From: Sphingobacterium sp. GVS05A
GTDB lineage: Bacteria > Bacteroidota > Bacteroidia > Sphingobacteriales > Sphingobacteriaceae
DNA length: 64,000 nt
NCBI RefSeq assembly: GCF_019969845.1
Contig: NZ_JAHXYR010000003.1
Location: 248,001-312,000 of the forward strand
Reading direction: 5' to 3'
Each line of letters begins with the position of its first letter. The first letter of the stretch is position 1. The notes under the pieces were generated by a model. The model was given only the letters and a program-made list of their open reading frames with translations. It made no database searches and had not been told where the DNA came from. Positions 1 to 64,000 of this stretch are shown here, piece after piece. A program made the translations under genes and the position numbers.

Positions 1-451
1 TATTGGCGATATCTTTGGCATTGACGGTAGATACCGCGTTACCTAGGACTTTACGGCTTGTTCCAACAGCGTTACCGATAACAATTACCTCATTCATCCG
101 TACTAAATCTTCCTGAAGACTCGGAGCAAGGGTAAGGGTTGTCTGGTTTCCCAGTTCGATACTTGTGGTGGTCGGAGTGTAGCCTACATTGGATAACACG
201 AGGTCATACTTTCCGGGATTGATGGATGTGGTTAATGTAAACTCTCCATTGGCATTGGTGCTGACGGATTGGTTAGTCCCTTTGAGCTTGATGGTTGTTC
301 CGGGAACGGATTGCCCGGTACGAGAATCGGTGACTTTGCCTTTGATCGTGTAATTTTTTTGCTGCGCAAATGCCATGGAGCTTGTTCCGAGCATCATTAA
401 AAGCGCATAATAACGATAAGGCACTTTGCTGTTTAGTAAGTGTTTTATCAT
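1..451 (-). CDS. SusC-family TonB-dependent receptor, N-terminal fragment
   Basis: This minus-strand gene starts at an ATG complementary to 449-451 and runs off the left edge, leaving about 150 residues. A signal peptide ends near MAFAQQ. It is followed by a carboxypeptidase-regulatory-like beta-sandwich (YTIKGKVTDSRTGQSVPG, then GEFTLTT and LSNVGYTP), and then by the start of the plug after a TonB-box-like segment (MNEVIVIGNAVG). This order is diagnostic of SusC-type outer-membrane receptors, which import oligomers together with a SusD lipoprotein. It is divergent from the next susC gene, so the roughly 310 bp between them carry both promoters. The substrate cannot be told from this fragment. 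Confidence 0.85.
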   Translation of the reverse strand, partial: MIKHLLNSKVPYRYYALLMMLGTSSMAFAQQKNYTIKGKVTDSRTGQSVPGTTIKLKGTNQSVSTNANGEFTLTTSINPGKYDLVLSNVGYTPTTTSIELGNQTTLTLAPSLQEDLVRMNEVIVIGNAVGTSRKVLGNAVSTVNAKDIAN

Positions 452-651
452 AAAGTCAGATTTTAAATACAATAGCTTATCTATTGTGGTTTTATTTCAT
501 ATAAATATAGAGTTTTAAATAGGTTATTAGGGTTGTTTTGTATTTTTTTTGCTACATTTTGCGGTTTTGTGTGTTTTTGGTGCCTCTTAATTGGTTTTGT
601 GCGTGTCGATGTGTGCGATAGTTCGTTTATTTTTATTTCTTTTTCAAATAC

Positions 652-672
652 TTATGCATAAACTTGCATAAC
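652..672 (+). promoter_or_regulatory. candidate operator upstream of susC 1
   Basis: A 10-bp palindrome, TTATGCATAA (652-661), overlaps GCATAAACTTGCA (656-668), and TGCATAA recurs with a 10-bp period. GCATAAACTTGCA matches GCATAAAACTGCA upstream of namZ at 11 of 13 positions. It overlaps the -33 element of the proposed promoter. The operator role is inferred from recurrence upstream of four units; no regulator gene was identified. Confidence 0.4.
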
Positions 673-694
673 TAAACTGCTTTTTATAGTATTG
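663..694 (+). promoter_or_regulatory. possible Bacteroidota promoter for susC 1
   Basis: CTTG (663-666), a 20-nt spacer and TAGTATTG (687-694) resemble the Bacteroidota TTTG / TAnnTTTG promoter. A second -7-like box, TATAATTG, lies at 698-705 without a good -33 partner. Both boxes depart from consensus, so the assignment is tentative. Confidence 0.3.
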
Positions 695-765
695 TATTAT
701 AATTGGTGTAAACCTCGGGCTGGAACCTCCCGTTATGATCAGTTATTAACAACTAACTAAATACC

Positions 766-3700
766 ATGAATAAAAAATTGCTCTTATTCTGTTCAGGAGT
801 GATGCTATCTACCAGTTTATGGGCTCAAACCAAAACGGTAACAGGTAAGGTAACAAATGCCTCAGATGGTGGGTCTATGGCAAATGTTACAGTAAGCATC
901 AAAGGTAAACCCATCAATACGCAAACCAATCCAGATGGAAGTTTCACAATTAAAGCCGAGCCCGGAGATATTTTGATTTTTAGGGCTGTGGGTTCGAAAG
1001 AACGGCAGCAGCTTGTGGGGTCAGATGCTACCATTAACATCGCTCTTTCGGGGAGCGAAGAAGCCTTAGAAGAGGTTGTTGTCACGGCAATGGGGATAAA
1101 AAAGGAGAAGAGAGCCTTAGGCTATGCTGTTCAGGATATCAAGTCGGATGAATTGATGAAGAATAAGACGGCTAACGTTGTGAATTCTTTAGCAGGAAAG
1201 ATTGCTGGGGTTAATGTCACACAAGCTTCTGGTTCGGCGGGTGCGGGTGCACAAATTATTTTAAGGGGTGGTACTTCATTGGAGCGAGATAATCAACCTT
1301 TATTTGTTGTAGATGGCGTAATTTATGATAACTCTACAGTAATTGGTGGGAATAGTGCTTTCGATGGAGCTCAGGCTACATCTACTTCTAATAGTAATCG
1401 TGTTATGGATATTAATCCCGAAGATATCGATAATGTGTCTGTATTAAAGGGGCCCGCTGCAGCGGCACTATATGGATCGAGAGCAGCAGCGGGGGCTATT
1501 ATCATTACCACAAAAAAAGGACAAGAAGGTCGAACTGAAATCGGTTTTTCAAGTAGATTTTCAAATAATTGGGTTAATCGGTTGCCGGAGCAACAAGGGA
1601 AATATAAACGTGGCTATTATAATAGTGCAGGCGTATTGGATGATTATACAACTCAATCTTGGGGTGAAAAATTTGGAAATAATGATGTCGTGTATAACAA
1701 CGTGAAAGATTTTTTCCAGCATTCGACGGTATTTGATAATACGGTGAATTTATCGGGGGGAAGTAAAAATGGATCCTTCTATTTGTCTGGTTCTCGCTTT
1801 GACCAAAAAGGGATCGTTCCAAATACGAGCTTTGATAAAACCACATTCCGCTTTAATGGTGATCAAAAATTTGGTAAGTTGACTGTGGGCGCTAATGTCG
1901 GGTATTCGCTTGCGAATACAGACAAGACGTTAACCTCTGCGGGTCTATGGGGCTCTGGTGGAACCGGTGCAATGGAATCGCTATACAGCTGGTCCCGTAG
2001 TGATAATATGAAGAAATACCTCAATGATGATGGTACAAAATATCGTATGTTCGAAGGACGTCAACAGCTAGAAGACGACATAGAAAATCCGTATTGGACA
2101 ATTAACCGAAATATTTTAGGGGATAATACGGAGCGCATTACAGGTAGTATCAATGCAATGATGCCTATTTTCGATTGGTGGAGTCTTACCTATCGTGTAG
2201 GTATGGACAGTTATCTTACAAAGAACTCAACTATTATTGGCGAAAATGGCGCTATCAAAAAACCATGGCAAAAGGGCATGATGTCAGAAAGTGATTTCAA
2301 ATATAACTATTGGTCTTCCAATATCATGTCCAATTTCAATAAAAAGGTGGGTGATTTTGATCTGGGGGCTTTAGTGGGATTTTTCTCAGAGCAAACCAAG
2401 ACCACGACAAACCGCCGGATGGGCTATCATTTTGAGGTAGACAATTTTTATAGTTTCGAAAATATTGCTGCGGCGAATAAACAGTTTGCGGTGAACAATA
2501 CAAAAAAACGCCTGTTTGGTCTGTATGGTGAGTTAAGGGCTTCCTATAAAAATATGTTGTTTTTGAATGTCACTGGAAGAAATGACTGGACATCAACACT
2601 GCCAGTGGATAATAGATCTTATTTTTATCCATCTATCGGGGGTAGCTTCGTGTTTACCGAACTCATGAAAGACAGTCGTCCAGATTGGTTGGATTTTGGG
2701 AAGTTGAGAGCTTCCTGGGCTCGCGTGGGTAAAGATGCAAATCCGTATGTGACCAATACCTATCTATGGAAGCCTGTTGAATATTTAGGCGGAATTGTCG
2801 GTGCGGGAAATAACTGGCAGAAAGGTAATCCGTTTTTAAAGCCTGAGACAACAGGTTCGTTTGAAGTCGGTGCTGAATTGCGTTTCTTTAAAGGGCGATT
2901 GGGTGTGGATTATGCCTACTATACCAATAATTCCTATAACCAGATTCTGTCTCCACGTTTGGGACAGTCGACAGGTTATATTTTCATCTCGGTCAACGGG
3001 GGGGATATCTACAATAAAGGAATGGAATTGTCCCTGACTGGTAAACCGATTGTGAAGAACGATTTTGTTTGGGAGTCGACTTTGAATATGTCCAAAAATA
3101 AAGGGACAGTAGATAATTTACTTGCGGGTGTCAATATTCTGTATGTCACCGATGTGCAGGTCGGAAATGCAAAAGCTGCATCCTTTAACGGAGGGAATTT
3201 TATGGGGATTTCAGGTTCGCAATGGACGCGCACAGCGGATGGAAAAGTTGTTCTGGATGCCAATACCGGCATGCCGACCAGTGATAACCAGGTGACCTAT
3301 AATATTGGAAATCGTGAGCCTAAATTGACCGGTGGATTCAATAACAGCTTGACTTATAAGAATTTTAATCTGTCCTTTCTGTTTGATTTTCGTATAGGTG
3401 GCGATATCTACAATGGTACAGATTATGCGATGACGGTCGGCGGGATGAGTAAACGAACTGAGGATCGTGATCAGTTGGTGTTAAACGGTGCGATCCGTAG
3501 CGGTGGAACAAATGATGCGCCGGTGTACGAAGATAAAACATTTACATTTTTAGCAGATCAAATGTATGATATTAAAGGTGTGTCAACAAGTGGACGGAAG
3601 ATTATTCAAGATTATTGGAGTGATTTTTATGCCCGTGAAAGTGCGAACTTTATGGTGAAGACTAACTGGTTGCGCTTGCGGAATATCTCGATGTCCTATA

Positions 3701-3927
3701 ACTTTTCGGATGGTGTCCTGAAGAATGCCGGTGTTTCCAAAGTGGTTAAAGGTCTTACAGCGACCTTGACTGGCACTAACCTCTGGTTGCTGACTAATTA
3801 TAAAGGTCTCGACCCGGAAGCTTCTGCTGCGGGGTCTGGCGTAACAGGATCCAGTTCGGTCGGTATTGATTACAACGGCGTGCCGAGTACTGCTGGTGTT
3901 ATGTTTGGTTTAAATTTTAGATTTTAA
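766..3927 (+). CDS. SusC/RagA-family TonB-linked outer-membrane receptor (pair 1)
   Basis: This 1053-residue protein has a signal peptide (residues 1-20, ending LWAQ), a carboxypeptidase-regulatory-like domain (about 22-95), a TonB-box-like EEVVVTA (102-108), a plug domain with VLKGPAAAALYGSRAAAGAI, and a long beta-barrel ending in aromatic FGLNFRF. Length and architecture are normal for SusC proteins, which form the barrel of an outer-membrane importer capped by SusD. The SusD partner follows 12 bp downstream, and a peptidoglycan amidase lies just beyond it. A muropeptide-type ligand is therefore plausible but not shown by the sequence. Confidence 0.93.
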   Translation: MNKKLLLFCSGVMLSTSLWAQTKTVTGKVTNASDGGSMANVTVSIKGKPINTQTNPDGSFTIKAEPGDILIFRAVGSKERQQLVGSDATINIALSGSEEALEEVVVTAMGIKKEKRALGYAVQDIKSDELMKNKTANVVNSLAGKIAGVNVTQASGSAGAGAQIILRGGTSLERDNQPLFVVDGVIYDNSTVIGGNSAFDGAQATSTSNSNRVMDINPEDIDNVSVLKGPAAAALYGSRAAAGAIIITTKKGQEGRTEIGFSSRFSNNWVNRLPEQQGKYKRGYYNSAGVLDDYTTQSWGEKFGNNDVVYNNVKDFFQHSTVFDNTVNLSGGSKNGSFYLSGSRFDQKGIVPNTSFDKTTFRFNGDQKFGKLTVGANVGYSLANTDKTLTSAGLWGSGGTGAMESLYSWSRSDNMKKYLNDDGTKYRMFEGRQQLEDDIENPYWTINRNILGDNTERITGSINAMMPIFDWWSLTYRVGMDSYLTKNSTIIGENGAIKKPWQKGMMSESDFKYNYWSSNIMSNFNKKVGDFDLGALVGFFSEQTKTTTNRRMGYHFEVDNFYSFENIAAANKQFAVNNTKKRLFGLYGELRASYKNMLFLNVTGRNDWTSTLPVDNRSYFYPSIGGSFVFTELMKDSRPDWLDFGKLRASWARVGKDANPYVTNTYLWKPVEYLGGIVGAGNNWQKGNPFLKPETTGSFEVGAELRFFKGRLGVDYAYYTNNSYNQILSPRLGQSTGYIFISVNGGDIYNKGMELSLTGKPIVKNDFVWESTLNMSKNKGTVDNLLAGVNILYVTDVQVGNAKAASFNGGNFMGISGSQWTRTADGKVVLDANTGMPTSDNQVTYNIGNREPKLTGGFNNSLTYKNFNLSFLFDFRIGGDIYNGTDYAMTVGGMSKRTEDRDQLVLNGAIRSGGTNDAPVYEDKTFTFLADQMYDIKGVSTSGRKIIQDYWSDFYARESANFMVKTNWLRLRNISMSYNFSDGVLKNAGVSKVVKGLTATLTGTNLWLLTNYKGLDPEASAAGSGVTGSSSVGIDYNGVPSTAGVMFGLNFRF

Positions 3928-3939
3928 GATAGAAAAGTC

Positions 3940-5730
3940 ATGAATAAATATAAGAAAATAGTCTCATTTCTGTTGGTTCTAACTTTATTTTCGTCCTGTA
4001 GTAAAAATTGGTTGGATATCAATATAGATCCCAATACGCCTTCAAGTACCGTTGCTTCGGTTCAAAGTCGTTTGGCTTGGATACAGCATTATTATATGTA
4101 TGCGCAAGGGACAGCGGGAACGCGAGCGGGTTTTGTGACACAGCAACTTACATTTGTCAACGGTACTGCATCAAACAGTATGATTGCTGGCTGGAATCCT
4201 GCAGCAGGTATGTCGACCACGCCCTATCAGTTTTTCTTTGTCGGAGCAGGGGCCAACTTTAAAGATATGGAAGATAAGGCTACGGCAGATAAGGCTTATC
4301 ATTATCTTGGCGCATTGCACGCTATCCGCGCAATGGGTTTTATGCTGATGACGGATTGGTATGGTGAAATGCCATATACGGAGGCCTTGGGTACCATTAT
4401 AACACCAAAGTTTGATGGTGGAAAAGTAATCTTCGAAGGTTGCCTTGCTGACATTGATAAAGCCATTGAATTTTTTAATATGGCTCAGCCGGGTACTGCG
4501 GCACCTTTGTCAGCTGGTGATAGCTGGAATGGTGGTGATGTCGGTAAATGGTTGAAAATGTGTTATGGGCTAAAAGCAAGGTGGTTAAATAACTTGTCGA
4601 AAAAGAGCGCTTTATACAAGCCAGATGATGTATTGGCAGCGTTAAGTAAGGCTGCTACTTCGGTTGGAGAAAGTACAGTAATTGCCCATATGGATGATGC
4701 GACTGATAATATCGGGGATATCCTATTTGCAGATCCTGTAAAAACATCTATCGTTTTTAATAATGCGGGTATGAATACCAATATCTTGGTTACTAAGTGG
4801 TATGAAAATTTATTGACCAATTTTGACAATAAAGGTGTAGAGGATCCGCGGGCGGACAAATTATTGCCTTGGGCAGAGTTCGGTTACCCTAAAACACTTA
4901 TCCGGTCTAAGGGTGTTGATGTGCAATCGAAAATCCGAATGGAATCAGGCCCTATAGCATCATCTTTTAACGTAAAAGATGTCGAAATAGAAAGTAACGG
5001 GCGTAAAGTGGCGCCGCATTCTTGGTATATAAATTCAGCAAATACAGCAAGATGGGGTGATACAGTTTATGTTTCAATTAAAAGTAGTTCTAAGGGGTAC
5101 GATAAAGATAAGTCTGATATTTATAGATGGAAGGATTCTCCAGATGAAAATAGTGGAACGATAGCTGCTTCAGGTACCTTTTATTCACGTCCGGATGCGC
5201 CTACCCATCTGGTTGCCTATCCTGAAATGTGCTTTATAAAGGCAGAAGTCCTATTTAACAAAGGTGACAGAGCAGGAGCTTTTAATGCATATAAAGAGGG
5301 GATTAAAGCACATATAGATTTGATGAATATGAAGCTTAATTCTTATGGAAATATTAACGTGAGTAAATCGCCAATGGCGCAGGCCAAGATTGATAATTTC
5401 CTAAACAATGGCATTGGTACGGCTGGAAATATCACACTGGCTAAAATTATGACGCAAAAATTTATCGCACTTTCGTTTTCGCAGCAAAACTGGAATGATA
5501 TGCGTCGCTACGATTTCAGTAATTCGGTATATCCGGGCTGGGCTGTTCCTTATGAGTATACAGTGACTGCTGCCGCGCAGCTAAAAATACCGCAGGGAAA
5601 ACAGTTCAGAAGAGTTCGTCAAGTTTCGCATGAGATCAACTATAATTCCGATAATTTAAAAGCATCTCATCCAAATGCGTTGAATGACGATATATGGTCA
5701 TTTCCGGTTTGGTGGGATACTAAAGAATAG
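3940..5730 (+). CDS. SusD-like nutrient-binding lipoprotein (pair 1)
   Basis: This 596-residue lipoprotein has a hydrophobic leader and lipobox with Cys20 (LFSSC). The mature start, SKNWLDINIDPNTP, is typical of the SusD-like_2 branch (SusD/RagB). TPR-like helices follow, including LVAYPEMCFIKAEVLFNKGD and the C-terminal WNDMRRYDFS. It should sit on the outside of the outer membrane as the ligand-capturing lid over the SusC barrel encoded just upstream. The two genes are 12 bp apart and almost certainly co-transcribed. A hairpin at 5740 follows the stop codon and probably ends the unit. Confidence 0.9.
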   Translation: MNKYKKIVSFLLVLTLFSSCSKNWLDINIDPNTPSSTVASVQSRLAWIQHYYMYAQGTAGTRAGFVTQQLTFVNGTASNSMIAGWNPAAGMSTTPYQFFFVGAGANFKDMEDKATADKAYHYLGALHAIRAMGFMLMTDWYGEMPYTEALGTIITPKFDGGKVIFEGCLADIDKAIEFFNMAQPGTAAPLSAGDSWNGGDVGKWLKMCYGLKARWLNNLSKKSALYKPDDVLAALSKAATSVGESTVIAHMDDATDNIGDILFADPVKTSIVFNNAGMNTNILVTKWYENLLTNFDNKGVEDPRADKLLPWAEFGYPKTLIRSKGVDVQSKIRMESGPIASSFNVKDVEIESNGRKVAPHSWYINSANTARWGDTVYVSIKSSSKGYDKDKSDIYRWKDSPDENSGTIAASGTFYSRPDAPTHLVAYPEMCFIKAEVLFNKGDRAGAFNAYKEGIKAHIDLMNMKLNSYGNINVSKSPMAQAKIDNFLNNGIGTAGNITLAKIMTQKFIALSFSQQNWNDMRRYDFSNSVYPGWAVPYEYTVTAAAQLKIPQGKQFRRVRQVSHEINYNSDNLKASHPNALNDDIWSFPVWWDTKE

Positions 5731-5739
5731 TTTAAATTT

Positions 5740-5765
5740 GAAAGCCGCAATTGCGGCTTTCTTTA
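5740..5765 (+). terminator. hairpin after susD 1
   Basis: A perfect 22-bp palindrome (5740-5761, core GCCGCAATTGCGGC) starts 10 nt after the susD stop codon and is followed by a weak T-rich run (CTTTATC). It may be only partial, because the amidase gene starts 20 nt downstream. Confidence 0.65.
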
Positions 5766-5781
5766 TCTAATACTTTTTTCG

Positions 5782-6429
5782 ATGAAATACTTTATTAAAT
5801 TTTTCCTCACAGCATTTCCATTTTTTCTTTTTGCCCAATCGCCCAAGATTGTTCAAAAGCCTATCACCTGGAATCAAGAGCGCATACAGCTGTCTTTGGA
5901 TTATCTGAAAAATAGACATGGGCTAAGTCAAGCTGCGCCAACGATACAGCCCAAAATGGTTGTTGTGCATTGGACAGCTAACAATAGTGTAAAAGCAACA
6001 TTCAATACCTTTAATCCTGTGAAATTGCCAGGCCGGCCTGAACTGACAAAGGCGAGTCCCTTGAATGTATCTTCTCAATTTGTAATCGACCGTGATGGAA
6101 CAATCTATCAATTTCTGCCCGATACTATCTTTGCCCGACATACCATTGGTCTCAATTATTGTGCAATTGGTATCGAAAATATAGGTAGCCGCCAGAACCC
6201 TTTGACTGATGCGCAGTTGAAGGCAAATGAAGAGCTGATTCGCTACCTTCGTAAAAAATACGCTATTGAATATGTGATCGGGCACCATGAATATCAACGC
6301 TTTAAAAAAACTTCCTGGTGGAAGGAAACTGATCCTAAATATATCACTGGTAAAGATGATCCAGGGGATAAATTTATGCATGCGCTGAGGGGGCGTTTGG
6401 TTGATCTGCAATTAAATAAAATGCCGTAG
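5782..6429 (+). CDS. N-acetylmuramoyl-L-alanine amidase (amidase_2/PGRP fold)
   Basis: This 215-residue secreted enzyme should cut the bond between MurNAc and the stem-peptide L-alanine. A signal peptide (about 1-18, FFLFAQ) precedes an amidase_2 domain. MVVVHWTA supplies zinc ligand His63. The FVIDRDGTIYQ strand is followed by ARHTIG (His120), IGIENIG (Glu132), GHHEY (His168/169) and DDPGDKF. His63, one of His168/169, and Asp193 of the DPG motif align with the AmpD zinc site as I recall it. It lies between two SusCD pairs with a terminator on each side, so it may have its own weak promoter or be read through from pair 1. The likely job is trimming peptidoglycan fragments in the periplasm or outside the cell. 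Confidence 0.88.
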   Translation: MKYFIKFFLTAFPFFLFAQSPKIVQKPITWNQERIQLSLDYLKNRHGLSQAAPTIQPKMVVVHWTANNSVKATFNTFNPVKLPGRPELTKASPLNVSSQFVIDRDGTIYQFLPDTIFARHTIGLNYCAIGIENIGSRQNPLTDAQLKANEELIRYLRKKYAIEYVIGHHEYQRFKKTSWWKETDPKYITGKDDPGDKFMHALRGRLVDLQLNKMP

Positions 6430-6447
6430 GTTATTTTTTACGTTATT

Positions 6448-6480
6448 AAGCCGAATAAATCCTGTTTATTCGGCTTTTTT
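6448..6480 (+). terminator. rho-independent terminator after amidase
   Basis: A 12-bp stem (AAGCCGAATAAA, 6448-6459, with TTTATTCGGCTT, 6465-6476) with a 5-nt loop is followed by a T run to 6480. This is a strong intrinsic terminator. Confidence 0.9.
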
Positions 6481-6506
6481 CGTTATTGCGCGTTTTAAAT
6501 CTATTT

Positions 6507-6541
6507 TTTGTTTTAATATATGCGTTTTTATGCTATATTTG
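6507..6541 (+). promoter_or_regulatory. promoter of susC 2 containing an operator half-site
   Basis: TTTG (6507-6510), a 23-nt spacer and a perfect TAnnTTTG box, TATATTTG (6534-6541), form a Bacteroidota promoter about 150 bp upstream of the start codon. The spacer contains GCGTTTTTATGC (6522-6533), the exact reverse complement of GCATAAAAACGC found twice upstream of the metallophosphoesterase gene. A protein bound there would overlap RNA polymerase. Confidence 0.55.
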
Positions 6542-6687
6542 ATTAAAGAAATATATAAACCAATATTTTGCCTGAGATTCATTTTGTAAATAATTGAGGA
6601 TTTGAGAAATTTCCCAGTCTTAGCTACTTGCTGGAAAGGGGAGTTTTAAAGTTATAAAACCTAGTTAACGAATTAAATTGTTTAAGT

Positions 6688-9600
6688 ATGAAAAGAAGTC
6701 TGCTCTTGCTAATGAGCTTACTATGTATGTACTGTACTGCTTTTTCCCAAAAAGTCATTACAGGTAAAGTGACTGATACAAAAGGTGAAGCGTTAAAAGG
6801 CGTTACTGTTCAAGAAAAGGGAAAGAACACGCAAACTGCTACCAGTTCTATCGGTGCTTACAAAATTACAGTAAGCGACGGTGCGACATTGATTTTCCGA
6901 TCTGTAGGCTATACGTCTACCGAAGAGAATATCCAGGGTCGATCGGTAATTAATGTTGTTCTCTCTGATAACAGTGCGGCAATAGACGAGGTCATCGTGA
7001 CTGCCTATGGTATCAAGAGGGATAGAAAATCCTTAGGGTATTCAACGCCAATTGTTTCTGGTGAGGATGTCTCAGATACCCAACGGGAATCCTTTTTTCA
7101 AGGCCTCCAAGGTCGTGTCCCAGGTTTATCTATTAATAGTACAAGTGGTTTGCCTGGTGCTTCCGCGCAAATTGTACTTAGAGGATTTGCATCTATATCA
7201 GGGGATAATAATGCGCTCATTGTTGTAGATGGGATACCGATCAATAATTCTACCATCAATGAGAATGATCTTGCAAGTAATGGGGCTAACCAGAGTTTGG
7301 ATTACTCCAATAGAGCTATGGATATCAATCCAGATGATATCGAGACCTATACAGTTTTGAAGGGGCCTGAAGCTACAGCTCAGTTTGGTAGTCAAGGTGC
7401 TGGTGGCGCAATTTTAATTACCACAAAAAAAGGAAAAGCTGGTAAGTTCACTGCGAATTATACCTTCTCGGGACGTGTTGAAAGCGTTAATAAATTTCCT
7501 GAAAGACAGTATGTTTATGCGCAAGGGTTGAATGGTTCCTATGATGGAACAGCGTCGACTGCACTTGGCCCGCGCTATCCTGAAGGTGTTCATATCTATG
7601 AAGATAATGTGAAAAATTTCTTCACCACAGGCTATAACCAAAAACATAGTTTGGCTTTTGAAGGAGGAACCGAAAAGGTGACCTATCGCTGGTCAAATGA
7701 ATATAATAACAATACCGGTGTAGTGCCCAATACCTTGTATAAACGTTTTTCAACGCGGTTAAACAGCACGGCTAAGTTTGGCGATAAATTAGAGTTCAAT
7801 ACCTCATTGAATTATATTTATTCAAAAAATGATAAGGTTAGACGGGGGGCTTCTGGCTATCTGATGACATTAATGAGTTTCAATCCGATTTTTGATGTAC
7901 GCGATTGGATAGATGATAAAGGCAATCGGGTGCTTCATAATTCCGATATTTTTAATGAAAGAGATAATCCTTTTTGGGATGTTTATCGGAATACAGCGTA
8001 TGACGTCGTTAATCGTGTGCTTGCGACCTCCAATATCTCCTATCGTGCAAACAGCTGGTTGAGCTTGAATGGGATTATCGGTATCGATTTTTCAAATACA
8101 CTAGGCCAGAGTGTGTATCATCCACAGTCTTTTTCGGGTTCTGGTTCCAGTACGGCTATGAGGAATGGTTCTATTAATGAGTATACTGTAAACGGACGTA
8201 TTCTTTCGGGCTCGTTCATGGCAAATGTAAAAAAGAATTTGTCAAAGGATTTTTCTTTTCGTGCAAATCTAGGTGCTGAATTTAAAGACTATGACTTTTT
8301 GACAAATTCACAATATGGCGAGGATTTTTATGATCCAGATTTTTATAGTATTAATAATACATTTCCAAGTTCAAGACTCGTAAAGAGTGCTGCAGCGAAT
8401 TTTCGAACAGTAGGATTTATGGCGCAGACCGGATTTGGATATTTAAATGATATGGTTTACCTGAATTTGACGGGGCGTTTGGATGCGGCCTCGCGTATGA
8501 TGCCTAATAATCCATATTTTGCCTATCCTTCTGCTTCATTGGCTTTTAATTTTACTGATCTGGATTTTTTCAAGGATAAGGTTTCTTGGATGACCAATGG
8601 AAAGTATCGGGTTTCAGTAGGTACTACAGGAAAAGCGCCGTATAAGAGTTACTATACGCTCTCAAATTTTGAACCAAAGAATACGACAGGGGGTGGGTTT
8701 GCTTATGGCGTCAATGGCGGAAACCCTAATTTGAAGGCGGAAAAAACGAGGGATTTTGAAACAGGTTTAGAGCTGGCGTTGCTGGATCGTAGGTTGACCT
8801 TTGATTTTAGTTATTTTAATCGGTTAAGTACCGGCCAGATTATTATGCCTAGATTGAGTTATGGTTCCGGATTTGTACTGCGCATGATGAATGGAGGCGA
8901 GGTGAAAACTTATGGTACGGAATTGCAGACAACAATTAACCCGATCCGTAGGGATAATCTAAAATGGGATCTAACGTTCAACTTTACACAGTATAAAGGT
9001 AAGGTGCTGTCTCTGGCGGAGGACCTTCCGGAGCTTTATGAATCGGATACGCAGGTATTGGGTGGTGTTCGCTCTGGAGTGGTTCCTGGATATAGTATCG
9101 GTACGTTGACGGGTACTCGATTCAAAAGAAATGATCGTGGAGATGTTTTGATCAATGCGCAAACAGGCTTGCCAATAGCGGGTACGGATCGTTATTATCC
9201 TATTGGAGATCGAATCCCTGATTTTACGCTTGGAATAGTCAATAAATTAACCTATAAAGATTTTTACCTTACATTTTTGTGGGACTGGCGGAAAGGTGGA
9301 GATGTATTGAATGGTTTGGATTATAGGTTGTATATCAATGGTATGTCCTCTAAAACGCTGAATAGAGAGGAGCCAAGGGTGATTGCAGGGGTGCTGGAGG
9401 ATGGTTTGCAGAATAGCGAAAATCCAACAATCAATCGGATTGCTGTGACTCCTTATTCTTCTTCTGGGTATTATACGGTCAATACAGAGCCGCAGATGTT
9501 TATAGAAAAGGATATCTATACGGTGCGTTTACGTGATGTCACGTTGAGGTATAGCCTGCCGAAGCATCTGACACGAAAAATTGGAGCACAAGCTGGTCTG

Positions 9601-9771
9601 AGCGTGTTTTTTACAGCTACTGATGTTTTTTTGTTTACAAATTATACAGGATTAGATCCTGAAAGTAATATGAATACCCCTGGCTTAGGTGGTATTGGTG
9701 GTTATGGTATCGACTTTGGAAACATGGCGAAACCTAGGGGTTTTAACTTTGGTCTTACTTTAAAATTATAG
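6688..9771 (+). CDS. SusC/RagA-family TonB-linked outer-membrane receptor (pair 2)
   Basis: This 1027-residue receptor has a signal peptide (1-20, CTAFSQ), a carboxypeptidase-regulatory-like domain (22-92), the TonB-box-like DEVIVTAYG (100-108), a plug with LKGPEATAQFGSQGAGGAIL, and a C-terminal barrel ending in FNFGLTLKL. It resembles the receptor at 766 at the plug start (GIKRDRKSLGY here, GIKKEKRALGY there), suggesting the pairs arose by duplication and divergence. Its SusD partner follows 12 bp downstream, then two more lipoproteins, giving a four-gene operon that ends at the terminator at 13192. The ligand is unknown. Confidence 0.93.
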   Translation: MKRSLLLLMSLLCMYCTAFSQKVITGKVTDTKGEALKGVTVQEKGKNTQTATSSIGAYKITVSDGATLIFRSVGYTSTEENIQGRSVINVVLSDNSAAIDEVIVTAYGIKRDRKSLGYSTPIVSGEDVSDTQRESFFQGLQGRVPGLSINSTSGLPGASAQIVLRGFASISGDNNALIVVDGIPINNSTINENDLASNGANQSLDYSNRAMDINPDDIETYTVLKGPEATAQFGSQGAGGAILITTKKGKAGKFTANYTFSGRVESVNKFPERQYVYAQGLNGSYDGTASTALGPRYPEGVHIYEDNVKNFFTTGYNQKHSLAFEGGTEKVTYRWSNEYNNNTGVVPNTLYKRFSTRLNSTAKFGDKLEFNTSLNYIYSKNDKVRRGASGYLMTLMSFNPIFDVRDWIDDKGNRVLHNSDIFNERDNPFWDVYRNTAYDVVNRVLATSNISYRANSWLSLNGIIGIDFSNTLGQSVYHPQSFSGSGSSTAMRNGSINEYTVNGRILSGSFMANVKKNLSKDFSFRANLGAEFKDYDFLTNSQYGEDFYDPDFYSINNTFPSSRLVKSAAANFRTVGFMAQTGFGYLNDMVYLNLTGRLDAASRMMPNNPYFAYPSASLAFNFTDLDFFKDKVSWMTNGKYRVSVGTTGKAPYKSYYTLSNFEPKNTTGGGFAYGVNGGNPNLKAEKTRDFETGLELALLDRRLTFDFSYFNRLSTGQIIMPRLSYGSGFVLRMMNGGEVKTYGTELQTTINPIRRDNLKWDLTFNFTQYKGKVLSLAEDLPELYESDTQVLGGVRSGVVPGYSIGTLTGTRFKRNDRGDVLINAQTGLPIAGTDRYYPIGDRIPDFTLGIVNKLTYKDFYLTFLWDWRKGGDVLNGLDYRLYINGMSSKTLNREEPRVIAGVLEDGLQNSENPTINRIAVTPYSSSGYYTVNTEPQMFIEKDIYTVRLRDVTLRYSLPKHLTRKIGAQAGLSVFFTATDVFLFTNYTGLDPESNMNTPGLGGIGGYGIDFGNMAKPRGFNFGLTLKL

Positions 9772-9783
9772 GAGGAAAAAGAG

Positions 9784-11352
9784 ATGCGTAAACGTTTCTA
9801 TATAATCGTTGTTGCCGTACTCATGCTGATGAGTGGTTGCAGAAAATACCTGGATATAAATGAAAATCCGTCTAATCCTCAGTTGGTGAAAGCTGAGTTG
9901 TTATTAGCGCCTATTATAGCGCAGATGGCAAGTGGATATTCGCAGGATCAGCGTCAGATGAATAAATTTAATCAGACAATTCTTGGTGGGAGTAGTGATG
10001 TTTCTTCCAAAATTTGGGAAAAACACGGTTTCCCGGAAAGAAGCGATGTTGGGGGTGTCATGTGGCGTATGGTATATTTTGATCTGGGATTGAATCTGGA
10101 GCGTATGATAAAAGATGCGCTAGAAAATGAAAAATATGAGTATGCGGCGATTGGTTATGCGATAAAAGCTTGGGGGTACCAATCTCTGACGGACTATCAT
10201 GGGCCAGTTATCCTAGATGAGGCATTTCGCTCAAACCAACTTTCGTTCAAATACAATGACCAACCGGAGGTCTATGCGAAAGTAAGGCAATGGTGTGATT
10301 CGGCATTGTTATACCTCGATAAAAAGAGTCCGATAGATTATAGTGCTTCATTGAATTCTATAAAAGGAGATAATTTATATCGGGGTAATATGGAGCAGTG
10401 GCGGCGTTTTGTGTATGGTTTGAAAGCGATACAATATATTCATTTGGTCAATAAGCAGGATTTTAAAGATAAATATGCTGATTCTGTGGCAAAATTTGTT
10501 GATCTGTCCTTTCAATCTATCGCAGACGATGCGGGGGTCAAGTTTACTGGAGATAAGTCTGCGAATGCGAATGTGGTAAGCGCTTTGTTTGGAATCTATA
10601 CAACCTCCTATTATAATCGTGCAGGGAAGCCTATTGTCAGTTATCTTACAGGGGGACTTCGTGGTACGCCAATTGAGAATCCAAAATCATCTACTGATCC
10701 TCGTTTGTCCCGCATGCTGATGATAAATAATGTGAGGGATAGTATTTATATCGGCGGGGAGCCAAATGTTACGAATAGTACCGTGCCAAATATTTTGGGA
10801 GAATTTGTGAACAATACCTATCAGGGGAAATTTATCTTTAGAAATACGGTCGATTTTCCCTTAATGACACATGCGCAATTGCAATTGGTGAAAGCCGAAG
10901 CGTTGTTTGTTAAAGGAGATAAATCTGGAGCTTATGATGCTTATCAAAAAGGAATTGTGGCACATATGAACTTTGTGAATAAATATATAGATAATAAAGA
11001 AGTTGCGATTTCGCTGAATGATATGAAGGCTTATCTGGAAGGAGGCGAAGTTGCAAAATCTGCTGCGGACCTGACTTTGGCTGATATTATGGGGCAGAAG
11101 TATATAGTGCAATGGGGGTGGGGAGGCTTAGAGCAATGGTGTGATCTTAGGAAATATCGTTACAGTTCAGATATCTTTAGACAGTATATTCCATTAAGTG
11201 GCAGTCAGCTTACTTATAATGATTATTGTTACAGGGTGCGGCCGCGTTATAATTCAGAATATGTTTGGAATGAAAAGGAATTGGATCGTTGGGGCGCATT
11301 GGAGCCTGAATATATAACTAAACCAACCTGGTTTGTTACTGCTGAGAATTGA
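9784..11352 (+). CDS. SusD-like nutrient-binding lipoprotein (pair 2)
   Basis: This 522-residue lipoprotein has a lipobox Cys19 (LMSGC), then RKYLDINENPSNP, the usual N-terminal signature of the SusD-like_2 branch. QLQLVKAEALFVKGDKSGAY and LEQWCDLRKYRY match the conserved TPR helix and C-terminal segment of the family. It should cap the SusC barrel encoded upstream. The genes are 12 bp apart, with an AGGAGG-like stretch just before this start, which is unusual for this lineage. The next gene follows after 18 bp. Confidence 0.9.
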   Translation: MRKRFYIIVVAVLMLMSGCRKYLDINENPSNPQLVKAELLLAPIIAQMASGYSQDQRQMNKFNQTILGGSSDVSSKIWEKHGFPERSDVGGVMWRMVYFDLGLNLERMIKDALENEKYEYAAIGYAIKAWGYQSLTDYHGPVILDEAFRSNQLSFKYNDQPEVYAKVRQWCDSALLYLDKKSPIDYSASLNSIKGDNLYRGNMEQWRRFVYGLKAIQYIHLVNKQDFKDKYADSVAKFVDLSFQSIADDAGVKFTGDKSANANVVSALFGIYTTSYYNRAGKPIVSYLTGGLRGTPIENPKSSTDPRLSRMLMINNVRDSIYIGGEPNVTNSTVPNILGEFVNNTYQGKFIFRNTVDFPLMTHAQLQLVKAEALFVKGDKSGAYDAYQKGIVAHMNFVNKYIDNKEVAISLNDMKAYLEGGEVAKSAADLTLADIMGQKYIVQWGWGGLEQWCDLRKYRYSSDIFRQYIPLSGSQLTYNDYCYRVRPRYNSEYVWNEKELDRWGALEPEYITKPTWFVTAEN

Positions 11353-11370
11353 TAAAATTGATTGAACATT

Positions 11371-12174
11371 ATGAGATTTTTATATAAAACTATATTTTTT
11401 GGACTAGCGGCATTCGGAATAGTCGCTTGTAAAAAATCTATTCAAGACTTCGGTCAAGTGGAGTTCTTGGGTAGTGGTGATGTTATCGTTAAAATAAATA
11501 TGGCTTCAATTTATCCTGATGATCGCTATATGTATGTTAAGTTTGACGGACAACGGGTTACTTCGCTAATCAGGGGTCGAGAGCCATTTCCAGGTGGTGG
11601 TTATAATACAAGAGGGGATTCTCGACCTGATTTTTTGAAATATAAGGCTGGTAATATTAAGGTTCAGGTGGGGCTTCCTTATCGTATAGATGATGGTAGG
11701 GATTCAATAGTCCTGTATGAAACGCAGGTGAATTTCGAAGCAGGGAAAAGGTATACATTACATGTGACCGATACAGCTAGTAATACCAAGATGATTTTGA
11801 ATGAAGAAGATTTGTCTCGGCCAGACTCTACGCAGGCTCGTTATCGATTCACGAATCTGATGCCTAATGTTCCTGCGATAGACTTGTACTATGGGGCGGC
11901 TGCAACTGCCGCTGAGCCGACCCAAGATTCTTTGGTCGCAAAAAATATCCAATACCTTGATAGTAGTCCTTATTTTGAATTGAATCGTATTGCGACGAGG
12001 ACCTGGAAGATCCGGCCTGCCGGTGCTCCGGTTACAAATGCTTCGGTTATTGCATTTTATTCGAATGCGGGTGCTGTTCTTGATAGAAGGTCCTATGCTG
12101 TGTATGCGTTAGGGTATAATGGATTTACGACGGCGATTATGAAGCCTTATCTTTCATTTTTCTTAGTCCGATAG
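11371..12174 (+). CDS. DUF4397-like lipoprotein
   Basis: This lipoprotein is 267 residues long when read from the ATG at 11371; a TTG nine bases upstream is less likely. The leader ends in lipobox Cys20 (GIVACKK). ARYRFTNLMPNVPAIDLYYG (about residue 155 on) closely resembles the DUF4397 repeat (RFVNASPDAPAVDVY), a beta-sandwich found in secreted Bacteroidota and Actinobacteria proteins. Such small lipoproteins beside SusCD pairs often act as extra surface glycan-binding proteins, but no binding site can be read here. It sits between susD 2 and the NAGPA-domain gene, with 2 bp to the latter, so they are surely co-translated. Confidence 0.7.
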   Translation: MRFLYKTIFFGLAAFGIVACKKSIQDFGQVEFLGSGDVIVKINMASIYPDDRYMYVKFDGQRVTSLIRGREPFPGGGYNTRGDSRPDFLKYKAGNIKVQVGLPYRIDDGRDSIVLYETQVNFEAGKRYTLHVTDTASNTKMILNEEDLSRPDSTQARYRFTNLMPNVPAIDLYYGAAATAAEPTQDSLVAKNIQYLDSSPYFELNRIATRTWKIRPAGAPVTNASVIAFYSNAGAVLDRRSYAVYALGYNGFTTAIMKPYLSFFLVR

Positions 12175-12176
12175 TT

Positions 12177-13169
12177 ATGAAAAAGAATATATTATATTGC
12201 CCAATTAAGATCAGCTTGATGTTTGTCTTGTTTTTGATCTCTTTTGTTTCCTGTAAGAAAAGGGATGATTATCCTAAATTTGATGACAAAAAAGATGGGC
12301 TTGTGCCAGAAGATGTTATTCCTCCAGACGATAAAATCGAAAAAATTACCCAGAAAATTATGAATCAGGCAGATGTAGTTGGGGTTTTTCAGATGGATTC
12401 TACAGTTAGTCTGGCTGATGGATTAGAAAGGACCCATATTCGGTTTCTTAATAAATTAAATCAACCGACGAGCATTCAAATCTTAGAAATAGATCTCAAG
12501 AAAAAGATTGTTCCTTATGTGATGAGTTCGTTCGATGATCATCTTTATGTCGCGCAGCCGGTTTCGGATATGGCTAAATATAATGAGGTTTCATCTGGAG
12601 GGGAGATTCTGGCTGTGATTAATGGGGCTACTACTTCTACTTATTCCTATATAAAAAATGGGCGTAAGATCAATATTTCTACCACTTCAGGAAAGGAAAA
12701 GACCAGGCCGTTCTTTGCTGTTCAATCTGACGGGACAGCGTATATTGGAAATTGTTTTGATACTTTGCAGTTTAATTTTGAGCCTTATGATATAAATAAA
12801 TTTAAGGGTTTGATTTCTGGGACAGGCTGGCTGCAGTATAGAGGAGGTGTTATTGTGTCTACTTCGGCAGTGGTGCAGGCAAATACAGCTCTTGGCTTAT
12901 CTTCTGATAGATCTATCTTATATGCCGTTGTCGTAGATGGGGCAAATAGTAGTTTTTCAGTGGGCGTCACTTTTAATGATTTGGCTCGGATAATGAAGGC
13001 AATCGGTTCTTATGATGCTTTTGTGGTTAATAGCGGTGGTGCTAGTGTAATGGCTCAGCGGCAGCTTTCTGCCGGTTCGGTTGGATTGGCGTCGTGGAAC
13101 GTTGTGAATAAGCCGCCTGTGAGCATGATTGGTAGTTTAAATGGAGTTGGTTTTGTGAAAATGAAGTAA
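12177..13169 (+). CDS. NAGPA-domain (phosphodiester glycosidase) lipoprotein
   Basis: This 330-residue lipoprotein has Cys26 after SFVSC and a charged linker rich in Lys and Asp. The C-terminal two thirds match the phosphodiester glycosidase domain (PF09992, NAGPA): ILAVINGATTSTY replaces the usual NGGFF motif, RPFFAVQSDGTAYIG is typical, and VVDGANSS and FVVNSGGASVMAQ match the glycine-rich C-terminal motif. Members cleave sugars from alpha-phosphodiester links. The Gly-to-Ala and Asp-to-Asn changes in the motifs leave activity uncertain. It ends the susCD 2 operon, 20 bp before the terminator stem. An attractive but unproved role is acting on sugar-phosphate decorations of cell walls. Confidence 0.75.
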   Translation: MKKNILYCPIKISLMFVLFLISFVSCKKRDDYPKFDDKKDGLVPEDVIPPDDKIEKITQKIMNQADVVGVFQMDSTVSLADGLERTHIRFLNKLNQPTSIQILEIDLKKKIVPYVMSSFDDHLYVAQPVSDMAKYNEVSSGGEILAVINGATTSTYSYIKNGRKINISTTSGKEKTRPFFAVQSDGTAYIGNCFDTLQFNFEPYDINKFKGLISGTGWLQYRGGVIVSTSAVVQANTALGLSSDRSILYAVVVDGANSSFSVGVTFNDLARIMKAIGSYDAFVVNSGGASVMAQRQLSAGSVGLASWNVVNKPPVSMIGSLNGVGFVKMK

Positions 13170-13191
13170 TATCAATTAAAATAGATTGCGT

Positions 13192-13224
13192 AAAAAAGTC
13201 GGAAGGATTTCTTCCGACTTTTTT
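13192..13224 (+). terminator. rho-independent terminator ending susCD 2 operon
   Basis: Stem AAGTCGGAAG (13196-13205) pairs with CTTCCGACTT (13211-13220) across a short loop. A-rich sequence precedes it and a T run follows. The sequence is A/T-symmetric, so it could work in both directions, although both neighbours read rightward. Confidence 0.9.
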
Positions 13225-13451
13225 ATTAGGGTGCGGTTAGGGTAAAGATGTGCGTTATTATGCTTTATTGTGAGTGTTTTTTTTATAACCATGTTTAATG
13301 GGAATGTTTTTTGAAAAGATATATTTGAGGTGTTTTTGTTTATGAAAACGTCTTTTTTCTTGTTTTTTAGTCGAATATAGGGCTTTTTAATCTTGAAGGC
13401 TTGGGTAGGATACTTAGTGTGCACTTACTTTATTTTGCGTTTTTTAATTTG

Positions 13452-13470
13452 TTTCGTTTATAAAACGAAA
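13452..13470. repeat. inverted repeat TTTCGTTT/AAACGAAA
   Basis: Perfect 8-bp arms flank the centre ATA, about 80 bp upstream of the namZ start. A related imperfect copy, GTTTATGAAAACG, lies about 115 bp further upstream. This may be a second operator for the namZ unit. The function is inferred from position only. Confidence 0.4.
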
Positions 13471-13505
13471 AAATCTACTTACTTTTATCCTGATTTTCAA
13501 TTATT

Positions 13506-13532
13506 CATGCATAAAACTGCATTTTATGCATG
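13506..13532. promoter_or_regulatory. 27-bp palindromic operator candidate upstream of namZ
   Basis: Two perfect 11-bp arms (CATGCATAAAA and TTTTATGCATG) flank the centre CTGCA, 17 bp before the first in-frame ATG of the lipoprotein start. Each arm contains GCATAAAA, the half-site also seen upstream of susC 2 and the metallophosphoesterase gene, and in a variant form upstream of susC 1. The symmetry and position suggest a dimeric repressor site. No regulator in this window is an obvious owner. Confidence 0.55.
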
Positions 13533-13551
13533 GTCTAATGGTCTATTTATG

Positions 13552-14793
13552 ATGAAACATACCTTACTAAAATTAACCTTCGTGGTCTCTCTTTTCTCCC
13601 TGGCTTCTTCTTGTGGTTATGCGCGAAGAACCGTTGTCCTGAATGAAACGAATGCTATGGATGATGTAAAAGGGAGTGTCGGTACTACTATTCCTGGGGC
13701 GGATCAATTGTCGCTGTATTTGCCGCAACTAAAAGGCAAAAAAGTCGGTATTATGGGGAATCAAACTTCCATTGTAGGGGACGATAAAAAGCATTTAGTG
13801 GATGTGTTGCTTGAAAATAAAGTAGATCTGAAGTTTGCTTTCGCTCCGGAACATGGTTTTCGTGGGAATGTTGAACGTGGAGAGAAATTTGGAAACGATA
13901 TTGATCAAAAAACTGGATTACCTTTATTTACTCTTTACGGCGGTAATAAAAAACAAGATTCGATTGTCAATTCCATCGATGTGATGATTTTTGACTTACA
14001 GGATGTGGGAGCACGCTTCTATACGTACATTACTTCTTTACACCGTGTCATGGAATTATGTGCGAAGCACAATAAGAAACTTATTGTTTTGGATCGCCCT
14101 AATCCAAACGGAGATCAGGTAGATGGGCCCGTGCGCCATGATGATAAATTTAAGTCAGATGTTTCCTGGCATAAAATTGCCATGATTCATGGATTGACCA
14201 TTGGTGAACTCGCGCAGATGATCAATGGTGAGAAATGGCTGGAGAATGGGCGCCAGGCTGATGTGCAAGTTGTAAAAGTGCAAAACTGGAATCACAAGAA
14301 GATGTATGATCTGCCTGTTATTCCATCGCCAAGCTTACCCAATCAGCTTTCGGTACGCTTATATCTCTCCCTCTGTTTGTTTGAGGGTACAGATATTTCG
14401 GTAGGTCGCGGTACAGACTGGCCCTTTCAGGTGTTGGGATATACAAATCCTGTTTATGGATCTTTTACGTTTACTCCAGGTGAGCGTCATGGTATGTCAA
14501 AGCATGTAGAGGGAAAAGGCGCTATGAATTATGGTATCGACCTACGTAGCCTGAATCCTGATAAACAAAAATTTACACTAAAATACTTGCTGGATTTTTA
14601 TAATAAAACACCGGATAAGACTACGTTTTTTGCTCGGCCAGAATTTTTTGATAAGCTAGCTGGGACAGATCAATTGCGCAAACAAATTATGGACGGAGAA
14701 TCCGAGGGGCAGATTCGCGCTTCTTGGGCTGCAGACTTGAAGGTTTACAAGCAAATGCGTAAAAAGTACCTGTTGTATAGCGATTTTGAATAA
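13552..14793 (+). CDS. namZ: NamZ-type exo-beta-N-acetylmuramidase (GH171, DUF1343), lipoprotein
   Basis: From the ATG at 13552 (13549 is also possible) this is a protein of about 414 residues with a leader and lipobox Cys21 (SLASSC). Starts further upstream would place the operator palindrome inside the gene and spoil the signal peptide. DUF1343 motifs are clear: KKVGIMGNQTS, FAPEHGFRGN, IFDLQDVGARFYTYI, VLDRPNPNG, and SVGRGTDWPFQV further on. Known NamZ enzymes remove terminal MurNAc from the non-reducing end of peptidoglycan fragments. Here it leads an operon with SusCD pair 3 (70 bp to susC) and lies upstream of MurQ and a symporter, which supports MurNAc release as its job. Confidence 0.88.
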   Translation: MKHTLLKLTFVVSLFSLASSCGYARRTVVLNETNAMDDVKGSVGTTIPGADQLSLYLPQLKGKKVGIMGNQTSIVGDDKKHLVDVLLENKVDLKFAFAPEHGFRGNVERGEKFGNDIDQKTGLPLFTLYGGNKKQDSIVNSIDVMIFDLQDVGARFYTYITSLHRVMELCAKHNKKLIVLDRPNPNGDQVDGPVRHDDKFKSDVSWHKIAMIHGLTIGELAQMINGEKWLENGRQADVQVVKVQNWNHKKMYDLPVIPSPSLPNQLSVRLYLSLCLFEGTDISVGRGTDWPFQVLGYTNPVYGSFTFTPGERHGMSKHVEGKGAMNYGIDLRSLNPDKQKFTLKYLLDFYNKTPDKTTFFARPEFFDKLAGTDQLRKQIMDGESEGQIRASWAADLKVYKQMRKKYLLYSDFE

Positions 14794-14802
14794 CCTATTG
14801 CG

Positions 14803-14831
14803 AACAATACTAACGAATAAACAATACTAAC
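14803..14831 (+). repeat. tandem direct repeat between namZ and susC 3
   Basis: AACAATACTAAC occurs at 14803-14814 and again at 14820-14831, a 17-bp period, within the 70-bp gap. It may mark a processing or regulatory site, or may be a small duplication. No hairpin or promoter box was seen with it. Confidence 0.5.
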
Positions 14832-14863
14832 TAGAATCATTTATTTTTAAAACTCTATAATCA

Positions 14864-17800
14864 ATGAGAAAATTTGTACTATTTTCTGTTGCTCTTGGAT
14901 TGAGTTTTCCTTCTGAATCCTATTCTTTCGTAAAGAAAGAGGGCGCTTTGAGCAGTGCTAACTTGACAAGTGCTCTTCTTCGCTCTTCATCGAAGACTTC
15001 GGTTCAAAATACGGTGCAAGGTACTGTAACGGATGGAAAAGGCCCAGTCTCAGAAGTAAGCGTTTCTGTCATTGGCGGGACCGCGTCTACTAAAACCGAT
15101 GCACAGGGGCATTTCAAGATTACAGCCGCTGTGGGAAGTAAGCTGCGTTTTTCATCCATTGGGTATGTTGCGCAAGATGTTACTGTTATGTCAAATACAG
15201 TTAATGTGACGTTGGTGGATGATAATCAATCCTTGGAAGAGGTTGTTGTTGTCGGTTATGGTACACAAAAGAAAGGTAATTTGACAGGAGCAGTTGCTTC
15301 TATAAATATTAAAGAGACGATGCAGGGGCGGCCAATTGCCGACGCTGGTCGTGCAATGCAAGGGAGTACGCCAGGTTTGAGTGTTACTATACCTAATGGC
15401 GAGGTTGGATCTGATCCGACAATTAAGATTCGGGGACAAATAGGATCTATTAATGGATCTAGCAATCCATTGATCTTATTGGATAATGTTGAAATCCCAA
15501 GCATTAATGTTGTCAATCCTGATGATATTGAGTCAATTACTGTTTTAAAAGATGCTGCTGCTTCTTCTATTTATGGTGCTAAGGCGGCATTTGGTGTTGT
15601 TCTGATAACGACTAAGCAGGGGGCTAAAACGGAAAGTAATACAATCAGTTATTCCAATAATTTCTCTTTTCAGAATCCATTCAAGAAATATGAAATGGGG
15701 ACAGTGGATGCTTTGAGGTATTCGTTGGATGCTGGAAAACGAGAAGGAAACAATTTTGTTGGGGCTTTCTATAAAATCAACGAAGAGAGCTACAAGAGAG
15801 CTGTCGAATGGCAGGAAAAGTATGGCGGTTCTATTGGTAAAGACGATCCAACCTTGTATGAGCGTGACTGGTATTTTGATCCTGCTACAGGATATAAATA
15901 TGGTGTCAGGACTTACGATCCATTTGATTATATGATTCGTGAATGGGCTCCGACACAGCAGCATAATCTGTCACTGTCAGGGAAGACTGGTAAAACAGGT
16001 TATAACGTTGGGTTGGGGATGCTCGATCAGTCCGGTATGTTAAAAACCAATACAGATCAATTCTCGCGTTACAATGCGTCAGTAAGAGTTACAAGTGAAT
16101 TAAACAAGTATATTACAGCGCGTGCAGGTGCCATCTATTCTCGGACGAATAAACAGTATCCTTATGCAACAAATTCAACCACGGCCGATCCGTGGCTTTA
16201 TATGTATCGATGGAGTTCATTGTATCCGTACGGAAATGATGGTGACGGCGATCCGATCCGTAGCCCTGCCTATGAGACTGGGGCGGCAAATGTTGCCAGT
16301 CAAGTGAAGAATTACATGAATTTTAATGCCGGTGCTACAGTAAACTTTATGGAAAACTGGAAGCTTGATTTTGATTATACGTTGTCAAATCAAGAAATGC
16401 TCTGGAACCAGCCGGGAACTCGTTTTACTGCTGGTAATTCATGGGGTGCGCCAGTGAAAAAATTAGATGCTGCTGGCAATCAGAGATATGTGGATGGATC
16501 GGGTAACTATGTGGATGCTTCGGCTACAGGTGCTGTGCCAGCATATGATTTAGACTATTTTACATATACAGCATCCGGAGCTAATCCGGATCATTACCGC
16601 AGGGATAATTCAAATATTCTACGTCACACGATCAACGCTTTTACGACGTATAATTTAAATCTTGATGGTGGTCATGATTTTAAATTTATGTTAGGTCTAA
16701 ACCGTATCGCGGAGAAGACAGAAAATTCTTGGACTCAAGTTACTAAATTGCTAGATATTAAGAATCCGCAATTGACATTTGGTTCAGGAACTGTGACTGG
16801 ATCGGGTGCGAAATTTTGGGAATCACAAATAGGTTTCTTCGGTCGTGTGAATTATGCTTATAAAGATAAATATCTTTTTGAGGCTAATTTGCGTAGAGAT
16901 GGGTCTTCAAAATTCCCGACAAACTTAAGATGGAAGTGGTATCCATCGGTGTCCGCAGGATGGGTAGTGTCGCAAGAGTCTTTTATGGATTGGTCTAGTG
17001 ATTTTATGAACCAATTGAAAATCCGAGGATCTTGGGGTAGTATTGGGGATCAATCTGTTTCCAATGCGTTATACACAAGTTTTATGGAAAACTCGCAATC
17101 TACATGGATAGGCAATGCCGGTGATAGGAATTGGTTTGTCGGAACGCCGGCGGCGGTTTTATCTGCTATCGGTTGGCAAGATATTGCAACATTAGATGTT
17201 GGTTTTGATGCGCGTTTCTTTAAAAACAAACTGGGTTTTGTATTTGATTGGTATCAACGGGATACAAAGAATATGATTGTACCAATGGAGGGTGTTGCGC
17301 CAACATTTGGTTCTAAAGCTCCTATGGGTAATTTTGGAGCATTGCGCACTCGCGGATGGGAATTTGCTGTCGATTTTAATCATCGATTTGAGAATGGCTT
17401 AGGTATCAACTTGCGAGCTAACATTTCTGATGCGAAGTCTGTTATCACGGAATATGGAACCACAACGATTGTTACTGAAAACTATAGTGGTAAGACTTAT
17501 GGCGAAATTTGGGGATATGAAACAGATCGTTTATATCAAAATAGCGATTTCGTCTATAATGGAAATGACTTAGTTACCGCGGTTATAGATGGTAAGACAA
17601 TGAATAAGTTGTCGGATCCGAATGGAGCTTACCAAAGCTGGGTGCAAAATTCCGCGACATTCCGCTTTGGCCCAGGTGATGTTAAATTCAAGGACCTGAA
17701 CGGAGATGGTAAGATCGATAATGGTAAGAAAACATTGGCGGACCATGGTGATTTGAAAGTTATTGGTAATTCAACCCCGCGATATGAGTATGGCTTTAGA

Positions 17801-18319
17801 TTGGGAGCTGATTTTAAAGGATTTGATGTTTCGGCATTCTTTCAGGGTGTAGGTAGTAGACAAGTATGGGGGACAGGTTTCTTAGCGCAGGCGGGCTTTA
17901 ATTCTTCAGATGGTGCTATGCCAGCGGTAATGTCTTCAAACTACTGGACTAAAGATCGTACAGATGCGTTTTATCCGGCTCCTTTTAATAATGGTGGAAC
18001 AAATGATATCAATAATATGCAGATTCAAAGCCGTTATTTGCTAGATATGTCTTATCTGCGGGTGAAGAATCTGACGCTCGGTTATACGGTTCCGGCAGGT
18101 ACCTTAAAACGAATCGGTATCAGTAACCTTAGAGTTTACACTGCGTTGGAGAATTTCTTTACATGGGATAAGTTGAAGGGACTACCAATCGATCCGGAGG
18201 CTGTGGACGGTGTGAATATGTTTGTTGATGTGTTAAAAAATAATTACAACGGTGGTCGTACTGGAGTTGGAACGCCAACTTTTAAATCGGCATCAGTGGG
18301 TGTTCAATTAACATTCTAA
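14864..18319 (+). CDS. SusC/RagA-family TonB-linked outer-membrane receptor (pair 3)
   Basis: This 1151-residue receptor is the largest of the complete ones here. After a leader (about 1-20) and an unusual serine-rich stretch (21-48), the carboxypeptidase-regulatory-like domain spans about 50-118, followed by the canonical EEVVVVGYGT (125-134), a plug with TVLKDAAASSIYGAKAAFGVVLITTK, and the barrel ending in SVGVQLTF. FKDLNGDGKIDNG is the common SusC extracellular calcium-loop-like motif. It follows namZ by 70 bp and precedes susD 3 by 11 bp, so it probably imports products of NamZ action such as MurNAc or muropeptides. That specificity is inferred from context. Confidence 0.94.
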   Translation: MRKFVLFSVALGLSFPSESYSFVKKEGALSSANLTSALLRSSSKTSVQNTVQGTVTDGKGPVSEVSVSVIGGTASTKTDAQGHFKITAAVGSKLRFSSIGYVAQDVTVMSNTVNVTLVDDNQSLEEVVVVGYGTQKKGNLTGAVASINIKETMQGRPIADAGRAMQGSTPGLSVTIPNGEVGSDPTIKIRGQIGSINGSSNPLILLDNVEIPSINVVNPDDIESITVLKDAAASSIYGAKAAFGVVLITTKQGAKTESNTISYSNNFSFQNPFKKYEMGTVDALRYSLDAGKREGNNFVGAFYKINEESYKRAVEWQEKYGGSIGKDDPTLYERDWYFDPATGYKYGVRTYDPFDYMIREWAPTQQHNLSLSGKTGKTGYNVGLGMLDQSGMLKTNTDQFSRYNASVRVTSELNKYITARAGAIYSRTNKQYPYATNSTTADPWLYMYRWSSLYPYGNDGDGDPIRSPAYETGAANVASQVKNYMNFNAGATVNFMENWKLDFDYTLSNQEMLWNQPGTRFTAGNSWGAPVKKLDAAGNQRYVDGSGNYVDASATGAVPAYDLDYFTYTASGANPDHYRRDNSNILRHTINAFTTYNLNLDGGHDFKFMLGLNRIAEKTENSWTQVTKLLDIKNPQLTFGSGTVTGSGAKFWESQIGFFGRVNYAYKDKYLFEANLRRDGSSKFPTNLRWKWYPSVSAGWVVSQESFMDWSSDFMNQLKIRGSWGSIGDQSVSNALYTSFMENSQSTWIGNAGDRNWFVGTPAAVLSAIGWQDIATLDVGFDARFFKNKLGFVFDWYQRDTKNMIVPMEGVAPTFGSKAPMGNFGALRTRGWEFAVDFNHRFENGLGINLRANISDAKSVITEYGTTTIVTENYSGKTYGEIWGYETDRLYQNSDFVYNGNDLVTAVIDGKTMNKLSDPNGAYQSWVQNSATFRFGPGDVKFKDLNGDGKIDNGKKTLADHGDLKVIGNSTPRYEYGFRLGADFKGFDVSAFFQGVGSRQVWGTGFLAQAGFNSSDGAMPAVMSSNYWTKDRTDAFYPAPFNNGGTNDINNMQIQSRYLLDMSYLRVKNLTLGYTVPAGTLKRIGISNLRVYTALENFFTWDKLKGLPIDPEAVDGVNMFVDVLKNNYNGGRTGVGTPTFKSASVGVQLTF

Positions 18320-18330
18320 TTGAAATTATC

Positions 18331-20175
18331 ATGAAAATAAAAGCAAAATTTATATATATATTATTAGGGGTTTCAATGGGACTGACAGGTTGTAATAGTT
18401 TGTTGGATCGCCCAGCCCTGGATAAAATTACAGACGGACAAGGTCTTTACTGGCGGGATGAAAATGATCTCAGGCTGTTTGCGAATGGATTTTATACGCA
18501 GTATTTCAATGGTTATAATAGTTCCTATACAACGGATTATACGCCAGTTAGGGGATATACCTTTTCTGATGATTTGACTTTTAGTGGTCAGCAGACTAGT
18601 TTTGAAAACTCTATTCCAGATTCGAGATATTCTGTTGCTGAAGCTGGTGATTGGTTGAGTGGTTATGCAGGACCGACCTGGAATTTTTCCTGGGTACGTA
18701 AGTCTAATATTTTCTTAGACCGTCTAGAGAATATGGCTAAGCCTAATTTGACACCTGAGCAGTATAATCATTGGACTGCCGTGGCTCGTTTTTTCAAAGG
18801 ATTTGAATATGCGCGCTTGGTTTCTGTGTTTGGTGATGTGCCTTATTTTGAGAAAGAAATACCTGCGGCTGATTTTGATACTCAGTATAAAGATCGTACG
18901 AATCGTGGCGAAGTAATGGATCACGTGTATGATGACTTTGTATTTGTGTTACAAAATATGCGTAATGATGACGGGGTAAATGTCCTGAATAAATATGTGG
19001 CAGCTTCTTTTATTTCGCGTTTGATGCTATTTGAAGGGTCTTGGCAAAAATACCATGGTTTGGATCAGGCTAAAGCAAAAAAATATTTGGAATTGGCGCA
19101 AAGTGCTGCAGAGATTGTGATGAATTCTGGTAAATTTTCCTTTGGTTCTGATTTTAAAAGCTTGTTTTCTTCACAAGACTTGAATAGCAACAAGGAGGTT
19201 ATCCTTTATCGCAAGTATGACGCTTCTGTTAATGTGTTTCACGCAATCGGTTCTTATCAAAATGGCATAGAGGCACAGGCGGCAGCTCCAAACTTGAAGC
19301 TGATCAAGGAGTTTATTTGTGTTGATGGCAAGCCATTTGCTTCATCTACTGTAGAAAATGTCTCGGATTTTTCCCTAGCAAATTTGGCAAAAACGCGCGA
19401 TCCGCGGTTTGAGGCTTCATTTGATACTGATCTAAACTCGAAGGCTTCCACTTTTGTTTATGGAACGAAGTATGTTGCACGAAATGGATATAAAATTCCA
19501 AGCGCAAACCCGGATTATTCAAAATGGAATTCCAATACAAATACTTCTGATGCTCCTGTTATCCGATATGCGGAAGTCGTGTTAAACTGGTTGGAGGCAA
19601 AGCAGATTTTGGCAGAATTCTTTGGGGGAGCTGCTGTTGGCCAGTCGGATATAGATAAGTCAATTAATGCGATTCGTAGCAGGCCTTTGGATGAAATAGC
19701 AGTAGCAAGAGGGGTGAAGAAAACGGCAGCGCTTCAATTAGGGGCTATCGCGAATGATCCTTTGCGTGATGGAGATGTATCGCCCTTGATGTGGGAGATC
19801 CGTCGTGAACGTCGCATGGAGTTTGTTTTTGAGTATTCACGTTTAATGGATCTTAGAAGATGGAAGAAACTGAATTATATGGATTTTTCCAAAAATACTG
19901 ATTACTTTACGGGTATCTGGGTTGATGTGGCAAAACAAGCTCCAGATTTTTTGAAAGCAAATTATATTAATGTTACCAAAGTTAGAAAGGCGGATGGTAC
20001 TATTGTGACTTACAATGGCTCAAATGCTGCTGAAATGGTTGGTTTTATTGTCGTACAAAATGCTTCAAACAGAAATGCGATAATGGATAAGAATTATCTG
20101 GCTCCTGTTGGTCAGGCGCAAATGGTCGAATATGAGCAGCGCGGTTATAAACTGACCCAAACAAAGGGCTGGTAA
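18331..20175 (+). CDS. RagB/SusD-family nutrient uptake lipoprotein (pair 3)
   Basis: This 614-residue lipoprotein has lipobox Cys21 (MGLTGCN) followed by SLLDRPALDKITDG. It belongs to the classical RagB/SusD branch: ARFFKGFEYARLVSVFGDVPYFEKE, VIRYAEVVLNWLEAK and the RRERRMEFVFEYSRLMDLRRWKKL helix are all diagnostic. It should be the outer-leaflet binding partner of the upstream SusC. It differs from the SusD-like_2 proteins of pairs 1 and 2, so pair 3 has a separate ancestry. A strong terminator follows within 20 bp. Confidence 0.93.
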   Translation: MKIKAKFIYILLGVSMGLTGCNSLLDRPALDKITDGQGLYWRDENDLRLFANGFYTQYFNGYNSSYTTDYTPVRGYTFSDDLTFSGQQTSFENSIPDSRYSVAEAGDWLSGYAGPTWNFSWVRKSNIFLDRLENMAKPNLTPEQYNHWTAVARFFKGFEYARLVSVFGDVPYFEKEIPAADFDTQYKDRTNRGEVMDHVYDDFVFVLQNMRNDDGVNVLNKYVAASFISRLMLFEGSWQKYHGLDQAKAKKYLELAQSAAEIVMNSGKFSFGSDFKSLFSSQDLNSNKEVILYRKYDASVNVFHAIGSYQNGIEAQAAAPNLKLIKEFICVDGKPFASSTVENVSDFSLANLAKTRDPRFEASFDTDLNSKASTFVYGTKYVARNGYKIPSANPDYSKWNSNTNTSDAPVIRYAEVVLNWLEAKQILAEFFGGAAVGQSDIDKSINAIRSRPLDEIAVARGVKKTAALQLGAIANDPLRDGDVSPLMWEIRRERRMEFVFEYSRLMDLRRWKKLNYMDFSKNTDYFTGIWVDVAKQAPDFLKANYINVTKVRKADGTIVTYNGSNAAEMVGFIVVQNASNRNAIMDKNYLAPVGQAQMVEYEQRGYKLTQTKGW

Positions 20176-20194
20176 TTCGATTCTTAATACTATT

Positions 20195-20227
20195 AAGCCT
20201 TGTCTAAGAATTAGACAAGGCTTTTTT
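20195..20227 (+). terminator. rho-independent terminator after susD 3
   Basis: A 13-bp stem (AAGCCTTGTCTAA, 20195-20207, with TTAGACAAGGCTT, 20211-20223) has a 3-nt loop and is followed by six to seven T residues. It separates the namZ-susCD unit from the catabolic unit downstream. Confidence 0.92.
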
Positions 20228-20235
20228 GTAAATCT

Positions 20236-20263
20236 ATTGGAAAAGAAATAGGTAATATGTTTG
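20236..20263 (+). promoter_or_regulatory. possible promoter of the catabolic unit
   Basis: ATTG (20236-20239), a 16-nt spacer and TATGTTTG (20256-20263) fit the Bacteroidota promoter pattern with a short spacer. It lies between the upstream terminator and the direct repeats at 20282-20325, so a bound repressor would block elongation. The spacer is below the usual range, hence low confidence. Confidence 0.35.
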
Positions 20264-20278
20264 TTGTATCAAAAATAT

Positions 20279-20325
20279 CATGCATAAAAACGCATTTATG
20301 TTTTATGTTTACGCATAAAAACGCT
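20279..20325 (+). promoter_or_regulatory. tandem operator half-sites GCATAAAAACGC
   Basis: GCATAAAAACGC occurs exactly at 20282-20293 and 20313-20324, 31 bp apart (about three helical turns), just before the metallophosphoesterase start at 20347. The first copy sits in an imperfect palindrome starting CATGCATAAA, like the namZ palindrome, and ending TTTATG. The same 12-mer is present inverted in the susC 2 promoter. Confidence 0.55.
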
Positions 20326-20346
20326 ATTTTTAAGAAAACTTTATCC

Positions 20347-22203
20347 ATGAAACCGAAGCTTAAAGCCTTAATTATTGCATTATTGTGCATTATCAATGTG
20401 TCCTTTGCGCAGTCTTTTAAATTTGCCCATGTCACGGATACACATGTCGGTGGTGCAACAGGGGAGGAAGATCTGCGACGTACTGTAAAGGATCTTAATA
20501 CATTGAAAGACATCGATTTTGTTATACTCTCAGGAGATATCACTGAATTTGGGGCTGATCAGGAATTGAAATTGGCAAAGCGGATTTTGGATAGCCTGCA
20601 GCTGCCCTGGTACGTTATTCCAGGTAACCACGATGGGAATTGGTCTGAAAACGGCGCCAATACTTTTCGTACTGTCTTTGGTGGGGAGACTTTTTTCTTT
20701 AAACATAAGGGCTATGAATTTATTGGAACAAACTCTGGTCCGAATATGCGGATGAGTCCTGGGCAGATACCACGAGAAAATCTGGTGTGGATGGATTCCA
20801 TCTTTGCTGCGAACCCTGACAGGCAAACACCGCTAATTTATATTAATCATTACCCACAAGACTCTTCCCTGAACAATTGGTTTGATGCATTGAAGCGTGT
20901 TAAAACACGCAATGTACAATTGGCTTTCTGTGGCCATGGACATGCTAACAAAGCGTATGACTGGGAGGGGATTCCGGGTGTAATGGGGCGATCCAATCTA
21001 CGTGCAAATAAAGCTGTCGGTGGTTATAATATTGTGACCATCGGTGATGGAAAGGCCTCTTATCAGGAGCGTAATCCGGAAATTGGTACACAAGAAAAAC
21101 CTTGGTTAGAAGTGCCTTTGTTTGATCATCACTATGACCGCGAAACTGCGACTTATCCACGGCCGAGTTATGCGGTCAATGAAAAGTATGCAAGTGCTGT
21201 TCATGTAAATTGGACTTTTGAAGATGCGAGCGATATTGGTGCAGGGCTGACAATCTATAAAAATAAGGTTGTTACCTCCAATACCGCGGGCGATATCTTT
21301 GCGCTGGATCTTAAATCCGGTAAAAAACTTTGGGCTTACAGGACGGGAGGGAAAGTGTACTCTACGCCAGCGATTTGGAAAGGTATTGTTGTAGCCGGTT
21401 CTTCTGATCACTTTATATATGCTGTCAATGCGGAAAATGGAAAACTTCTCTGGAAGGTGCGGACAGATAAGGCAGTATTGGGCTCGCCACTGCTGCATGA
21501 TGGTGTCGCTTTTATCGGTGGTTCGGATGGTAAATTCAGGGCGTTGGATATAAAGACTGGTAAATTAAGATGGAGTTTTGATCAGGTCAAAGGGTTTGTA
21601 TCGACTTTGCCAACGTATTATTTGGGTAATGTCATCTTCGGTTCGTGGGGAAATGGATTTTATGCATTGGATGCTAAAACTGGAGAGCTATCCTGGGAAT
21701 GGAACAATGGTCACGCCAATCGGATGTTTTCGGCTGCCGCCTGCAATCCCGTTGGAGTAAATAATCGCGTATTTGTTGTAGCGCCGGATCGATTTATGAC
21801 TGCATTGGATGCAAAGAATGGTACTGTGGTCTGGCGAGAAAAGAAAGACCGCATACGTGTGCGGGAGTCTATGGGACTGGCTGTAAATAAAAAACAGGTT
21901 TACGTGAAGACAATGGATGGCGATTTGCTGGGGATTTCTTCTTCAGGTGAGAAAATGGACGTAATTTGGAAAGCAAAACTAAAATTGCCTTATGAATTGA
22001 CTCCCTCGGCGATAAAAACAAATCGTAAATTGGTGTTTGTGCCGAGTCATTCGGGTTTGCTTTCGGCTGTTGATGCAAAAACAGGCGATATAATGTGGCA
22101 ATATAAAATTTCCAATGGAATGGTCAATCCTGTTGCTGTAAACGGTAGTAATGAGGTTGTTGCAGGTACGATGGACGGTAAAATAGTTTCTTTGAGGTTT
22201 TAA
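20347..22203 (+). CDS. secreted calcineurin-like metallophosphoesterase with beta-propeller
   Basis: From the ATG at 20347 this is a 618-residue protein with a clear signal peptide (INVSFAQ). Starts further upstream would put the operator repeats inside the gene. The N-terminal half is a calcineurin-like phosphoesterase: HVTDTHVGG (DxH), ILSGDITEFG (GD), IPGNHDGNW (GNHD), INHYPQD and FCGHGHANKA (GHxH) supply the dinuclear metal site. From about residue 290 to the end it is a PQQ-type beta-propeller (AGDIFALDLKSGKKLWAYRT, ENGKLLWKVRT, KTGELSWEW and similar blades). It begins the GH9-NodB-MurQ-symporter operon, so a phosphoesterase acting on cell-wall or amino-sugar phosphates is plausible but unproved. 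Confidence 0.85.
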   Translation: MKPKLKALIIALLCIINVSFAQSFKFAHVTDTHVGGATGEEDLRRTVKDLNTLKDIDFVILSGDITEFGADQELKLAKRILDSLQLPWYVIPGNHDGNWSENGANTFRTVFGGETFFFKHKGYEFIGTNSGPNMRMSPGQIPRENLVWMDSIFAANPDRQTPLIYINHYPQDSSLNNWFDALKRVKTRNVQLAFCGHGHANKAYDWEGIPGVMGRSNLRANKAVGGYNIVTIGDGKASYQERNPEIGTQEKPWLEVPLFDHHYDRETATYPRPSYAVNEKYASAVHVNWTFEDASDIGAGLTIYKNKVVTSNTAGDIFALDLKSGKKLWAYRTGGKVYSTPAIWKGIVVAGSSDHFIYAVNAENGKLLWKVRTDKAVLGSPLLHDGVAFIGGSDGKFRALDIKTGKLRWSFDQVKGFVSTLPTYYLGNVIFGSWGNGFYALDAKTGELSWEWNNGHANRMFSAAACNPVGVNNRVFVVAPDRFMTALDAKNGTVVWREKKDRIRVRESMGLAVNKKQVYVKTMDGDLLGISSSGEKMDVIWKAKLKLPYELTPSAIKTNRKLVFVPSHSGLLSAVDAKTGDIMWQYKISNGMVNPVAVNGSNEVVAGTMDGKIVSLRF

Positions 22204-22245
22204 ACAACCGTTTGAGTTGATTTTATTAAAAATAAATGCCTTATT

Positions 22246-24072
22246 ATGATAAAAGAATGTCTAAACTTCTTAAATTTACGTCAAGCTTTTTTGCTTGTTT
22301 TTGCATGTTTTGTTTGTAACTTTGCGGAAGCACAGCAAAATGCTTGGATTCGAATAAACCAATTAGGCTATACACCGGCAGGTAAAAAGGTCGCGGTATG
22401 GGGCGGGAAATCAATCAGGCAGCTTCGTTCTTTTGAGGTTAAAGATGCAAAGACAGGTAAGACAGTGTATGCTCATTCCGTAGGGAAAGATTATGGTGTT
22501 TACGGCCCTTTTGTGCAGAGTTTTCGATTCGATTTCTCAGCTTTACAGGATACGGGAAGTTTTTTTATCCAGTTGGGAGAAATCAAATCTCCTCATTTTA
22601 GGATTGCCCGAGATGTCTATAAGGGTGCAGCGGACTTTGTATTGCGATATATGCGTCAACAACGAACATTGTTCAATCCCTTTTTAAAAGACAGTTGTCA
22701 TACGCACGATGGTTTTACATTGTATGCAGGTAAAGTGGGTGTAGCAGATAGCTCGCATATTGATGCTGGCGGAGGTTGGCATGATGCTTCTGATTATTTG
22801 CAATACGCGACGACTTCGGCAAATGCAACATTTCATCTGCTGGCGGCTTATCGGGACTTTCCTAAGGTGTTTGCAGATCAAAAGCAGGCAAATGGTCTGG
22901 ACGGGAAGAACGGCCGTGCTGATATATTGGATGAAGCTAAATGGGGACTGGACTGGTTGTTGAAGATGCATCCCAAAGCAAATCAGATGTATAATCAGAT
23001 TGCGGATGACCGAGATCATGCAAGTATGCGCATGCCCAAGGAGGACCCTTATTATGGTCGTGGATTTGAACGCCCAGTGTATTTCATAGATGGCGAGCCG
23101 CAACAAAGGGGCAAGTTTATGAATAACACGACCGGAACAAGTTCTACAGCAGGGAAATTTAGCAGTGCTTTCCGTTTGGGATCTGTGCTTTTTGGAAAAG
23201 AGGATAAAAAATATACAAAATTGCTGTCACAGAAAGCGGAGACAGCCTATGCGTATGCAAATATAAAACCCGGGGTGACACAGACGGTTTCGGTCAAATC
23301 ACCTTATATCTATGCCGAAGACAATTGGGTGGATGATATGCAGCTGGCAGCGGCAATGGGACTTTCGGTAACAAGGAAAAACAAGTTCGCCGAAGAAGCT
23401 ATGCAGTATGCCAGACAAGAAAAAGTAACACCCTGGATGATAACAGATACTGCTGCACATTATCAGTGGTATCCTTTTATCAACTTGGGACATTATGAAT
23501 TGGCAAAAAAATTGAAAGGACAGGATCGCGAGGAGATTGTTTCATATTATAGACAAGGTATTGAAGAGGTCAATAAACGTGCGGAGCAAAATGCATTTTT
23601 AAGAGGGGTTCCTTTTATCTGGTGCAGTAACAATCTAACGGCTTCTTTCGCAATGCAATGCCTTTGGTATAAAGAGCTGACAGGGGATAATCGGTTTGAT
23701 GAACTGGAGCAGGCAAATTTCGATTGGCTCTTTGGTGCCAATCCATGGGGAACAAGTATGGTCTATGGTCTTCCATCTTGGGGCGATACACCAGTTGATC
23801 CACATTCTGCTTTTACCTATTTGGGTAAACATCCGATTGATGGTGGCTTGGTAGATGGCCCAATAATGGCCTCTACTTATCGTAACCTGATCGGTATTAA
23901 ACTAAACAACCCTGATAGCTATGCGGACTTTCAGAGTGACCTGGCTGTCTACCATGATGATTATGGCGACTACAGTACCAATGAACCCACCATGGATGGA
24001 ACAGCTTCATTGATCTACTTGCTAGCGGCTAAAGAAGGAAAGGCATTGGAGGAGCCTGTTGGAAAAAAGTAA
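22246..24072 (+). CDS. glycoside hydrolase family 9 enzyme with N-terminal Ig-like domain
   Basis: This 608-residue protein has a signal peptide (about 1-29, NFAEAQ) and a CelD_N-type Ig-like domain (WIRINQLGYTPAGKKVAVWG to about 120). The GH9 (alpha/alpha)6 domain follows. HDASDY (His179 to Asp183) holds the catalytic-base aspartates, and YSTNEPTMDG carries the probable acid Glu580. GH9 includes endoglucanases and also exo-glucosaminidases; beside MurQ an amino-sugar substrate is more likely than cellulose, by context. The frame ends GKK-stop exactly at an A AAA AAG heptamer, with the NodB-like frame open in -1, so the true product may be a larger fusion. Confidence 0.88.
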   Translation: MIKECLNFLNLRQAFLLVFACFVCNFAEAQQNAWIRINQLGYTPAGKKVAVWGGKSIRQLRSFEVKDAKTGKTVYAHSVGKDYGVYGPFVQSFRFDFSALQDTGSFFIQLGEIKSPHFRIARDVYKGAADFVLRYMRQQRTLFNPFLKDSCHTHDGFTLYAGKVGVADSSHIDAGGGWHDASDYLQYATTSANATFHLLAAYRDFPKVFADQKQANGLDGKNGRADILDEAKWGLDWLLKMHPKANQMYNQIADDRDHASMRMPKEDPYYGRGFERPVYFIDGEPQQRGKFMNNTTGTSSTAGKFSSAFRLGSVLFGKEDKKYTKLLSQKAETAYAYANIKPGVTQTVSVKSPYIYAEDNWVDDMQLAAAMGLSVTRKNKFAEEAMQYARQEKVTPWMITDTAAHYQWYPFINLGHYELAKKLKGQDREEIVSYYRQGIEEVNKRAEQNAFLRGVPFIWCSNNLTASFAMQCLWYKELTGDNRFDELEQANFDWLFGANPWGTSMVYGLPSWGDTPVDPHSAFTYLGKHPIDGGLVDGPIMASTYRNLIGIKLNNPDSYADFQSDLAVYHDDYGDYSTNEPTMDGTASLIYLLAAKEGKALEEPVGKK

Positions 24073-24116
24073 TCAGGGATGTTTTTGGTGCTGTTGTCCG
24101 TGGCGATTCGACAACA
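24048..24116 (+). promoter_or_regulatory. candidate -1 programmed frameshift signal
   Basis: The heptamer A AAA AAG (24063-24069) is in the GH9 reading frame and is followed at once by its stop TAA (24070-24072). A -1 slip would continue as VIRDVFGAVVRGDS into the NodB-like domain, giving about 840 residues. An SD-like GGAGGAG (24048-24054) lies 8 nt upstream, as at E. coli dnaX. A 7-bp stem, TGTTGTC/GACAACA (24092-24098 and 24110-24116), lies 22 nt downstream, farther than usual. A simple indel in the A run would look the same. Confidence 0.4.
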
Positions 24117-24122
24117 AAAAAA

Positions 24123-24767
24123 GTGTCCTTACTTTTTACAGGACATGATTTGTCAGAAGGAACAGCGGTGGTTTTGAAAAGTTTGAAGCATCATCATGTG
24201 AAGGGGAATTTTTTCTTAACAGGAGATTATCTACGGAATGCAAGTTTCAAGCCTTATATCAGGCAGATGTTGAAAGACGGACATTTGGTATCAGGACATT
24301 CAGATAAGCATCTCCTGATCAGTGATTGGGGGAACCGGGATAAATTGCTGATCAGCCGGGATTCGTTCCTGCGGGATTTGAAGGCTAATTTGATTGAATT
24401 GGCGCTTTCGGGGGCGGATACAAGCAAGATAAATTATTATATTCCTTCTTATGAATGGTATAATAGCCAGACGGTAGCGTGGGCAGAAGAAGTAGGGTTG
24501 TCTTCAATCAATTATACACCCGGAATACGGACCGCTGCAGATTACACGTATCCCGAAATGGGGAAACGTTATCTGTCTTCTGCCGCAATTTTGGAAGGCC
24601 TTTGGTCTCATGAAGCGAAATCTGGCCTGAATGGTTTTATGGTACTAATCCATATGGGGACGGATGACAGACGTAAAGATAAACTATATCATCATTTGGA
24701 TGATATAATTAAGATATTAAAAAAGAAGGGGTATCAAATCGTGGATATTCCTAGTTTATTGAATTAA
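24123..24767 (+). CDS. NodB-like (polysaccharide deacetylase-fold) domain, start unclear
   Basis: The open frame runs from 24033 (after a stop at 24030) to 24767. The only standard start codon near the beginning is the GTG at 24123, giving 214 residues. VSLLFTGHDLSEGTAVVLKSL, then VKGNFFLTGDYLRN, DGHLVSGHSDKHLL and a late VLIHMGTDDR fit the NodB homology fold: Asp9 of TGHD, and the first and last His of HSDKH, as metal ligands. The codons before the GTG (RDVFGAVVRGDSTTKK) look like real protein, and the GTG would cut the first beta-strand. The domain therefore probably belongs to a GH9 fusion made by frameshifting, or to a broken gene. It is followed 21 bp later by murQ. Confidence 0.6.
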   Translation: MSLLFTGHDLSEGTAVVLKSLKHHHVKGNFFLTGDYLRNASFKPYIRQMLKDGHLVSGHSDKHLLISDWGNRDKLLISRDSFLRDLKANLIELALSGADTSKINYYIPSYEWYNSQTVAWAEEVGLSSINYTPGIRTAADYTYPEMGKRYLSSAAILEGLWSHEAKSGLNGFMVLIHMGTDDRRKDKLYHHLDDIIKILKKKGYQIVDIPSLLN

Positions 24768-24788
24768 GAAATACAATATATATTAAGA

Positions 24789-25601
24789 ATGGTTAATACA
24801 ACGGAGAAAGATTCGAATTATCAGGATTTGGACAAGATGTCTGTACATGAGTTATTGACTAATATCAATAACGAGGATAAATCTGTGCCACTAGCTGTTG
24901 AAAGGTCTATTCCTCAGATCGAAGCATTGGTTAAGGTTACGGTAGAGAAAATGAAGGCTGGTGGTCGGACATTTTATATCGGAGCTGGTACAAGTGGTCG
25001 ACTGGGGGTTTTAGATGCATCTGAATTGCCTCCGACTTATGGTGTGCCATTTGAGTGGATCATTGGGTTAATTGCTGGTGGGGATACAGCGATCCGTAAA
25101 GCTGTGGAATTTGCTGAGGATGATCTGGAGCAGGCCTGGAAGGATATGGAAGCTTATGATATTGATGAGAATGATGTCGTGATCGGTATTGCCGCTTCGG
25201 GTACTACGCCTTACGTCATTGGTGGCTTGAAGACTGCAAACGAAAAAGGACTGATAACAGGTTGTATCGTTTGTAATGACGGTTCTCCGATTGCTGAAAT
25301 TGCACAATATCCTGTTGAGGTCATTGTAGGGCCAGAATTTGTGACGGGGTCTACCCGTATGAAGTCTGGTACAGCACAAAAGCTTGTATTAAATATGTTC
25401 AGTACCGCAGTAATGATTCAGCTGGGCCGCGTTAAGGGGAATAAAATGGTTGACATGCAATTGTCAAACCACAAATTGGTCGGCCGGGGTGTGCGCATTA
25501 TTATGGATCAGACTGGGGCAACTGAAGAGGATGCCGCAGCTTTGTTGGAACAATTTGGCAATGTAAGGCAAGCAATCGAAGCCTACCAGGCAACACATTA
25601 A
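24789..25601 (+). CDS. murQ: N-acetylmuramic acid 6-phosphate etherase
   Basis: This 270-residue SIS-domain enzyme splits the lactyl ether of MurNAc-6-phosphate, giving GlcNAc-6-phosphate and D-lactate in the cytoplasm. NNEDKSVPLAVERSIPQI, FYIGAGTSGRLGVLDASELPPTYG, GLIAGGDTAIRKAVEFAEDD, IAASGTTPYVIGGL and TGSTRMKSGTAQKLVLNM are near-identical to MurQ motifs. Glu79 (DASE) and Glu110 (EFAEDD) correspond to the two catalytic glutamates. It is shorter than E. coli MurQ at the C terminus. With a symporter 37 bp downstream and NamZ upstream, it makes MurNAc catabolism the best-supported function of the region. Confidence 0.96.
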   Translation: MVNTTEKDSNYQDLDKMSVHELLTNINNEDKSVPLAVERSIPQIEALVKVTVEKMKAGGRTFYIGAGTSGRLGVLDASELPPTYGVPFEWIIGLIAGGDTAIRKAVEFAEDDLEQAWKDMEAYDIDENDVVIGIAASGTTPYVIGGLKTANEKGLITGCIVCNDGSPIAEIAQYPVEVIVGPEFVTGSTRMKSGTAQKLVLNMFSTAVMIQLGRVKGNKMVDMQLSNHKLVGRGVRIIMDQTGATEEDAAALLEQFGNVRQAIEAYQATH

Positions 25602-25638
25602 AACTATCAGCATCACAATCACCTATTAAAAACAAACT

Positions 25639-27129
25639 ATGTCACCAGTTATATTATTATCCTTTATTGTGATCTATTTTGCGGTCTTACTCGCTGTAGC
25701 GCACTTCACTTCAAAAGGATCTTCCGACAACTCTACCTTCTTTGTCGCTAACCGAAATTCGAAATGGTATATGGTCGCTTTCGGGATGATCGGTACGGCG
25801 CTTTCCGGTGTAACTTTTATTTCTGTTCCCGGTGCTGTTGGCGCTTCGGAATTTAGCTATTTTCAATTTGTGCTAGGGAATGCTGTTGGCTTCATTATCA
25901 TCGCTTATGTATTGCTTCCGCTTTACTACCGGATGAACCTGACCTCCATCTACACCTATCTGGAAGAACGTTTTGGGCACACAACCTATAAAACCGGTGC
26001 CGCTATTTTTTTGATTTCCCGTACCATTGGTTCAGCCTTTCGTTTATACCTGGTTGCAATTGTCCTACAGCATTTTATTTTTGATGCCTGGAATGTGCCT
26101 TTTGCGATCACGGTAGTGATCTGTCTGGTGCTTATCTGGCTATATACCAATAAGGGGGGCTTAAAGACGATTATCGTAACAGATACCCTACAGACTACCT
26201 TTTTAGTGACTGCTGTTATTCTGTCGATCTATTTTATGGCGAAGGGATTGGACTTCGGGATCGTGGATACATTCGAAGCGGTTAAAGAAAGCAGCTATTC
26301 CAAAATCTTCTTCTGGGATGACTTTGTTGGCAGTAAAGCAAACTTTTGGAAACAATTCTTGGGTGGAATTTTTGTGACTATTGCCATGACGGGACTTGAT
26401 CAGGACCTGATGCAAAAGAATCTGTCTATGGGAACGATCAAAGAAGCGCAAAAGAATATGATTACCTTCACAAGCGTATTTGTGGTGATCAATATTTTCT
26501 TTTTGGCGGTGGGAGCCCTGCTGTATATCTATGCCGCCAAAAATGGTATTGATGTGTCACAACTGGCGACACGCGACTACCTCTATCCGGAGATTGCGTT
26601 GAACCACTTGGCGATCGTTCCGGCGATTATCTTTATGATGGGGCTGACTGCAGCGACATTTGCAACAACCGATAGTGCGCTTACAGCATTGACAACTTCG
26701 TTCTGTGTGGATTTCCTGAACTTCAATAAAAAGGAAAATCCCAATGATCCCGCTCTCATCAAACAGCGTAATTATGTTCATTTTGGTTTTTCGATTGTCA
26801 TGTTATTGGTGATACTCGTATTTAAGCTGATCAATGACGACTCAGTGGTGAATGCGATATTTACTGCGGCGAGCTATACCTATGGCCCATTGCTTGGATT
26901 GTTTGTTTTTGGGATCTTCACAAAATCTGCTGTCCGGGATAAGGCGGTGCCTTATATCTGTGTGCTTTCACCAACCATATTGTATTTACTGAAAACCTAT
27001 GTGATTGAGGTGTATACACCTTATGTGATCGGATTGGATCTGATTATCATCAATGGTTTTATCACTTTCCTGATGCTTTTGGTCAGTTCTCCAGGTAAGG
27101 CGAGTGAAAAGGCGCTTTCGCATAACTAA
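25639..27129 (+). CDS. sodium/solute symporter family transporter, MurNAc uptake candidate
   Basis: This 496-residue, very hydrophobic protein looks like a member of the SSS (SLC5-like) family with about 13 membrane segments. GMIGTALSGVTFISVPGAVG matches the first-helix signature, and GLTAATFATTDSALTALTTS the sodium-site helix near residue 345. It is the last gene of the unit that contains murQ (37 bp apart). As I recall, the MurNAc transporter MurT of Tannerella forsythia also sits beside murQ, so MurNAc import is the best guess; sialic acid or another sugar is possible. A 14-bp-arm inverted repeat follows 18 bp after the stop. Confidence 0.85.
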   Translation: MSPVILLSFIVIYFAVLLAVAHFTSKGSSDNSTFFVANRNSKWYMVAFGMIGTALSGVTFISVPGAVGASEFSYFQFVLGNAVGFIIIAYVLLPLYYRMNLTSIYTYLEERFGHTTYKTGAAIFLISRTIGSAFRLYLVAIVLQHFIFDAWNVPFAITVVICLVLIWLYTNKGGLKTIIVTDTLQTTFLVTAVILSIYFMAKGLDFGIVDTFEAVKESSYSKIFFWDDFVGSKANFWKQFLGGIFVTIAMTGLDQDLMQKNLSMGTIKEAQKNMITFTSVFVVINIFFLAVGALLYIYAAKNGIDVSQLATRDYLYPEIALNHLAIVPAIIFMMGLTAATFATTDSALTALTTSFCVDFLNFNKKENPNDPALIKQRNYVHFGFSIVMLLVILVFKLINDDSVVNAIFTAASYTYGPLLGLFVFGIFTKSAVRDKAVPYICVLSPTILYLLKTYVIEVYTPYVIGLDLIIINGFITFLMLLVSSPGKASEKALSHN

Positions 27130-27147
27130 GCTGCGATATTTGATTTG

Positions 27148-27199
27148 TACGTACAAAAAAATTAAGTTAAGTTTGAGATACTTAGTTTTTTTGTACGTA
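27148..27199. repeat. 14-bp-arm inverted repeat overlapping the PNP start codon
   Basis: TACGTACAAAAAAA (27148-27161) and its exact reverse complement TTTTTTTGTACGTA (27186-27199) flank a 24-nt spacer. The second arm ends at the A of the ATG of the next gene. It could be a weak bidirectional terminator, an operator, or an mRNA hairpin masking the start codon. Confidence 0.6.
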
Positions 27200-28014
27200 T
27201 GTATCATAGCATAAATGAGACTACGGAATTTATCCGTAGAAAAATTGGAGATTTTACTCCAGAATTCGGTATCATCCTGGGTACTGGCTTAGGTAAATTG
27301 GTTGATGAGATTGAGATCGAATATCAGCTGATGTATTCCAATATTCCTAATTTCCCCATCTCTACAGTAGAATTTCATTCCGGTAAATTGATTTTTGGAA
27401 AGTTGAATGGTAAGAATGTGGTTGCCATGCAGGGAAGACTTCATTATTATGAGGGTTATGATATGCAGCAGATTACTTTTCCTATTCGGATCATGAAAGT
27501 GTTGGGCGTCAAAAAGCTCTTTGTGTCAAATGCAGCGGGATCGCTGAATCCTGAGGTCAGGAATGGAGATCTGGGTGTTATTGAAGACCATATCAATTTA
27601 TTGCCCGACAATCCCTTGCGTGGACAAAACCTGACTGAATTTGGGCCTCGTTTTCCGGATATGAGTGAGCCGTATAATCGGGTAATGATTGAACAGGCGC
27701 TTGAAATTGCCGCAAAGCATGGAATTACAGCGCGAAAGGTTGTGTATGTCTCCTCGCAGGGACCAAACTTGGAAACAAAAGCTGAATACCGCTTCATGCG
27801 GATTATTGGTGGGGATGTAGTCGGAATGAGTACGGTGCCAGAGGTGATTGTTGCCAATCATATGGCTCTTCCGGTGTTCGCGATTTCTGTTGTTACGGAT
27901 GAGGGCTTTCACGATGTGTTAAAACCTGTCTCTTTGCAGGAAATCGTCGCTGTCGCTGAGAAAGCGGAACCTAAGATGACATTAATTTTGAAAGAATTGA
28001 TAGCTTTGCAGTAA
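27199..28014 (+). CDS. purine-nucleoside phosphorylase, trimeric type
   Basis: This 271-residue cytoplasmic enzyme cleaves purine nucleosides with phosphate to free base and ribose-1-phosphate. Motifs of the mammalian-like trimeric family are clear: FGIILGTGLGKL, TVEFHSGKLIFG, MQGRLHYYEGYDMQQITFPIRI, VSNAAGSLNPEVRNGDLGVI, QGPNLETKAEYRFMRIIGGDVVGMSTVPEV and FAISVVTDEG. The length is normal. It follows the symporter gene with an inverted repeat in between, so it is probably a separate unit. It is not part of the wall-sugar pathway. Confidence 0.95.
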   Translation: MYHSINETTEFIRRKIGDFTPEFGIILGTGLGKLVDEIEIEYQLMYSNIPNFPISTVEFHSGKLIFGKLNGKNVVAMQGRLHYYEGYDMQQITFPIRIMKVLGVKKLFVSNAAGSLNPEVRNGDLGVIEDHINLLPDNPLRGQNLTEFGPRFPDMSEPYNRVMIEQALEIAAKHGITARKVVYVSSQGPNLETKAEYRFMRIIGGDVVGMSTVPEVIVANHMALPVFAISVVTDEGFHDVLKPVSLQEIVAVAEKAEPKMTLILKELIALQ

Positions 28015-28037
28015 ATTTAGACTATATACAATTTTAG

Positions 28038-30107
28038 ATGAAGTTGATCGTACGCGTATTAGCCGCACTGTGTGTCTTACTTGTTTGTTCCATGGATGTT
28101 ATTGCGCAAAGCAAAGAAGAGTGGAGCAGCGCATTGGATTCGGCGAGAGCCAAAGAAGATGGGAAAAAAGATTCGGTTATCCTTTCTGCAAAGTATATCC
28201 GTTATGCGACATTGGATATGCTTAAAAAAGGAACCTACACAAGGCAAATAGATACATCACATCGTAATTATCAATATTACAATCCCCAAAATCTACCCTG
28301 GAATCCCAGTGTGAATCTAGGATCATATGGTCTTGCCACACGTGACTTATTATTCCAGCCCAAAAAGACAATTGGATTTCAGTCTGGATTCACTGCCTTA
28401 GAACGTTATTTGTTAAATCCTGACTCTGTTCAATATTTTAGGGCTCGGGCGCGTTATTCCGAACTGTCAGCGGTGGGGTTCTTTTTCAATGATCAGGTTT
28501 TTAGGGCCCGGGTAGCACAGAATATCAATTCGCAATGGAATATGAATGTTGACTTTCATTCAACGAAAACAGATGGATTTTATCTTAATCAGAATTATTC
28601 GGATCTGAAGGCATCCATTGCATCGTGGTACGAGTCTAAAAATAATCGTTATAACTTATTGATCAACGCCGTTTTTAACCGCTTAGATGCGATGGAAAAT
28701 GGCTCTACTATTGAAGATCGTCCATTTGCTCCCGAAAACAAACAGTCCCCGGATCGGTTTCCTGTCAAATTTCAGGATGCTAGTAATGCTACTGTGCCAA
28801 GATCAAAGTGGTGGGACAACTCGCTGTTCCTACGTCAGTCACTCTATGTAGGTCGGATTGATACCGTAGATAAGGGTAAGCCGACTATGCAGATCTATCC
28901 GACAAACAGTATGGCGCATAACACCCGGGTAAGAAGGCAGACTTATAACTTCTTCAAGAACATGAACGACCGTGCTGCTGCAATGCCTTACAATAATAAA
29001 GCACTTGCGCTGAATAATGATAAAACAGCGATCACTAATGTTTCCAATGAGTTTGAGTATAATTTCTTTCTGCGCGGTAAATCAATTTTTAAAAATGAAG
29101 CTAAGCTGAACCTCGCTTTTCAACATGATATGAACTGGGTGGAGCAGAGCCAGGTGGACTCATTGCGATATTATAGCAATCAGACGGCCTATCCTGAACC
29201 GCTTAAGAAATTGCCAGATAGCACAACTTTTGATCGTTTCTATCAAAATGGAATTGTTAAGGGAGAGTTGGGTTACAAATTTTCAGACCGGTTAGATTTT
29301 AGCTTAAAAGCCAACCAGATTGTTTTTGGCCATAATATAGGAGATTTCCTCTATGAAGCAAAGGCGGATATCTCCATGGGGGATAAAATCGGAAAGGTAA
29401 CTCTTTCTGCCTATTCGCAGAACAAATCTCCTGAAATGATTTTTGAGAACCTGAACTATACTTATGGTAACTGGAATGATCTGGGCTTGAAAAAGACCAA
29501 AATTCAAAATGTGGCGTTTCAATACCGTAATCCTACATTGGGGTTCAACGGGAAAGTTGAGTATTTTCTGATGAATAACTATACTTATTTTGAAGAGCTG
29601 CCGAATCCGCAAAACGACCGTAGGAAGGATAAATGGATTAATCCAGCGCAACTGGATAACGCCAATTTATTGAAAGTGAGTGTGGGCCAAAAATTTAAAC
29701 TCAATCATTTTACACTTGATAACTTGGTGGTTTATCAAAAAACTGATCAACAGAGCGTATTGGCTATTCCTGAGGTTTATACTTGGCATAGTCTCTATTA
29801 TAGCAATCTCTTTTATAAAGTCATTGATTATAGTATAGGTATTGATGCCAAATTTAATACACCTTATGCCAATCCAAATTACTCGATAGGAACAGGACAG
29901 TTTTATAACGCTTATCAGCAGATAGAATTTTCTACTTATCCGATTATGGACTTATGGATCACCGCCAATATACAGCGGGTCAATATGTTTTTAAGTTATA
30001 ATTTCCTAAATCAGAATTTCTACCCGAATGGTTATTATACTGTACGGCGTTATCCAATGAATACAGCCAATTTTAGATTTGGTATTTCGTGGAAGTTCTA
30101 CGATTAA
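28038..30107 (+). CDS. putative outer-membrane porin
   Basis: This 689-residue protein has a signal peptide (about 1-24, DVIAQ), a charged stretch, and a long beta-rich region with alternating aromatic residues. It ends RYPMNTANFRFGISWKFYD, with the terminal aromatic pattern of an outer-membrane barrel. It resembles the putative porin family (PF14121) of Bacteroidota, whose members have no known substrate. It follows the nucleoside phosphorylase by 23 bp and may be co-transcribed, which would fit nucleoside uptake, but that is a guess from position. Confidence 0.7.
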   Translation: MKLIVRVLAALCVLLVCSMDVIAQSKEEWSSALDSARAKEDGKKDSVILSAKYIRYATLDMLKKGTYTRQIDTSHRNYQYYNPQNLPWNPSVNLGSYGLATRDLLFQPKKTIGFQSGFTALERYLLNPDSVQYFRARARYSELSAVGFFFNDQVFRARVAQNINSQWNMNVDFHSTKTDGFYLNQNYSDLKASIASWYESKNNRYNLLINAVFNRLDAMENGSTIEDRPFAPENKQSPDRFPVKFQDASNATVPRSKWWDNSLFLRQSLYVGRIDTVDKGKPTMQIYPTNSMAHNTRVRRQTYNFFKNMNDRAAAMPYNNKALALNNDKTAITNVSNEFEYNFFLRGKSIFKNEAKLNLAFQHDMNWVEQSQVDSLRYYSNQTAYPEPLKKLPDSTTFDRFYQNGIVKGELGYKFSDRLDFSLKANQIVFGHNIGDFLYEAKADISMGDKIGKVTLSAYSQNKSPEMIFENLNYTYGNWNDLGLKKTKIQNVAFQYRNPTLGFNGKVEYFLMNNYTYFEELPNPQNDRRKDKWINPAQLDNANLLKVSVGQKFKLNHFTLDNLVVYQKTDQQSVLAIPEVYTWHSLYYSNLFYKVIDYSIGIDAKFNTPYANPNYSIGTGQFYNAYQQIEFSTYPIMDLWITANIQRVNMFLSYNFLNQNFYPNGYYTVRRYPMNTANFRFGISWKFYD

Positions 30108-30178
30108 TAGCTATGAAAATTATGTGGGTGTTTTTTAGCTTGTTGCGGTTTTAAATGTAGAAAATCTTTGAAAATAAT

Positions 30179-30208
30179 TTTGAGAATAGAATTTTTAAGC
30201 TATATTTG
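30179..30208 (+). promoter_or_regulatory. promoter of the tRNA-Val array
   Basis: TTTG (30179-30182), an 18-nt spacer and TATATTTG (30201-30208) match the Bacteroidota consensus exactly. The first tRNA begins 38 nt downstream. This is among the best promoters in the window. Confidence 0.75.
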
Positions 30209-30246
30209 CACACGCAATTAGGGAACGGCGTTCTTTAAAAAAGTAT

Positions 30247-30321
30247 GGAGGCTTAGCTCAGCTGGTTCAGAGCATCTGCCTTACAAGCAGAGGGTCACAG
30301 GTTCGAATCCTGTAGCCTCCA
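30247..30321 (+). tRNA. tRNA-Val (anticodon TAC), copy 1
   Basis: Acceptor GGAGGCT pairs with AGCCTCC and is followed by discriminator A. The anticodon stem TCTGC/GCAGA encloses the loop CTTACAA, so the anticodon is TAC. The T-loop GTTCGAATC is canonical. An encoded CCA follows (30322-30324). Confidence 0.97.
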
Positions 30322-30333
30322 CCATACAAAGTC

Positions 30334-30408
30334 GGAGAATTAGCTCAGCTGGTTCAGAGCATCTGCCTTACAAGCAGAGGGTCACTGGTTCGAATCCAGT
30401 ATTCTCCA
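30334..30408 (+). tRNA. tRNA-Val (anticodon TAC), copy 2, variant stems
   Basis: The anticodon arm is the same as copy 1, but the acceptor is GGAGAAT paired with ATTCTCC, and the T-stem has CTGG paired with CCAG instead of CAGG/CCTG. Every change is matched on the opposite strand of its stem. An encoded CCA follows (30409-30411). Confidence 0.97.
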
Positions 30409-30420
30409 CCAATCCAAAAC

Positions 30421-30495
30421 GGAGGCTTAGCTCAGCTGGTTCAGAGCATCTGCCTTACAAGCAGAGGGTCACAGGTTCGAATCCTGTAGCCTCCA
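30421..30495 (+). tRNA. tRNA-Val (anticodon TAC), copy 3
   Basis: Identical to copy 1 along its full length, but no CCA is encoded after the discriminator A. A hairpin and T run follow at once. Confidence 0.97.
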
Positions 30496-30497
30496 CA

Positions 30498-30524
30498 AAG
30501 CATCATAAAATGGTGCTTTTTTTT
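30498..30524 (+). terminator. hairpin terminator between tRNA-Val copies 3 and 4
   Basis: AGCATCA (30499-30505) pairs with TGGTGCT (30511-30517) with one G-U pair and a 5-nt loop. Eight T residues follow. It probably ends or attenuates the three-tRNA transcript before the fourth tRNA. Confidence 0.75.
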
Positions 30525-30529
30525 CGTTA

Positions 30530-30604
30530 GGGGGTTTAGCTCAGCTGGTTTAGAGCACTACCTCGACAAGGTAGGGGTCACTGGTTCGAACCCAGTAATC
30601 CCCA
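30530..30604 (+). tRNA. tRNA-Val (anticodon GAC)
   Basis: Acceptor GGGGGTT pairs with AATCCCC with one G-U pair, and the discriminator is A. The anticodon stem CTACC/GGTAG encloses the loop TCGACAA, so the anticodon is GAC, reading GUC and GUU. No CCA is encoded. Confidence 0.96.
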
Positions 30605-30607
30605 CAA

Positions 30608-30638
30608 TAAAAAAAGCGTTCTTATGAACGCTTTTTTT
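30608..30638. terminator. terminator after tRNA-Val(GAC)
   Basis: AGCGTTC (30615-30621) pairs with GAACGCT (30626-30632) over a TTAT loop, with an A run before and a T run after. It can serve both the tRNA array and the leftward PagL-like gene. Confidence 0.9.
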
Positions 30639-30708
30639 ATGCTGTTAATATGGCTTTCTATAGTACCAATGTATTTGCCTCTGTTATCGGAGCCGTAGAG
30701 CGCATGTA

Positions 30709-31905
30709 TTAGTTGCTGGTTGGAGTCCCCCGTTTTTTACCTAACTTAAAGCCATAGCCTGTTGTCCATTCGATAAAGTCTGCTTTACCACCATGTGCTT
30801 TAATGGAAACTCCAGCAAAGAAATCTTTATACACTTTATAGCGTACACCTGCTCTTAGGTATACGGGTGTGCTTTCACCATTGAATTTATTACGGTGTAA
30901 GTATACGCCGACATTTCCATTGATATATAGTCTGGAATTTAACACGTGGTCAATATAGAAAGCGGGCCCATAGGAAAATAATGCGGAGAATTTACTGGCT
31001 TTATCCCCAGCGATGTTTTCGTCGTTACCACTTGCTGAATAGAATGCGTCCATTCCAGCACCAAGACGCCATTTGTATCCAAAATGCTTGCTATAATAGG
31101 CCCCTAGGGTCGATTTGAAATACTGGCCATCGTGCTCCCGATCGATCTGTTTAAATCCAAAAGCATAGTTGAAATGTAGTTCCTCCGTTTCTTCCATTTT
31201 TGGAATCGTGCGTTTTCTGAAATCAAATGGTTTGCTCGTTGGCGTATAGGAGACGGATAAGCTCAATGGCAGGAGGTTTATTCCGGTGTTTGGCAAAGCC
31301 AATGCGCCATTGCTGAAATGGTGGAACGCCACGCCGGCACCGATCTGAAATTTTTGGCTTAATCGGTAGTTTGCCTGAAGTCCAAGGTCAATAAATACAT
31401 TGTTTTTGCTTCCAATAAGTAGATTGAAAGGGTTGTCCTCTTCGTTGTAAGGGTTGAACCTGCCGGAAAGTCCCAATGCAATCCGGTAGTTGAAATTCCA
31501 TCGGCTGTTGACTTTCGGTTTTATGGGAATCGCAACAAAGCCATAGAGAGCAAAAGGTTGGCCCAGGTGCTCCTGGCCAAAAGTGCTGCTATAGATGCCG
31601 ACACCATAAATAGGATAGTTATATATTTCGTTATAAATGCTTTTTAACGAATCCTGAAATTGTGTTTGGAAGCCAACGCGAAAATTAAGGCCACTGTAAT
31701 AGGAGTCTTCCAGGGTTTGCTTCGAACGTTCGTTAAATTTGAGTTCGCCACCACTTTCATGCTCAAGTTGAAATATTAACCTTGTTTTTGCGGGAGTACG
31801 GTTGTTTGATGTGTCTTTCTGATTTTCTATTCTAGGAGTGACCTGCGCATTTGTACGAAAGGAAAGAAGTGCGAAGATCACAAAAACAAGTATGCTTGAT
31901 CTCAT
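30709..31905 (-). CDS. PagL-like acyloxyacyl hydrolase (lipid A 3-O-deacylase family), long form
   Basis: This 398-residue protein has a signal peptide (about 1-20, SFRTNAQ). Its middle carries GVAFHHFSNGAL, with His196-x-Ser198-Asn199 matching the PagL catalytic H-x-S-N motif. PagL enzymes are outer-membrane barrels that remove the 3-O acyl chain of lipid A and are about 170-190 residues long. Here the PagL-like part is followed by a second beta-rich half (about 225-398), so the barrel is either much larger or doubled. It is a single gene facing the tRNA array and sharing its terminator. Confidence 0.8.
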   Translation of the reverse strand: MRSSILVFVIFALLSFRTNAQVTPRIENQKDTSNNRTPAKTRLIFQLEHESGGELKFNERSKQTLEDSYYSGLNFRVGFQTQFQDSLKSIYNEIYNYPIYGVGIYSSTFGQEHLGQPFALYGFVAIPIKPKVNSRWNFNYRIALGLSGRFNPYNEEDNPFNLLIGSKNNVFIDLGLQANYRLSQKFQIGAGVAFHHFSNGALALPNTGINLLPLSLSVSYTPTSKPFDFRKRTIPKMEETEELHFNYAFGFKQIDREHDGQYFKSTLGAYYSKHFGYKWRLGAGMDAFYSASGNDENIAGDKASKFSALFSYGPAFYIDHVLNSRLYINGNVGVYLHRNKFNGESTPVYLRAGVRYKVYKDFFAGVSIKAHGGKADFIEWTTGYGFKLGKKRGTPTSN

Positions 31906-32082
31906 GAAATAAAACGTTTGCGTTTTTTAAAATTTTTGCAAAAATAAGAATGATAAACCATTGTAACAATATTCATTCAACATATGGGAAATACAGATGA
32001 CAAATTGCCCTATTTCAGCTACAAAGAAGAAAGTGCAGCAGTAGTGACTTGCAATAAATTGTTTTTATATCTAAGTAATTAT

Positions 32083-32114
32083 ATTGCATATCCACAGCAA
32101 TTTATCTAAGTTTG
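32083..32114 (+). promoter_or_regulatory. promoter of the M16 peptidase gene
   Basis: ATTG (32083-32086), a 20-nt spacer and a perfect TAnnTTTG box, TAAGTTTG (32107-32114), lie 21 nt before the start codon. The 14-mer TTTATCTAAGTTTG is repeated in front of the gene at 63618. Confidence 0.6.
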
Positions 32115-32135
32115 AGCTGAAAAGAAAAAGGAAAT

Positions 32136-35081
32136 ATGATTAAAAATCTATTTAAAATTACTGCTGTTACGATTGCTCTAACAACAGCAGGAGGTACTTT
32201 GTTTGCTCAGAACGCCAAATTTGACTGGAAAGAATCTTCTGAGGGTGGGTATACCTACAAGTATGTGACCAATGACCCTACCCATTCGAGGTTTTACAAA
32301 CTCAAAAATGGTCTAACCGTTATCCTAAGTCCAACCAAAAAAGAACCGCGTATCCAAACTTACATTGCAACAAAAGCCGGAAGTAAAACCGATCCAAAAG
32401 ATCATACAGGTTTGGCTCACTATCTGGAACATATGCTCTTTAAGGGTACGGATAAATTTGGATCCAAAGATTGGGCCAAGGAAAAGCCTTTGCTGGATCA
32501 GATTGATGCACTTTATGAAAAGTACAACGGTACGACTGACGAGGTGCAACGGAAAGCGATATACAAGGAAATCGACCGCGTGTCTGGTGAAGCGGCCAAA
32601 TACGCGATTGCTAATGAATACGATAAACTGATGGCATCCATGGGTGCTGAAGGTACAAATGCATTTACTTCGTTTGAACAAACAGTTTACCAGGAGCAGA
32701 TTCCGAGCAATGTAATGGATAAGTATCTTGCTGTACAAGCCGAGCGTTTTAGAAATCCGGTACTCCGTCTGTTCCATACGGAGCTGGAAGCGGTGTATGA
32801 AGAAAAAAATATCGGATTGGATAAAGATAGCCGTAGGGCTATTGAAGCAATGTTTGAAGCAGCTTTTCCAAATAACAACTATGGTAAGCAGACCACTATC
32901 GGTACAGTAGAACATCTAAAAAATCCATCGTTAAAAGCGATCCGAGAATATTTTAATACCTATTATGTGCCTAACAATATGGGTGTGATCATGTCCGGTG
33001 ATTTTGATCCTACAGAAGTTGTGAAGAAGGTGGATAAGAGTTTTGCCTTTATGCAGCCAAAAGAGGTGCCGCCATATACTTTTGATCCTGAGAAGCCTAT
33101 TTTAAGCCCAATTGTTCGGGAGGTAAAAGGGCCGGATGCGGAATTTATGTTTATGGGGTTCCGTTTTCCGGGTGCAGCCACCAAGGATGCGCAGCTATTA
33201 AATCTGATGAGTCAGATTTTGACGAACGGTTCTGCAGGTCTGATTGATCTGGATTTGGTGAAGAACCAGAAGCTATTGGGTGCGGGAGCCTTCCCGTATG
33301 TGTTGAAGGATTATTCACTATTGATTCTACAGGGAAATCCAGGGCAGGGTCAGAGCCTAGAGGAAGTACAACAGTTGCTGCTAAAAGAACTGGATAAACT
33401 GCGGAAAGGTGAATTCTCTGATGATTTGATTGGAGCAATTGTCAATAACGCGAAAAAAGATGAGATCAAACAGAATGAAAGTTATGGCGATCGTGCAGAA
33501 GCATTGATGGATGCTTTTACATCGGGTCAGGACTGGTCGTCGGTGGTTAGTTATTCGGATGGGTTGAATAAGATTACAAAACAAGATATTGTCAATTTTG
33601 CCAATAAATATTTGAACGATAATAACTACGTTGTCGTTTATAAACGTAAAGGGGTAGACAATAATGTTGTCAAGGTAGTGAAACCGGAAATTACACCTGT
33701 CACTGTAAACCGTGACGATCAATCTGATTTCTTGAAAAAAGTGGAGGCAATGCCAGAGGATAAGATCCAGCCGGTGTGGGTAGACTACAATAAAGATGTT
33801 CAGAAAGCTACCGCAAATGGTTTGCCGGTGCTTGCTGTGAAGAATAGTGACAATGAATTATTTTCCCTGTCTTATCGTTTTGATGTAGGGAAATGGAGTA
33901 ATAAATTGTTGTCGTTGGCGGCAGGTTATCTGGAGTTTTTGGGAACTAAAGATAAATCCAGTGAGCAATTCAGCAAAGACTTTTATCAATTGGCATCTGA
34001 TTTCTCGGTCTCTGCGGGAAATGAAGAAACACTGGTCTCAATTTCGGGTTTGAATTCGAATTTTATCTCCACGCAATCTTTAATTCAGGATCTATTGCGC
34101 AATTGCGTGACTGACCAAGAAGCATTCAAAATGTATATTGCACGCCTTAAGAAGTCCAGAGCGAATGCAAAGGAAAACAAGGGAGCGATTATGGAGGGAT
34201 TGAAATCTTATGCAAAATATGGTGCTAAGAACCCATTCAATAATGTTTTTACAGATGCGGAACTGGATGCCTTAAAAGCGGAAGATCTCGTAAAAGCATT
34301 ACATGATCTGGCGAATATGAAACATACATTGCTTTATTTTGGACCATTGAGCGCGAGTGAATTTGTAGCGAAGGCAAAACCATTAAAACAAGGTTCGGGT
34401 GACTATGTACAAGGGGGAAAAAGCTTGGTGTTTGCGGAGCAGCCAACCAATAAAAATCAGGTATTGTTTGCTAATTTTGATATGAAACAAGCAGAAGTAT
34501 TCTGGTATAGAACATCTGACGCTTATTCTAGTCCACTTACACCAACAGTATCGTTGTTCAATAATTATTTTGGTGGTGGTATGGGAAGTATTGTATTCCA
34601 AACTATTCGTGAATCGAAAGCGTTGGCTTATTCTACTTACGCATTCTATGGCCAGCCTTATAAAAAAGAAAATCATTATACAGTGGGTGCTTATGTCGGT
34701 ACACAGGCCGATAAATTCAATGAGGCAATCAAGGGTATGAATGAATTATTGGATGTACTTCCTGAAAGTACAAAGGGTTTGGATATTGCGAAAGTTAGTT
34801 TGCAGAAGTCTATTGCGAGTGAGCGTGTACAGAATGCTTCTATTCTAGGTAGCTATTTAAGTGCACAACGTATGGGGAACACAACAGATATTCGTAAAGT
34901 TGTTTATGAGCAAGCTCCCAAGCTGACTTATGCTGATTTGAATATGTTCCATAAGAAAGAGATGAGCCAGAAGCCTTATGTATACTGTATCGTAGCGAAG
35001 GAAGATAGCCTCAAACCAGAAGATCTTGCTAAATTGGGCGAGGTGAAAAAACTGGATTTAAAAGAAATATTTGGCTATTAG
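32136..35081 (+). CDS. M16-family zinc metallopeptidase, secreted
   Basis: This 981-residue protein has a signal peptide (about 1-24, GGTLFAQ). The N-terminal M16 domain carries the inverted zinc motif HYLEH (His95, Glu98, His99), preceded by GLAHYLEH and followed by the ELEAVYEEKN segment expected to hold the third ligand. Three further pitrilysin-like domains follow, including a late GGGMGSIVFQTIRESKALAYS. The length is that of a full four-domain M16 (pitrilysin-type) peptidase. It is monocistronic, with its own promoter and a long hairpin downstream. The likely role is periplasmic degradation of peptides. Confidence 0.92.
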   Translation: MIKNLFKITAVTIALTTAGGTLFAQNAKFDWKESSEGGYTYKYVTNDPTHSRFYKLKNGLTVILSPTKKEPRIQTYIATKAGSKTDPKDHTGLAHYLEHMLFKGTDKFGSKDWAKEKPLLDQIDALYEKYNGTTDEVQRKAIYKEIDRVSGEAAKYAIANEYDKLMASMGAEGTNAFTSFEQTVYQEQIPSNVMDKYLAVQAERFRNPVLRLFHTELEAVYEEKNIGLDKDSRRAIEAMFEAAFPNNNYGKQTTIGTVEHLKNPSLKAIREYFNTYYVPNNMGVIMSGDFDPTEVVKKVDKSFAFMQPKEVPPYTFDPEKPILSPIVREVKGPDAEFMFMGFRFPGAATKDAQLLNLMSQILTNGSAGLIDLDLVKNQKLLGAGAFPYVLKDYSLLILQGNPGQGQSLEEVQQLLLKELDKLRKGEFSDDLIGAIVNNAKKDEIKQNESYGDRAEALMDAFTSGQDWSSVVSYSDGLNKITKQDIVNFANKYLNDNNYVVVYKRKGVDNNVVKVVKPEITPVTVNRDDQSDFLKKVEAMPEDKIQPVWVDYNKDVQKATANGLPVLAVKNSDNELFSLSYRFDVGKWSNKLLSLAAGYLEFLGTKDKSSEQFSKDFYQLASDFSVSAGNEETLVSISGLNSNFISTQSLIQDLLRNCVTDQEAFKMYIARLKKSRANAKENKGAIMEGLKSYAKYGAKNPFNNVFTDAELDALKAEDLVKALHDLANMKHTLLYFGPLSASEFVAKAKPLKQGSGDYVQGGKSLVFAEQPTNKNQVLFANFDMKQAEVFWYRTSDAYSSPLTPTVSLFNNYFGGGMGSIVFQTIRESKALAYSTYAFYGQPYKKENHYTVGAYVGTQADKFNEAIKGMNELLDVLPESTKGLDIAKVSLQKSIASERVQNASILGSYLSAQRMGNTTDIRKVVYEQAPKLTYADLNMFHKKEMSQKPYVYCIVAKEDSLKPEDLAKLGEVKKLDLKEIFGY

Positions 35082-35434
35082 TTTTTTTAGATATTAGTAT
35101 CTGGACAAGAGATTTTAGACAATAGTTTTTAGGCCTTTGTTTGATAAACTATTATCTCCTTTCTTGATTTTCTACATTAACATAACAACGGGGCTACTCA
35201 ATTAGGCAGCCCCGTTGTTATGTTATTTGGTATCCCCGATAGTCTCTTTTCAAATAGTTAGTTCTCAATGGTGCTTTTATTTTTGGAATAGTCTTCCCAC
35301 TGGTTATCTAATTGTTGTTTGTATTCTTAAAATTGCCGATAAGCTAGCTTCTTGCTTATCAAAAACGTATGATAATCTCTTGCAAAATGGAAGGGATGAT
35401 CTACTGAATTGTGTTTGATCTTCGTCATAAGGGC
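35082..35434. other. convergent intergenic region
   Basis: This gap separates the rightward M16 gene from the leftward FMN reductase gene. The only clear element is the 18-bp stem hairpin at 35178-35225. A 67-codon open frame (35215-35418) starts inside that hairpin and has the composition of chance sequence, so no gene is called. Confidence 0.6.
35178..35225. terminator. 18-bp stem hairpin between convergent genes
   Basis: A perfect 18-bp stem (35178-35195 with 35208-35225, core AACAACGGGGCT) has a 12-nt loop. There is no T run on either strand, so it is not a standard intrinsic terminator. It may block read-through from both sides or protect mRNA 3' ends. Confidence 0.55.
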
Positions 35435-35956
35435 TTAAAATCGAATGATCTCCTCAACCTGTTCGTTGATAAACTGTAGTGTATCTTCTTTAAATAATTC
35501 ACCGTTTTCGTTCAGTTCCTGCTGTACATTGGGAAGAAATATCTTGAGGGGGAGAACATGCATTCTGAGGTAGTGGCATATTCCCGTGAGATGATCTATC
35601 CCGCGTAGGTTGCCATATCTTCCAGAAGATAAACCAACCAATGCAACTTTTTTGTGGTAAAAACTAATCGGAAAAGTGCAGCAGTCAATAAAAAGCTTAA
35701 GCGCGCCAGGGATGCTTCCATTGTATTCGGGTGCTATGAAAATAAACATATCGGCCTGACTAACCTTCTGCTGAATCGGTTCAAAAGCGGTACTTCTTTT
35801 TCCGTAAAGATCTGTTTCTAAAATATTTGGAGTGAGATCTGATAGCGAAAAGATCTCACTCTCAATAGATTTACGATTAAGAAGCTGTTGGTAGCATTTT
35901 GCTATTTTTAACGTCTTACTATTTGGACGGTTTGTTCCGGATATTATTAAAATCAT
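35435..35956 (-). CDS. NADPH-dependent FMN reductase family flavoprotein
   Basis: From the ATG complementary to 35954-35956 this is a 173-residue flavodoxin-fold protein. An in-frame start 96 bases upstream would add a tail unlike the family. MILIISGTNRPNSKTLKIA is the phosphate-binding loop, IAPEYNGSIPGALKLFID the flavin-binding segment, and GLSSGRYGNLRGIDHL the third conserved region. Relatives reduce FMN, quinones or azo compounds with NADPH; the actual substrate is not predictable. It stands alone between the M16 gene and parA, divergent from parA. Confidence 0.85.
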   Translation of the reverse strand: MILIISGTNRPNSKTLKIAKCYQQLLNRKSIESEIFSLSDLTPNILETDLYGKRSTAFEPIQQKVSQADMFIFIAPEYNGSIPGALKLFIDCCTFPISFYHKKVALVGLSSGRYGNLRGIDHLTGICHYLRMHVLPLKIFLPNVQQELNENGELFKEDTLQFINEQVEEIIRF

Positions 35957-36183
35957 TGTGTTGTTGATACTTATAAAAAGCACTATTTCAAAGTGGATAC
36001 ATATCTTGATTTTTTGTATCTTAGCATCCTGAGGATATGTGCCTTTGATCAATCAAAAGTACGAAATATGCTGAATTTGTTAGGCTAATTTAAATTTAGC
36101 GTAAATATTTGGACAAATTGATCTTCGGAAAAGTGAAATGTAGTGTAAAATGACATTTTAATTAAGAAAGGTTTTCATTCAAG

Positions 36184-36981
36184 ATGGGAAAAATAATCGC
36201 AATCGCAAACCAAAAGGGTGGGGTCGGAAAAACCACAACGTCAATTAACTTGGCGGCTAGTTTGGCGGTTTTAGAATATAAAACATTGTTGGTGGATGCA
36301 GATCCACAAGCAAACTCTACTTCTGGGATTGGTTTTGACCCTCGTACGATCAATGAAAGTATATACGAATGTTTGGTCAATGATTTGAGTCCAAGAGACG
36401 CTATTCAGTCAACTGAAACGCCAAATCTTGATCTTTTACCTGCTCATATCGACTTGGTGGGTGCTGAGATTGAAATGATCAATATGCACGAACGGGAGTA
36501 TAAGATGAAAAAAATCTTGGATCAGGTGAAAAATGATTATGATTTTATTATCATTGACTGCTCTCCTTCCTTGGGTTTGATCACGATTAATGCCTTGTCA
36601 GCATCTGATTCGGTCATCATACCTGTTCAATGTGAATATTTTGCATTGGAAGGTCTTGGTAAATTACTGAACACAATTAAAATCGTTCAAAACCGTTTAA
36701 ATACTAGCTTGGAGATTGAAGGTATTTTATTGACGATGTATGATGTTCGTTTAAGACTCTCTAATCAGGTTGTAGAAGAGGTGAAAACGCATTTTACGGA
36801 TTTAGTTTTTGACACCATCATTCAACGTAATACTCGTTTAAGTGAAGCTCCTAGCTTCGGTATTTCTGTTATCATGCACGACGCTTCTTGTAAAGGAGCG
36901 ATCAACTATTTGAATTTGGCGCGTGAGATATTGCAGAAAAACGGGCATCTTAATGAAATGAATACAACAGTAACCGCATAA
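36184..36981 (+). CDS. parA: chromosome-partitioning ATPase ParA (Soj)
   Basis: This 265-residue deviant-Walker ATPase drives origin segregation by dynamic binding to DNA. KGGVGKTT (11-18) is the deviant Walker A with the signature lysine, LLVDADPQANSTSG the Walker A' region, and FIIIDCSPSLGLITINAL the Walker B. There is no N-terminal HTH, so it is the short chromosomal Soj type rather than a plasmid ParA. The stop is one base before the parB start, and the two are surely co-transcribed. Confidence 0.96.
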   Translation: MGKIIAIANQKGGVGKTTTSINLAASLAVLEYKTLLVDADPQANSTSGIGFDPRTINESIYECLVNDLSPRDAIQSTETPNLDLLPAHIDLVGAEIEMINMHEREYKMKKILDQVKNDYDFIIIDCSPSLGLITINALSASDSVIIPVQCEYFALEGLGKLLNTIKIVQNRLNTSLEIEGILLTMYDVRLRLSNQVVEEVKTHFTDLVFDTIIQRNTRLSEAPSFGISVIMHDASCKGAINYLNLAREILQKNGHLNEMNTTVTA

Positions 36982-36982
36982 T

Positions 36983-37918
36983 ATGGCAGCACATCAGCGT
37001 AAAACAGGACTGGGAAGAGGTTTAGGTGCGCTATTAAACGATAGTGTAGAAGCTCCTGCTAAAAGTAATCAGCAAGTTGAGGAGTCACCGCTTGTGACTT
37101 CTTCTACAGTACATACAAACAAAGAAAATGGCAGCATCAGCCATGTCCGTGTAGAAGAAATATCGGTGAATCCATTTCAACCTCGTACCGAATTTGATCC
37201 GGTTGCCCTACAAGAATTATCCGAATCTATTATTTTGCAGGGTTTAATCCAACCGATTACAGTACGTAAGATTTCGGATGGCAACTATCAGTTGATCTCA
37301 GGGGAGCGACGTCTTCGTGCTTCACGATTGGCGGGAATCACGGAAATTCCAGCTTATATCCGTACCGCTAATGATCAGCAAATGCTGGAAATGGCATTGA
37401 TCGAGAATATCCAGCGCGAAAACTTAAACGCCATTGAGGTTGCTTTGAGCTTTCAGCGTATGATCGAAGAATGTAATCTAAAGCAAGAGGAACTTGGTGA
37501 ACGTGTCAGTAAAAACCGTTCTACAGTGACAAACTACCTCCGCCTATTGAAACTTCCACCTGTCATTCAGGCGGCGATACGAGATGGCGCCTTGACCATG
37601 GGACACGCTCGTGCACTGATTAATATTCCAGAAGTAGATAAACAGTTATATATCTTTAAATTGATCATCGATCAAGGTTTGTCTGTTAGAAAAGCCGAAG
37701 AACTTGTTCGCGAACTTCAAAAAGGCGGGAAGAAAAAAGTTGGCAAAGAGAAAACTGCGATGTCATTTCAGCTGCAAAAAATTGAAGATGATCTGGCGTC
37801 GAAATTTTCGTCGAGAGTCAAATTGAATTTGAAGAGTACCAAAGGTAAGGGGGCGATTGAGATTCCTTTTGAATCGGAGGATGATTTGAGCCGTATTCTT
37901 GAACTTTTAGATTGGTAA
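36983..37918 (+). CDS. parB: chromosome-partitioning protein ParB (Spo0J)
   Basis: This 311-residue ParB has the N-terminal KTGLGRGLGALL patch that stimulates ParA, then the CTPase core with NPFQPRTEFD, LQGLIQPITVRK, LISGERRLRA (GERR at 107-110) and ENIQREN (141-147). A central HTH follows (EELGERVSKNRSTVTNYLRLL and MGHARALINI), then the C-terminal dimerisation segment. It should bind parS and slide as a CTP clamp. No parS-like palindrome was noticed in this window. The next gene begins one base after its stop. Confidence 0.96.
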   Translation: MAAHQRKTGLGRGLGALLNDSVEAPAKSNQQVEESPLVTSSTVHTNKENGSISHVRVEEISVNPFQPRTEFDPVALQELSESIILQGLIQPITVRKISDGNYQLISGERRLRASRLAGITEIPAYIRTANDQQMLEMALIENIQRENLNAIEVALSFQRMIEECNLKQEELGERVSKNRSTVTNYLRLLKLPPVIQAAIRDGALTMGHARALINIPEVDKQLYIFKLIIDQGLSVRKAEELVRELQKGGKKKVGKEKTAMSFQLQKIEDDLASKFSSRVKLNLKSTKGKGAIEIPFESEDDLSRILELLDW

Positions 37919-37919
37919 T

Positions 37920-38642
37920 ATGACCAAATTAATAAGTCTGCTTTTTGCCGTATTTGCTGTACTGATCGTACAAGCGCAGACTGTCGATACAATTCCAAAA
38001 AAACAGGTTCAAACTGTTAAAGCAGAAAGTTTGAAACCAAAATCAGCACAGGATACTGTTAAAAAGGAATCCCGAAAAGAGCGTAAAAAGCGCGAAAAGG
38101 AGGAGGCCAAAGCGAAGGAGAAGGTCGTTTTTAAAGACTCAACCCGCTTAGCTATTGAAGCAAAGAATAAACAGGCCTGGAAACGTTCTTTGGTGCTCCC
38201 TGGCTGGGGTCAGTATACCAACGGTGGCGTATGGTGGATTAAAGTGCCTGTGATCTATGGTGGATTGGCAACTACCGTGCTCGTTTTTGATTTCAATAAT
38301 AAATATTACAAAGAACTTTTGGGTGTATTACAAGATAGGGCTGAAGGTCGACCAGTAGATCCTTTTTATGAAAGAATCCCAGATCAGTCAATTATACGGG
38401 CAAAGGACAATGCAAGACGAAACAGGGATTTGATGGTATTGCTAACGCTCGGGGTCTATGGATTGAACGTTGCCGAAGCGTATATTGATTCTATGCTAAA
38501 ATATCGCTGGAGTATTGGTGATGACAAGCCCAAAAAGACAGCTTTTTCTATCGGACCTACATTAATGGATGCAAGTCTCGCATCTGGATCGTTTACTTTT
38601 AAACCTACAGTCGGATTAAAGTTGTCCATAAAATTCAATTAA
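37920..38642 (+). CDS. DUF5683-domain protein
   Basis: This 240-residue protein has a signal peptide (about 1-19, IVQAQT), a highly charged Lys/Glu linker (residues 30-75) and a DUF5683-like region: AWKRSLVLPGWGQYTNGGVWWIKVPVIYGGL, which is membrane-active or hydrophobic, then NVAEAYIDSMLKYRW. This gene follows parAB in many Bacteroidota and is widely conserved without an assigned function. It starts one base after parB. Reading of its role as envelope-associated rests on the leader and hydrophobic segments only. Confidence 0.75.
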   Translation: MTKLISLLFAVFAVLIVQAQTVDTIPKKQVQTVKAESLKPKSAQDTVKKESRKERKKREKEEAKAKEKVVFKDSTRLAIEAKNKQAWKRSLVLPGWGQYTNGGVWWIKVPVIYGGLATTVLVFDFNNKYYKELLGVLQDRAEGRPVDPFYERIPDQSIIRAKDNARRNRDLMVLLTLGVYGLNVAEAYIDSMLKYRWSIGDDKPKKTAFSIGPTLMDASLASGSFTFKPTVGLKLSIKFN

Positions 38643-38814
38643 AAACCTCGCGCTGAAGCCTGCAGCAAGTGCAATGGCCGACGAAATAGGGTTCTTATTG
38701 GTCTTTGAATACGGACACTTTCAATAAAAAATCGTTGTTAATCACGGTTTTGTGTCTGTTTTTCAATGGAATTTTTTAATTTTAAAAATAAACTATACTT
38801 TATTTTCTAGATAT

Positions 38815-39558
38815 ATGAACATCATTCTCTTGGGATATGGCAAAATGGGGCAGATTATCGAAAGGTATGCACTGAAAAGGGGCCATCAGATTTTTTTAAT
38901 TGTGGATGAAAATAATCGTCCCGGCCTGACAGTTGATGATATCAAGGGAGCTGATGTAGCTATTGATTTTAGTGTGCCATCTGCTGCTTTGGATAATATG
39001 AACCTCTGTTTGGAAGCAGGTGTACCAATTGTAGTGGGGACAACAGGTTGGTATGATCAATTGGAAAGTGTCAGAGAAAAATGTCTGGACTCAGATGGAA
39101 CAATTTTATATGGTTCAAATTATTCGATCGGAGTGAATGTATTTTTTCATATCAACCGTATGTTGGCTGCAGCCTTACAACCTTATAAACAATATGATGT
39201 GCAGGTGGAAGAAATCCACCATATCCACAAGTTAGATGCTCCTAGTGGTACTGCGATTACCATTGCAGAGGGTATCTTGGATTACAGTGATGTGAAAACA
39301 AACTGGGTCAATACTGTTGTGGGCGAGCAAGATGAAATTATTCCTAAACCACAAGAACTTCTCATCGAGAGCCATCGGATTGAGGAAGTTCCGGGTACAC
39401 ATACCGTGCTGTACAGTTCTGAAGTGGATCAAATAGAATTTAAACATACTGCGCATAGTCGTGATGGCTTTGCGTTGGGCGCTGTCGTAGCCGCCGAATG
39501 GTTGAATGGTAAGAAAGGATTCTATCAAGTAACTGAAATTTTTGATTTTAATAAATAG
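38815..39558 (+). CDS. dapB: 4-hydroxy-tetrahydrodipicolinate reductase
   Basis: From the ATG at 38815 this is a 247-residue enzyme; an in-frame GTG 63 bases upstream would add a non-family tail. It reduces 4-hydroxy-tetrahydrodipicolinate with NAD(P)H on the way to lysine and diaminopimelate. IILLGYGKMGQ is the Rossmann loop (glycines at 7, 9 and 12), VGTTGWYD a substrate-site motif, and EIHHIHKLDAPSGTA the catalytic HHxxK-type segment. Length and motifs match the shorter Bacteroidota DapB. It sits between the par genes and lepB, a common order in this phylum. Confidence 0.93.
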   Translation: MNIILLGYGKMGQIIERYALKRGHQIFLIVDENNRPGLTVDDIKGADVAIDFSVPSAALDNMNLCLEAGVPIVVGTTGWYDQLESVREKCLDSDGTILYGSNYSIGVNVFFHINRMLAAALQPYKQYDVQVEEIHHIHKLDAPSGTAITIAEGILDYSDVKTNWVNTVVGEQDEIIPKPQELLIESHRIEEVPGTHTVLYSSEVDQIEFKHTAHSRDGFALGAVVAAEWLNGKKGFYQVTEIFDFNK

Positions 39559-39574
39559 TACTAATTAATAGATT

Positions 39575-41143
39575 ATGTGGTTAATTATCTTTGCGGTTTT
39601 AACGGCAATAGCGGGATATGGATTGTGGCAATTGTTTGTTAAAGCTGGCAGAAAAGGCTGGGAAGCAATCGTACCTTTTTATAGTCAATATATACAGGCT
39701 AAATTAACAGGAAGACCAACCTGGTGGGTGATCTTATTGTTGATTCCAATAGTCAATATTTTTGTCTTCTATAACCTTTACCTCGACTTTATCCATTGTT
39801 TTGGCAAGCGTCGCTTTTGGGAGAATGCTGCTGCTGTTTTGGTACCATTTATCGTGTTGCCTATGTGGGCAAAAGATACTAACGTGCGTTTCTTGAATGG
39901 TTTGTATGCTAAAAACCTGAAGACCGCTGCACAGGAAGGGGTGGAATTGACCGAAGAGAAGCTTGCGGAAATTGAACAAGCCTCCTATAAGGAATATAAA
40001 ATCAAATATCCTTATAAGAAATCTATGGTGCGTGAATGGGCTGATGCAATCGTATTTGCAACTGTTGCGGCATCACTTATCCGCGGATTTTTAATCGAGG
40101 CGTATATGATCCCGACAGGATCAATGGAACGTACCTTATTGATCGGGGATTTCTTATTTGTGAGTAAATTGAATTATGGCCCTCGTGTGCCTAATACGCC
40201 AATTGCTTTTCCTTTTGCGCATCATACGATGCCAATAACAGGAGGAAAGGCTTACTCTGAGTTGATTGAGTTGCCTTACAAACGATTGCCGGGCTTTCAA
40301 AAGATAGAGCGAAATGATGTCGTTGTCTTTAATTTCCCCGCAGGTGATACAGTAGCCTTGGAAAACCAGAATGCAAGTTACTATGACTTGGTCAGAGCCT
40401 ACGGCTGGCAGACCGTTAATTCGCAGTTTACCATTCAGGCCCGACCAATAGACAAACGTGAAAATTATATCAAGCGGTGCGTCGGATTGCCGGGGGATAA
40501 GATTGCAATGAAGGATGCCAAGCTTTTTATCAATGATCAACCGGGATTTGATCCGCCTGAAAGCCAGTTGAATTATTATGTGTTGACAGATGGCACGCCC
40601 TTGGATATGGAACGTCTACGTGAATTACGTATCGAAGGTGGTGGATCTGATCAGCAACCAGGTGTATATGAGCTGTATATGACAGATGATGAGGTCGCGC
40701 TTGTGAAATCATGGTCAAATGTAAAGGAAATCAGAAGAAGTCCAGCTGGTGAAGGTGCTTATCCGTACGATCCTCAGTATAAGTGGGATTTTGATAACTT
40801 TGGACCTATCTTGATTCCGAAAAAAGGCTGGACTGTTGCTTTGAATGCTCAGACTTTACCAATCTATGAGCGCGCCATTCGCGTTTATGAAAATAACAAA
40901 TTGGAAAAACGTACCGATGGTATCTACATCAACGATGTTAAAGCGGATAACTATACCTTTAAAATGGACTATTTCTGGATGATGGGCGATAACCGTCACA
41001 ATTCCCTGGATTCAAGAGGATGGGGATTTGTGCCTGAAGACCATATTGTAGGTAAAGCATTATTCACCTGGATGAGCTGGGATGAAATCGGTTCGGGACT
41101 GACTAAAATCCGTTGGAACCGTATATTTAAAGGAATTCATTAA
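39575..41143 (+). CDS. lepB: signal peptidase I with N-terminal DUF5684-like membrane domain
   Basis: This 522-residue inner-membrane peptidase removes signal peptides from exported proteins. The first 110 residues form a DUF5684-like domain with several hydrophobic helices (AGRKGWEAIVPFYSQY, PTWWVILLLIPIVNIFVFYN). The S26 catalytic domain starts near 150: IPTGSMERTLLIGDF holds Ser183, and NYIKRCVGLPGD holds Lys300 of the Ser-Lys dyad. MMGDNRHNSLDSRGWGFVPEDHIVGKA is the classic box E. A long insert between the boxes makes it about twice the size of typical LepB, which is normal for Bacteroidota. It is 16 bp downstream of dapB. Confidence 0.95.
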   Translation: MWLIIFAVLTAIAGYGLWQLFVKAGRKGWEAIVPFYSQYIQAKLTGRPTWWVILLLIPIVNIFVFYNLYLDFIHCFGKRRFWENAAAVLVPFIVLPMWAKDTNVRFLNGLYAKNLKTAAQEGVELTEEKLAEIEQASYKEYKIKYPYKKSMVREWADAIVFATVAASLIRGFLIEAYMIPTGSMERTLLIGDFLFVSKLNYGPRVPNTPIAFPFAHHTMPITGGKAYSELIELPYKRLPGFQKIERNDVVVFNFPAGDTVALENQNASYYDLVRAYGWQTVNSQFTIQARPIDKRENYIKRCVGLPGDKIAMKDAKLFINDQPGFDPPESQLNYYVLTDGTPLDMERLRELRIEGGGSDQQPGVYELYMTDDEVALVKSWSNVKEIRRSPAGEGAYPYDPQYKWDFDNFGPILIPKKGWTVALNAQTLPIYERAIRVYENNKLEKRTDGIYINDVKADNYTFKMDYFWMMGDNRHNSLDSRGWGFVPEDHIVGKALFTWMSWDEIGSGLTKIRWNRIFKGIH

Positions 41144-41147
41144 TAGT

Positions 41148-41182
41148 CGCTATAACGAAGAAATCATTTTCTTCTTATAGCG
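41148..41182 (+). terminator. extended hairpin directly after lepB
   Basis: CGCTATAA (41148-41155) pairs with TTATAGCG (41175-41182), and inside them GAAGAAA pairs with TTTCTTC, with one bulged C and a 4-nt loop. It has no T run and lies 10 bp before the standard terminator. It may stabilise the mRNA end. Confidence 0.6.
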
Positions 41183-41192
41183 GACGTGAGTC

Positions 41193-41225
41193 AAAAAAAG
41201 GCTTTCCCACAGGAAAGCCTTTTTT
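41193..41225. terminator. bidirectional terminator between lepB and pdxJ
   Basis: AGGCTTTCC (41199-41207) pairs with GGAAAGCCT (41212-41220), with a 4-nt loop and flanking A and T runs. It serves lepB on the plus strand and the leftward pdxJ gene. Confidence 0.92.
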
Positions 41226-41271
41226 ATTTGCAATAGTTATTGTTTAAGGCATCCAGCCTTCATCGTATCGT

Positions 41272-41988
41272 TTATTTTAGACAGATCAGATAACGTTTGA
41301 TTGTTTCCTCAAGTCCAAGGTATAGGGCATCAGAAATCAAGGCATGTCCAATGCTTACTTCCAGTAATTCAGGTATATGTTGATTGAAATACTGGAGATT
41401 GTTTAAATCTAGGTCATGGCCTGCATTTAAACCTAAGCCAACCTCGCGTGCTTTTAATGCGGCTTTGAAGTAAGGTCTGATGGCGGCTTCTTTATCAAAG
41501 CCATATTCGCTGGCAAAACCTTCTGTATATAACTCTATTCGATCTGTCCCTGTTTCTGCTGCCGCTTCGACCATCTCCTCCACGGGATCTACAAAGATTG
41601 ATACACGGATGCCAGCATCTTTGAACAATTGGCACATATCCTTTAGATAGGCTTTGTTTTTGATAGTGTCCCAGCCGTGATTGGAAGTCAGCTGGCCTTC
41701 GGTATCAGGAACCAAGGTTACCTGAGCAGGTTTGTTGGCCAGTACAAGGTCAATAAATTTCTGTTCCTGGCAATTGCCCTCAATATTGAGTTCGGTCTGA
41801 ATTTCGGCTTTTAAGTCAAATACATCCTGATAGCGGATATGTCTTTCGTCCGGTCTTGGGTGGACAGTGATGCCTTGTGCCCCAAAACGTTCACAGGCTA
41901 ATGCAGCAGCTACAAGATTGGGGTTATTACCCCCTCTGGAGTTTCTGAGTGTTGCAATTTTATTGATATTTACTGAAAGTCTAGTCAT
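41272..41988 (-). CDS. pdxJ: pyridoxine 5'-phosphate synthase
   Basis: This 238-residue TIM-barrel enzyme condenses 3-amino-2-oxopropyl phosphate with 1-deoxyxylulose 5-phosphate to form pyridoxine phosphate. [14 protein letters not shown] at the start, [45 protein letters not shown] and [15 protein letters not shown] are family signatures. The length is as expected. It is a single leftward gene divergent from the diadenylate cyclase gene. Confidence 0.96.
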
Positions 41989-42048
41989 TTTCCTGTATGT
42001 TATACGGTAAAAATACGAATAATATCTATTTTTTTTTAACTTGCATAT

Positions 42049-42843
42049 ATGGATGGAATCGATTATAGTTTGTTTAGTGGCTTTCGCCTATTGGACGTTA
42101 TCGATATTATATTGGTGGCGATTATTATTTACTATATCTATAGTCTGATTCGGGGTACCATAGCCGTGAATATCTTGATCGGGGTTGCCTTGTTTTATGG
42201 GGTCTATATTGTTGTCAAACAGATGCACATGCGTCTATTGACCGAAATATTTGGTGGATTTATATCTGTAGGATCCATTGCGCTTATTGTGGTATTCCAA
42301 CAGGAAATCAGACGTTTTTTGCTTCATGTGGGGAAGAATATATCGATGAAGCGAAAAAAGGTTTTCTGGTCCTTTTTAGGAAACAAGAAAGCGATACAGA
42401 AGGACCTGACGGAGGATTTAAGGCCGGTTGTGGAAGCCTGCAGAAGTATGTCGCGTACACGAACCGGAGCACTATTGGTTTTCTCAAAATATTTTGATGA
42501 GGAATATTACCAGAGCAGTGGTGAGTATATCGATGCACATATTTCAAAACGTCTAATTGAGAGTATATTTCATAAAAATAGCCCCCTACATGATGGGGCA
42601 GTCGTGATTGTCGATTTCAAGATTATGACGGCTTCCTGTGTACTGCCATTGTCAGATAGTGAGGATTTACCGCTACAATTCGGGTTGCGGCACCGTGCGG
42701 CAATTGGGGTGACGGAAATCTCCGATGCCATAGCGGTCATTGTCTCCGAGGAAACTGGGGAAATCTCTTTTGCAAAGGACGGTAATGTGAACATGAATGT
42801 TTCTCCCGAAGAACTGGAACAACTGCTAAAAGATGAGTTATAA
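42049..42843 (+). CDS. cdaA: diadenylate cyclase, CdaA type
   Basis: This 264-residue membrane enzyme makes cyclic di-AMP from two ATP. Three hydrophobic helices occupy about residues 14-85. The DAC (DisA_N) domain follows, with [12 protein letters not shown] (Asp182-Gly-Ala) and [11 protein letters not shown] (Arg214-His215-Arg216) as the active-site motifs. The arrangement equals CdaA/DacA rather than DisA, which lacks the membrane part. It is a single gene here, without the glmM or cdaR neighbours seen in Firmicutes. A strong shared terminator follows. Confidence 0.93.
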
Positions 42844-42926
42844 AAATGAAGTTGGTCAAAAGTAAAAGAAGTGCCTGCGCATTGAATATTCGAAAAGAGC
42901 GGGGAAGACATAAGAAAGAAATTAAC

Positions 42927-42967
42927 AAAAAATGGGGGTATCCAAAAAGTCGGATACCCCCATTTTC
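42927..42967. terminator. bidirectional terminator between cdaA and DUF2911 gene
   Basis: A perfect 15-bp stem (42929-42943 with 42952-42966, core TGGGGGTATCC) and an 8-nt loop lie between the convergent genes. A-rich sequence is on the left and T-rich on the right, so it fits both directions. Confidence 0.92.
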
Positions 42968-42987
42968 GTTATACAGTTTCCAATGCG

Positions 42988-43833
42988 TTATTTTTTTGCA
43001 GCATTGATTATTTGTGTATTCAATTTGATGTATTCGTTATTCTTACCTTCAGTAGCGACTTCAACTCCTTTCGTCGCGGTTTCTAACGCGCCTTTTTTAT
43101 CGCCGGCCTTTAATTGTGCTTTTGCTTTCCAGTATAATACGTGGGCAGCCTTAGGCTGTGCTTTGGCCGCTTCGTCAAACCAAGTTAATGCTTTATTTTG
43201 ATCCAGATTGTTGTTGAAATAATATTGGGCAGCGGCGAAATAAGGTTTTTTTTCACCTTTCATAGCTTCATCAATGGAAGCGATAATTTTTGCCTGTTGA
43301 TTGACTTTAAGATCAACTTTTATTGCTGTTTTCTCCCATGCAAGAGTTAATACGGCATCCGTCGGTGTAACATTGTCGAAAGAGATCGTAAATGTTTCGA
43401 CCGGCGAACTCAAATTCTGCGGTTTCACATTGAAGCGAAATGCATCTTCAGATTGATTGTAGGTGTAGGCTCCCCATTGCTTGGTATTCTTGCTAATAAT
43501 AACAGTCCATTCATTCTTATTAGGAATGGTAAATAATGCGTAGGTTCCCGCAGTAAGTTTGTGTCCATTTAGGCTAACATCGCCTTCAAATGTTAAGGTT
43601 GTGTTGGTATTGGCACCTGTACGCCATACTTCATTGTATGGTACGAGTTCACCAAAAATCTTACGGCCGTTCATGCTTGGACGACTATAGTTTAGCGTTA
43701 CATTTTCAATCCCTAATCCCTGTGTGATTGTTTGAGCACTACTTGCTGCAGGGAGTTTTAACTGAGCAAAGGATTCATTTGCAGTAAACATCAGGGCTGC
43801 TGCAAAAGCAATGGCAAAGAATTTCTTTTTCAT
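42988..43833 (-). CDS. DUF2911-domain secreted protein
   Basis: This 281-residue protein has a signal peptide (about 1-23, NESFAQ). LGIENVTLNYSRPSMNGRKIFGELVPYNEVWRTGANTNTTLTF is the hallmark of DUF2911, a beta-rich domain found mainly in Bacteroidota. The C-terminal third, with PYFAAAQYYFNNNLDQNKALTWFDEA and VLYWKAKAQLKAGDKKGAL, has TPR-like helix pairs. The function is unknown; periplasmic location is inferred from the leader. It stands alone between two terminators. Confidence 0.85.
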   Translation of the reverse strand: MKKKFFAIAFAAALMFTANESFAQLKLPAASSAQTITQGLGIENVTLNYSRPSMNGRKIFGELVPYNEVWRTGANTNTTLTFEGDVSLNGHKLTAGTYALFTIPNKNEWTVIISKNTKQWGAYTYNQSEDAFRFNVKPQNLSSPVETFTISFDNVTPTDAVLTLAWEKTAIKVDLKVNQQAKIIASIDEAMKGEKKPYFAAAQYYFNNNLDQNKALTWFDEAAKAQPKAAHVLYWKAKAQLKAGDKKGALETATKGVEVATEGKNNEYIKLNTQIINAAKK

Positions 43834-44009
43834 TTGTTCGATAATTACATTGTGAGCTTGTTTGCTCGATTATTTATGAATATAGAATTTTGCGAATTAA
43901 TGGTTGAGGCTCATTTATTTCGGATGAGGCACTCTACATCATGGCATGTGGAATGAATCCTGTTGCAATCGGACGAAGATTCATCACTTAAAAATAGGAA
44001 GAATTTCAC

Positions 44010-44040
44010 AAAAAAGGGCATCTATTTTTAGATGCCCTTT
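44010..44040 (-). terminator. terminator of the sugar MFS gene
   Basis: AAAGGGCATCTA (44013-44024) pairs with TAGATGCCCTTT (44029-44040) over a 4-nt loop. The A run on its left reads as a T run on the minus strand, so it ends the leftward transporter gene. Confidence 0.9.
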
Positions 44041-44066
44041 CGTTATACCAATATTTTGTTTTGATA

Positions 44067-45359
44067 TTAATTTTCTTTTCCGATTTTGTGCCCTTTTGTG
44101 GCAAAAAACAAGATATATAAGTATGCTGGAACCATTGCAAAGAGAAATGCATGTTGAAAATCAACATGTAAAGTGTCTTTCAGATAACCATAGATCAAAG
44201 GCCAGATTGCTCCTCCGGCAATACCCATAATCATAATACCAGATCCTGTTTTTGTAAATCGTCCCAGTCCTTTAATTCCTAGTGGGAAAATAGCTGGCCA
44301 CATCAATGCATTTGCAATACCTAATAGGGCAACAAAGATATAGGACGTCAGACCTGTAGAAAATGCAGAAATTGCAGTGAAGGTAATTCCGACAATTGTA
44401 CAAATACGCAAAGCTGTCTGTTGCGATACAAATTTTGGAATAGAAATAATACCAATAAAATAACCAACAAGCATGCAGACAAGCGTGAAAGTCGTACCAT
44501 ATTTAACAAAAAATGGCGGAAGAGATAGTAATCTTCCATAAGTTCCGATGATATCGCCTGCCATCACTTCCACTGCTACACAGAAGAAAATAGCGAGAAA
44601 CCCTAAAAATAGATGTGGAAATTGGAATATACTTGTCTTTTTTGTGCTTGTTACAGCAGCATCATCTGTTGTTTCTTCTTCCTTATTAACATCTACTTCT
44701 GGCATTTTTACCGCGAATACGACAATAGCTAGAATCGCAACACCAATGGCTACGCCAATATAAGGACCGTGGAGTCTCTCCGATAATTCAGCTAGTAAAG
44801 CATCATGCTCTGCACCCGCTTTCAGTTCTTTGATTTTGCTGGAAATACTGTCGTAATCTTTTAATAAAATGCTTCCCAAAACCACTGGTACTATCATACC
44901 GGCTGTTTTATTGAAAATTCCTACAATAGAGATCCTTTGAGCAGCACTTTCTATTGGTCCGATGATACTGAGATATGGATTGATCGCGGTCTGCAATAGC
45001 GCCATACCTGAGGCTTGGACAAAGATCGCAACAAGGAAGAGCTGATAGCTTAGGTTTGATGCGGCGGGAATAATGATAAGTGCACCAATAATAATTAAGA
45101 CCAAACTAGCAACAAGGCCATTTTTAAAACCTATTTTACCTAAAATCCATGAACTCGGCAATGCCAGGAAAAAATAGGCGATATACGAGGCAAAAAGGAT
45201 TAAAAACGCTTGCGTATCTGTCTCCAAATTGAATGCCAATCGTACAAATGGGATCAAGGCCCCATTGGCCCAGGTGATATACCCCAGAATAAAAAATAAT
45301 GCACAGCAAATAAGCATAGGAACTATCGCTGTTTTACCCGAATTAGGATTAGTGGTCAT
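44067..45359 (-). CDS. sugar MFS transporter, FucP/GluP-like
   Basis: This 430-residue protein has about 12 hydrophobic helices. ILGYITWANGALIPFVRLAFNLETDTQAFLILFASYIAYFF and LLQTAINPYLSIIGPIESAAQRISIVGIFNKTAGMI are characteristic of the FHS (fucose/galactose/glucose-H+) branch of the MFS. A long charged loop (about 205-225, NKEEETTDD) lies in the middle. Members import fucose, glucose, galactose or GlcNAc by proton symport; the substrate here cannot be told. It is a single gene with its own terminator. It would fit amino-sugar use elsewhere in the window, but that link is only a guess. Confidence 0.87.
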   Translation of the reverse strand: MTTNPNSGKTAIVPMLICCALFFILGYITWANGALIPFVRLAFNLETDTQAFLILFASYIAYFFLALPSSWILGKIGFKNGLVASLVLIIIGALIIIPAASNLSYQLFLVAIFVQASGMALLQTAINPYLSIIGPIESAAQRISIVGIFNKTAGMIVPVVLGSILLKDYDSISSKIKELKAGAEHDALLAELSERLHGPYIGVAIGVAILAIVVFAVKMPEVDVNKEEETTDDAAVTSTKKTSIFQFPHLFLGFLAIFFCVAVEVMAGDIIGTYGRLLSLPPFFVKYGTTFTLVCMLVGYFIGIISIPKFVSQQTALRICTIVGITFTAISAFSTGLTSYIFVALLGIANALMWPAIFPLGIKGLGRFTKTGSGIMIMGIAGGAIWPLIYGYLKDTLHVDFQHAFLFAMVPAYLYILFFATKGHKIGKEN

Positions 45360-45639
45360 TTTTTTAATTATATTTAGTTAAGTTATCGTTCAAGGATTGG
45401 AAATCAGTCAAAAAAATAGCTTTAGACAAACGATTGCATGAAATTTTTGTTGATTTTTAAAATATCCATCTTACAAGACTACTTAATTTTCTTGAATATT
45501 GGAAATAAATAAAGGGGTATTTTGATAATTATTTGGCAAAAAAAAGAAGAATAAATTGTAAAAATTATCCTTCTTTAGTTGCAAATATTGTTGATTTCGA
45601 ATTACATGGGATTGATAAATCGAGTTAGCAAACATTAGC
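45360..45639. other. AT-rich intergenic region
   Basis: This stretch lies between the start of the leftward sugar transporter gene and the end of the leftward thioesterase gene. It is very AT-rich and should contain the transporter promoter. I saw no gene, no strong hairpin and no copy of the GCATAAAA half-site. Confidence 0.5.
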
Positions 45640-46065
45640 TTACTTTGGTACAATAGCTACTGTAAGTCTTGAGATACAATTCAATTTATCGAAGCGATCA
45701 TACATTTTTATCTCCCAGATGTGGGTTGACCGACCGATATGTATCGGGCTACATTTCGCTGTGATGATTCCACTACTTACTGGGCGGATGTGATTTGCGT
45801 TCACTTCGAGTCCTACCCCCCGGTATTTGTCGGGGTCAACCACCAAATTGGACGCAATACTCCCTAAAGATTCTGCCAGGACTACTGAGGCGCCACCATG
45901 CAGAATACCGTGGGGTTGTTTCACATTATCTGTGACCGGCATGGTTGCTGTAATACAGTTATCATCTATTTCGGTTGCCCTGATTTCCAATAACCCCGAG
46001 AGGTATTTATTGAAAAAGACATTTATTTCCTCAATGCTGTAAGGCTGAAACCAAATTTTTGACAT
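45640..46065 (-). CDS. PaaI-type hotdog thioesterase
   Basis: This 141-residue protein has the hotdog-fold thioesterase signature: TATMPVTDNVKQPHGILHGGASVVLAESLGSIASN, where HGG and Glu form the active site, then VGLEVNANHIRPV and STHIWEIKMYD. The closest functional relatives are MenI/YdiI-like enzymes that hydrolyse DHNA-CoA or aromatic acyl-CoA, so a role in menaquinone synthesis is possible. Its start overlaps the end of the dinB-like gene by 35 bp, so the two are translationally coupled in a three-gene operon with the histidine kinase. Confidence 0.83.
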   Translation of the reverse strand: MSKIWFQPYSIEEINVFFNKYLSGLLEIRATEIDDNCITATMPVTDNVKQPHGILHGGASVVLAESLGSIASNLVVDPDKYRGVGLEVNANHIRPVSSGIITAKCSPIHIGRSTHIWEIKMYDRFDKLNCISRLTVAIVPK

Positions 46066-46579
46066 CGTCTGAATTTAAATAACGTTCTTGAATGATAATA
46101 CGGTGATGATTGAGATGCCCGGCAATCACATATAATAGTGCTTTGACACTCGTGAGCCGCTCTGAGGCCATGCCCTTGCGTTCTAATTCTGCGTCGTTAA
46201 AGCTGTTGAACAACATTAGGTTGGCTTTGCGTAGGTAAGTAAATTCCTTACTTAGGCTTTCCAATGTGCGGTCATTGTAACGGGAATATTGAATAAGGTA
46301 GTCCTGGTCATATCCTGCGAGCTCTTTGAGATCGTTGCGCGAAAAACGTAATGCACGGTAGGCCATGATACGCTCATTGTCGATGACATGTCCGACGACC
46401 TCTTTGATTGTCCATTTATCTTCGGCATATTTGAAATTGCCTCTTTCTTCTGGAATAGCATCCAGAAATGCAGGAAAGGAGAGCGTCTGTTCTTCCAATG
46501 CATCTAATACGTTATCGACTACAGTCTCAATATAGGGAGCGTAGACTGCCGGATATTCGTCAGATTTGAGTGGCTTCAT
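46031..46579 (-). CDS. DinB-family protein
   Basis: This 182-residue four-helix protein resembles the DinB_2 family. KYAEDKWTIKEVVGHVIDNERIMAYRALRFSR carries the first conserved metal-ligand His (GHVID), and YVIAGHLNHHRIIIQERYL the late HxxxH pair. The family is linked to thiol S-transferases such as bacillithiol- or mycothiol-dependent enzymes, and most members lack a known substrate. It overlaps the kinase gene upstream by 20 bp and the thioesterase gene downstream by 35 bp. Confidence 0.8.
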   Translation of the reverse strand: MKPLKSDEYPAVYAPYIETVVDNVLDALEEQTLSFPAFLDAIPEERGNFKYAEDKWTIKEVVGHVIDNERIMAYRALRFSRNDLKELAGYDQDYLIQYSRYNDRTLESLSKEFTYLRKANLMLFNSFNDAELERKGMASERLTSVKALLYVIAGHLNHHRIIIQERYLNSDDVKNLVSALQH

Positions 46580-47789
46580 ATTTTAAGTTGCTTTTTAAGA
46601 TTATTCGAAATGTTGTTCCTTTACCTATTTCAGATTCTTTAACAAAGATTTGTCCTTGATGATACCGTACCATTCGTTTGGTTAAACTCAGGCCAAGTCC
46701 CCAACCTCTTTTGCGTGTTGTAAAACCTGGCTGGAAGACAGATTCAAAATTTAACCTTGGAATTCCTTTGCCCGTATCACTAATGTCTATAAAAATTTCT
46801 TCTTTCGCAATATTTTCTGAAATATTAACAGTTATCTTTCCCTCTGTGCCAATAGCATTTACCCCGTTTTTCAATAAATTTTCAATGATCCAATCGAAGA
46901 GTGGAATATTGAGTTTGGCCTCCACATGTGTGTCTCCATGTAATTCGAATATAATCTTGTTGCTGGTCCGTATTCGGAAATAATCCATGTAATTTTTGAT
47001 GACATTATAGAGGTTGTGATTGGTCAACACGGGGGTTGACCCTATTTTCGAAAAACGATCAGCCACGATTTCTAATCTTTTAATATCGTTTTCCATTTCA
47101 TTGAGCGTATCGTCTTCTTCGGCGTCAAATTTGATCCGAATAAGCTCCAGCCAGCCCATTAACGAAGATATTGGGGTGCCCAGCTGATGGGCGGCTTCTT
47201 TTGTCAGTCCCACCCATACTAGATTCTGTTCGGATTTTCGAATAGAATTGAAAACGGTATAAGCAATAATAAGGAAGAGGGCGATCAGCGATAGTTGAAC
47301 ATAGGGGAATACCCGCAATTGTTGCAAAAACCAGGAGTCTTTGTAGTAAACATGCCATTTTTGACCATTTTCCAATTCCAAGGTAATAGGGGGGTGACTC
47401 TTCTTCATAAAGGCAAGCTGTTTCTGGAAATAAGCGGGGTCATAATCCAGGTCGTTTGTAACACTGTCGTCATGGATCGGCTTAATATTGGTCTTGGTGG
47501 AATCTAGATTGCGCCAGAAAATAATATCGTTTTTATCGTCTGTGATAATTGCCGGCAAATTGAGGCTATCCCTGACAGCGTAGATGAATGTAATGAATTC
47601 ATCATCGACATCGGGCATAGTCATAATATTTTTGGTGCTCATGGCCCATACTTCGGCTTTTGAGCGTTCGGCGTGAGCAAGATTTCGGACAAGGTAATTG
47701 GTATAAACCAATGATGCGATGGCAATGACTGCTGCAAAGATGAGCAAAATAAATTTCCAGCGTTGTTGGCTTATCTGAGAGGGTTTCAT
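46560..47789 (-). CDS. membrane sensor histidine kinase, orphan
   Basis: This 409-residue kinase has two membrane helices (about 12-34 and 162-180) around a periplasmic sensor of roughly 125 residues. The dimerisation box is KEAAHQLGTPISSLMGW with His201 as the likely phospho-acceptor, a Gln-Leu-Gly-Thr-Pro variant. The ATPase domain shows ENLLKNGVNA (303-312), DTGKGI (338-343) and GWGLGL (362-367). There is no response regulator beside it. It leads the operon with the DinB and thioesterase genes, and the gltX gene is divergent upstream. Confidence 0.88.
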   Translation of the reverse strand: MKPSQISQQRWKFILLIFAAVIAIASLVYTNYLVRNLAHAERSKAEVWAMSTKNIMTMPDVDDEFITFIYAVRDSLNLPAIITDDKNDIIFWRNLDSTKTNIKPIHDDSVTNDLDYDPAYFQKQLAFMKKSHPPITLELENGQKWHVYYKDSWFLQQLRVFPYVQLSLIALFLIIAYTVFNSIRKSEQNLVWVGLTKEAAHQLGTPISSLMGWLELIRIKFDAEEDDTLNEMENDIKRLEIVADRFSKIGSTPVLTNHNLYNVIKNYMDYFRIRTSNKIIFELHGDTHVEAKLNIPLFDWIIENLLKNGVNAIGTEGKITVNISENIAKEEIFIDISDTGKGIPRLNFESVFQPGFTTRKRGWGLGLSLTKRMVRYHQGQIFVKESEIGKGTTFRIILKSNLKYEATQI

Positions 47790-47910
47790 GATTCCTTATT
47801 AGTGTACTTCTATTGCAAATTAATGAATAAATGTCTGTTTTCTGCACTTTTATTTCACCTTAGAAGTCATCCTGTTATCCAAATCAAAAATTTTGTGGTA
47901 ATTTTGCGGC

Positions 47911-49431
47911 ATGAGTTCAGAAAGAAGAGTAAGAGTGCGATTTGCACCGAGTCCTACTGGTGGCCTGCACCTTGGAGGCGTACGTACAGCTTTGTTTAAT
48001 TTTCTCTATGCACGTCAGCATCAGGGAGATTTTATTTTACGTGTCGAGGATACGGATCAAACTCGTTTTGTCCCAGGAGCCGAGGAGTATATCAACGAAT
48101 GTTTAGCTTGGTGTGGCCTGATTCCGGATGAAAGTCCATTGCAAGGTGGTCAATATGGCCCTTACCGTCAAAGTGAACGAAAACCGTCTTACCGCAAATA
48201 TGCTGAACAATTGATCGCGAATGGTTACGCCTATTATGCATTTGATACAGCAGAGGAACTAGAGGAGCAACGCAAGCTACAGCCAAACTTTCGTTATAGC
48301 CATGAAAATAGGTTGCAATTGCGCAATTCTTTGAGCCTGAGTGAGAGCGAAACTCAACAATTACTAGAAGCGGGAACACCGCATACAATCCGAATAAAGA
48401 TTCCAACCGAGGAAACGGTGTCCTTCACGGATATGATCCGTGGAAAAGTTGCTTTTGATACCAACCTTGTCGATGATAAGGTTTTGCTTAAAGCCGATGG
48501 AATGCCAACATATCACTTAGCCGTGGTCGTGGATGATAAGGCGATGGAGATCTCGCATGTTTTTCGTGGTGAAGAATGGTTGCCTTCTGCGCCGATTCAT
48601 ATCCTATTGTGGGAATACCTAGGATGGGGGGACAGCATGCCACAATGGGCACATCTCCCGTTAATCCTTAAGCCTGACGGTAATGGAAAATTAAGCAAAC
48701 GTGATGGAGACCGTTTAGGATTCCCTGTGTATGCCATGAACTGGACAGATGCCAAATCTGGTGATACAACCAAAGGGTTCCGCGAGATGGGATTCTTGCC
48801 GGAAGCTTTTGTCAATATGCTTGGTGTATTGGGTTGGAATGATGGTACAGAACAGGAATTATTCTCTTTGGAGGAGTTAATCCAGAAATTCAGTGTCGAT
48901 CGCATCAGCAAAGCCGGAGCAAAATTTGATTTTGAGAAGGCAAAATGGTTCAATCATGAATGGATTAAACGTTCCTCAAGCGATTCTTTATTGCCACAGA
49001 TCAAGGATGTATTGACTCACCATCAGGTAGCAGCTGAAGAAAGTTATGTAAACCGTGTTTTGGCAGCCGTCAAAGAGCGTTTAACCTTTGTTGAGGATTT
49101 CTGGGCCCAAGCTTCTTTCTTTTTTGTGCAGCCCGTTGAATACGATCTGAATGCGGTAAAACCAAAATGGTCTGCTGAAAAGACAGTATTCTTTGAAGAT
49201 ATGATGACATCATTTGAAGGATTTACAGAATGGAAAGCGGCGGAGCTTGAGTCATTCTTTAAAGAAGCAATTCAAAACTCTGGAATGAAGATGGGGGAAT
49301 TGATGATGCCATTCCGGATTATGCTAGTAGGCGGTAAATTTGGCCCTGATGTATTCCAAATCGTTGAGTTACTTGGTCAACGTGAAGTCATTGAACGTAT
49401 AAAGAAAGCACTTCAGGAATTTGACGCTTAA
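47911..49431 (+). CDS. gltX: glutamyl-tRNA synthetase
   Basis: This 506-residue class I synthetase charges tRNA-Glu. RFAPSPTGGLHLGGVRTALFN has the HIGH motif as HLGG (20-23), and GKLSKRDG carries the KMSKS-type KLSKR (260-264). FILRVEDTDQTR and YHLAVVVDDKAMEISHVFRGEEWL are standard. The C-terminal anticodon-binding domain is complete and the length is normal. A TAATTTTG box at 47899-47906 lies too close to the ATG to be an obvious promoter for a leadered mRNA. Confidence 0.97.
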   Translation: MSSERRVRVRFAPSPTGGLHLGGVRTALFNFLYARQHQGDFILRVEDTDQTRFVPGAEEYINECLAWCGLIPDESPLQGGQYGPYRQSERKPSYRKYAEQLIANGYAYYAFDTAEELEEQRKLQPNFRYSHENRLQLRNSLSLSESETQQLLEAGTPHTIRIKIPTEETVSFTDMIRGKVAFDTNLVDDKVLLKADGMPTYHLAVVVDDKAMEISHVFRGEEWLPSAPIHILLWEYLGWGDSMPQWAHLPLILKPDGNGKLSKRDGDRLGFPVYAMNWTDAKSGDTTKGFREMGFLPEAFVNMLGVLGWNDGTEQELFSLEELIQKFSVDRISKAGAKFDFEKAKWFNHEWIKRSSSDSLLPQIKDVLTHHQVAAEESYVNRVLAAVKERLTFVEDFWAQASFFFVQPVEYDLNAVKPKWSAEKTVFFEDMMTSFEGFTEWKAAELESFFKEAIQNSGMKMGELMMPFRIMLVGGKFGPDVFQIVELLGQREVIERIKKALQEFDA

Positions 49432-49450
49432 ACGCTGAAATATATCATTT

Positions 49451-49487
49451 AAAAAAGCTGTTGACAAATCTTGCAACAGCTTTTTTT
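49451..49487. terminator. bidirectional terminator between gltX and the efflux MFS gene
   Basis: AAGCTGTTG pairs with CAACAGCTT around a 10-nt loop, with six A before and seven T after. The MFS stop codon on the minus strand touches its right edge. Confidence 0.9.
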
Positions 49488-51063
49488 ATAGGTATGGAAT
49501 CCGCAACCGCATGAACATTGTTTTAGCTGGGGTAAATAGAAAAATGATCAGCGTGATGAATAATCCCAATATCCCGAGATAGGTAAATATCTCCATATTA
49601 CTAACCAGAGATGCCTGTTGACTAAGTGTTGCCTGTAGACTTTTGCTGGCGAGATTAGTTGCCAATTGATCGCTGGATGTCCCCGCGTATTTTTCGACCA
49701 AAGCGCTCCAATAGGCGCCTGTGATCGGATTGCCCGTATTTAAGTGTTGTTCGATCTGGATGAAATGTTTTTGATTTAAGGTGTAATTGATGTTCTGAAT
49801 CAGCGCAAAGCCAATATTGGTACTCCAGAATCTAACGGTCGTGCCCATTAAACCTGCATTGCCCGCATGATGTGGAGAAACCCCTGTTATAATATAGATC
49901 ACAAGTGGTGTAAAGAGCCAGCCTTGTCCGATTCCCTGGATAAATAATGGTAGGCCTATTGCCCAAATCGTGGTATCGGGGTAGAACGTGGGGACAAACA
50001 AAAAACACGATATGGTCAAGACCAGGAACCCCAGTCCGAAAATGTATTTCGGTGATACATCGCGCAATAACAGTATGCCTGAGCTACCTACTCCTACTAT
50101 GGTCCCAAATACATTAATGTATTGGATATCGACGATGTAATGCCAGGGCCATTTCCATACATTAGCCATGACGGTGTAGATATTGTTGAGGCTGCTTCGG
50201 ATCAAATAAAATAGGAAAAATAGGATAACACCAAAGATAATGTTCTTATAGCTCAAAATTTCAAAATGAAATAGTGGTCGTTTTACGAGATGTTGTTTGA
50301 TGATAAAAAGCGCACCAAAAATAAGGAAAAGTGCCAGGTTAATCGAGATTGCCTCATTTTCGAACCAATAATTTTTTCGGCCATAAATTAATACATATGC
50401 ACCACAACTTAACGAAAGCAACAGGAAGAGACAGCTGGCCAGATCCAATTGATGAAGTGGGAATTTTCGGCTTAATCTGTTGTTATTCAAGAGTAGTAAA
50501 GCAATCGCGATGACCATCAAATGCCAATAGAGTACAACATGGATCATATCTTCCCAGCCATAATCCATAATACTTTCTTTTAGAAGGGATGTTGTTATGG
50601 TGCCGCCTGTCAGCATAAAGGTATACAAGAAGAAATAGGCTATGGTTCGACTTTTGGAATGCCTGATTTGCATCATCAGCAAGGGAAGAAAACAGGCTCC
50701 TTCAAGTACACAGAAAATGCCTTCAATCACTCTGAGCACAGCAATGACAAATGGATCTCTAGTCAGGGAGATGGCTAAGAGAATGAGGATGGACACCGTG
50801 CAGGTCAAAAGTATATACGTCCTTACCCGAAAGAATGCAAATAGTCGGTGAAATATCAATAGTGCTACAACAATAGCACCATACATCAATGAAAGAAAAT
50901 ACTGTATATCCTCCATTTCGATCGCTAATGTGGAAGCTGTAAAAGCTGTATTAGAATGAAAAAGGGACAGCAACATGAGATGCGGAAACATGGCCAAAAT
51001 CATCATGGGAAGTTTAATCCATTCGGGTACCCACTTATAATATAAAGATGTATTTGAACTCAT
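49486..51063 (-). CDS. DHA2-family MFS efflux transporter (EmrB-like)
   Basis: This 525-residue membrane protein has about 14 hydrophobic helices, the number expected of the DHA2 drug/H+ antiporters. PLFIQGIGQGWLFTPLVIYIITGVSPHHAGNAGLMGTTVRFWSTNIGFALIQN resembles the family's late conserved region. It lies 6 bp downstream of an HlyD/EmrA gene on the same strand, so the two make an inner-membrane pump with a periplasmic adaptor. No TolC-like outer-membrane factor is adjacent. The divergent AraC gene is the probable regulator. The substrate is unknown. Confidence 0.87.
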   Translation of the reverse strand: MSSNTSLYYKWVPEWIKLPMMILAMFPHLMLLSLFHSNTAFTASTLAIEMEDIQYFLSLMYGAIVVALLIFHRLFAFFRVRTYILLTCTVSILILLAISLTRDPFVIAVLRVIEGIFCVLEGACFLPLLMMQIRHSKSRTIAYFFLYTFMLTGGTITTSLLKESIMDYGWEDMIHVVLYWHLMVIAIALLLLNNNRLSRKFPLHQLDLASCLFLLLSLSCGAYVLIYGRKNYWFENEAISINLALFLIFGALFIIKQHLVKRPLFHFEILSYKNIIFGVILFFLFYLIRSSLNNIYTVMANVWKWPWHYIVDIQYINVFGTIVGVGSSGILLLRDVSPKYIFGLGFLVLTISCFLFVPTFYPDTTIWAIGLPLFIQGIGQGWLFTPLVIYIITGVSPHHAGNAGLMGTTVRFWSTNIGFALIQNINYTLNQKHFIQIEQHLNTGNPITGAYWSALVEKYAGTSSDQLATNLASKSLQATLSQQASLVSNMEIFTYLGILGLFITLIIFLFTPAKTMFMRLRIPYL

Positions 51064-51069
51064 GAATGA

Positions 51070-52119
51070 TTAAGATTGGTGAGGGGCATGAACCACGACG
51101 TTCATTCCAGCACGTAGTTTTGTCAGGTCCTGTTTTGGTGAAAAGATAATTTTGATCGGTATGCGCTGTTCAATTTTAACGAAGTTTCCGGTTGCGTTAT
51201 CCTGAGGTATGGCCGAAAATCTAGACCCCGAAGCTGGAGAAAAGGAATGAATGATGCCTTTGAGATGTAAATTTGGAAAGGCATCTACTTGTATATTCAC
51301 CTCGGTACCTTCGGCGAGATTCGTTAGTTGGGTCTCTCTAAAATTCGCATTTATCCATTTCTCTTCACTGACAACATTGACTAAAGTTTGCCCTTCTTTA
51401 ACAAATTGCCCGGGTTGGATTGTTCTTTTCCCAACAAAACCGTCGTAGGGTGCTGTTACTATCGTATAGGAAAGGAAGACCTCTGCATTGTTTTTTGCGG
51501 CTTTTTTAATATCGATATTTGCCCTGGCAGGTAGCTCGTTGGCTTTTTCTTTACTTGTATTTAATTGTGCAGCGTTGTATTCTTCCTGTATGGCATTGAG
51601 TTGCGCCAAAGAAATTTCATATGCTGCCTTGGCATTATCGTATTGTTGTTTGGCCACGGCATCTGCTTCAAACAAATTTTTAAACCGTCTATAATCTTGT
51701 TCCGTTTGCCATACACTCACTTTGGCAGCTTCTAATTTTGCTTTTTGGACAGAAATACTATTGGCGGTAACATTTGTGCTTTTGACAATCACTTCGGCAT
51801 TTCGCTGACTACTTCGAAGTTCGGCATTAGCCATATCTACTTTGGTCTGATACTCGCTGGCATCGATGAGCAATAAGGTGTCACCACGATGTACATATTG
51901 ATTTTCTTCAAATCTGACTTCTTTCACAAAGCCTGCTATTCGACTTGCAACTGGTGTAACATACTGATCTATCTGAGCATCGTTTGTCGTTACGTGCTGA
52001 CTAGTAAATAGCAGATGTTTACCCAAAATGCCGATCCCTATGAGCAGCAAGATCGCGGCAAATACAACTAAAACTTTATTAAATCCCTTTGTCTTATCTT
52101 TATTTTCTTCTTTACCCAT
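51070..52119 (-). CDS. HlyD/EmrA-family membrane fusion protein
   Basis: This 349-residue adaptor has one N-terminal membrane helix (about 14-34). TTNDAQIDQYVTPVASRIAGFVKEVRFEENQYVHRGDTLLLID begins the split lipoyl domain, a coiled-coil hairpin covers about 85-200, and APYDGFVGKRTIQPGQFVKEGQTLVNVV completes the lipoyl part. A beta-barrel region with WINANFRETQLTNLAEG follows. The pattern is EmrA-like. It would bridge the MFS pump encoded 6 bp downstream to an outer-membrane channel that is missing here. Confidence 0.92.
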   Translation of the reverse strand: MGKEENKDKTKGFNKVLVVFAAILLLIGIGILGKHLLFTSQHVTTNDAQIDQYVTPVASRIAGFVKEVRFEENQYVHRGDTLLLIDASEYQTKVDMANAELRSSQRNAEVIVKSTNVTANSISVQKAKLEAAKVSVWQTEQDYRRFKNLFEADAVAKQQYDNAKAAYEISLAQLNAIQEEYNAAQLNTSKEKANELPARANIDIKKAAKNNAEVFLSYTIVTAPYDGFVGKRTIQPGQFVKEGQTLVNVVSEEKWINANFRETQLTNLAEGTEVNIQVDAFPNLHLKGIIHSFSPASGSRFSAIPQDNATGNFVKIEQRIPIKIIFSPKQDLTKLRAGMNVVVHAPHQS

Positions 52120-52129
52120 TATTGTTTTT

Positions 52130-52384
52130 ATGAATATTTAATTGCTTTTTCATCCATTCTCCTGGTGATCTACCCGTTAAGGTATGAGTGATTTGCATCC
52201 AAGGTTTCAACCAGCAATTTCCAAAATAGGATGACAAATTGTTCATGAATCGAGATTGCCCGGATGCGCTGTATAGGATACTTCTGTAAGCAAGGAGTGA
52301 AACTGTGTACAAAGATACTGCTGTGGACGGGAGTTTAGTTTTGTATAGTCGGACGGATATTTGTTCATTTGCGCCAAATTGCAA
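52130..52384 (-). pseudogene. possible AraC-family relic upstream of the efflux operon
   Basis: A 90-codon frame (52384 down to a stop at 52112) overlaps the hlyD start. Its C-terminal half, RFMNNLSSYFGNCWLKPW then THTLTGRSPGEWMKKQL, resembles the first HTH region of Bacteroidota AraC regulators (usual pattern YFADxLHV...LSHxLKxxTGKSPGEWI). The second HTH is absent, so it would be a truncated remnant of a regulator once co-directional with hlyD. It could also be chance similarity within the promoter region. Confidence 0.28.
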
Positions 52385-52403
52385 AAAAATGTAAATTTAA
52401 ATT

Positions 52404-53213
52404 ATGGAACAGGAACAACTAGCGGCTATTGATGACGATCAATACGACTTTTATGTATGTCATACACATGTAGATCGGATTGATCCCCGTGAATATATAC
52501 ATCGGAAAGCACGATTACTTTATGCGGATGGTGGTATTATACATATATTTACTGCCACGAAACATTGGTATTTGCCGGGTCGGTTTTACATGTGGATTCC
52601 CGCCAATACTGCTTATCATTTGGAAAGTTCCAGTTCTTCTATTCACTTGTATAGCTTTTACTTTAAAGAACAAGAGGGAACTCACCCCGTCCTTTTGGAT
52701 CCCAATATATTTTTAAGCAACGACCTGATGCGAGAGATGTTCTTATTTGCGAGGGATTGGGAAGGGGGAATCAGTAGAAAGACCCGCTACTCAAGGTATT
52801 GTTTGCTACGGGCGATGATGGCTATTATTCCGGAGATGAGTCGGCCGATAGATGCATTTCCTATGCAACATCCTTATCCTAAAAGCGAAAAGCTTCGGCG
52901 TGTCGCTCGATATTTAAACATGTATATTGATCAAGCCTTTAGTATCGAACAGGTGGCGGCGCAGTTTGGAATGAGCAGTAGATCCCTTTCACGACTTTTT
53001 AAGGAAGACATGGGCATCAGCTATATCCGGTTTTTAAGAGCTATACGCATTGCAAAAGCCTTGGAGCTGATGGCTGAAAATTCCTATTCTATCCTAGAAA
53101 TCGCTATGCGGATTGGCTACAACGAATTATCATCTTTCAGTAATATCTTTACGCGTGTAACGGGTATTCGTCCTTCGGTTTATATGTCGAAAATTAATGA
53201 ATACAAGAATTGA
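52404..53213 (+). CDS. AraC-family transcriptional regulator
   Basis: This 269-residue regulator has an N-terminal cupin-like ligand domain (LPGRFYMWIPANTAYHLESSSSSIHLYSFYF) and a C-terminal double HTH. The first helix pair is SIEQVAAQFGMSSRSLSRLFKEDMGISYIRFL and the second is SILEIAMRIGYNELSSFSNIFTRVTGIRPSVYM. Both halves of the AraC DNA-binding domain are intact. It is divergent from the hlyD-MFS operon across about 280 bp and probably activates or represses it. The effector is unknown. Confidence 0.9.
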   Translation: MEQEQLAAIDDDQYDFYVCHTHVDRIDPREYIHRKARLLYADGGIIHIFTATKHWYLPGRFYMWIPANTAYHLESSSSSIHLYSFYFKEQEGTHPVLLDPNIFLSNDLMREMFLFARDWEGGISRKTRYSRYCLLRAMMAIIPEMSRPIDAFPMQHPYPKSEKLRRVARYLNMYIDQAFSIEQVAAQFGMSSRSLSRLFKEDMGISYIRFLRAIRIAKALELMAENSYSILEIAMRIGYNELSSFSNIFTRVTGIRPSVYMSKINEYKN

Positions 53214-53222
53214 TTGCTTTTT

Positions 53223-56108
53223 TTATGCCAAAAGCTCGTGCAAATCTTCCTGAGAAAGCGATTTTATAAAACTTTCTTCTGTTGTAATGAGGCTTTGTGC
53301 AATGGATTTCTTGCGGTTCTGCAGCGCCAATATTTTCTCTTCTACGGTGTCCTTACTGATAAATTTATAGATAAATACATTCCGTGTCTGTCCAATACGA
53401 TGTGAACGGTCTACGGCTTGTTGTTCTACCGCAGGATTCCACCATGGATCTAGTATAAAGACATAATCCGCTTCAATCAGGTTGAGCCCTACGCCACCGG
53501 CTTTGATTGATATTAAGAACAACTTGGTGTTATTGTTTTTGCGGAATTGGCTCACCGCTTCGTCGCGGTTTTTGGTACCTCCGTCCAGGTAGGCATAGTT
53601 TGTCCCTTTCTTATCAAAATATTGCCTGAAGATATTGAGCTGTTTGACAAACTGGGAGAAAATAAGAACCTTATTTCCTCGCTGCATCACCATTTCAAGG
53701 GTCTCTATGACGGCGTCAAATTTTCCCGAATCACCCAAAAAGTCCTCGTCGACCATTCTAGGGTGATTGGCTAGCTGACGAAGCTTAGTCAGTCCCTGTA
53801 ATAGTGCAATTTGCGTTGATTTTGGTTTGTTGTCCAATTGTCCATCAAGAATGGCATTGCGATACTCAGATTTGACCTTCTCATAAAGTTCCGATTGTTT
53901 ATCGGTCATTTCACAATAGAGCACTTGTTCTGTTTTGGGCGGCAGTTCCTTTGCGACCTGATCTTTTGTACGTCTTAGAATGAAAGGTTTGACAATCGCC
54001 TGAAGGCGTTGTGCTTTTTCTTCATCCTTTTTCTTTTCAATGGGCTGTACAAACTCTTTTTGAAAGTAGGTGTAACTTCCCAATAAACCGGGATTAGTAA
54101 AGTGCATTTGTGCCCAAAGATCGGAAACAGAGTTTTCTACCGGTGTTCCGCTTAAAGCCAGTTTATTTTTGCTCTTCAGACTTTTTATGGCTTTAAAGGA
54201 TTTTGATGTCGGATTTTTAATATTCTGGCTTTCATCCAAGATGATATAATTAAAATAGAAGCTATTCAATATATCTTCATCAATACGTGCAATGCCGTAG
54301 GTGGTGATAATTAGATCGTATTTGGAGAACAGTGAGGCATCTTTGATGCGATTGTTTCCCGTGTGCAGATGGATTTTGAGCTGGGGAGCAAATTGATGTG
54401 CTTCTTTCTGCCAGTTGTAAACAAGTGACGTCGGTAATACCAGGAGTGATGTATGTATTTCCTGCTGATCGACAATCTGTTCTTTTTGTTGTTGTAATAG
54501 GGCTAAGGTTTGTATGGTTTTACCCAATCCCATATCATCTGCGAGACAGCCGCCAAATTTATATTGTTTCAGAAAGTTGAACCAGTTATATCCTGCTTTC
54601 TGATAAGGCCGGAGATTACCTTTGAAGTGCTTTGGCTCCGGAATATCTTCAATTTCTTCAAATGTAGCAAGATTTTGTAATTTACGACTGAAAACCAATT
54701 TGGTGTGTTCGCTAATCTCAAAGAGCAGGCCGATATGAACTTTGTTTAATTTAAGCTCATGTCTGTCGGCAGAAAACTGAAAGAGGTGATTGTATTGTGC
54801 AAACCATTCTTCGGGGATCATGGCGATTTCACCATTTGGCAGGGTAAATTCTTTGATATTGTTTAGAATATGATTTCTTAACTGAATAAAAGGAATTTCG
54901 TAAGGGCCGAATTTAGCGATAGCGCTGATATCGAACCAGTCATTATCCTCATCAATAGCGATGTCCAATGAGGTATGTCCGATGAAAAAGCGTTTTTGTT
55001 CACTGTTTTGTATAATTTGAACTCCCAGGGCCTTTATTTGTTCCTGATGATTATTTATCCAATCAAATATTGAAATGCGTTTTCCGGATTGAATAGATGG
55101 CGCAAGTAATCCAAGTTGGCGATCCAGATCCTCTAGGCCTAGGGCTTTAAGATTCTCCTGTTGTTGTTCCTCCCATTGTAAAGATCGTTTGACCCGATGA
55201 AAGATATACTGGTCTTTATCCTCATTATACTTCATTCGGACGGTAACTTTATTTTCCGCTCCCGCGGTAAATGTGTGGGGACCATATTTGAATTGCAGCT
55301 GTAATTGCGAAGCTCCATCTTCTACGTAGATCAGATGAAGTAACGGGATTGCTTGGTGCTGATGTGTCTGTATTTCAAAGCCCTCGGCATAAACATGGTA
55401 GCGTTCGATCAATCCACAGACAAAAGTTTCAAAATATTTTTTTTCGGTACTTCTTCCAACGGAAATATATCGTTTATTTAGAAAGGGACTCAATTTTTTT
55501 CCTTCCAGGGCCTGATCAAAATAGTATAGTGTATTGTTTAAAATTAGCCATGCCTGTGCATTGGTTAATACAATGGCATTTTTAAACATGAACTCCAAGC
55601 GTTGGTTTTCGTATTTTATGGTTGGAAAGTAACGTGTTTCTTCTTCGGTTCGGCGAAAGTGAAATAAGATAGAGGCCGCTGATGTTGCGCGTTTAATTTC
55701 CTGATCTGCTGGATAACCATCTTTACTCATCATGAAAAGCGGTTTATCTCCGATAGACTCAAAGAATTGAATCATCTTTTCATCAATCTTTGGGCGCAAT
55801 AGGTCATAGAGTTTTTTGTCAAAAACTTTAGAGAAAAAGTCTACGGGTCTGATTGCTTTTTTATAGTATTTTTTGATGAGATTTGTCTGTTCGATATCGT
55901 CGAGCAGTCGGATGAGCTTGTAGTCTACCTCATCCAATTCTGCAGCATAGGCATCTACAGTATTGCTAAATATACGTTGATATCGTAGTGAATAAGTCCC
56001 ATTGGGATTGAGTTTGACCATGTGTGGCTCAATGAGATAGCCAAGATAGGGATGCTCACAGATAGAATAAACGATTTTATATACTGGAAATGACTTTGAC
56101 TGTTGCAT
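53223..56108 (-). CDS. SNF2/SWI2-family DEAD-like helicase
   Basis: From the ATG complementary to 56106-56108 this is a 961-residue protein; an earlier in-frame ATG at 56150 is also possible. The C-terminal half is a SNF2 ATPase: LADDMGLGKTIQTLALL (Walker A), LLVLPTSLVYNWQKEA, ILDESQNIKNP (motif II, here DESQ), LALSGTPVENSVSDLW, KVLIFSQFVKQL, and DRSHRIGQ near the end. The first 480 residues are poorly conserved, with no clear zinc-binding SWIM motif. Bacterial SNF2 proteins are thought to act on transcription complexes or DNA repair. The gene converges with the araC gene with only 9 bp between them. Confidence 0.9.
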   Translation of the reverse strand: MQQSKSFPVYKIVYSICEHPYLGYLIEPHMVKLNPNGTYSLRYQRIFSNTVDAYAAELDEVDYKLIRLLDDIEQTNLIKKYYKKAIRPVDFFSKVFDKKLYDLLRPKIDEKMIQFFESIGDKPLFMMSKDGYPADQEIKRATSAASILFHFRRTEEETRYFPTIKYENQRLEFMFKNAIVLTNAQAWLILNNTLYYFDQALEGKKLSPFLNKRYISVGRSTEKKYFETFVCGLIERYHVYAEGFEIQTHQHQAIPLLHLIYVEDGASQLQLQFKYGPHTFTAGAENKVTVRMKYNEDKDQYIFHRVKRSLQWEEQQQENLKALGLEDLDRQLGLLAPSIQSGKRISIFDWINNHQEQIKALGVQIIQNSEQKRFFIGHTSLDIAIDEDNDWFDISAIAKFGPYEIPFIQLRNHILNNIKEFTLPNGEIAMIPEEWFAQYNHLFQFSADRHELKLNKVHIGLLFEISEHTKLVFSRKLQNLATFEEIEDIPEPKHFKGNLRPYQKAGYNWFNFLKQYKFGGCLADDMGLGKTIQTLALLQQQKEQIVDQQEIHTSLLVLPTSLVYNWQKEAHQFAPQLKIHLHTGNNRIKDASLFSKYDLIITTYGIARIDEDILNSFYFNYIILDESQNIKNPTSKSFKAIKSLKSKNKLALSGTPVENSVSDLWAQMHFTNPGLLGSYTYFQKEFVQPIEKKKDEEKAQRLQAIVKPFILRRTKDQVAKELPPKTEQVLYCEMTDKQSELYEKVKSEYRNAILDGQLDNKPKSTQIALLQGLTKLRQLANHPRMVDEDFLGDSGKFDAVIETLEMVMQRGNKVLIFSQFVKQLNIFRQYFDKKGTNYAYLDGGTKNRDEAVSQFRKNNNTKLFLISIKAGGVGLNLIEADYVFILDPWWNPAVEQQAVDRSHRIGQTRNVFIYKFISKDTVEEKILALQNRKKSIAQSLITTEESFIKSLSQEDLHELLA

Positions 56109-56294
56109 TAAAAATAGCGGACCTTGTAAATAAAGGTATCTAATATACAATAAAATATACCATTAATCACAATTTGCCAGACGAAAATTAAAAAAATATA
56201 GCTAACGGAAGTTGTGTGTAAAAGTTCAGGTAAATATATAGAGAGCCTATTCATACACTTGAACGTATCAATGGACAATATCTCTATCTAATGA

Positions 56295-57074
56295 CTAAAA
56301 AATGCCTTCAAAAACAAATTGTGCTGGGCCTTTGAGGAAGACATCTGTAAAATTGTGTCCGTCTTTATGAAAGGAGACATAGAGTTGGCCGCCCAATACG
56401 CGAATTGGAATATTGATATTGCCTTGAAGATCTGCTTGTAGCGCTACTGCCATCGCTGCTGCAGTAGCACCTGTGCCACAGGCATAAGTTTCGTCTTCTA
56501 CACCGCGCTCAAATGTACGGAGGAAATAACCATCTTCTTCTTTTTCTATAAAATTGACGTTAATACCTTCTTTGGCATAGGTCGCGTTATTGCGGATCGA
56601 GAAGCCGTCCTGAAAAACATTTTTCTCTTTCAGGTTTGTAACGAAGGAAACATAATGGGGAGAGCCGGTCTGCAAGACATAAGCATCGCCGTCGCGACCA
56701 AATTCGCTGACATCAATCATTTGTAGGTTGACAAGATCGTTCGATAAAGAGGCATGATGTATTCCATCTACTGCCAAAAAGGCAGTACTGTCAGTAATGA
56801 TACCCAGGTCATGTGCAAATGCCACGATACAGCGTCCGCCATTGCCACACATGCTGCCCTCACGTCCATCTGCATTATAATAGATCATCTCAAAGTCGTA
56901 ATTTTCTTTGCTTTGGAGCAGCATAAGACCATCTGCACCAATACCAAATCTGCGGTCACAAAGACTTTTGACCAGTGCTTCATCTGCACGGTTGAATGAA
57001 TTATTGCGATTGTCCACTAAAATGAAATCATTTCCCGCTCCCTGATATTTTGAAAATCTTACTTTCGATGCCAT
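56295..57074 (-). CDS. dapF: diaminopimelate epimerase
   Basis: From the second in-frame ATG this is a 259-residue enzyme (266 from 57095). It interconverts LL- and meso-diaminopimelate for lysine and peptidoglycan synthesis. Counting from 57095, SMCGNGGRCI holds Cys83 and ETYACGTGATA holds Cys206, the two catalytic cysteines. FSKYQGAGNDFILVDNR at the start and GIGADGLMLL are typical. The starting MASKVRFSKYQG fits the family better than the seven-residue extension. It is monocistronic. Confidence 0.94.
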   Translation of the reverse strand: MASKVRFSKYQGAGNDFILVDNRNNSFNRADEALVKSLCDRRFGIGADGLMLLQSKENYDFEMIYYNADGREGSMCGNGGRCIVAFAHDLGIITDSTAFLAVDGIHHASLSNDLVNLQMIDVSEFGRDGDAYVLQTGSPHYVSFVTNLKEKNVFQDGFSIRNNATYAKEGINVNFIEKEEDGYFLRTFERGVEDETYACGTGATAAAMAVALQADLQGNINIPIRVLGGQLYVSFHKDGHNFTDVFLKGPAQFVFEGIF

Positions 57075-57215
57075 TATGTTGATTTGTAGTAACAAAAATA
57101 CGTTTTTTTGTTACAAAAAACCGCTAGAAAGTTAAGATTTGTTAAAATTATTGCATTTGTCTAGCAATTAACATTTTTTAACGTGTCGGATTTTCCGAAG
57201 GCCTTGAAATGGTAT

Positions 57216-57223
57216 TACATTTG
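57216..57223 (+). promoter_or_regulatory. possible -7 element of the htrA promoter
   Basis: TACATTTG is a perfect TAnnTTTG box about 80 bp upstream of the htrA start codon. No good TTTG is present at the expected -33 distance, so the promoter may need another factor. Confidence 0.35.
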
Positions 57224-57304
57224 AACATATCCGAATAAAATCGGTAATTTTAAGAGCAAAAATTATCAGCTTATATTAAGACAATTTAAAATATAGATAA
57301 GTTT

Positions 57305-58861
57305 ATGAATAAGGTCGGTTTAACGCTATTAACAGCTGTTTTCGGTGGAGCAGTAGCATTAGGTGGTTACAAGCTTATTGAGAATAAAAAACTCGATGGT
57401 ATGTCATTCGAAGACAAACAGAAAGTTTATTTTGCCAATAATCCTACAGGTGTGATGTCTTCCACAGGCAATCCTGATTTTACCCAGGCTTCGGCTGCGG
57501 TAGCTCCAGGTGTGGTACATATTAAGACAACATATAGTAGAAAGGGTTCCCAACAATCGCAGGGTTCTCCTTTTGATATGTTTGAAGAATTTTTTGGTAT
57601 GCCGCAGGGTGGTGGACGCCGTCAGATGCAGGCACAGCCAGTACAAGCATCGGGATCGGGTGTTATTATTTCGGATGACGGTTACATCGTTACTAATAAC
57701 CACGTGGTAGAGGATGCGGATAAGATCGAGGTGGTACTGACAGACAAACGTACGTTTGAAGCAAAATTGATCGGACGTGATCCCAATACGGATATTGCAT
57801 TATTGAAAGTTGCAGGCAAAGGTCTTCCTGTTGTAAAAATGGGTAATTCGGATAATGTCAATGTAGGTGAATGGGTATTGGCCTTTGGTTACCCACTTGG
57901 TTTACAGTCTACGGTGACAGCGGGTATCGTCAGTGCAACAGGTCGCGATATTGGTATCTTAAGAGAGGGACAACAGCAACGTGGTAATCCTTTTGGGGGT
58001 GGTGCAGAGCAGCCACTTGCAAGCTCGGCTATCGAATCTTTTATACAGACAGATGCCGTAATCAACAAAGGGAATAGTGGTGGAGCATTAACAAATGCTT
58101 CGGGTGAATTAATAGGTATCAACTCAGCAATTGCGTCACCAACGGGGGTATATGCCGGTTACGGATTTGCGATTCCAGTTAATTTGGTGAAAAAAATTGC
58201 GGATGATTTTGTTGAATTTGGTAATGTAAAACGTGGTTATATTGGTGTTAGTTATGTGCCTATAACCTCAGAATTGGCCAAAGAAAAAGGTATTACAGAG
58301 ATTAATGGTTTATATGTGGAGGATGCGGTCACTGGTGGAGCCGCTGAAGCTGCAGGTATTAAAAAAGGAGATATCTTAACGAAGATCAATGGTAAGGTGA
58401 TTACGGGTTCTCCTGTATTAAGTGAAACTATCGGCCGTCTACGTCCGGGTGATAAAGTGAATATTACCTACAAACGTGAGGGTAAGGAAAAACAGGTTTC
58501 TTTGACATTGAAAGGTGAAGAATCGCTTAAATCAGCTTCTGGCGCGAGTGGAAAAGCTTCGAAAAGCGCAACTGAAATCTACAACAAATTAGGAGCAAGC
58601 TTTATTCCTGCCTCTGCAGCGAAGAAAAAAGAATTGGGTGTAAACTCCGGTGTTGTGGTGACACAAGTAAACCGTGGTGGTATATTTGATTACTTCGGTG
58701 TCGAAAGAGGCTTAGTAATTACAGAGATCAATGGAAAAGCTGTCAATAGTGTTGATGATGTAGAATCTGCATTGGGTGCCACTCAGCGTAATATTGTACG
58801 CTTAAAAGGTGTGTCTCCGCAAGGTGGTGCAGTTCAACTCAGCTTCCCAGTGGAATATTAA
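57305..58861 (+). CDS. periplasmic serine protease of the HtrA/DegP family
   Basis: This 518-residue Do-like protease has one N-terminal hydrophobic helix (about 5-22) that may be a signal peptide or anchor. The trypsin-like domain shows TNNHVVEDAD (His133), DPNTDIALLK (Asp163) and INKGNSGGAL (Ser258). Two PDZ domains follow (about 295-395 and 430-515), as in DegP. It also has a Met/Gln/Gly-rich loop near residue 100. The expected role is degrading or refolding damaged envelope proteins. It is monocistronic and ends at a strong terminator. Confidence 0.94.
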   Translation: MNKVGLTLLTAVFGGAVALGGYKLIENKKLDGMSFEDKQKVYFANNPTGVMSSTGNPDFTQASAAVAPGVVHIKTTYSRKGSQQSQGSPFDMFEEFFGMPQGGGRRQMQAQPVQASGSGVIISDDGYIVTNNHVVEDADKIEVVLTDKRTFEAKLIGRDPNTDIALLKVAGKGLPVVKMGNSDNVNVGEWVLAFGYPLGLQSTVTAGIVSATGRDIGILREGQQQRGNPFGGGAEQPLASSAIESFIQTDAVINKGNSGGALTNASGELIGINSAIASPTGVYAGYGFAIPVNLVKKIADDFVEFGNVKRGYIGVSYVPITSELAKEKGITEINGLYVEDAVTGGAAEAAGIKKGDILTKINGKVITGSPVLSETIGRLRPGDKVNITYKREGKEKQVSLTLKGEESLKSASGASGKASKSATEIYNKLGASFIPASAAKKKELGVNSGVVVTQVNRGGIFDYFGVERGLVITEINGKAVNSVDDVESALGATQRNIVRLKGVSPQGGAVQLSFPVEY

Positions 58862-59422
58862 AAATTGAATTAAGAATTGGTTGATTAATATAGTTTAGGT
58901 GGTTCTAACCGTAAGGTTAGACCACCTTTTTTATTAAAGGGTATCGTTTGTTTTAAGGGCGAGCAAGATCTTTAAATATTTGATGCATTTGTCACGGGAA
59001 AATAATCCCCACTAGGATATGGTCACTGAGATTTTGGTACATGATATCATCGCCTATTGTGCGCACTTTCATAAACCTTTGTGTGAATGCCGTGGATGCA
59101 TGAAAATTTAGTCTAAAATGCCGGAATTTTGGGAATCGTCTGGATGCTCCAATTGTAACCGGAAAGTACGATTTCATCAGGGTTGTTTCTTTAATAGTTT
59201 AAGTTTAGTTATTTTGCGCAATAATGTTGAGATAGACTGTTCCCGCTTTGAAAAATGAGCTGTAACATGTTTATGATTTATAGTTACATAATTATACCCA
59301 TGGAAGTTTAGAGGGCCTTTCGGAAGTCAATAACATACGATCTGTCCAAATGTTGATAGCAATTGAGATAGTCGATTTATCGTATTGTTCTTTAGGTTAC
59401 ATGGTTTAAAAAAAGTATTTCG
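58862..59422. other. 561-bp gap with terminator; possible relic ORF
   Basis: After the htrA terminator (58897-58932) no convincing gene is seen up to the phosphatase start. A 61-codon minus-strand frame (58992-59177, starting MKSYFPVTIGASRRFPKF) has no recognisable motif and no clear start signal. It may be a degraded or lineage-specific gene. Confidence 0.4.
58897..58932 (+). terminator. rho-independent terminator after htrA
   Basis: AGGTGGTTCTAACC (58897-58910) pairs with GGTTAGACCACCT (58915-58927) with one bulged base and a GTAA tetraloop. Six T residues follow. Confidence 0.92.
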
Positions 59423-59866
59423 ATGAAAATTTTAATGGTCTGTTTGGGAAATATCTGTCGTTCGCCATTGGCACATGGGATATTGAAGCAAAAAGTAAAA
59501 GATAAACAATTAAACTGGGTAGTAGAATCTGCAGGTACAGGTGACTGGCATATTGCTGAGGCGCCCGACCGAAGGGCAATTGCGATTGCAAAGAAATATG
59601 GGGTCGATATATCCGGACAACGGGCAAGACATTTCCACCCTGCATTTTTTAATGAATATGATCTTATTTTTGTCATGGACCGTCAGAATTTTGCGGATGT
59701 CTGTGCACAGGCGGAAAACAAAGATGATTTGGAGAAGGTACAATTGTTTTTAGATGATGATATCGTTCCTGATCCGTATTTTGATGACAATTTGTTTGAC
59801 CCCGTTTTTCAAATGATTGACAAGCGTTGTACGGAGGTTATCGCGAAGGTGTCACCCTTCTCGTAA
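59423..59866 (+). CDS. low-molecular-weight protein tyrosine phosphatase
   Basis: This 147-residue phosphatase starts with MKILMVCLGNICRSPLAHGIL, where Cys7-(x)5-Arg13-Ser14 is the catalytic P-loop. IVPDPYFDD gives the general acid Asp117. FVMDRQNF is another family motif. It dephosphorylates phosphotyrosine or small phosphate esters in the cytoplasm. No capsule or kinase genes are nearby, so its target is unknown. It stands alone after a long gap. Confidence 0.92.
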   Translation: MKILMVCLGNICRSPLAHGILKQKVKDKQLNWVVESAGTGDWHIAEAPDRRAIAIAKKYGVDISGQRARHFHPAFFNEYDLIFVMDRQNFADVCAQAENKDDLEKVQLFLDDDIVPDPYFDDNLFDPVFQMIDKRCTEVIAKVSPFS

Positions 59867-60034
59867 ATGACATTGATATTATCTGAATATCGTGAATTAA
59901 TTCCTAATTTTCGATGGTTAAAAATTCCAAAAGGAGAGGAAGACTTTTGGAGATCTCGGTGAATAATGTTTTAGAAAAGGATAATATCATAAGCCTACGC
60001 AGGTGAATTTGTCTTTTTTGTTTAAAGAAAAAAA

Positions 60035-60382
60035 ATGAAAGCAGCAGAAGTAAACAAGAAGTGGAGCACCTTGCAGGGTGAAATAGCTTCTTTATTTGAT
60101 ATGGAAAAACCTGACATCAAGGTGTGTTTATTCCTTATTGGTGTGCAGGAATTGGGAAAAGGTCCACAGAATTTCTCAAAGCGACAAAAAGAGGAGTTGA
60201 TGCATATCGCTACATGTCGCTTGTTCAGTGCAATGGGATTCTATACCCTAAAGGGGCTGGATGAAGAAGGGTGGCCACACTGGGAGCTGATAAAACCCAT
60301 TCCTAACTACACCTTATTGGAGCAGGAACTTATTATGAAGTCCTTGATTATTGATTATTTTGAAGAGTTAAACGTCATCTAA
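60035..60382 (+). CDS. conserved hypothetical protein, 115 residues
   Basis: I do not recognise this family. The protein is soluble, without a leader or membrane helix, and mixed alpha/beta by appearance. GPQNFSKRQKEELMHIATCRLFSAMGFYTLKGLDEEGWPHWELIKPIPNY looks like a well-conserved core, and the C terminus (LLEQELIMKSLIIDYFEEL) should be helical. The composition matches neighbouring genes, so it is almost certainly real. The cyclophilin gene begins three bases after its stop, so they are probably co-transcribed. Confidence 0.75.
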   Translation: MKAAEVNKKWSTLQGEIASLFDMEKPDIKVCLFLIGVQELGKGPQNFSKRQKEELMHIATCRLFSAMGFYTLKGLDEEGWPHWELIKPIPNYTLLEQELIMKSLIIDYFEELNVI

Positions 60383-60385
60383 AGT

Positions 60386-61144
60386 ATGAGATTTTTAAAA
60401 GTTTGTTTAGTAACAGTATTTTGTTTTTTGCAGATCATGGCATTTGCAGCTAAACCGGAGTATAAATATGTTCAGATTGTTACCGACAAGGGAATCTGTG
60501 TATTACGCTTGTATAATGCAACACCAAAACATCGGGATAACTTTGTGAAATTAGCAAAAAGCAAATATTATGATGCGACCCTGTTCCATCGGGTTATTCA
60601 GAATTTTATGATACAGGGTGGTGACCCAGATTCAAGAAATGCGGTTGGTGGAGCTCAGCTAGGCAACGGAGGTCCCGGTTATACCATTCCTTCGGAAATC
60701 CAGGATGGACTATTCCACAAGAAGGGGACAATAGGTGCCGCCCGGGACAATAACCCTGCGAAAGCATCTTCTGGATCTCAATTCTACCTTGTTCAGGGCA
60801 AAGTATTCACCCCTGAAGATCTCAGCCGATTAGAACAGACACGGATGAACGGAAAGAAATTTTCTGAAGCACAACGTCAGGCCTATACAACAGTAGGCGG
60901 AGCTCCACATCTGGACTGGAACTATACGGTATTTGGTGAATTGGTTCAGGGAATAGAAATTATCGACCAGATTGCGGCGGTGAAGACCGACAAACATGAT
61001 CGACCGGAAGTAGATCAAAAAATGAGCATGCACGTGTTGACCAGACGTGAAGCACTTAATCTGGAACGCGAGCTGAAAGGCCTGAAGCCTCAAACAGGTT
61101 TCTTTACCAAAATAGGTGATCTATTCTCATCTAAAGATTATTAA
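60386..61144 (+). CDS. secreted cyclophilin-type peptidyl-prolyl isomerase
   Basis: This 252-residue protein has a signal peptide (about 1-21, IMAFAA), so it acts in the periplasm. The cyclophilin core includes LFHRVIQNFMIQGGDP, GPGYTIPSEI, KKGTIGAARDNNPAKASSGSQFYLVQG and WNYTVFGELVQGIEII. The catalytic Arg is in FHRV. An insert (RLEQTRMNGKKFSEAQRQAYTT) makes it longer than PpiA, common in Bacteroidota. It follows the hypothetical gene by three bases. Confidence 0.92.
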   Translation: MRFLKVCLVTVFCFLQIMAFAAKPEYKYVQIVTDKGICVLRLYNATPKHRDNFVKLAKSKYYDATLFHRVIQNFMIQGGDPDSRNAVGGAQLGNGGPGYTIPSEIQDGLFHKKGTIGAARDNNPAKASSGSQFYLVQGKVFTPEDLSRLEQTRMNGKKFSEAQRQAYTTVGGAPHLDWNYTVFGELVQGIEIIDQIAAVKTDKHDRPEVDQKMSMHVLTRREALNLERELKGLKPQTGFFTKIGDLFSSKDY

Positions 61145-61192
61145 AAGGTGTAAAGTTTCAAATCTAATATCTCAATACTCATATCTAAACAA

Positions 61193-61960
61193 ATGAAAAT
61201 AGTAACCTATAATGTGAATGGTTTGCGGGCCGCTTTAAAGAAAGATTGGTTAGGCTGGTTGAAAAATGTGAATGCAGATGTCATATGTCTTCAAGAGATT
61301 AAAGCCACTCCTGATCAAATTCCGGAAGTTGCTTTGCTGGAAGAAATGGGTTATGAGCATTACTGGTATCCGGCACAGAAAAAGGGATATAGTGGCGTGG
61401 CCATCTTCAGTAAAATTACTCCTACACATGTCGAATATGGTTGTGGTCATGAAGATTATGATTTTGAAGGCCGTATCATTCGTGCTGATTTTGATAAAGT
61501 GTCAGTGATGAGTACTTATTTCCCTTCCGGAACAACAGGAGATGTTCGACAGGATTTTAAATATCGTTTTTTGGATGATTTCCAGTTATATAGCAATAAA
61601 TTGTTAGTTGAAAAGCCTAATTTGGTTGTATGTGGTGACTATAATATCTGTCATCGCGCTATTGATATCCATAATCCAAAATCGAATGCAAACTCTTCAG
61701 GATTTTTGCCGGAAGAACGCGAATGGATGGAAAACTTTATCAATTCGGGATACATTGACTCTTTCCGTCATTTGAATCCGGAACCGCATAACTATACCTG
61801 GTGGAGCTATCGTGCTGGTGCACGTTCCAGAAATTTGGGTTGGCGCATCGATTATAATATGGTGTCAAAACCGTTAGAGGCGCAGATCAGATCTTCACAG
61901 ATTTTAGCAAATGCGGTTCATTCGGACCATTGCCCGGTTCTGTTGGAACTGGATGTGTAG
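61193..61960 (+). CDS. xth: exodeoxyribonuclease III / AP endonuclease
   Basis: This 255-residue enzyme belongs to the exonuclease III (Xth) family, which repairs abasic sites and 3' blocks. MKIVTYNVNGLRA gives Asn7, CLQEIKA gives Glu35, VVCGDYNICH gives Asp149 and Asn151, and VHSDHCPVL gives the terminal Asp245-His246. All active-site motifs are intact and the length is normal. It is probably its own unit, 48 bp after the cyclophilin gene. Confidence 0.95.
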   Translation: MKIVTYNVNGLRAALKKDWLGWLKNVNADVICLQEIKATPDQIPEVALLEEMGYEHYWYPAQKKGYSGVAIFSKITPTHVEYGCGHEDYDFEGRIIRADFDKVSVMSTYFPSGTTGDVRQDFKYRFLDDFQLYSNKLLVEKPNLVVCGDYNICHRAIDIHNPKSNANSSGFLPEEREWMENFINSGYIDSFRHLNPEPHNYTWWSYRAGARSRNLGWRIDYNMVSKPLEAQIRSSQILANAVHSDHCPVLLELDV

Positions 61961-62067
61961 ATAAGAGTGACCTCGCAAAAAAGATATGTTGTCTAGAAAA
62001 TAAAAGAGAAGCCCCTAAGTATTGGATATTTGAAAAGCGGTGGCGGGGGATATGAATGAATTTAAAG

Positions 62068-62109
62068 AAAAACAGGGGTAGCCGAACATTTTCGGATACC
62101 CCTGTTTTT
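62068..62109. terminator. bidirectional terminator between xth and the Mrp gene
   Basis: AAAAACAGGGGTA (62068-62080) pairs with TACCCCTGTTTTT (62097-62109), and inside them CCGAA pairs with TTCGG. The A and T flanks suit both convergent genes. Confidence 0.92.
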
Positions 62110-62187
62110 ATGGAAGTGGTATGTTGATCAATCCATTAAATGGAGTTCGACTGTTTAGTCGGTCCGGTGTCTCAATAGCTGTTATAT

Positions 62188-63249
62188 TTAAATCTGACTA
62201 TGGATGATGGAGAGTTGTTGCGCAACCTTCTCCGCAATCGTCAGGAATGATTTTGTTACAGGATCTTCTTGATCTATTGCGACAGGGAAACCGTTGTCTC
62301 CGGCATCAGAAATCCCTTTAAGCAATGGTATTTCGCCAAGGAATGGTACTTTATATTCTTCGGCTAAACGTTTTCCACCATCTTTACCAAAGATATAGTA
62401 TTTGTTATCAGGTAGTTCTGCCGGTGTAAAATAAGCCATATTTTCAACCACTCCCAAGAGCGGAATATTGATACTGTCCATTAAAAACATGCCGATTCCT
62501 TTGACAGCATCGGCTAGCGCTACCTGCTGCGGTGTGGTGACAATAACTGCTCCGGCGATTGGGAAAGTCTGTGATACCGTGATATGGATGTCACCGGTTC
62601 CCGGTGGCATATCGACAACAAGATAATCCAGTTCACCCCAATTGGCATCATTGAAAAGTTGTTTGATGGCCGAGGTGGTCATTGGGCCACGCCATGGAAT
62701 AGGTTGGTTGGGATCCGTAAAGAAACCAATTGAAAGTAGTTTTAGACCAAATTTTTCAAGTGGTTCAATTTTAACCTGGCCATCAGGCATCTCAACAGAT
62801 CCGGGTTTGGCTCCTTCCAATCCGAACATCATCGGTAGTGATGGACCATAGATATCGGCGTCCAATAGACCTGTTTTTGCTCCCTTGGAATGAAGTGCAA
62901 GTGCCAAGTTCGCAGCGACTGTTGATTTTCCAACACCGCCCTTACCTGATGAAACCAGAATGATGTTTTTAATCCCTGAAACCTGAGCGCCCTGTTTACC
63001 GACCACATTGGAAGTCATGTTGATCTGAACTTCAAGATTTTTATCAATAAAATGTGCTATGGCGTTGCGGCAAGCATGCTCTATATGGTCTTTTAGTGGA
63101 CAGGCGGGGGTAGTCAATATGACATCGAAGGCAATTTTTTGGTCTTCGATCTGAATATTTTGAATCATATTCAATGTTACAAGATCCTTTTTTAGATCAG
63201 GCTCTTCAACATAGGATAATGCATTTAATACTTGTTCTTTGGTAACCAT
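62188..63249 (-). CDS. Mrp/NBP35-family iron-sulfur carrier ATPase
   Basis: This 353-residue P-loop ATPase has an N-terminal MIP18/DUF59 domain (about 5-80, with TTPACPLKDHI) and a deviant Walker domain with VSSGKGGVGKST (102-110), TGLLDADIYGPSLPMMFG and LDYLVVDMPPGTGDIHITVSQ. It is expected to carry or insert Fe-S clusters. The usual C-terminal CxxC pair is absent: the region reads VENMAYFTPAELPDNKYYIFG, which I recall as common in Bacteroidota. It converges with xth. Confidence 0.92.
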   Translation of the reverse strand: MVTKEQVLNALSYVEEPDLKKDLVTLNMIQNIQIEDQKIAFDVILTTPACPLKDHIEHACRNAIAHFIDKNLEVQINMTSNVVGKQGAQVSGIKNIILVSSGKGGVGKSTVAANLALALHSKGAKTGLLDADIYGPSLPMMFGLEGAKPGSVEMPDGQVKIEPLEKFGLKLLSIGFFTDPNQPIPWRGPMTTSAIKQLFNDANWGELDYLVVDMPPGTGDIHITVSQTFPIAGAVIVTTPQQVALADAVKGIGMFLMDSINIPLLGVVENMAYFTPAELPDNKYYIFGKDGGKRLAEEYKVPFLGEIPLLKGISDAGDNGFPVAIDQEDPVTKSFLTIAEKVAQQLSIIHSQI

Positions 63250-63330
63250 CTATTATTCATTTGAAATCATGGAATACAAAACTACTCATTGCCGATCAAT
63301 TTCATGTCATTTGTTTGTTTTTAATGGAAT

Positions 63331-63495
63331 TTAGATCGTTGTAACTGTTCCCTGTTTATGATGTAGGGGTTGTCCAAAAACACTGAACAAATCCTTGACA
63401 ACTCTATAGCGTGGTATAGTGAATGCGCTGGGATAACTTTTGACGGAGATAGTTTTTATATTGGCCAGAAAATCGCCTGATAATCTTGTCTTCAT
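63331..63495 (-). CDS. possible small protein, 54 residues
   Basis: A short frame upstream of the Mrp gene on the same strand starts with ATG (63495) and encodes MKTRLSGDFLANIKTISVKS, continuing with SAFTIPRYRVVKDLF and ending at a TAA (63331-63333). It is hydrophilic, with no leader, cysteine motif or known domain. Codon use looks ordinary for the neighbours, which is why I list it, but a frame of this length can arise by chance. It lies 81 bp upstream of the Mrp start. Confidence 0.3.
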   Translation of the reverse strand: MKTRLSGDFLANIKTISVKSYPSAFTIPRYRVVKDLFSVFGQPLHHKQGTVTTI

Positions 63496-63548
63496 TCTAA
63501 TTGGGGTTTTAAATAAGCTGTGCTTCGGATGGTTTCCGGGTAATTATA

Positions 63549-63580
63549 ATTGTATATAAAGGCAAATTTATCTAAGTTTG
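63549..63580 (+). promoter_or_regulatory. promoter of the AsmA-like gene
   Basis: ATTG (63549-63552), a 20-nt spacer and TAAGTTTG (63573-63580) lie 37 nt before the ATG. The spacing and the 14-mer TTTATCTAAGTTTG are identical to the M16 peptidase promoter. Confidence 0.6.
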
Positions 63581-63617
63581 ACTATTGATATGCATGGATT
63601 TGCATGAAATTGTAATT

Positions 63618-64000
63618 ATGTCCAATCGATTTATAACAACACTGAAGTCCCGCAAGTGGCGATGGCTTTACATTACTTTGGCTGTTTTCTTGATTTTGGT
63701 AATCGCAGCAGGTACTTATGCTTACCAAAAGAGAGACGGGATGCTCATGGGGGCAATCAATAAAGCAAAAGCTAAGCTGTTGGAAAAGTATGATATGGAT
63801 TTGAAAATTCAATATTATGCTTTTCAGGGAATTAATGCAGTGCAGTTTAAAAATATACAGTTGTTACCTAAAAATAGGGAGCCGCTGGCACAGATTAATG
63901 ATCTGACTGTATCTGTTAAATTATGGCCCCTTTTATTCGGTGATGTAAAGCTTGGGGAGGTTATTCTGGACAATGCAACAGTGTCTTTGGTCAAGAAAGA
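63618..64000 (+). CDS. AsmA-like envelope protein, N-terminal fragment
   Basis: The gene runs off the right edge after 127 complete codons. A single N-terminal membrane helix (about 15-37, WLYITLAVFLILVIAAGTYA) is followed by an amphipathic beta-rich region: KYDMDLKIQYYAFQGINAVQFKNIQLLP, then INDLTVSVKLWPLLFGDVKLGEVILDNATVSLVKK. The pattern of a membrane anchor followed by 'LxVxxxLxPLLxGxxxLxxVxLxxxxxxL' matches AsmA/TamB-like proteins, which form long grooves for lipid transport across the periplasm. The family assignment rests on this fragment only. Confidence 0.65.
   Translation, partial: MSNRFITTLKSRKWRWLYITLAVFLILVIAAGTYAYQKRDGMLMGAINKAKAKLLEKYDMDLKIQYYAFQGINAVQFKNIQLLPKNREPLAQINDLTVSVKLWPLLFGDVKLGEVILDNATVSLVKK

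Follow-up and report, generated by a model that had tools for sequence, protein, structure and literature searches.

The window, i.e., the whole stretch of 64,000 nucleotides of Sphingobacterium sp. GVS05A DNA that was analysed, carries on its forward strand a gene of a family 9 glycoside hydrolase (GH9), followed without any gap by a NodB-like frame of the carbohydrate esterase family CE4 that is read in a different phase. The genes of this locus and the elements found at the junction of the two frames are as follows.

13393–14793, forward strand: NamZ exo-beta-N-acetylmuramidase (PF07075, PF20732)
14864–20175, forward strand: pair of SusC (14864–18319) and SusD (18331–20175) (TIGR04056; PF07980)
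20257–22203, forward strand: metallophosphoesterase with a PQQ-type beta-propeller (PF00149, PF13360; searched from 20344)
22246–24072, forward strand: GH9 gene, an open frame whose 0-frame product has 608 aa, with a CelD_N Ig-like domain (PF02927, E 2.3e-18) and a Glyco_hydro_9 domain (PF00759, E 1.8e-65)
24048–24054, forward strand: Shine-Dalgarno (SD)-like GGAGGAG, predicted frameshift stimulator, 8 nt before the heptamer
24063–24069, forward strand: slippery heptamer A AAA AAG in the GH9 phase (GGA AAA AAG), invariant in 29/29 loci of the genus
24070–24072, forward strand: GH9 stop TAA, abutting the heptamer
24069–24121, forward strand: stretch from the last heptamer base to just before the first possible NodB start of the window
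24069–24767, forward strand: NodB-like (CE4) frame as read in −1 after a slip, from GTA to TAA, 232 codons plus stop (Polysacc_deac_1, PF01522, E 2.5e-8; AlphaFold2; Foldseek)
24123–24125, forward strand: GTG, first start-like codon of the NodB frame in a scan for ATG, GTG and TTG
24789–25601, forward strand: murQ-like N-acetylmuramic acid 6-phosphate etherase (NCBIfam NF003915, E 6e-114, above cutoff)
25639–27129, forward strand: sodium:solute symporter (PF00474)

The Glyco_hydro_9 profile was covered end to end by the window GH9 (1–444 of 444, Pfam), and the N-terminus of the protein looked signal-like by eye. The 3' end of its frame reads GGA AAA AAG TAA (24061–24072), and the heptamer in it, which an earlier sequence-only reading of this DNA had described as being in phase and touching the GH9 stop, is directly visible as such; in all, it abuts the stop in 49 of the 52 loci with an in-phase A AAA AAG (further called A6 loci, the window included). 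In −1, the open frame spans 24033–24767 (244 codons), in line with the claim that it was open from 24033, and the GTG at 24123 was indeed the first ATG, GTG or TTG codon in it. A slip at the heptamer is predicted to give a product of 608 + 232 = 840 residues with the junction peptide GKKVIRDVFG, which agrees with the 608-residue GH9 and the approximately 840-residue fusion suggested before. The pattern GGAGG-N(5–13)-AAAAAAG was present in 40 copies in the own genome, compared to 14 for a reversed control. Among the 30 of the 40 copies that were read, no second candidate site was detected, and only in the window copy did the open 0 frame upstream and the open −1 frame downstream of the heptamer both exceed 150 nt.

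Relatives of the NodB part were found in 62 of 93 genomes of the window's genus (E ≤ 1e-30), in 109 of 301 genomes of a family sample (E ≤ 1e-15; the own genome and genus members are included in both counts) and in 19 of 395 genomes of a class-wide sample (E ≤ 1e-25), 7 of the 19 belonging to the window's family. The comparison was made with 121 junctions, i.e., the window, 60 others from its genus and 60 from other genera, with the states of G115, G107 and G088 assigned by separate reading, while seven non-genus matches (fused, as judged by open-frame length) and the partial genus match G112 were left out. NodB was in −1 relative to GH9 in 66 of these loci, fused to it in frame in 54, apart from it in one and in +1 in none. 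The A6 loci made up 52 of the 66 −1 loci, with 29 from the window's genus and 23 from the genera coded g27, g28, g36, g37, g39, g43 and g44, i.e., the heptamer spans eight genus codes. The remaining 14 loci (A10 loci), all from the window's genus, had exactly ten A and lacked the SD-like element. The 0-frame stop of the A6 loci was either TAA (28) or TAG (24), but never TGA, and the codon holding the first A of the heptamer was GGA, CCA, GCA, GTA, GAA, ATA, AGA or AAA; the varied codons, all ending in A, indicate that the residue is free at this position and the third base is fixed. The two-frame junction with A AAA AAG, one of the outcomes that the sequence-only reading had asked about, was present in 52 of the 121 loci; relatives with one continuous frame, which it had named as a counter-indication, exist as well (54 of 121). 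They are not taken as refuting it, because none of the 29 loci of the window's clade was fused and several fused genes were one A off their split relatives.

Another set, of 80 named loci among the matches listed, overlaps with the 121 junctions, so that the counts are not additive. Among the matches listed, it comprised at least 39 −1 loci (37 of A6 type and 2 A10), at least 31 fused loci, from several Bacteroidota genera, and at least 10 NodB loci without an adjacent GH9 motif, and no +1 phase was present. At least 15 of the loci were from Pontibacter, and in all 15 A AAA AAG abutted TAA or TAG. Since Pontibacter belongs to the Cytophagales and Sphingobacterium to the Sphingobacteriales, the junction is shared across two orders. 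The further −1 loci among the matches listed came from Sphingobacterium, Rhinopithecimicrobium, Parapedobacter, Arcticibacter, Pararcticibacter, one Pedobacter, MAGs and Rufibacter.

The substitution patterns at the junction were followed in the 29 genus loci. From 600 to 61 nt before the stop, the third codon positions of GH9 accumulated 819 changes at 180 sites. The third bases with no change were those of both GAG codons of the SD-like element, of the three heptamer codons and of an AAG ten codons before the stop, and, in a scan that assumed a gapless register, codons −3 to −1 were the sole 3-codon window in the last 560 GH9 codons without a third-position change. The first of these three codons had A as its last base in every locus and encoded G, V, A, E or I. 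Such synonymous constraint at a conserved junction is among the criteria of a dnaX-type −1 frameshift. After the heptamer, the positions 24069–24121 took 42, 35 and 88 Fitch steps at the first (18 sites), second (18 sites) and third (17 sites) positions of the −1-frame codons, respectively. This stretch thus looks as if it is read as −1 codons, and the earlier impression that the codons ahead of the GTG resemble protein is borne out.

The GGAGGAG at 24048–24054, previously pointed out 8 nt upstream of the heptamer, has a counterpart in all 52 A6 loci, where an SD-like 5-mer ends 7–13 nt before the heptamer, inside the published range of 6–17 nt upstream for an internal SD in −1 frameshifting (PMC4066793). 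It was kept despite 36 different octapeptides preceding the stop in these loci. Pairing energies were predicted with ACCUCCUUU, which we take to be the anti-SD. Values of −8 kcal/mol or lower were reached by 51 of the 52 A6 loci, none of the 14 A10 loci and 2 of 52 fused loci (those with a placed junction out of 54, two without one being left out), as well as by 2.5% of equal stretches from GH9 bodies and by 1 of 40 stretches upstream of the window ORF starts (40 of the 42 listed ORFs, 2 left out). Among the matches listed, the same threshold was passed by 36 of the 37 named A6-type loci, with −10.2 to −11.2 kcal/mol for the 15 Pontibacter loci, while a named locus of Rufibacter had nine A and a weak SD (−4.3). 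The pattern searches did not locate the 3' end of 16S rRNA in the own genome, the GGATCACCTCCTTT pattern gave one match, in one of seven relatives, and a second 16S pattern gave none in nine genomes; because the own 16S 3' end was not found, the anti-SD core CCUCC was taken from papers and general background. In a synonymous-shuffling test, the strength of the SD exceeded the expectation (p < 0.05) in 1 of 29 genus loci, 8 of 18 loci from other genera and 4 of 5 loci of g37, i.e., within the window's genus alone the SD strength was not beyond synonymous chance (29 loci). Over the genera, the Fisher test (with 0.5 entered by hand for g1) gave p = 0.017 when the largest p of each of the seven other genera was used and 0.00015 with the medians. 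The earlier caution that the element may act weakly, as the anti-SD is hidden at initiation by Bacteroidota ribosomes (PMC9976891; PMC8710568), is therefore a fair one for the genus taken by itself.

A 7-bp stem located 22 nt downstream in the sequence-only reading found no support in the window's group, where no conserved downstream stem was evident from the mean folding z of −0.23, −0.71 and −0.67 for 30, 50 and 80 nt, respectively (29 species). A downstream stem, which belongs to the dnaX type of site and is absent from some known −1 frameshift cases, was confined to the five g37 loci and two of their fused kin. The five g37 loci combined an SD 13 nt upstream with a 6-bp stem 5 nt downstream of the heptamer, with a folding z of −2.97 over 30 nt that weakened to −1.3 over 50 nt and −1.4 over 80 nt. 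In g37 together with the two fused kin, 97.6% of the stem cells paired and two pairs had changes in both partners. The pairing and covariation scores were reached by 9 of 500 shuffles and the number of doubly changed pairs by 97 of 500. The two fused kin had seven A and still kept both the SD and the stem, as a locked form would. Genus g37 is probably Pedobacter, as judged from the locus of Pedobacter punctiformis that matches the junction of G323. The A10 clade had neither a strong SD nor a structure as a group (mean z −0.68 to −0.83). The frameshift stimulators hence differ between the lineages, with SD only in the window's group and SD plus stem in g37.

The AlphaFold2 model of the NodB part had a mean pLDDT of 94.6 (32-row alignment). 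Its residues 1–20 were confident and DSSP assigned a strand to residues 10–12 and a core strand to residues 19–26. The GTG at 24123 corresponds to residue 20, which agrees with the earlier claim that a start at this codon cuts a strand of the fold, and in the model such a start would truncate the predicted CE4 fold within strand 19–26. In Foldseek the model matched CE4 structures, with a CE4 pseudoenzyme in the three top rows and PdaA close behind. By profile, the NodB part matched PdaA and other CE4 proteins, albeit below all NCBIfam cutoffs. Despite the same profile and fold match with the PdaA-type CE4 deacetylases, the first CE4 motif is FTGDE/FTGHD here, in contrast to the consensus TFDD. 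Upstream of the junction lie genes for NamZ, an amidase and an NAGPA-type protein, as well as for two SusC-type and two SusD-type proteins among those tested, and a MurQ motif was found near at least 23 of the 80 named loci, among the matches listed (flanks up to 3 kb). By its gene content, the locus looks like one for peptidoglycan/MurNAc utilisation.

The heptamer, the SD-like element and the −1 phase shared over genera and two orders, together with the −1-frame coding signature after the GH9 stop, support a programmed −1 reading, and we consider it highly probable that the junction is a dnaX-type programmed −1 ribosomal frameshift site at A AAA AAG, yielding the 608-residue GH9 and likely an 840-residue GH9-CE4 protein. 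Ribosomes staying in frame would hit the stop at once and release the short form, while a fraction of the ribosomes would shift by −1, with two lysyl-tRNAs re-pairing one base back, read on through GTA and make the fusion, which may be exported through the signal-like N-terminus of GH9. The efficiency of the slip would be raised by the abutting stop codon (a slow A site) and presumably also by the pairing of GGAGGAG with the anti-SD of the elongating ribosome. In the lineages with the in-frame fusion, the long product would be obligatory. The fusion would tether a deacetylase-like CE4 domain to GH9, and both products may serve amino-sugar (peptidoglycan/MurNAc) foraging.

Parsimony placed 13 changes between the split and the fused state on the tree. 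The root was fused when both costs were set equal (13 steps versus 15), while a frameshift gain costing three times a loss resulted in a tie. This would imply either an old A6 device that was repeatedly locked or several origins with the same SD spacing, and the fused root at equal costs means that A6 may have arisen several times. In the GH9 plus NodB tree, Pontibacter was placed beside Pararcticibacter and a Sphingobacteriales MAG (SH-aLRT 89), which suggests a transfer of the whole device. The 13 changes and the fused relatives in several Bacteroidota genera would also suit a tolerated "saviour" slip that repairs an old indel, with the fusion being needed and the short GH9 having no role. 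This is a sub-case, not exclusive of the programmed frameshift, to which we give an appreciable, albeit minority, chance. Against it speaks that the SD and the heptamer co-occur across genera, although a single inserted A would presumably make both needless.

A join made by RNA polymerase, which would add one A and so bring part of the mRNA in frame with no ribosome slip, is improbable for the window. It has a run of six A, compared to n > 7 for the long runs of such slippage (PMC3711429), and the polymerase would have no need for either the SD-like element or the X XXY YYZ phase, both of which are kept in the 52 A6-type loci. Such transcriptional slippage is plausible for the 14 ten-A loci, none of which reached an SD of −8 kcal/mol, and runs of 9–10 A are the slippage case described for dnaX (PMC3711429). 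The A10 clade, from the same genus, therefore probably reaches the same fusion by polymerase slippage, as judged by analogy from its ten A without SD or group structure and from dnaX with nine to ten A. In 3 of the 52 A6-type loci the heptamer lies inside runs of 7 to 9 A, and transcriptional slippage is less easily excluded for these.

The ribosomal frameshift also has to be weighed against two separate proteins, with NodB translation beginning at an internal codon through reinitiation or coupling, which we regard as very improbable. ATG, GTG or TTG occurred in the NodB frame before +52 from the GH9 stop in 10 of the 29 genus loci and within 30 nt past the heptamer in 12 of the 52 A6 loci, but was absent from these 30 nt in the other 40; a conserved start near the stop, as translational coupling would have it, was thus not found. 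The NodB part is entered in databases as a protein of its own, the closest entries having mostly 211–217 aa, and 214-aa database proteins match the window NodB from about the GTG at 24123; however, this GTG would truncate the predicted fold and is preceded by the stretch that evolves in the manner of −1 codons. Eight of the ten named NodB loci without the GH9 motif, among the matches listed, had signal-like N-termini by eye, while the window NodB frame had none. A NodB frame placed in +1 was seen neither in the 121 loci nor among the named matches listed, which also argues against independent starts. An indel in the A run, i.e., a sequencing error or a pseudogene, which the sequence-only reading had given as the competing explanation, is refuted for the A6 clade and hardly credible overall, since the junction recurs in 52 loci and in at least 37 named ones (overlapping sets), at least 11 of the 29 genus loci with the window-type junction sit in single-contig genomes and codon-like substitution patterns are kept in both frames, even though split and fused genes differ by one A in some pairs (A10 in G034 versus A11 in G002; A7 in the fused G329 and G271 versus A6), of which the individual A7 and A11 cases could be assembly errors.

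If the programmed frameshift is true, a chromosomal, non-mobile enzyme gene would be added to the small set of bacterial genes with −1 frameshifts, and annotations would have to be corrected, as the deacetylase is entered in public databases as a protein of its own with a cut N-terminus. The same join appears to have three solutions, i.e., a likely ribosomal slip with SD, a ten-A run and a hard fusion, making the GH9-NodB gene a natural experiment on the gain and loss of recoding. Because the ribosomes of the phylum hide their anti-SD, the use of SD by elongating Bacteroidota ribosomes becomes directly testable here, beside prfB. It is a tentative and rather unlikely extension that the junction acts as a Bacteroidota recoding switch, in which ribosomes that disregard SD sequences when initiating would employ an internal SD in elongation to set the dose of deacetylase on a glycan hydrolase, with the ratio following the ribosome state (e.g., bS21 or anti-SD release), and which would have been re-invented as RNA-polymerase slippage in the sister clade. 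An earlier report of a GH9-NodB frameshift site was not found in the literature searched, most subscription papers being outside its scope, and the main text of PMC3711429 names neither GH9 nor a deacetylase.

Among the known systems, dnaX of E. coli (tau/gamma) likewise combines A AAA AAG with an internal SD ahead of it, while other lineages, such as Thermus with A9, obtain the equivalent result from transcriptional slippage on a long A run (PMC3711429). In contrast to dnaX, the window's group lacks a conserved stem downstream; moreover, the shift in E. coli dnaX leads to the shorter product, whereas in the GH9-NodB gene the stop lies in the 0 frame and a second enzyme would be gained by shifting. 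In the archaeal alpha-L-fucosidase, the shift reportedly joins parts of one enzyme, in contrast to the different enzyme domain that would be added here. That protein is also a glycoside hydrolase made via −1 programmed frameshifting (PMC8037382). The −1 frameshift in copA of E. coli likewise gives two products from one gene (PMC5009743), but its shifted product is the short one, unlike here. Finally, the prfB +1 frameshift of the Bacteroidia makes use of an internal SD as well, in all Sphingobacteriales analysed in that study (PMC8710568); it proceeds, however, in +1 at CUU UGA and serves RF2 autoregulation, while the site proposed here would act in −1 at A AAA AAG in the gene of a carbohydrate-active enzyme.

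The stop codon that closes the GH9 frame at the 52 A6 loci (-1 junctions with an in-phase A AAA AAG and an SD-like element) was either TAA (28/52) or TAG (24/52) and never TGA (0/52), and the overlapping set of 37 named A6-type loci included 25 with TAA and 12 with TAG. With TGA at this place, the -1 frame would gain a GTG, which is a candidate reason for its absence; alternatively, avoidance of RF2 may account for it.

Among the relatives, locus L125 (genome G177, genus g43) had GH9 and NodB fused in a single frame through a run of eleven A, with the SD-like GGGAGG still present; this is either a frameshift gene that was recently locked into an in-frame fusion or an assembly error. In two members of the ten-A clade, G081 and G082, a short inverted repeat, CGACC...GGTCG, immediately followed the A run and the 0-frame stop came later, 3' of the repeat; of the two, only G081 had this repeat in its predicted fold. 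The GH9 of L194 and L197 (Parapedobacter), G158 and G188 seems to have a long N-terminal extension, since its frame measured 741 aa in the shorter stretch of sequence analysed but reached 986 aa in the longer one. In public Sphingobacterium records (for example, P0006, P0019 and P0035), the NodB part is entered as a protein of its own, named 'polysaccharide deacetylase family protein', and such records were mostly 211–217 aa long among the closest matches (best 120 of 148).

The motif GGAGGGAAAC-A(7-8)-G occurred in five nearly identical copies in the window's own assembly, two of them close to contig ends, and is perhaps a repeated element. At L280, the single copy checked of the five, no long -1 frame followed.

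Copies of GGAGGGAAAC-A(7-8)-G in the GVS05A assembly (contig:position)
C27:714498
C31:400747
C32:286
C32:377845
C33:355042

The genes tested at window positions 766-28014 included two SusC-type receptors, two SusD-type proteins, Amidase_2, NAGPA-type phosphodiester glycosidase, NamZ, metallophosphoesterase-PQQ, MurQ, a sodium:solute symporter and a PNP-type phosphorylase, and the region looks like a large locus for peptidoglycan/MurNAc utilisation. The HxxxH and LLxH histidines of NodB were invariant in both NodB alignments (A2 and A4). Its deacetylase activity is possibly altered or lost: the classical first catalytic motif is TFDD, but the same alignments show FTGDE or, for the window protein, FTGHD.
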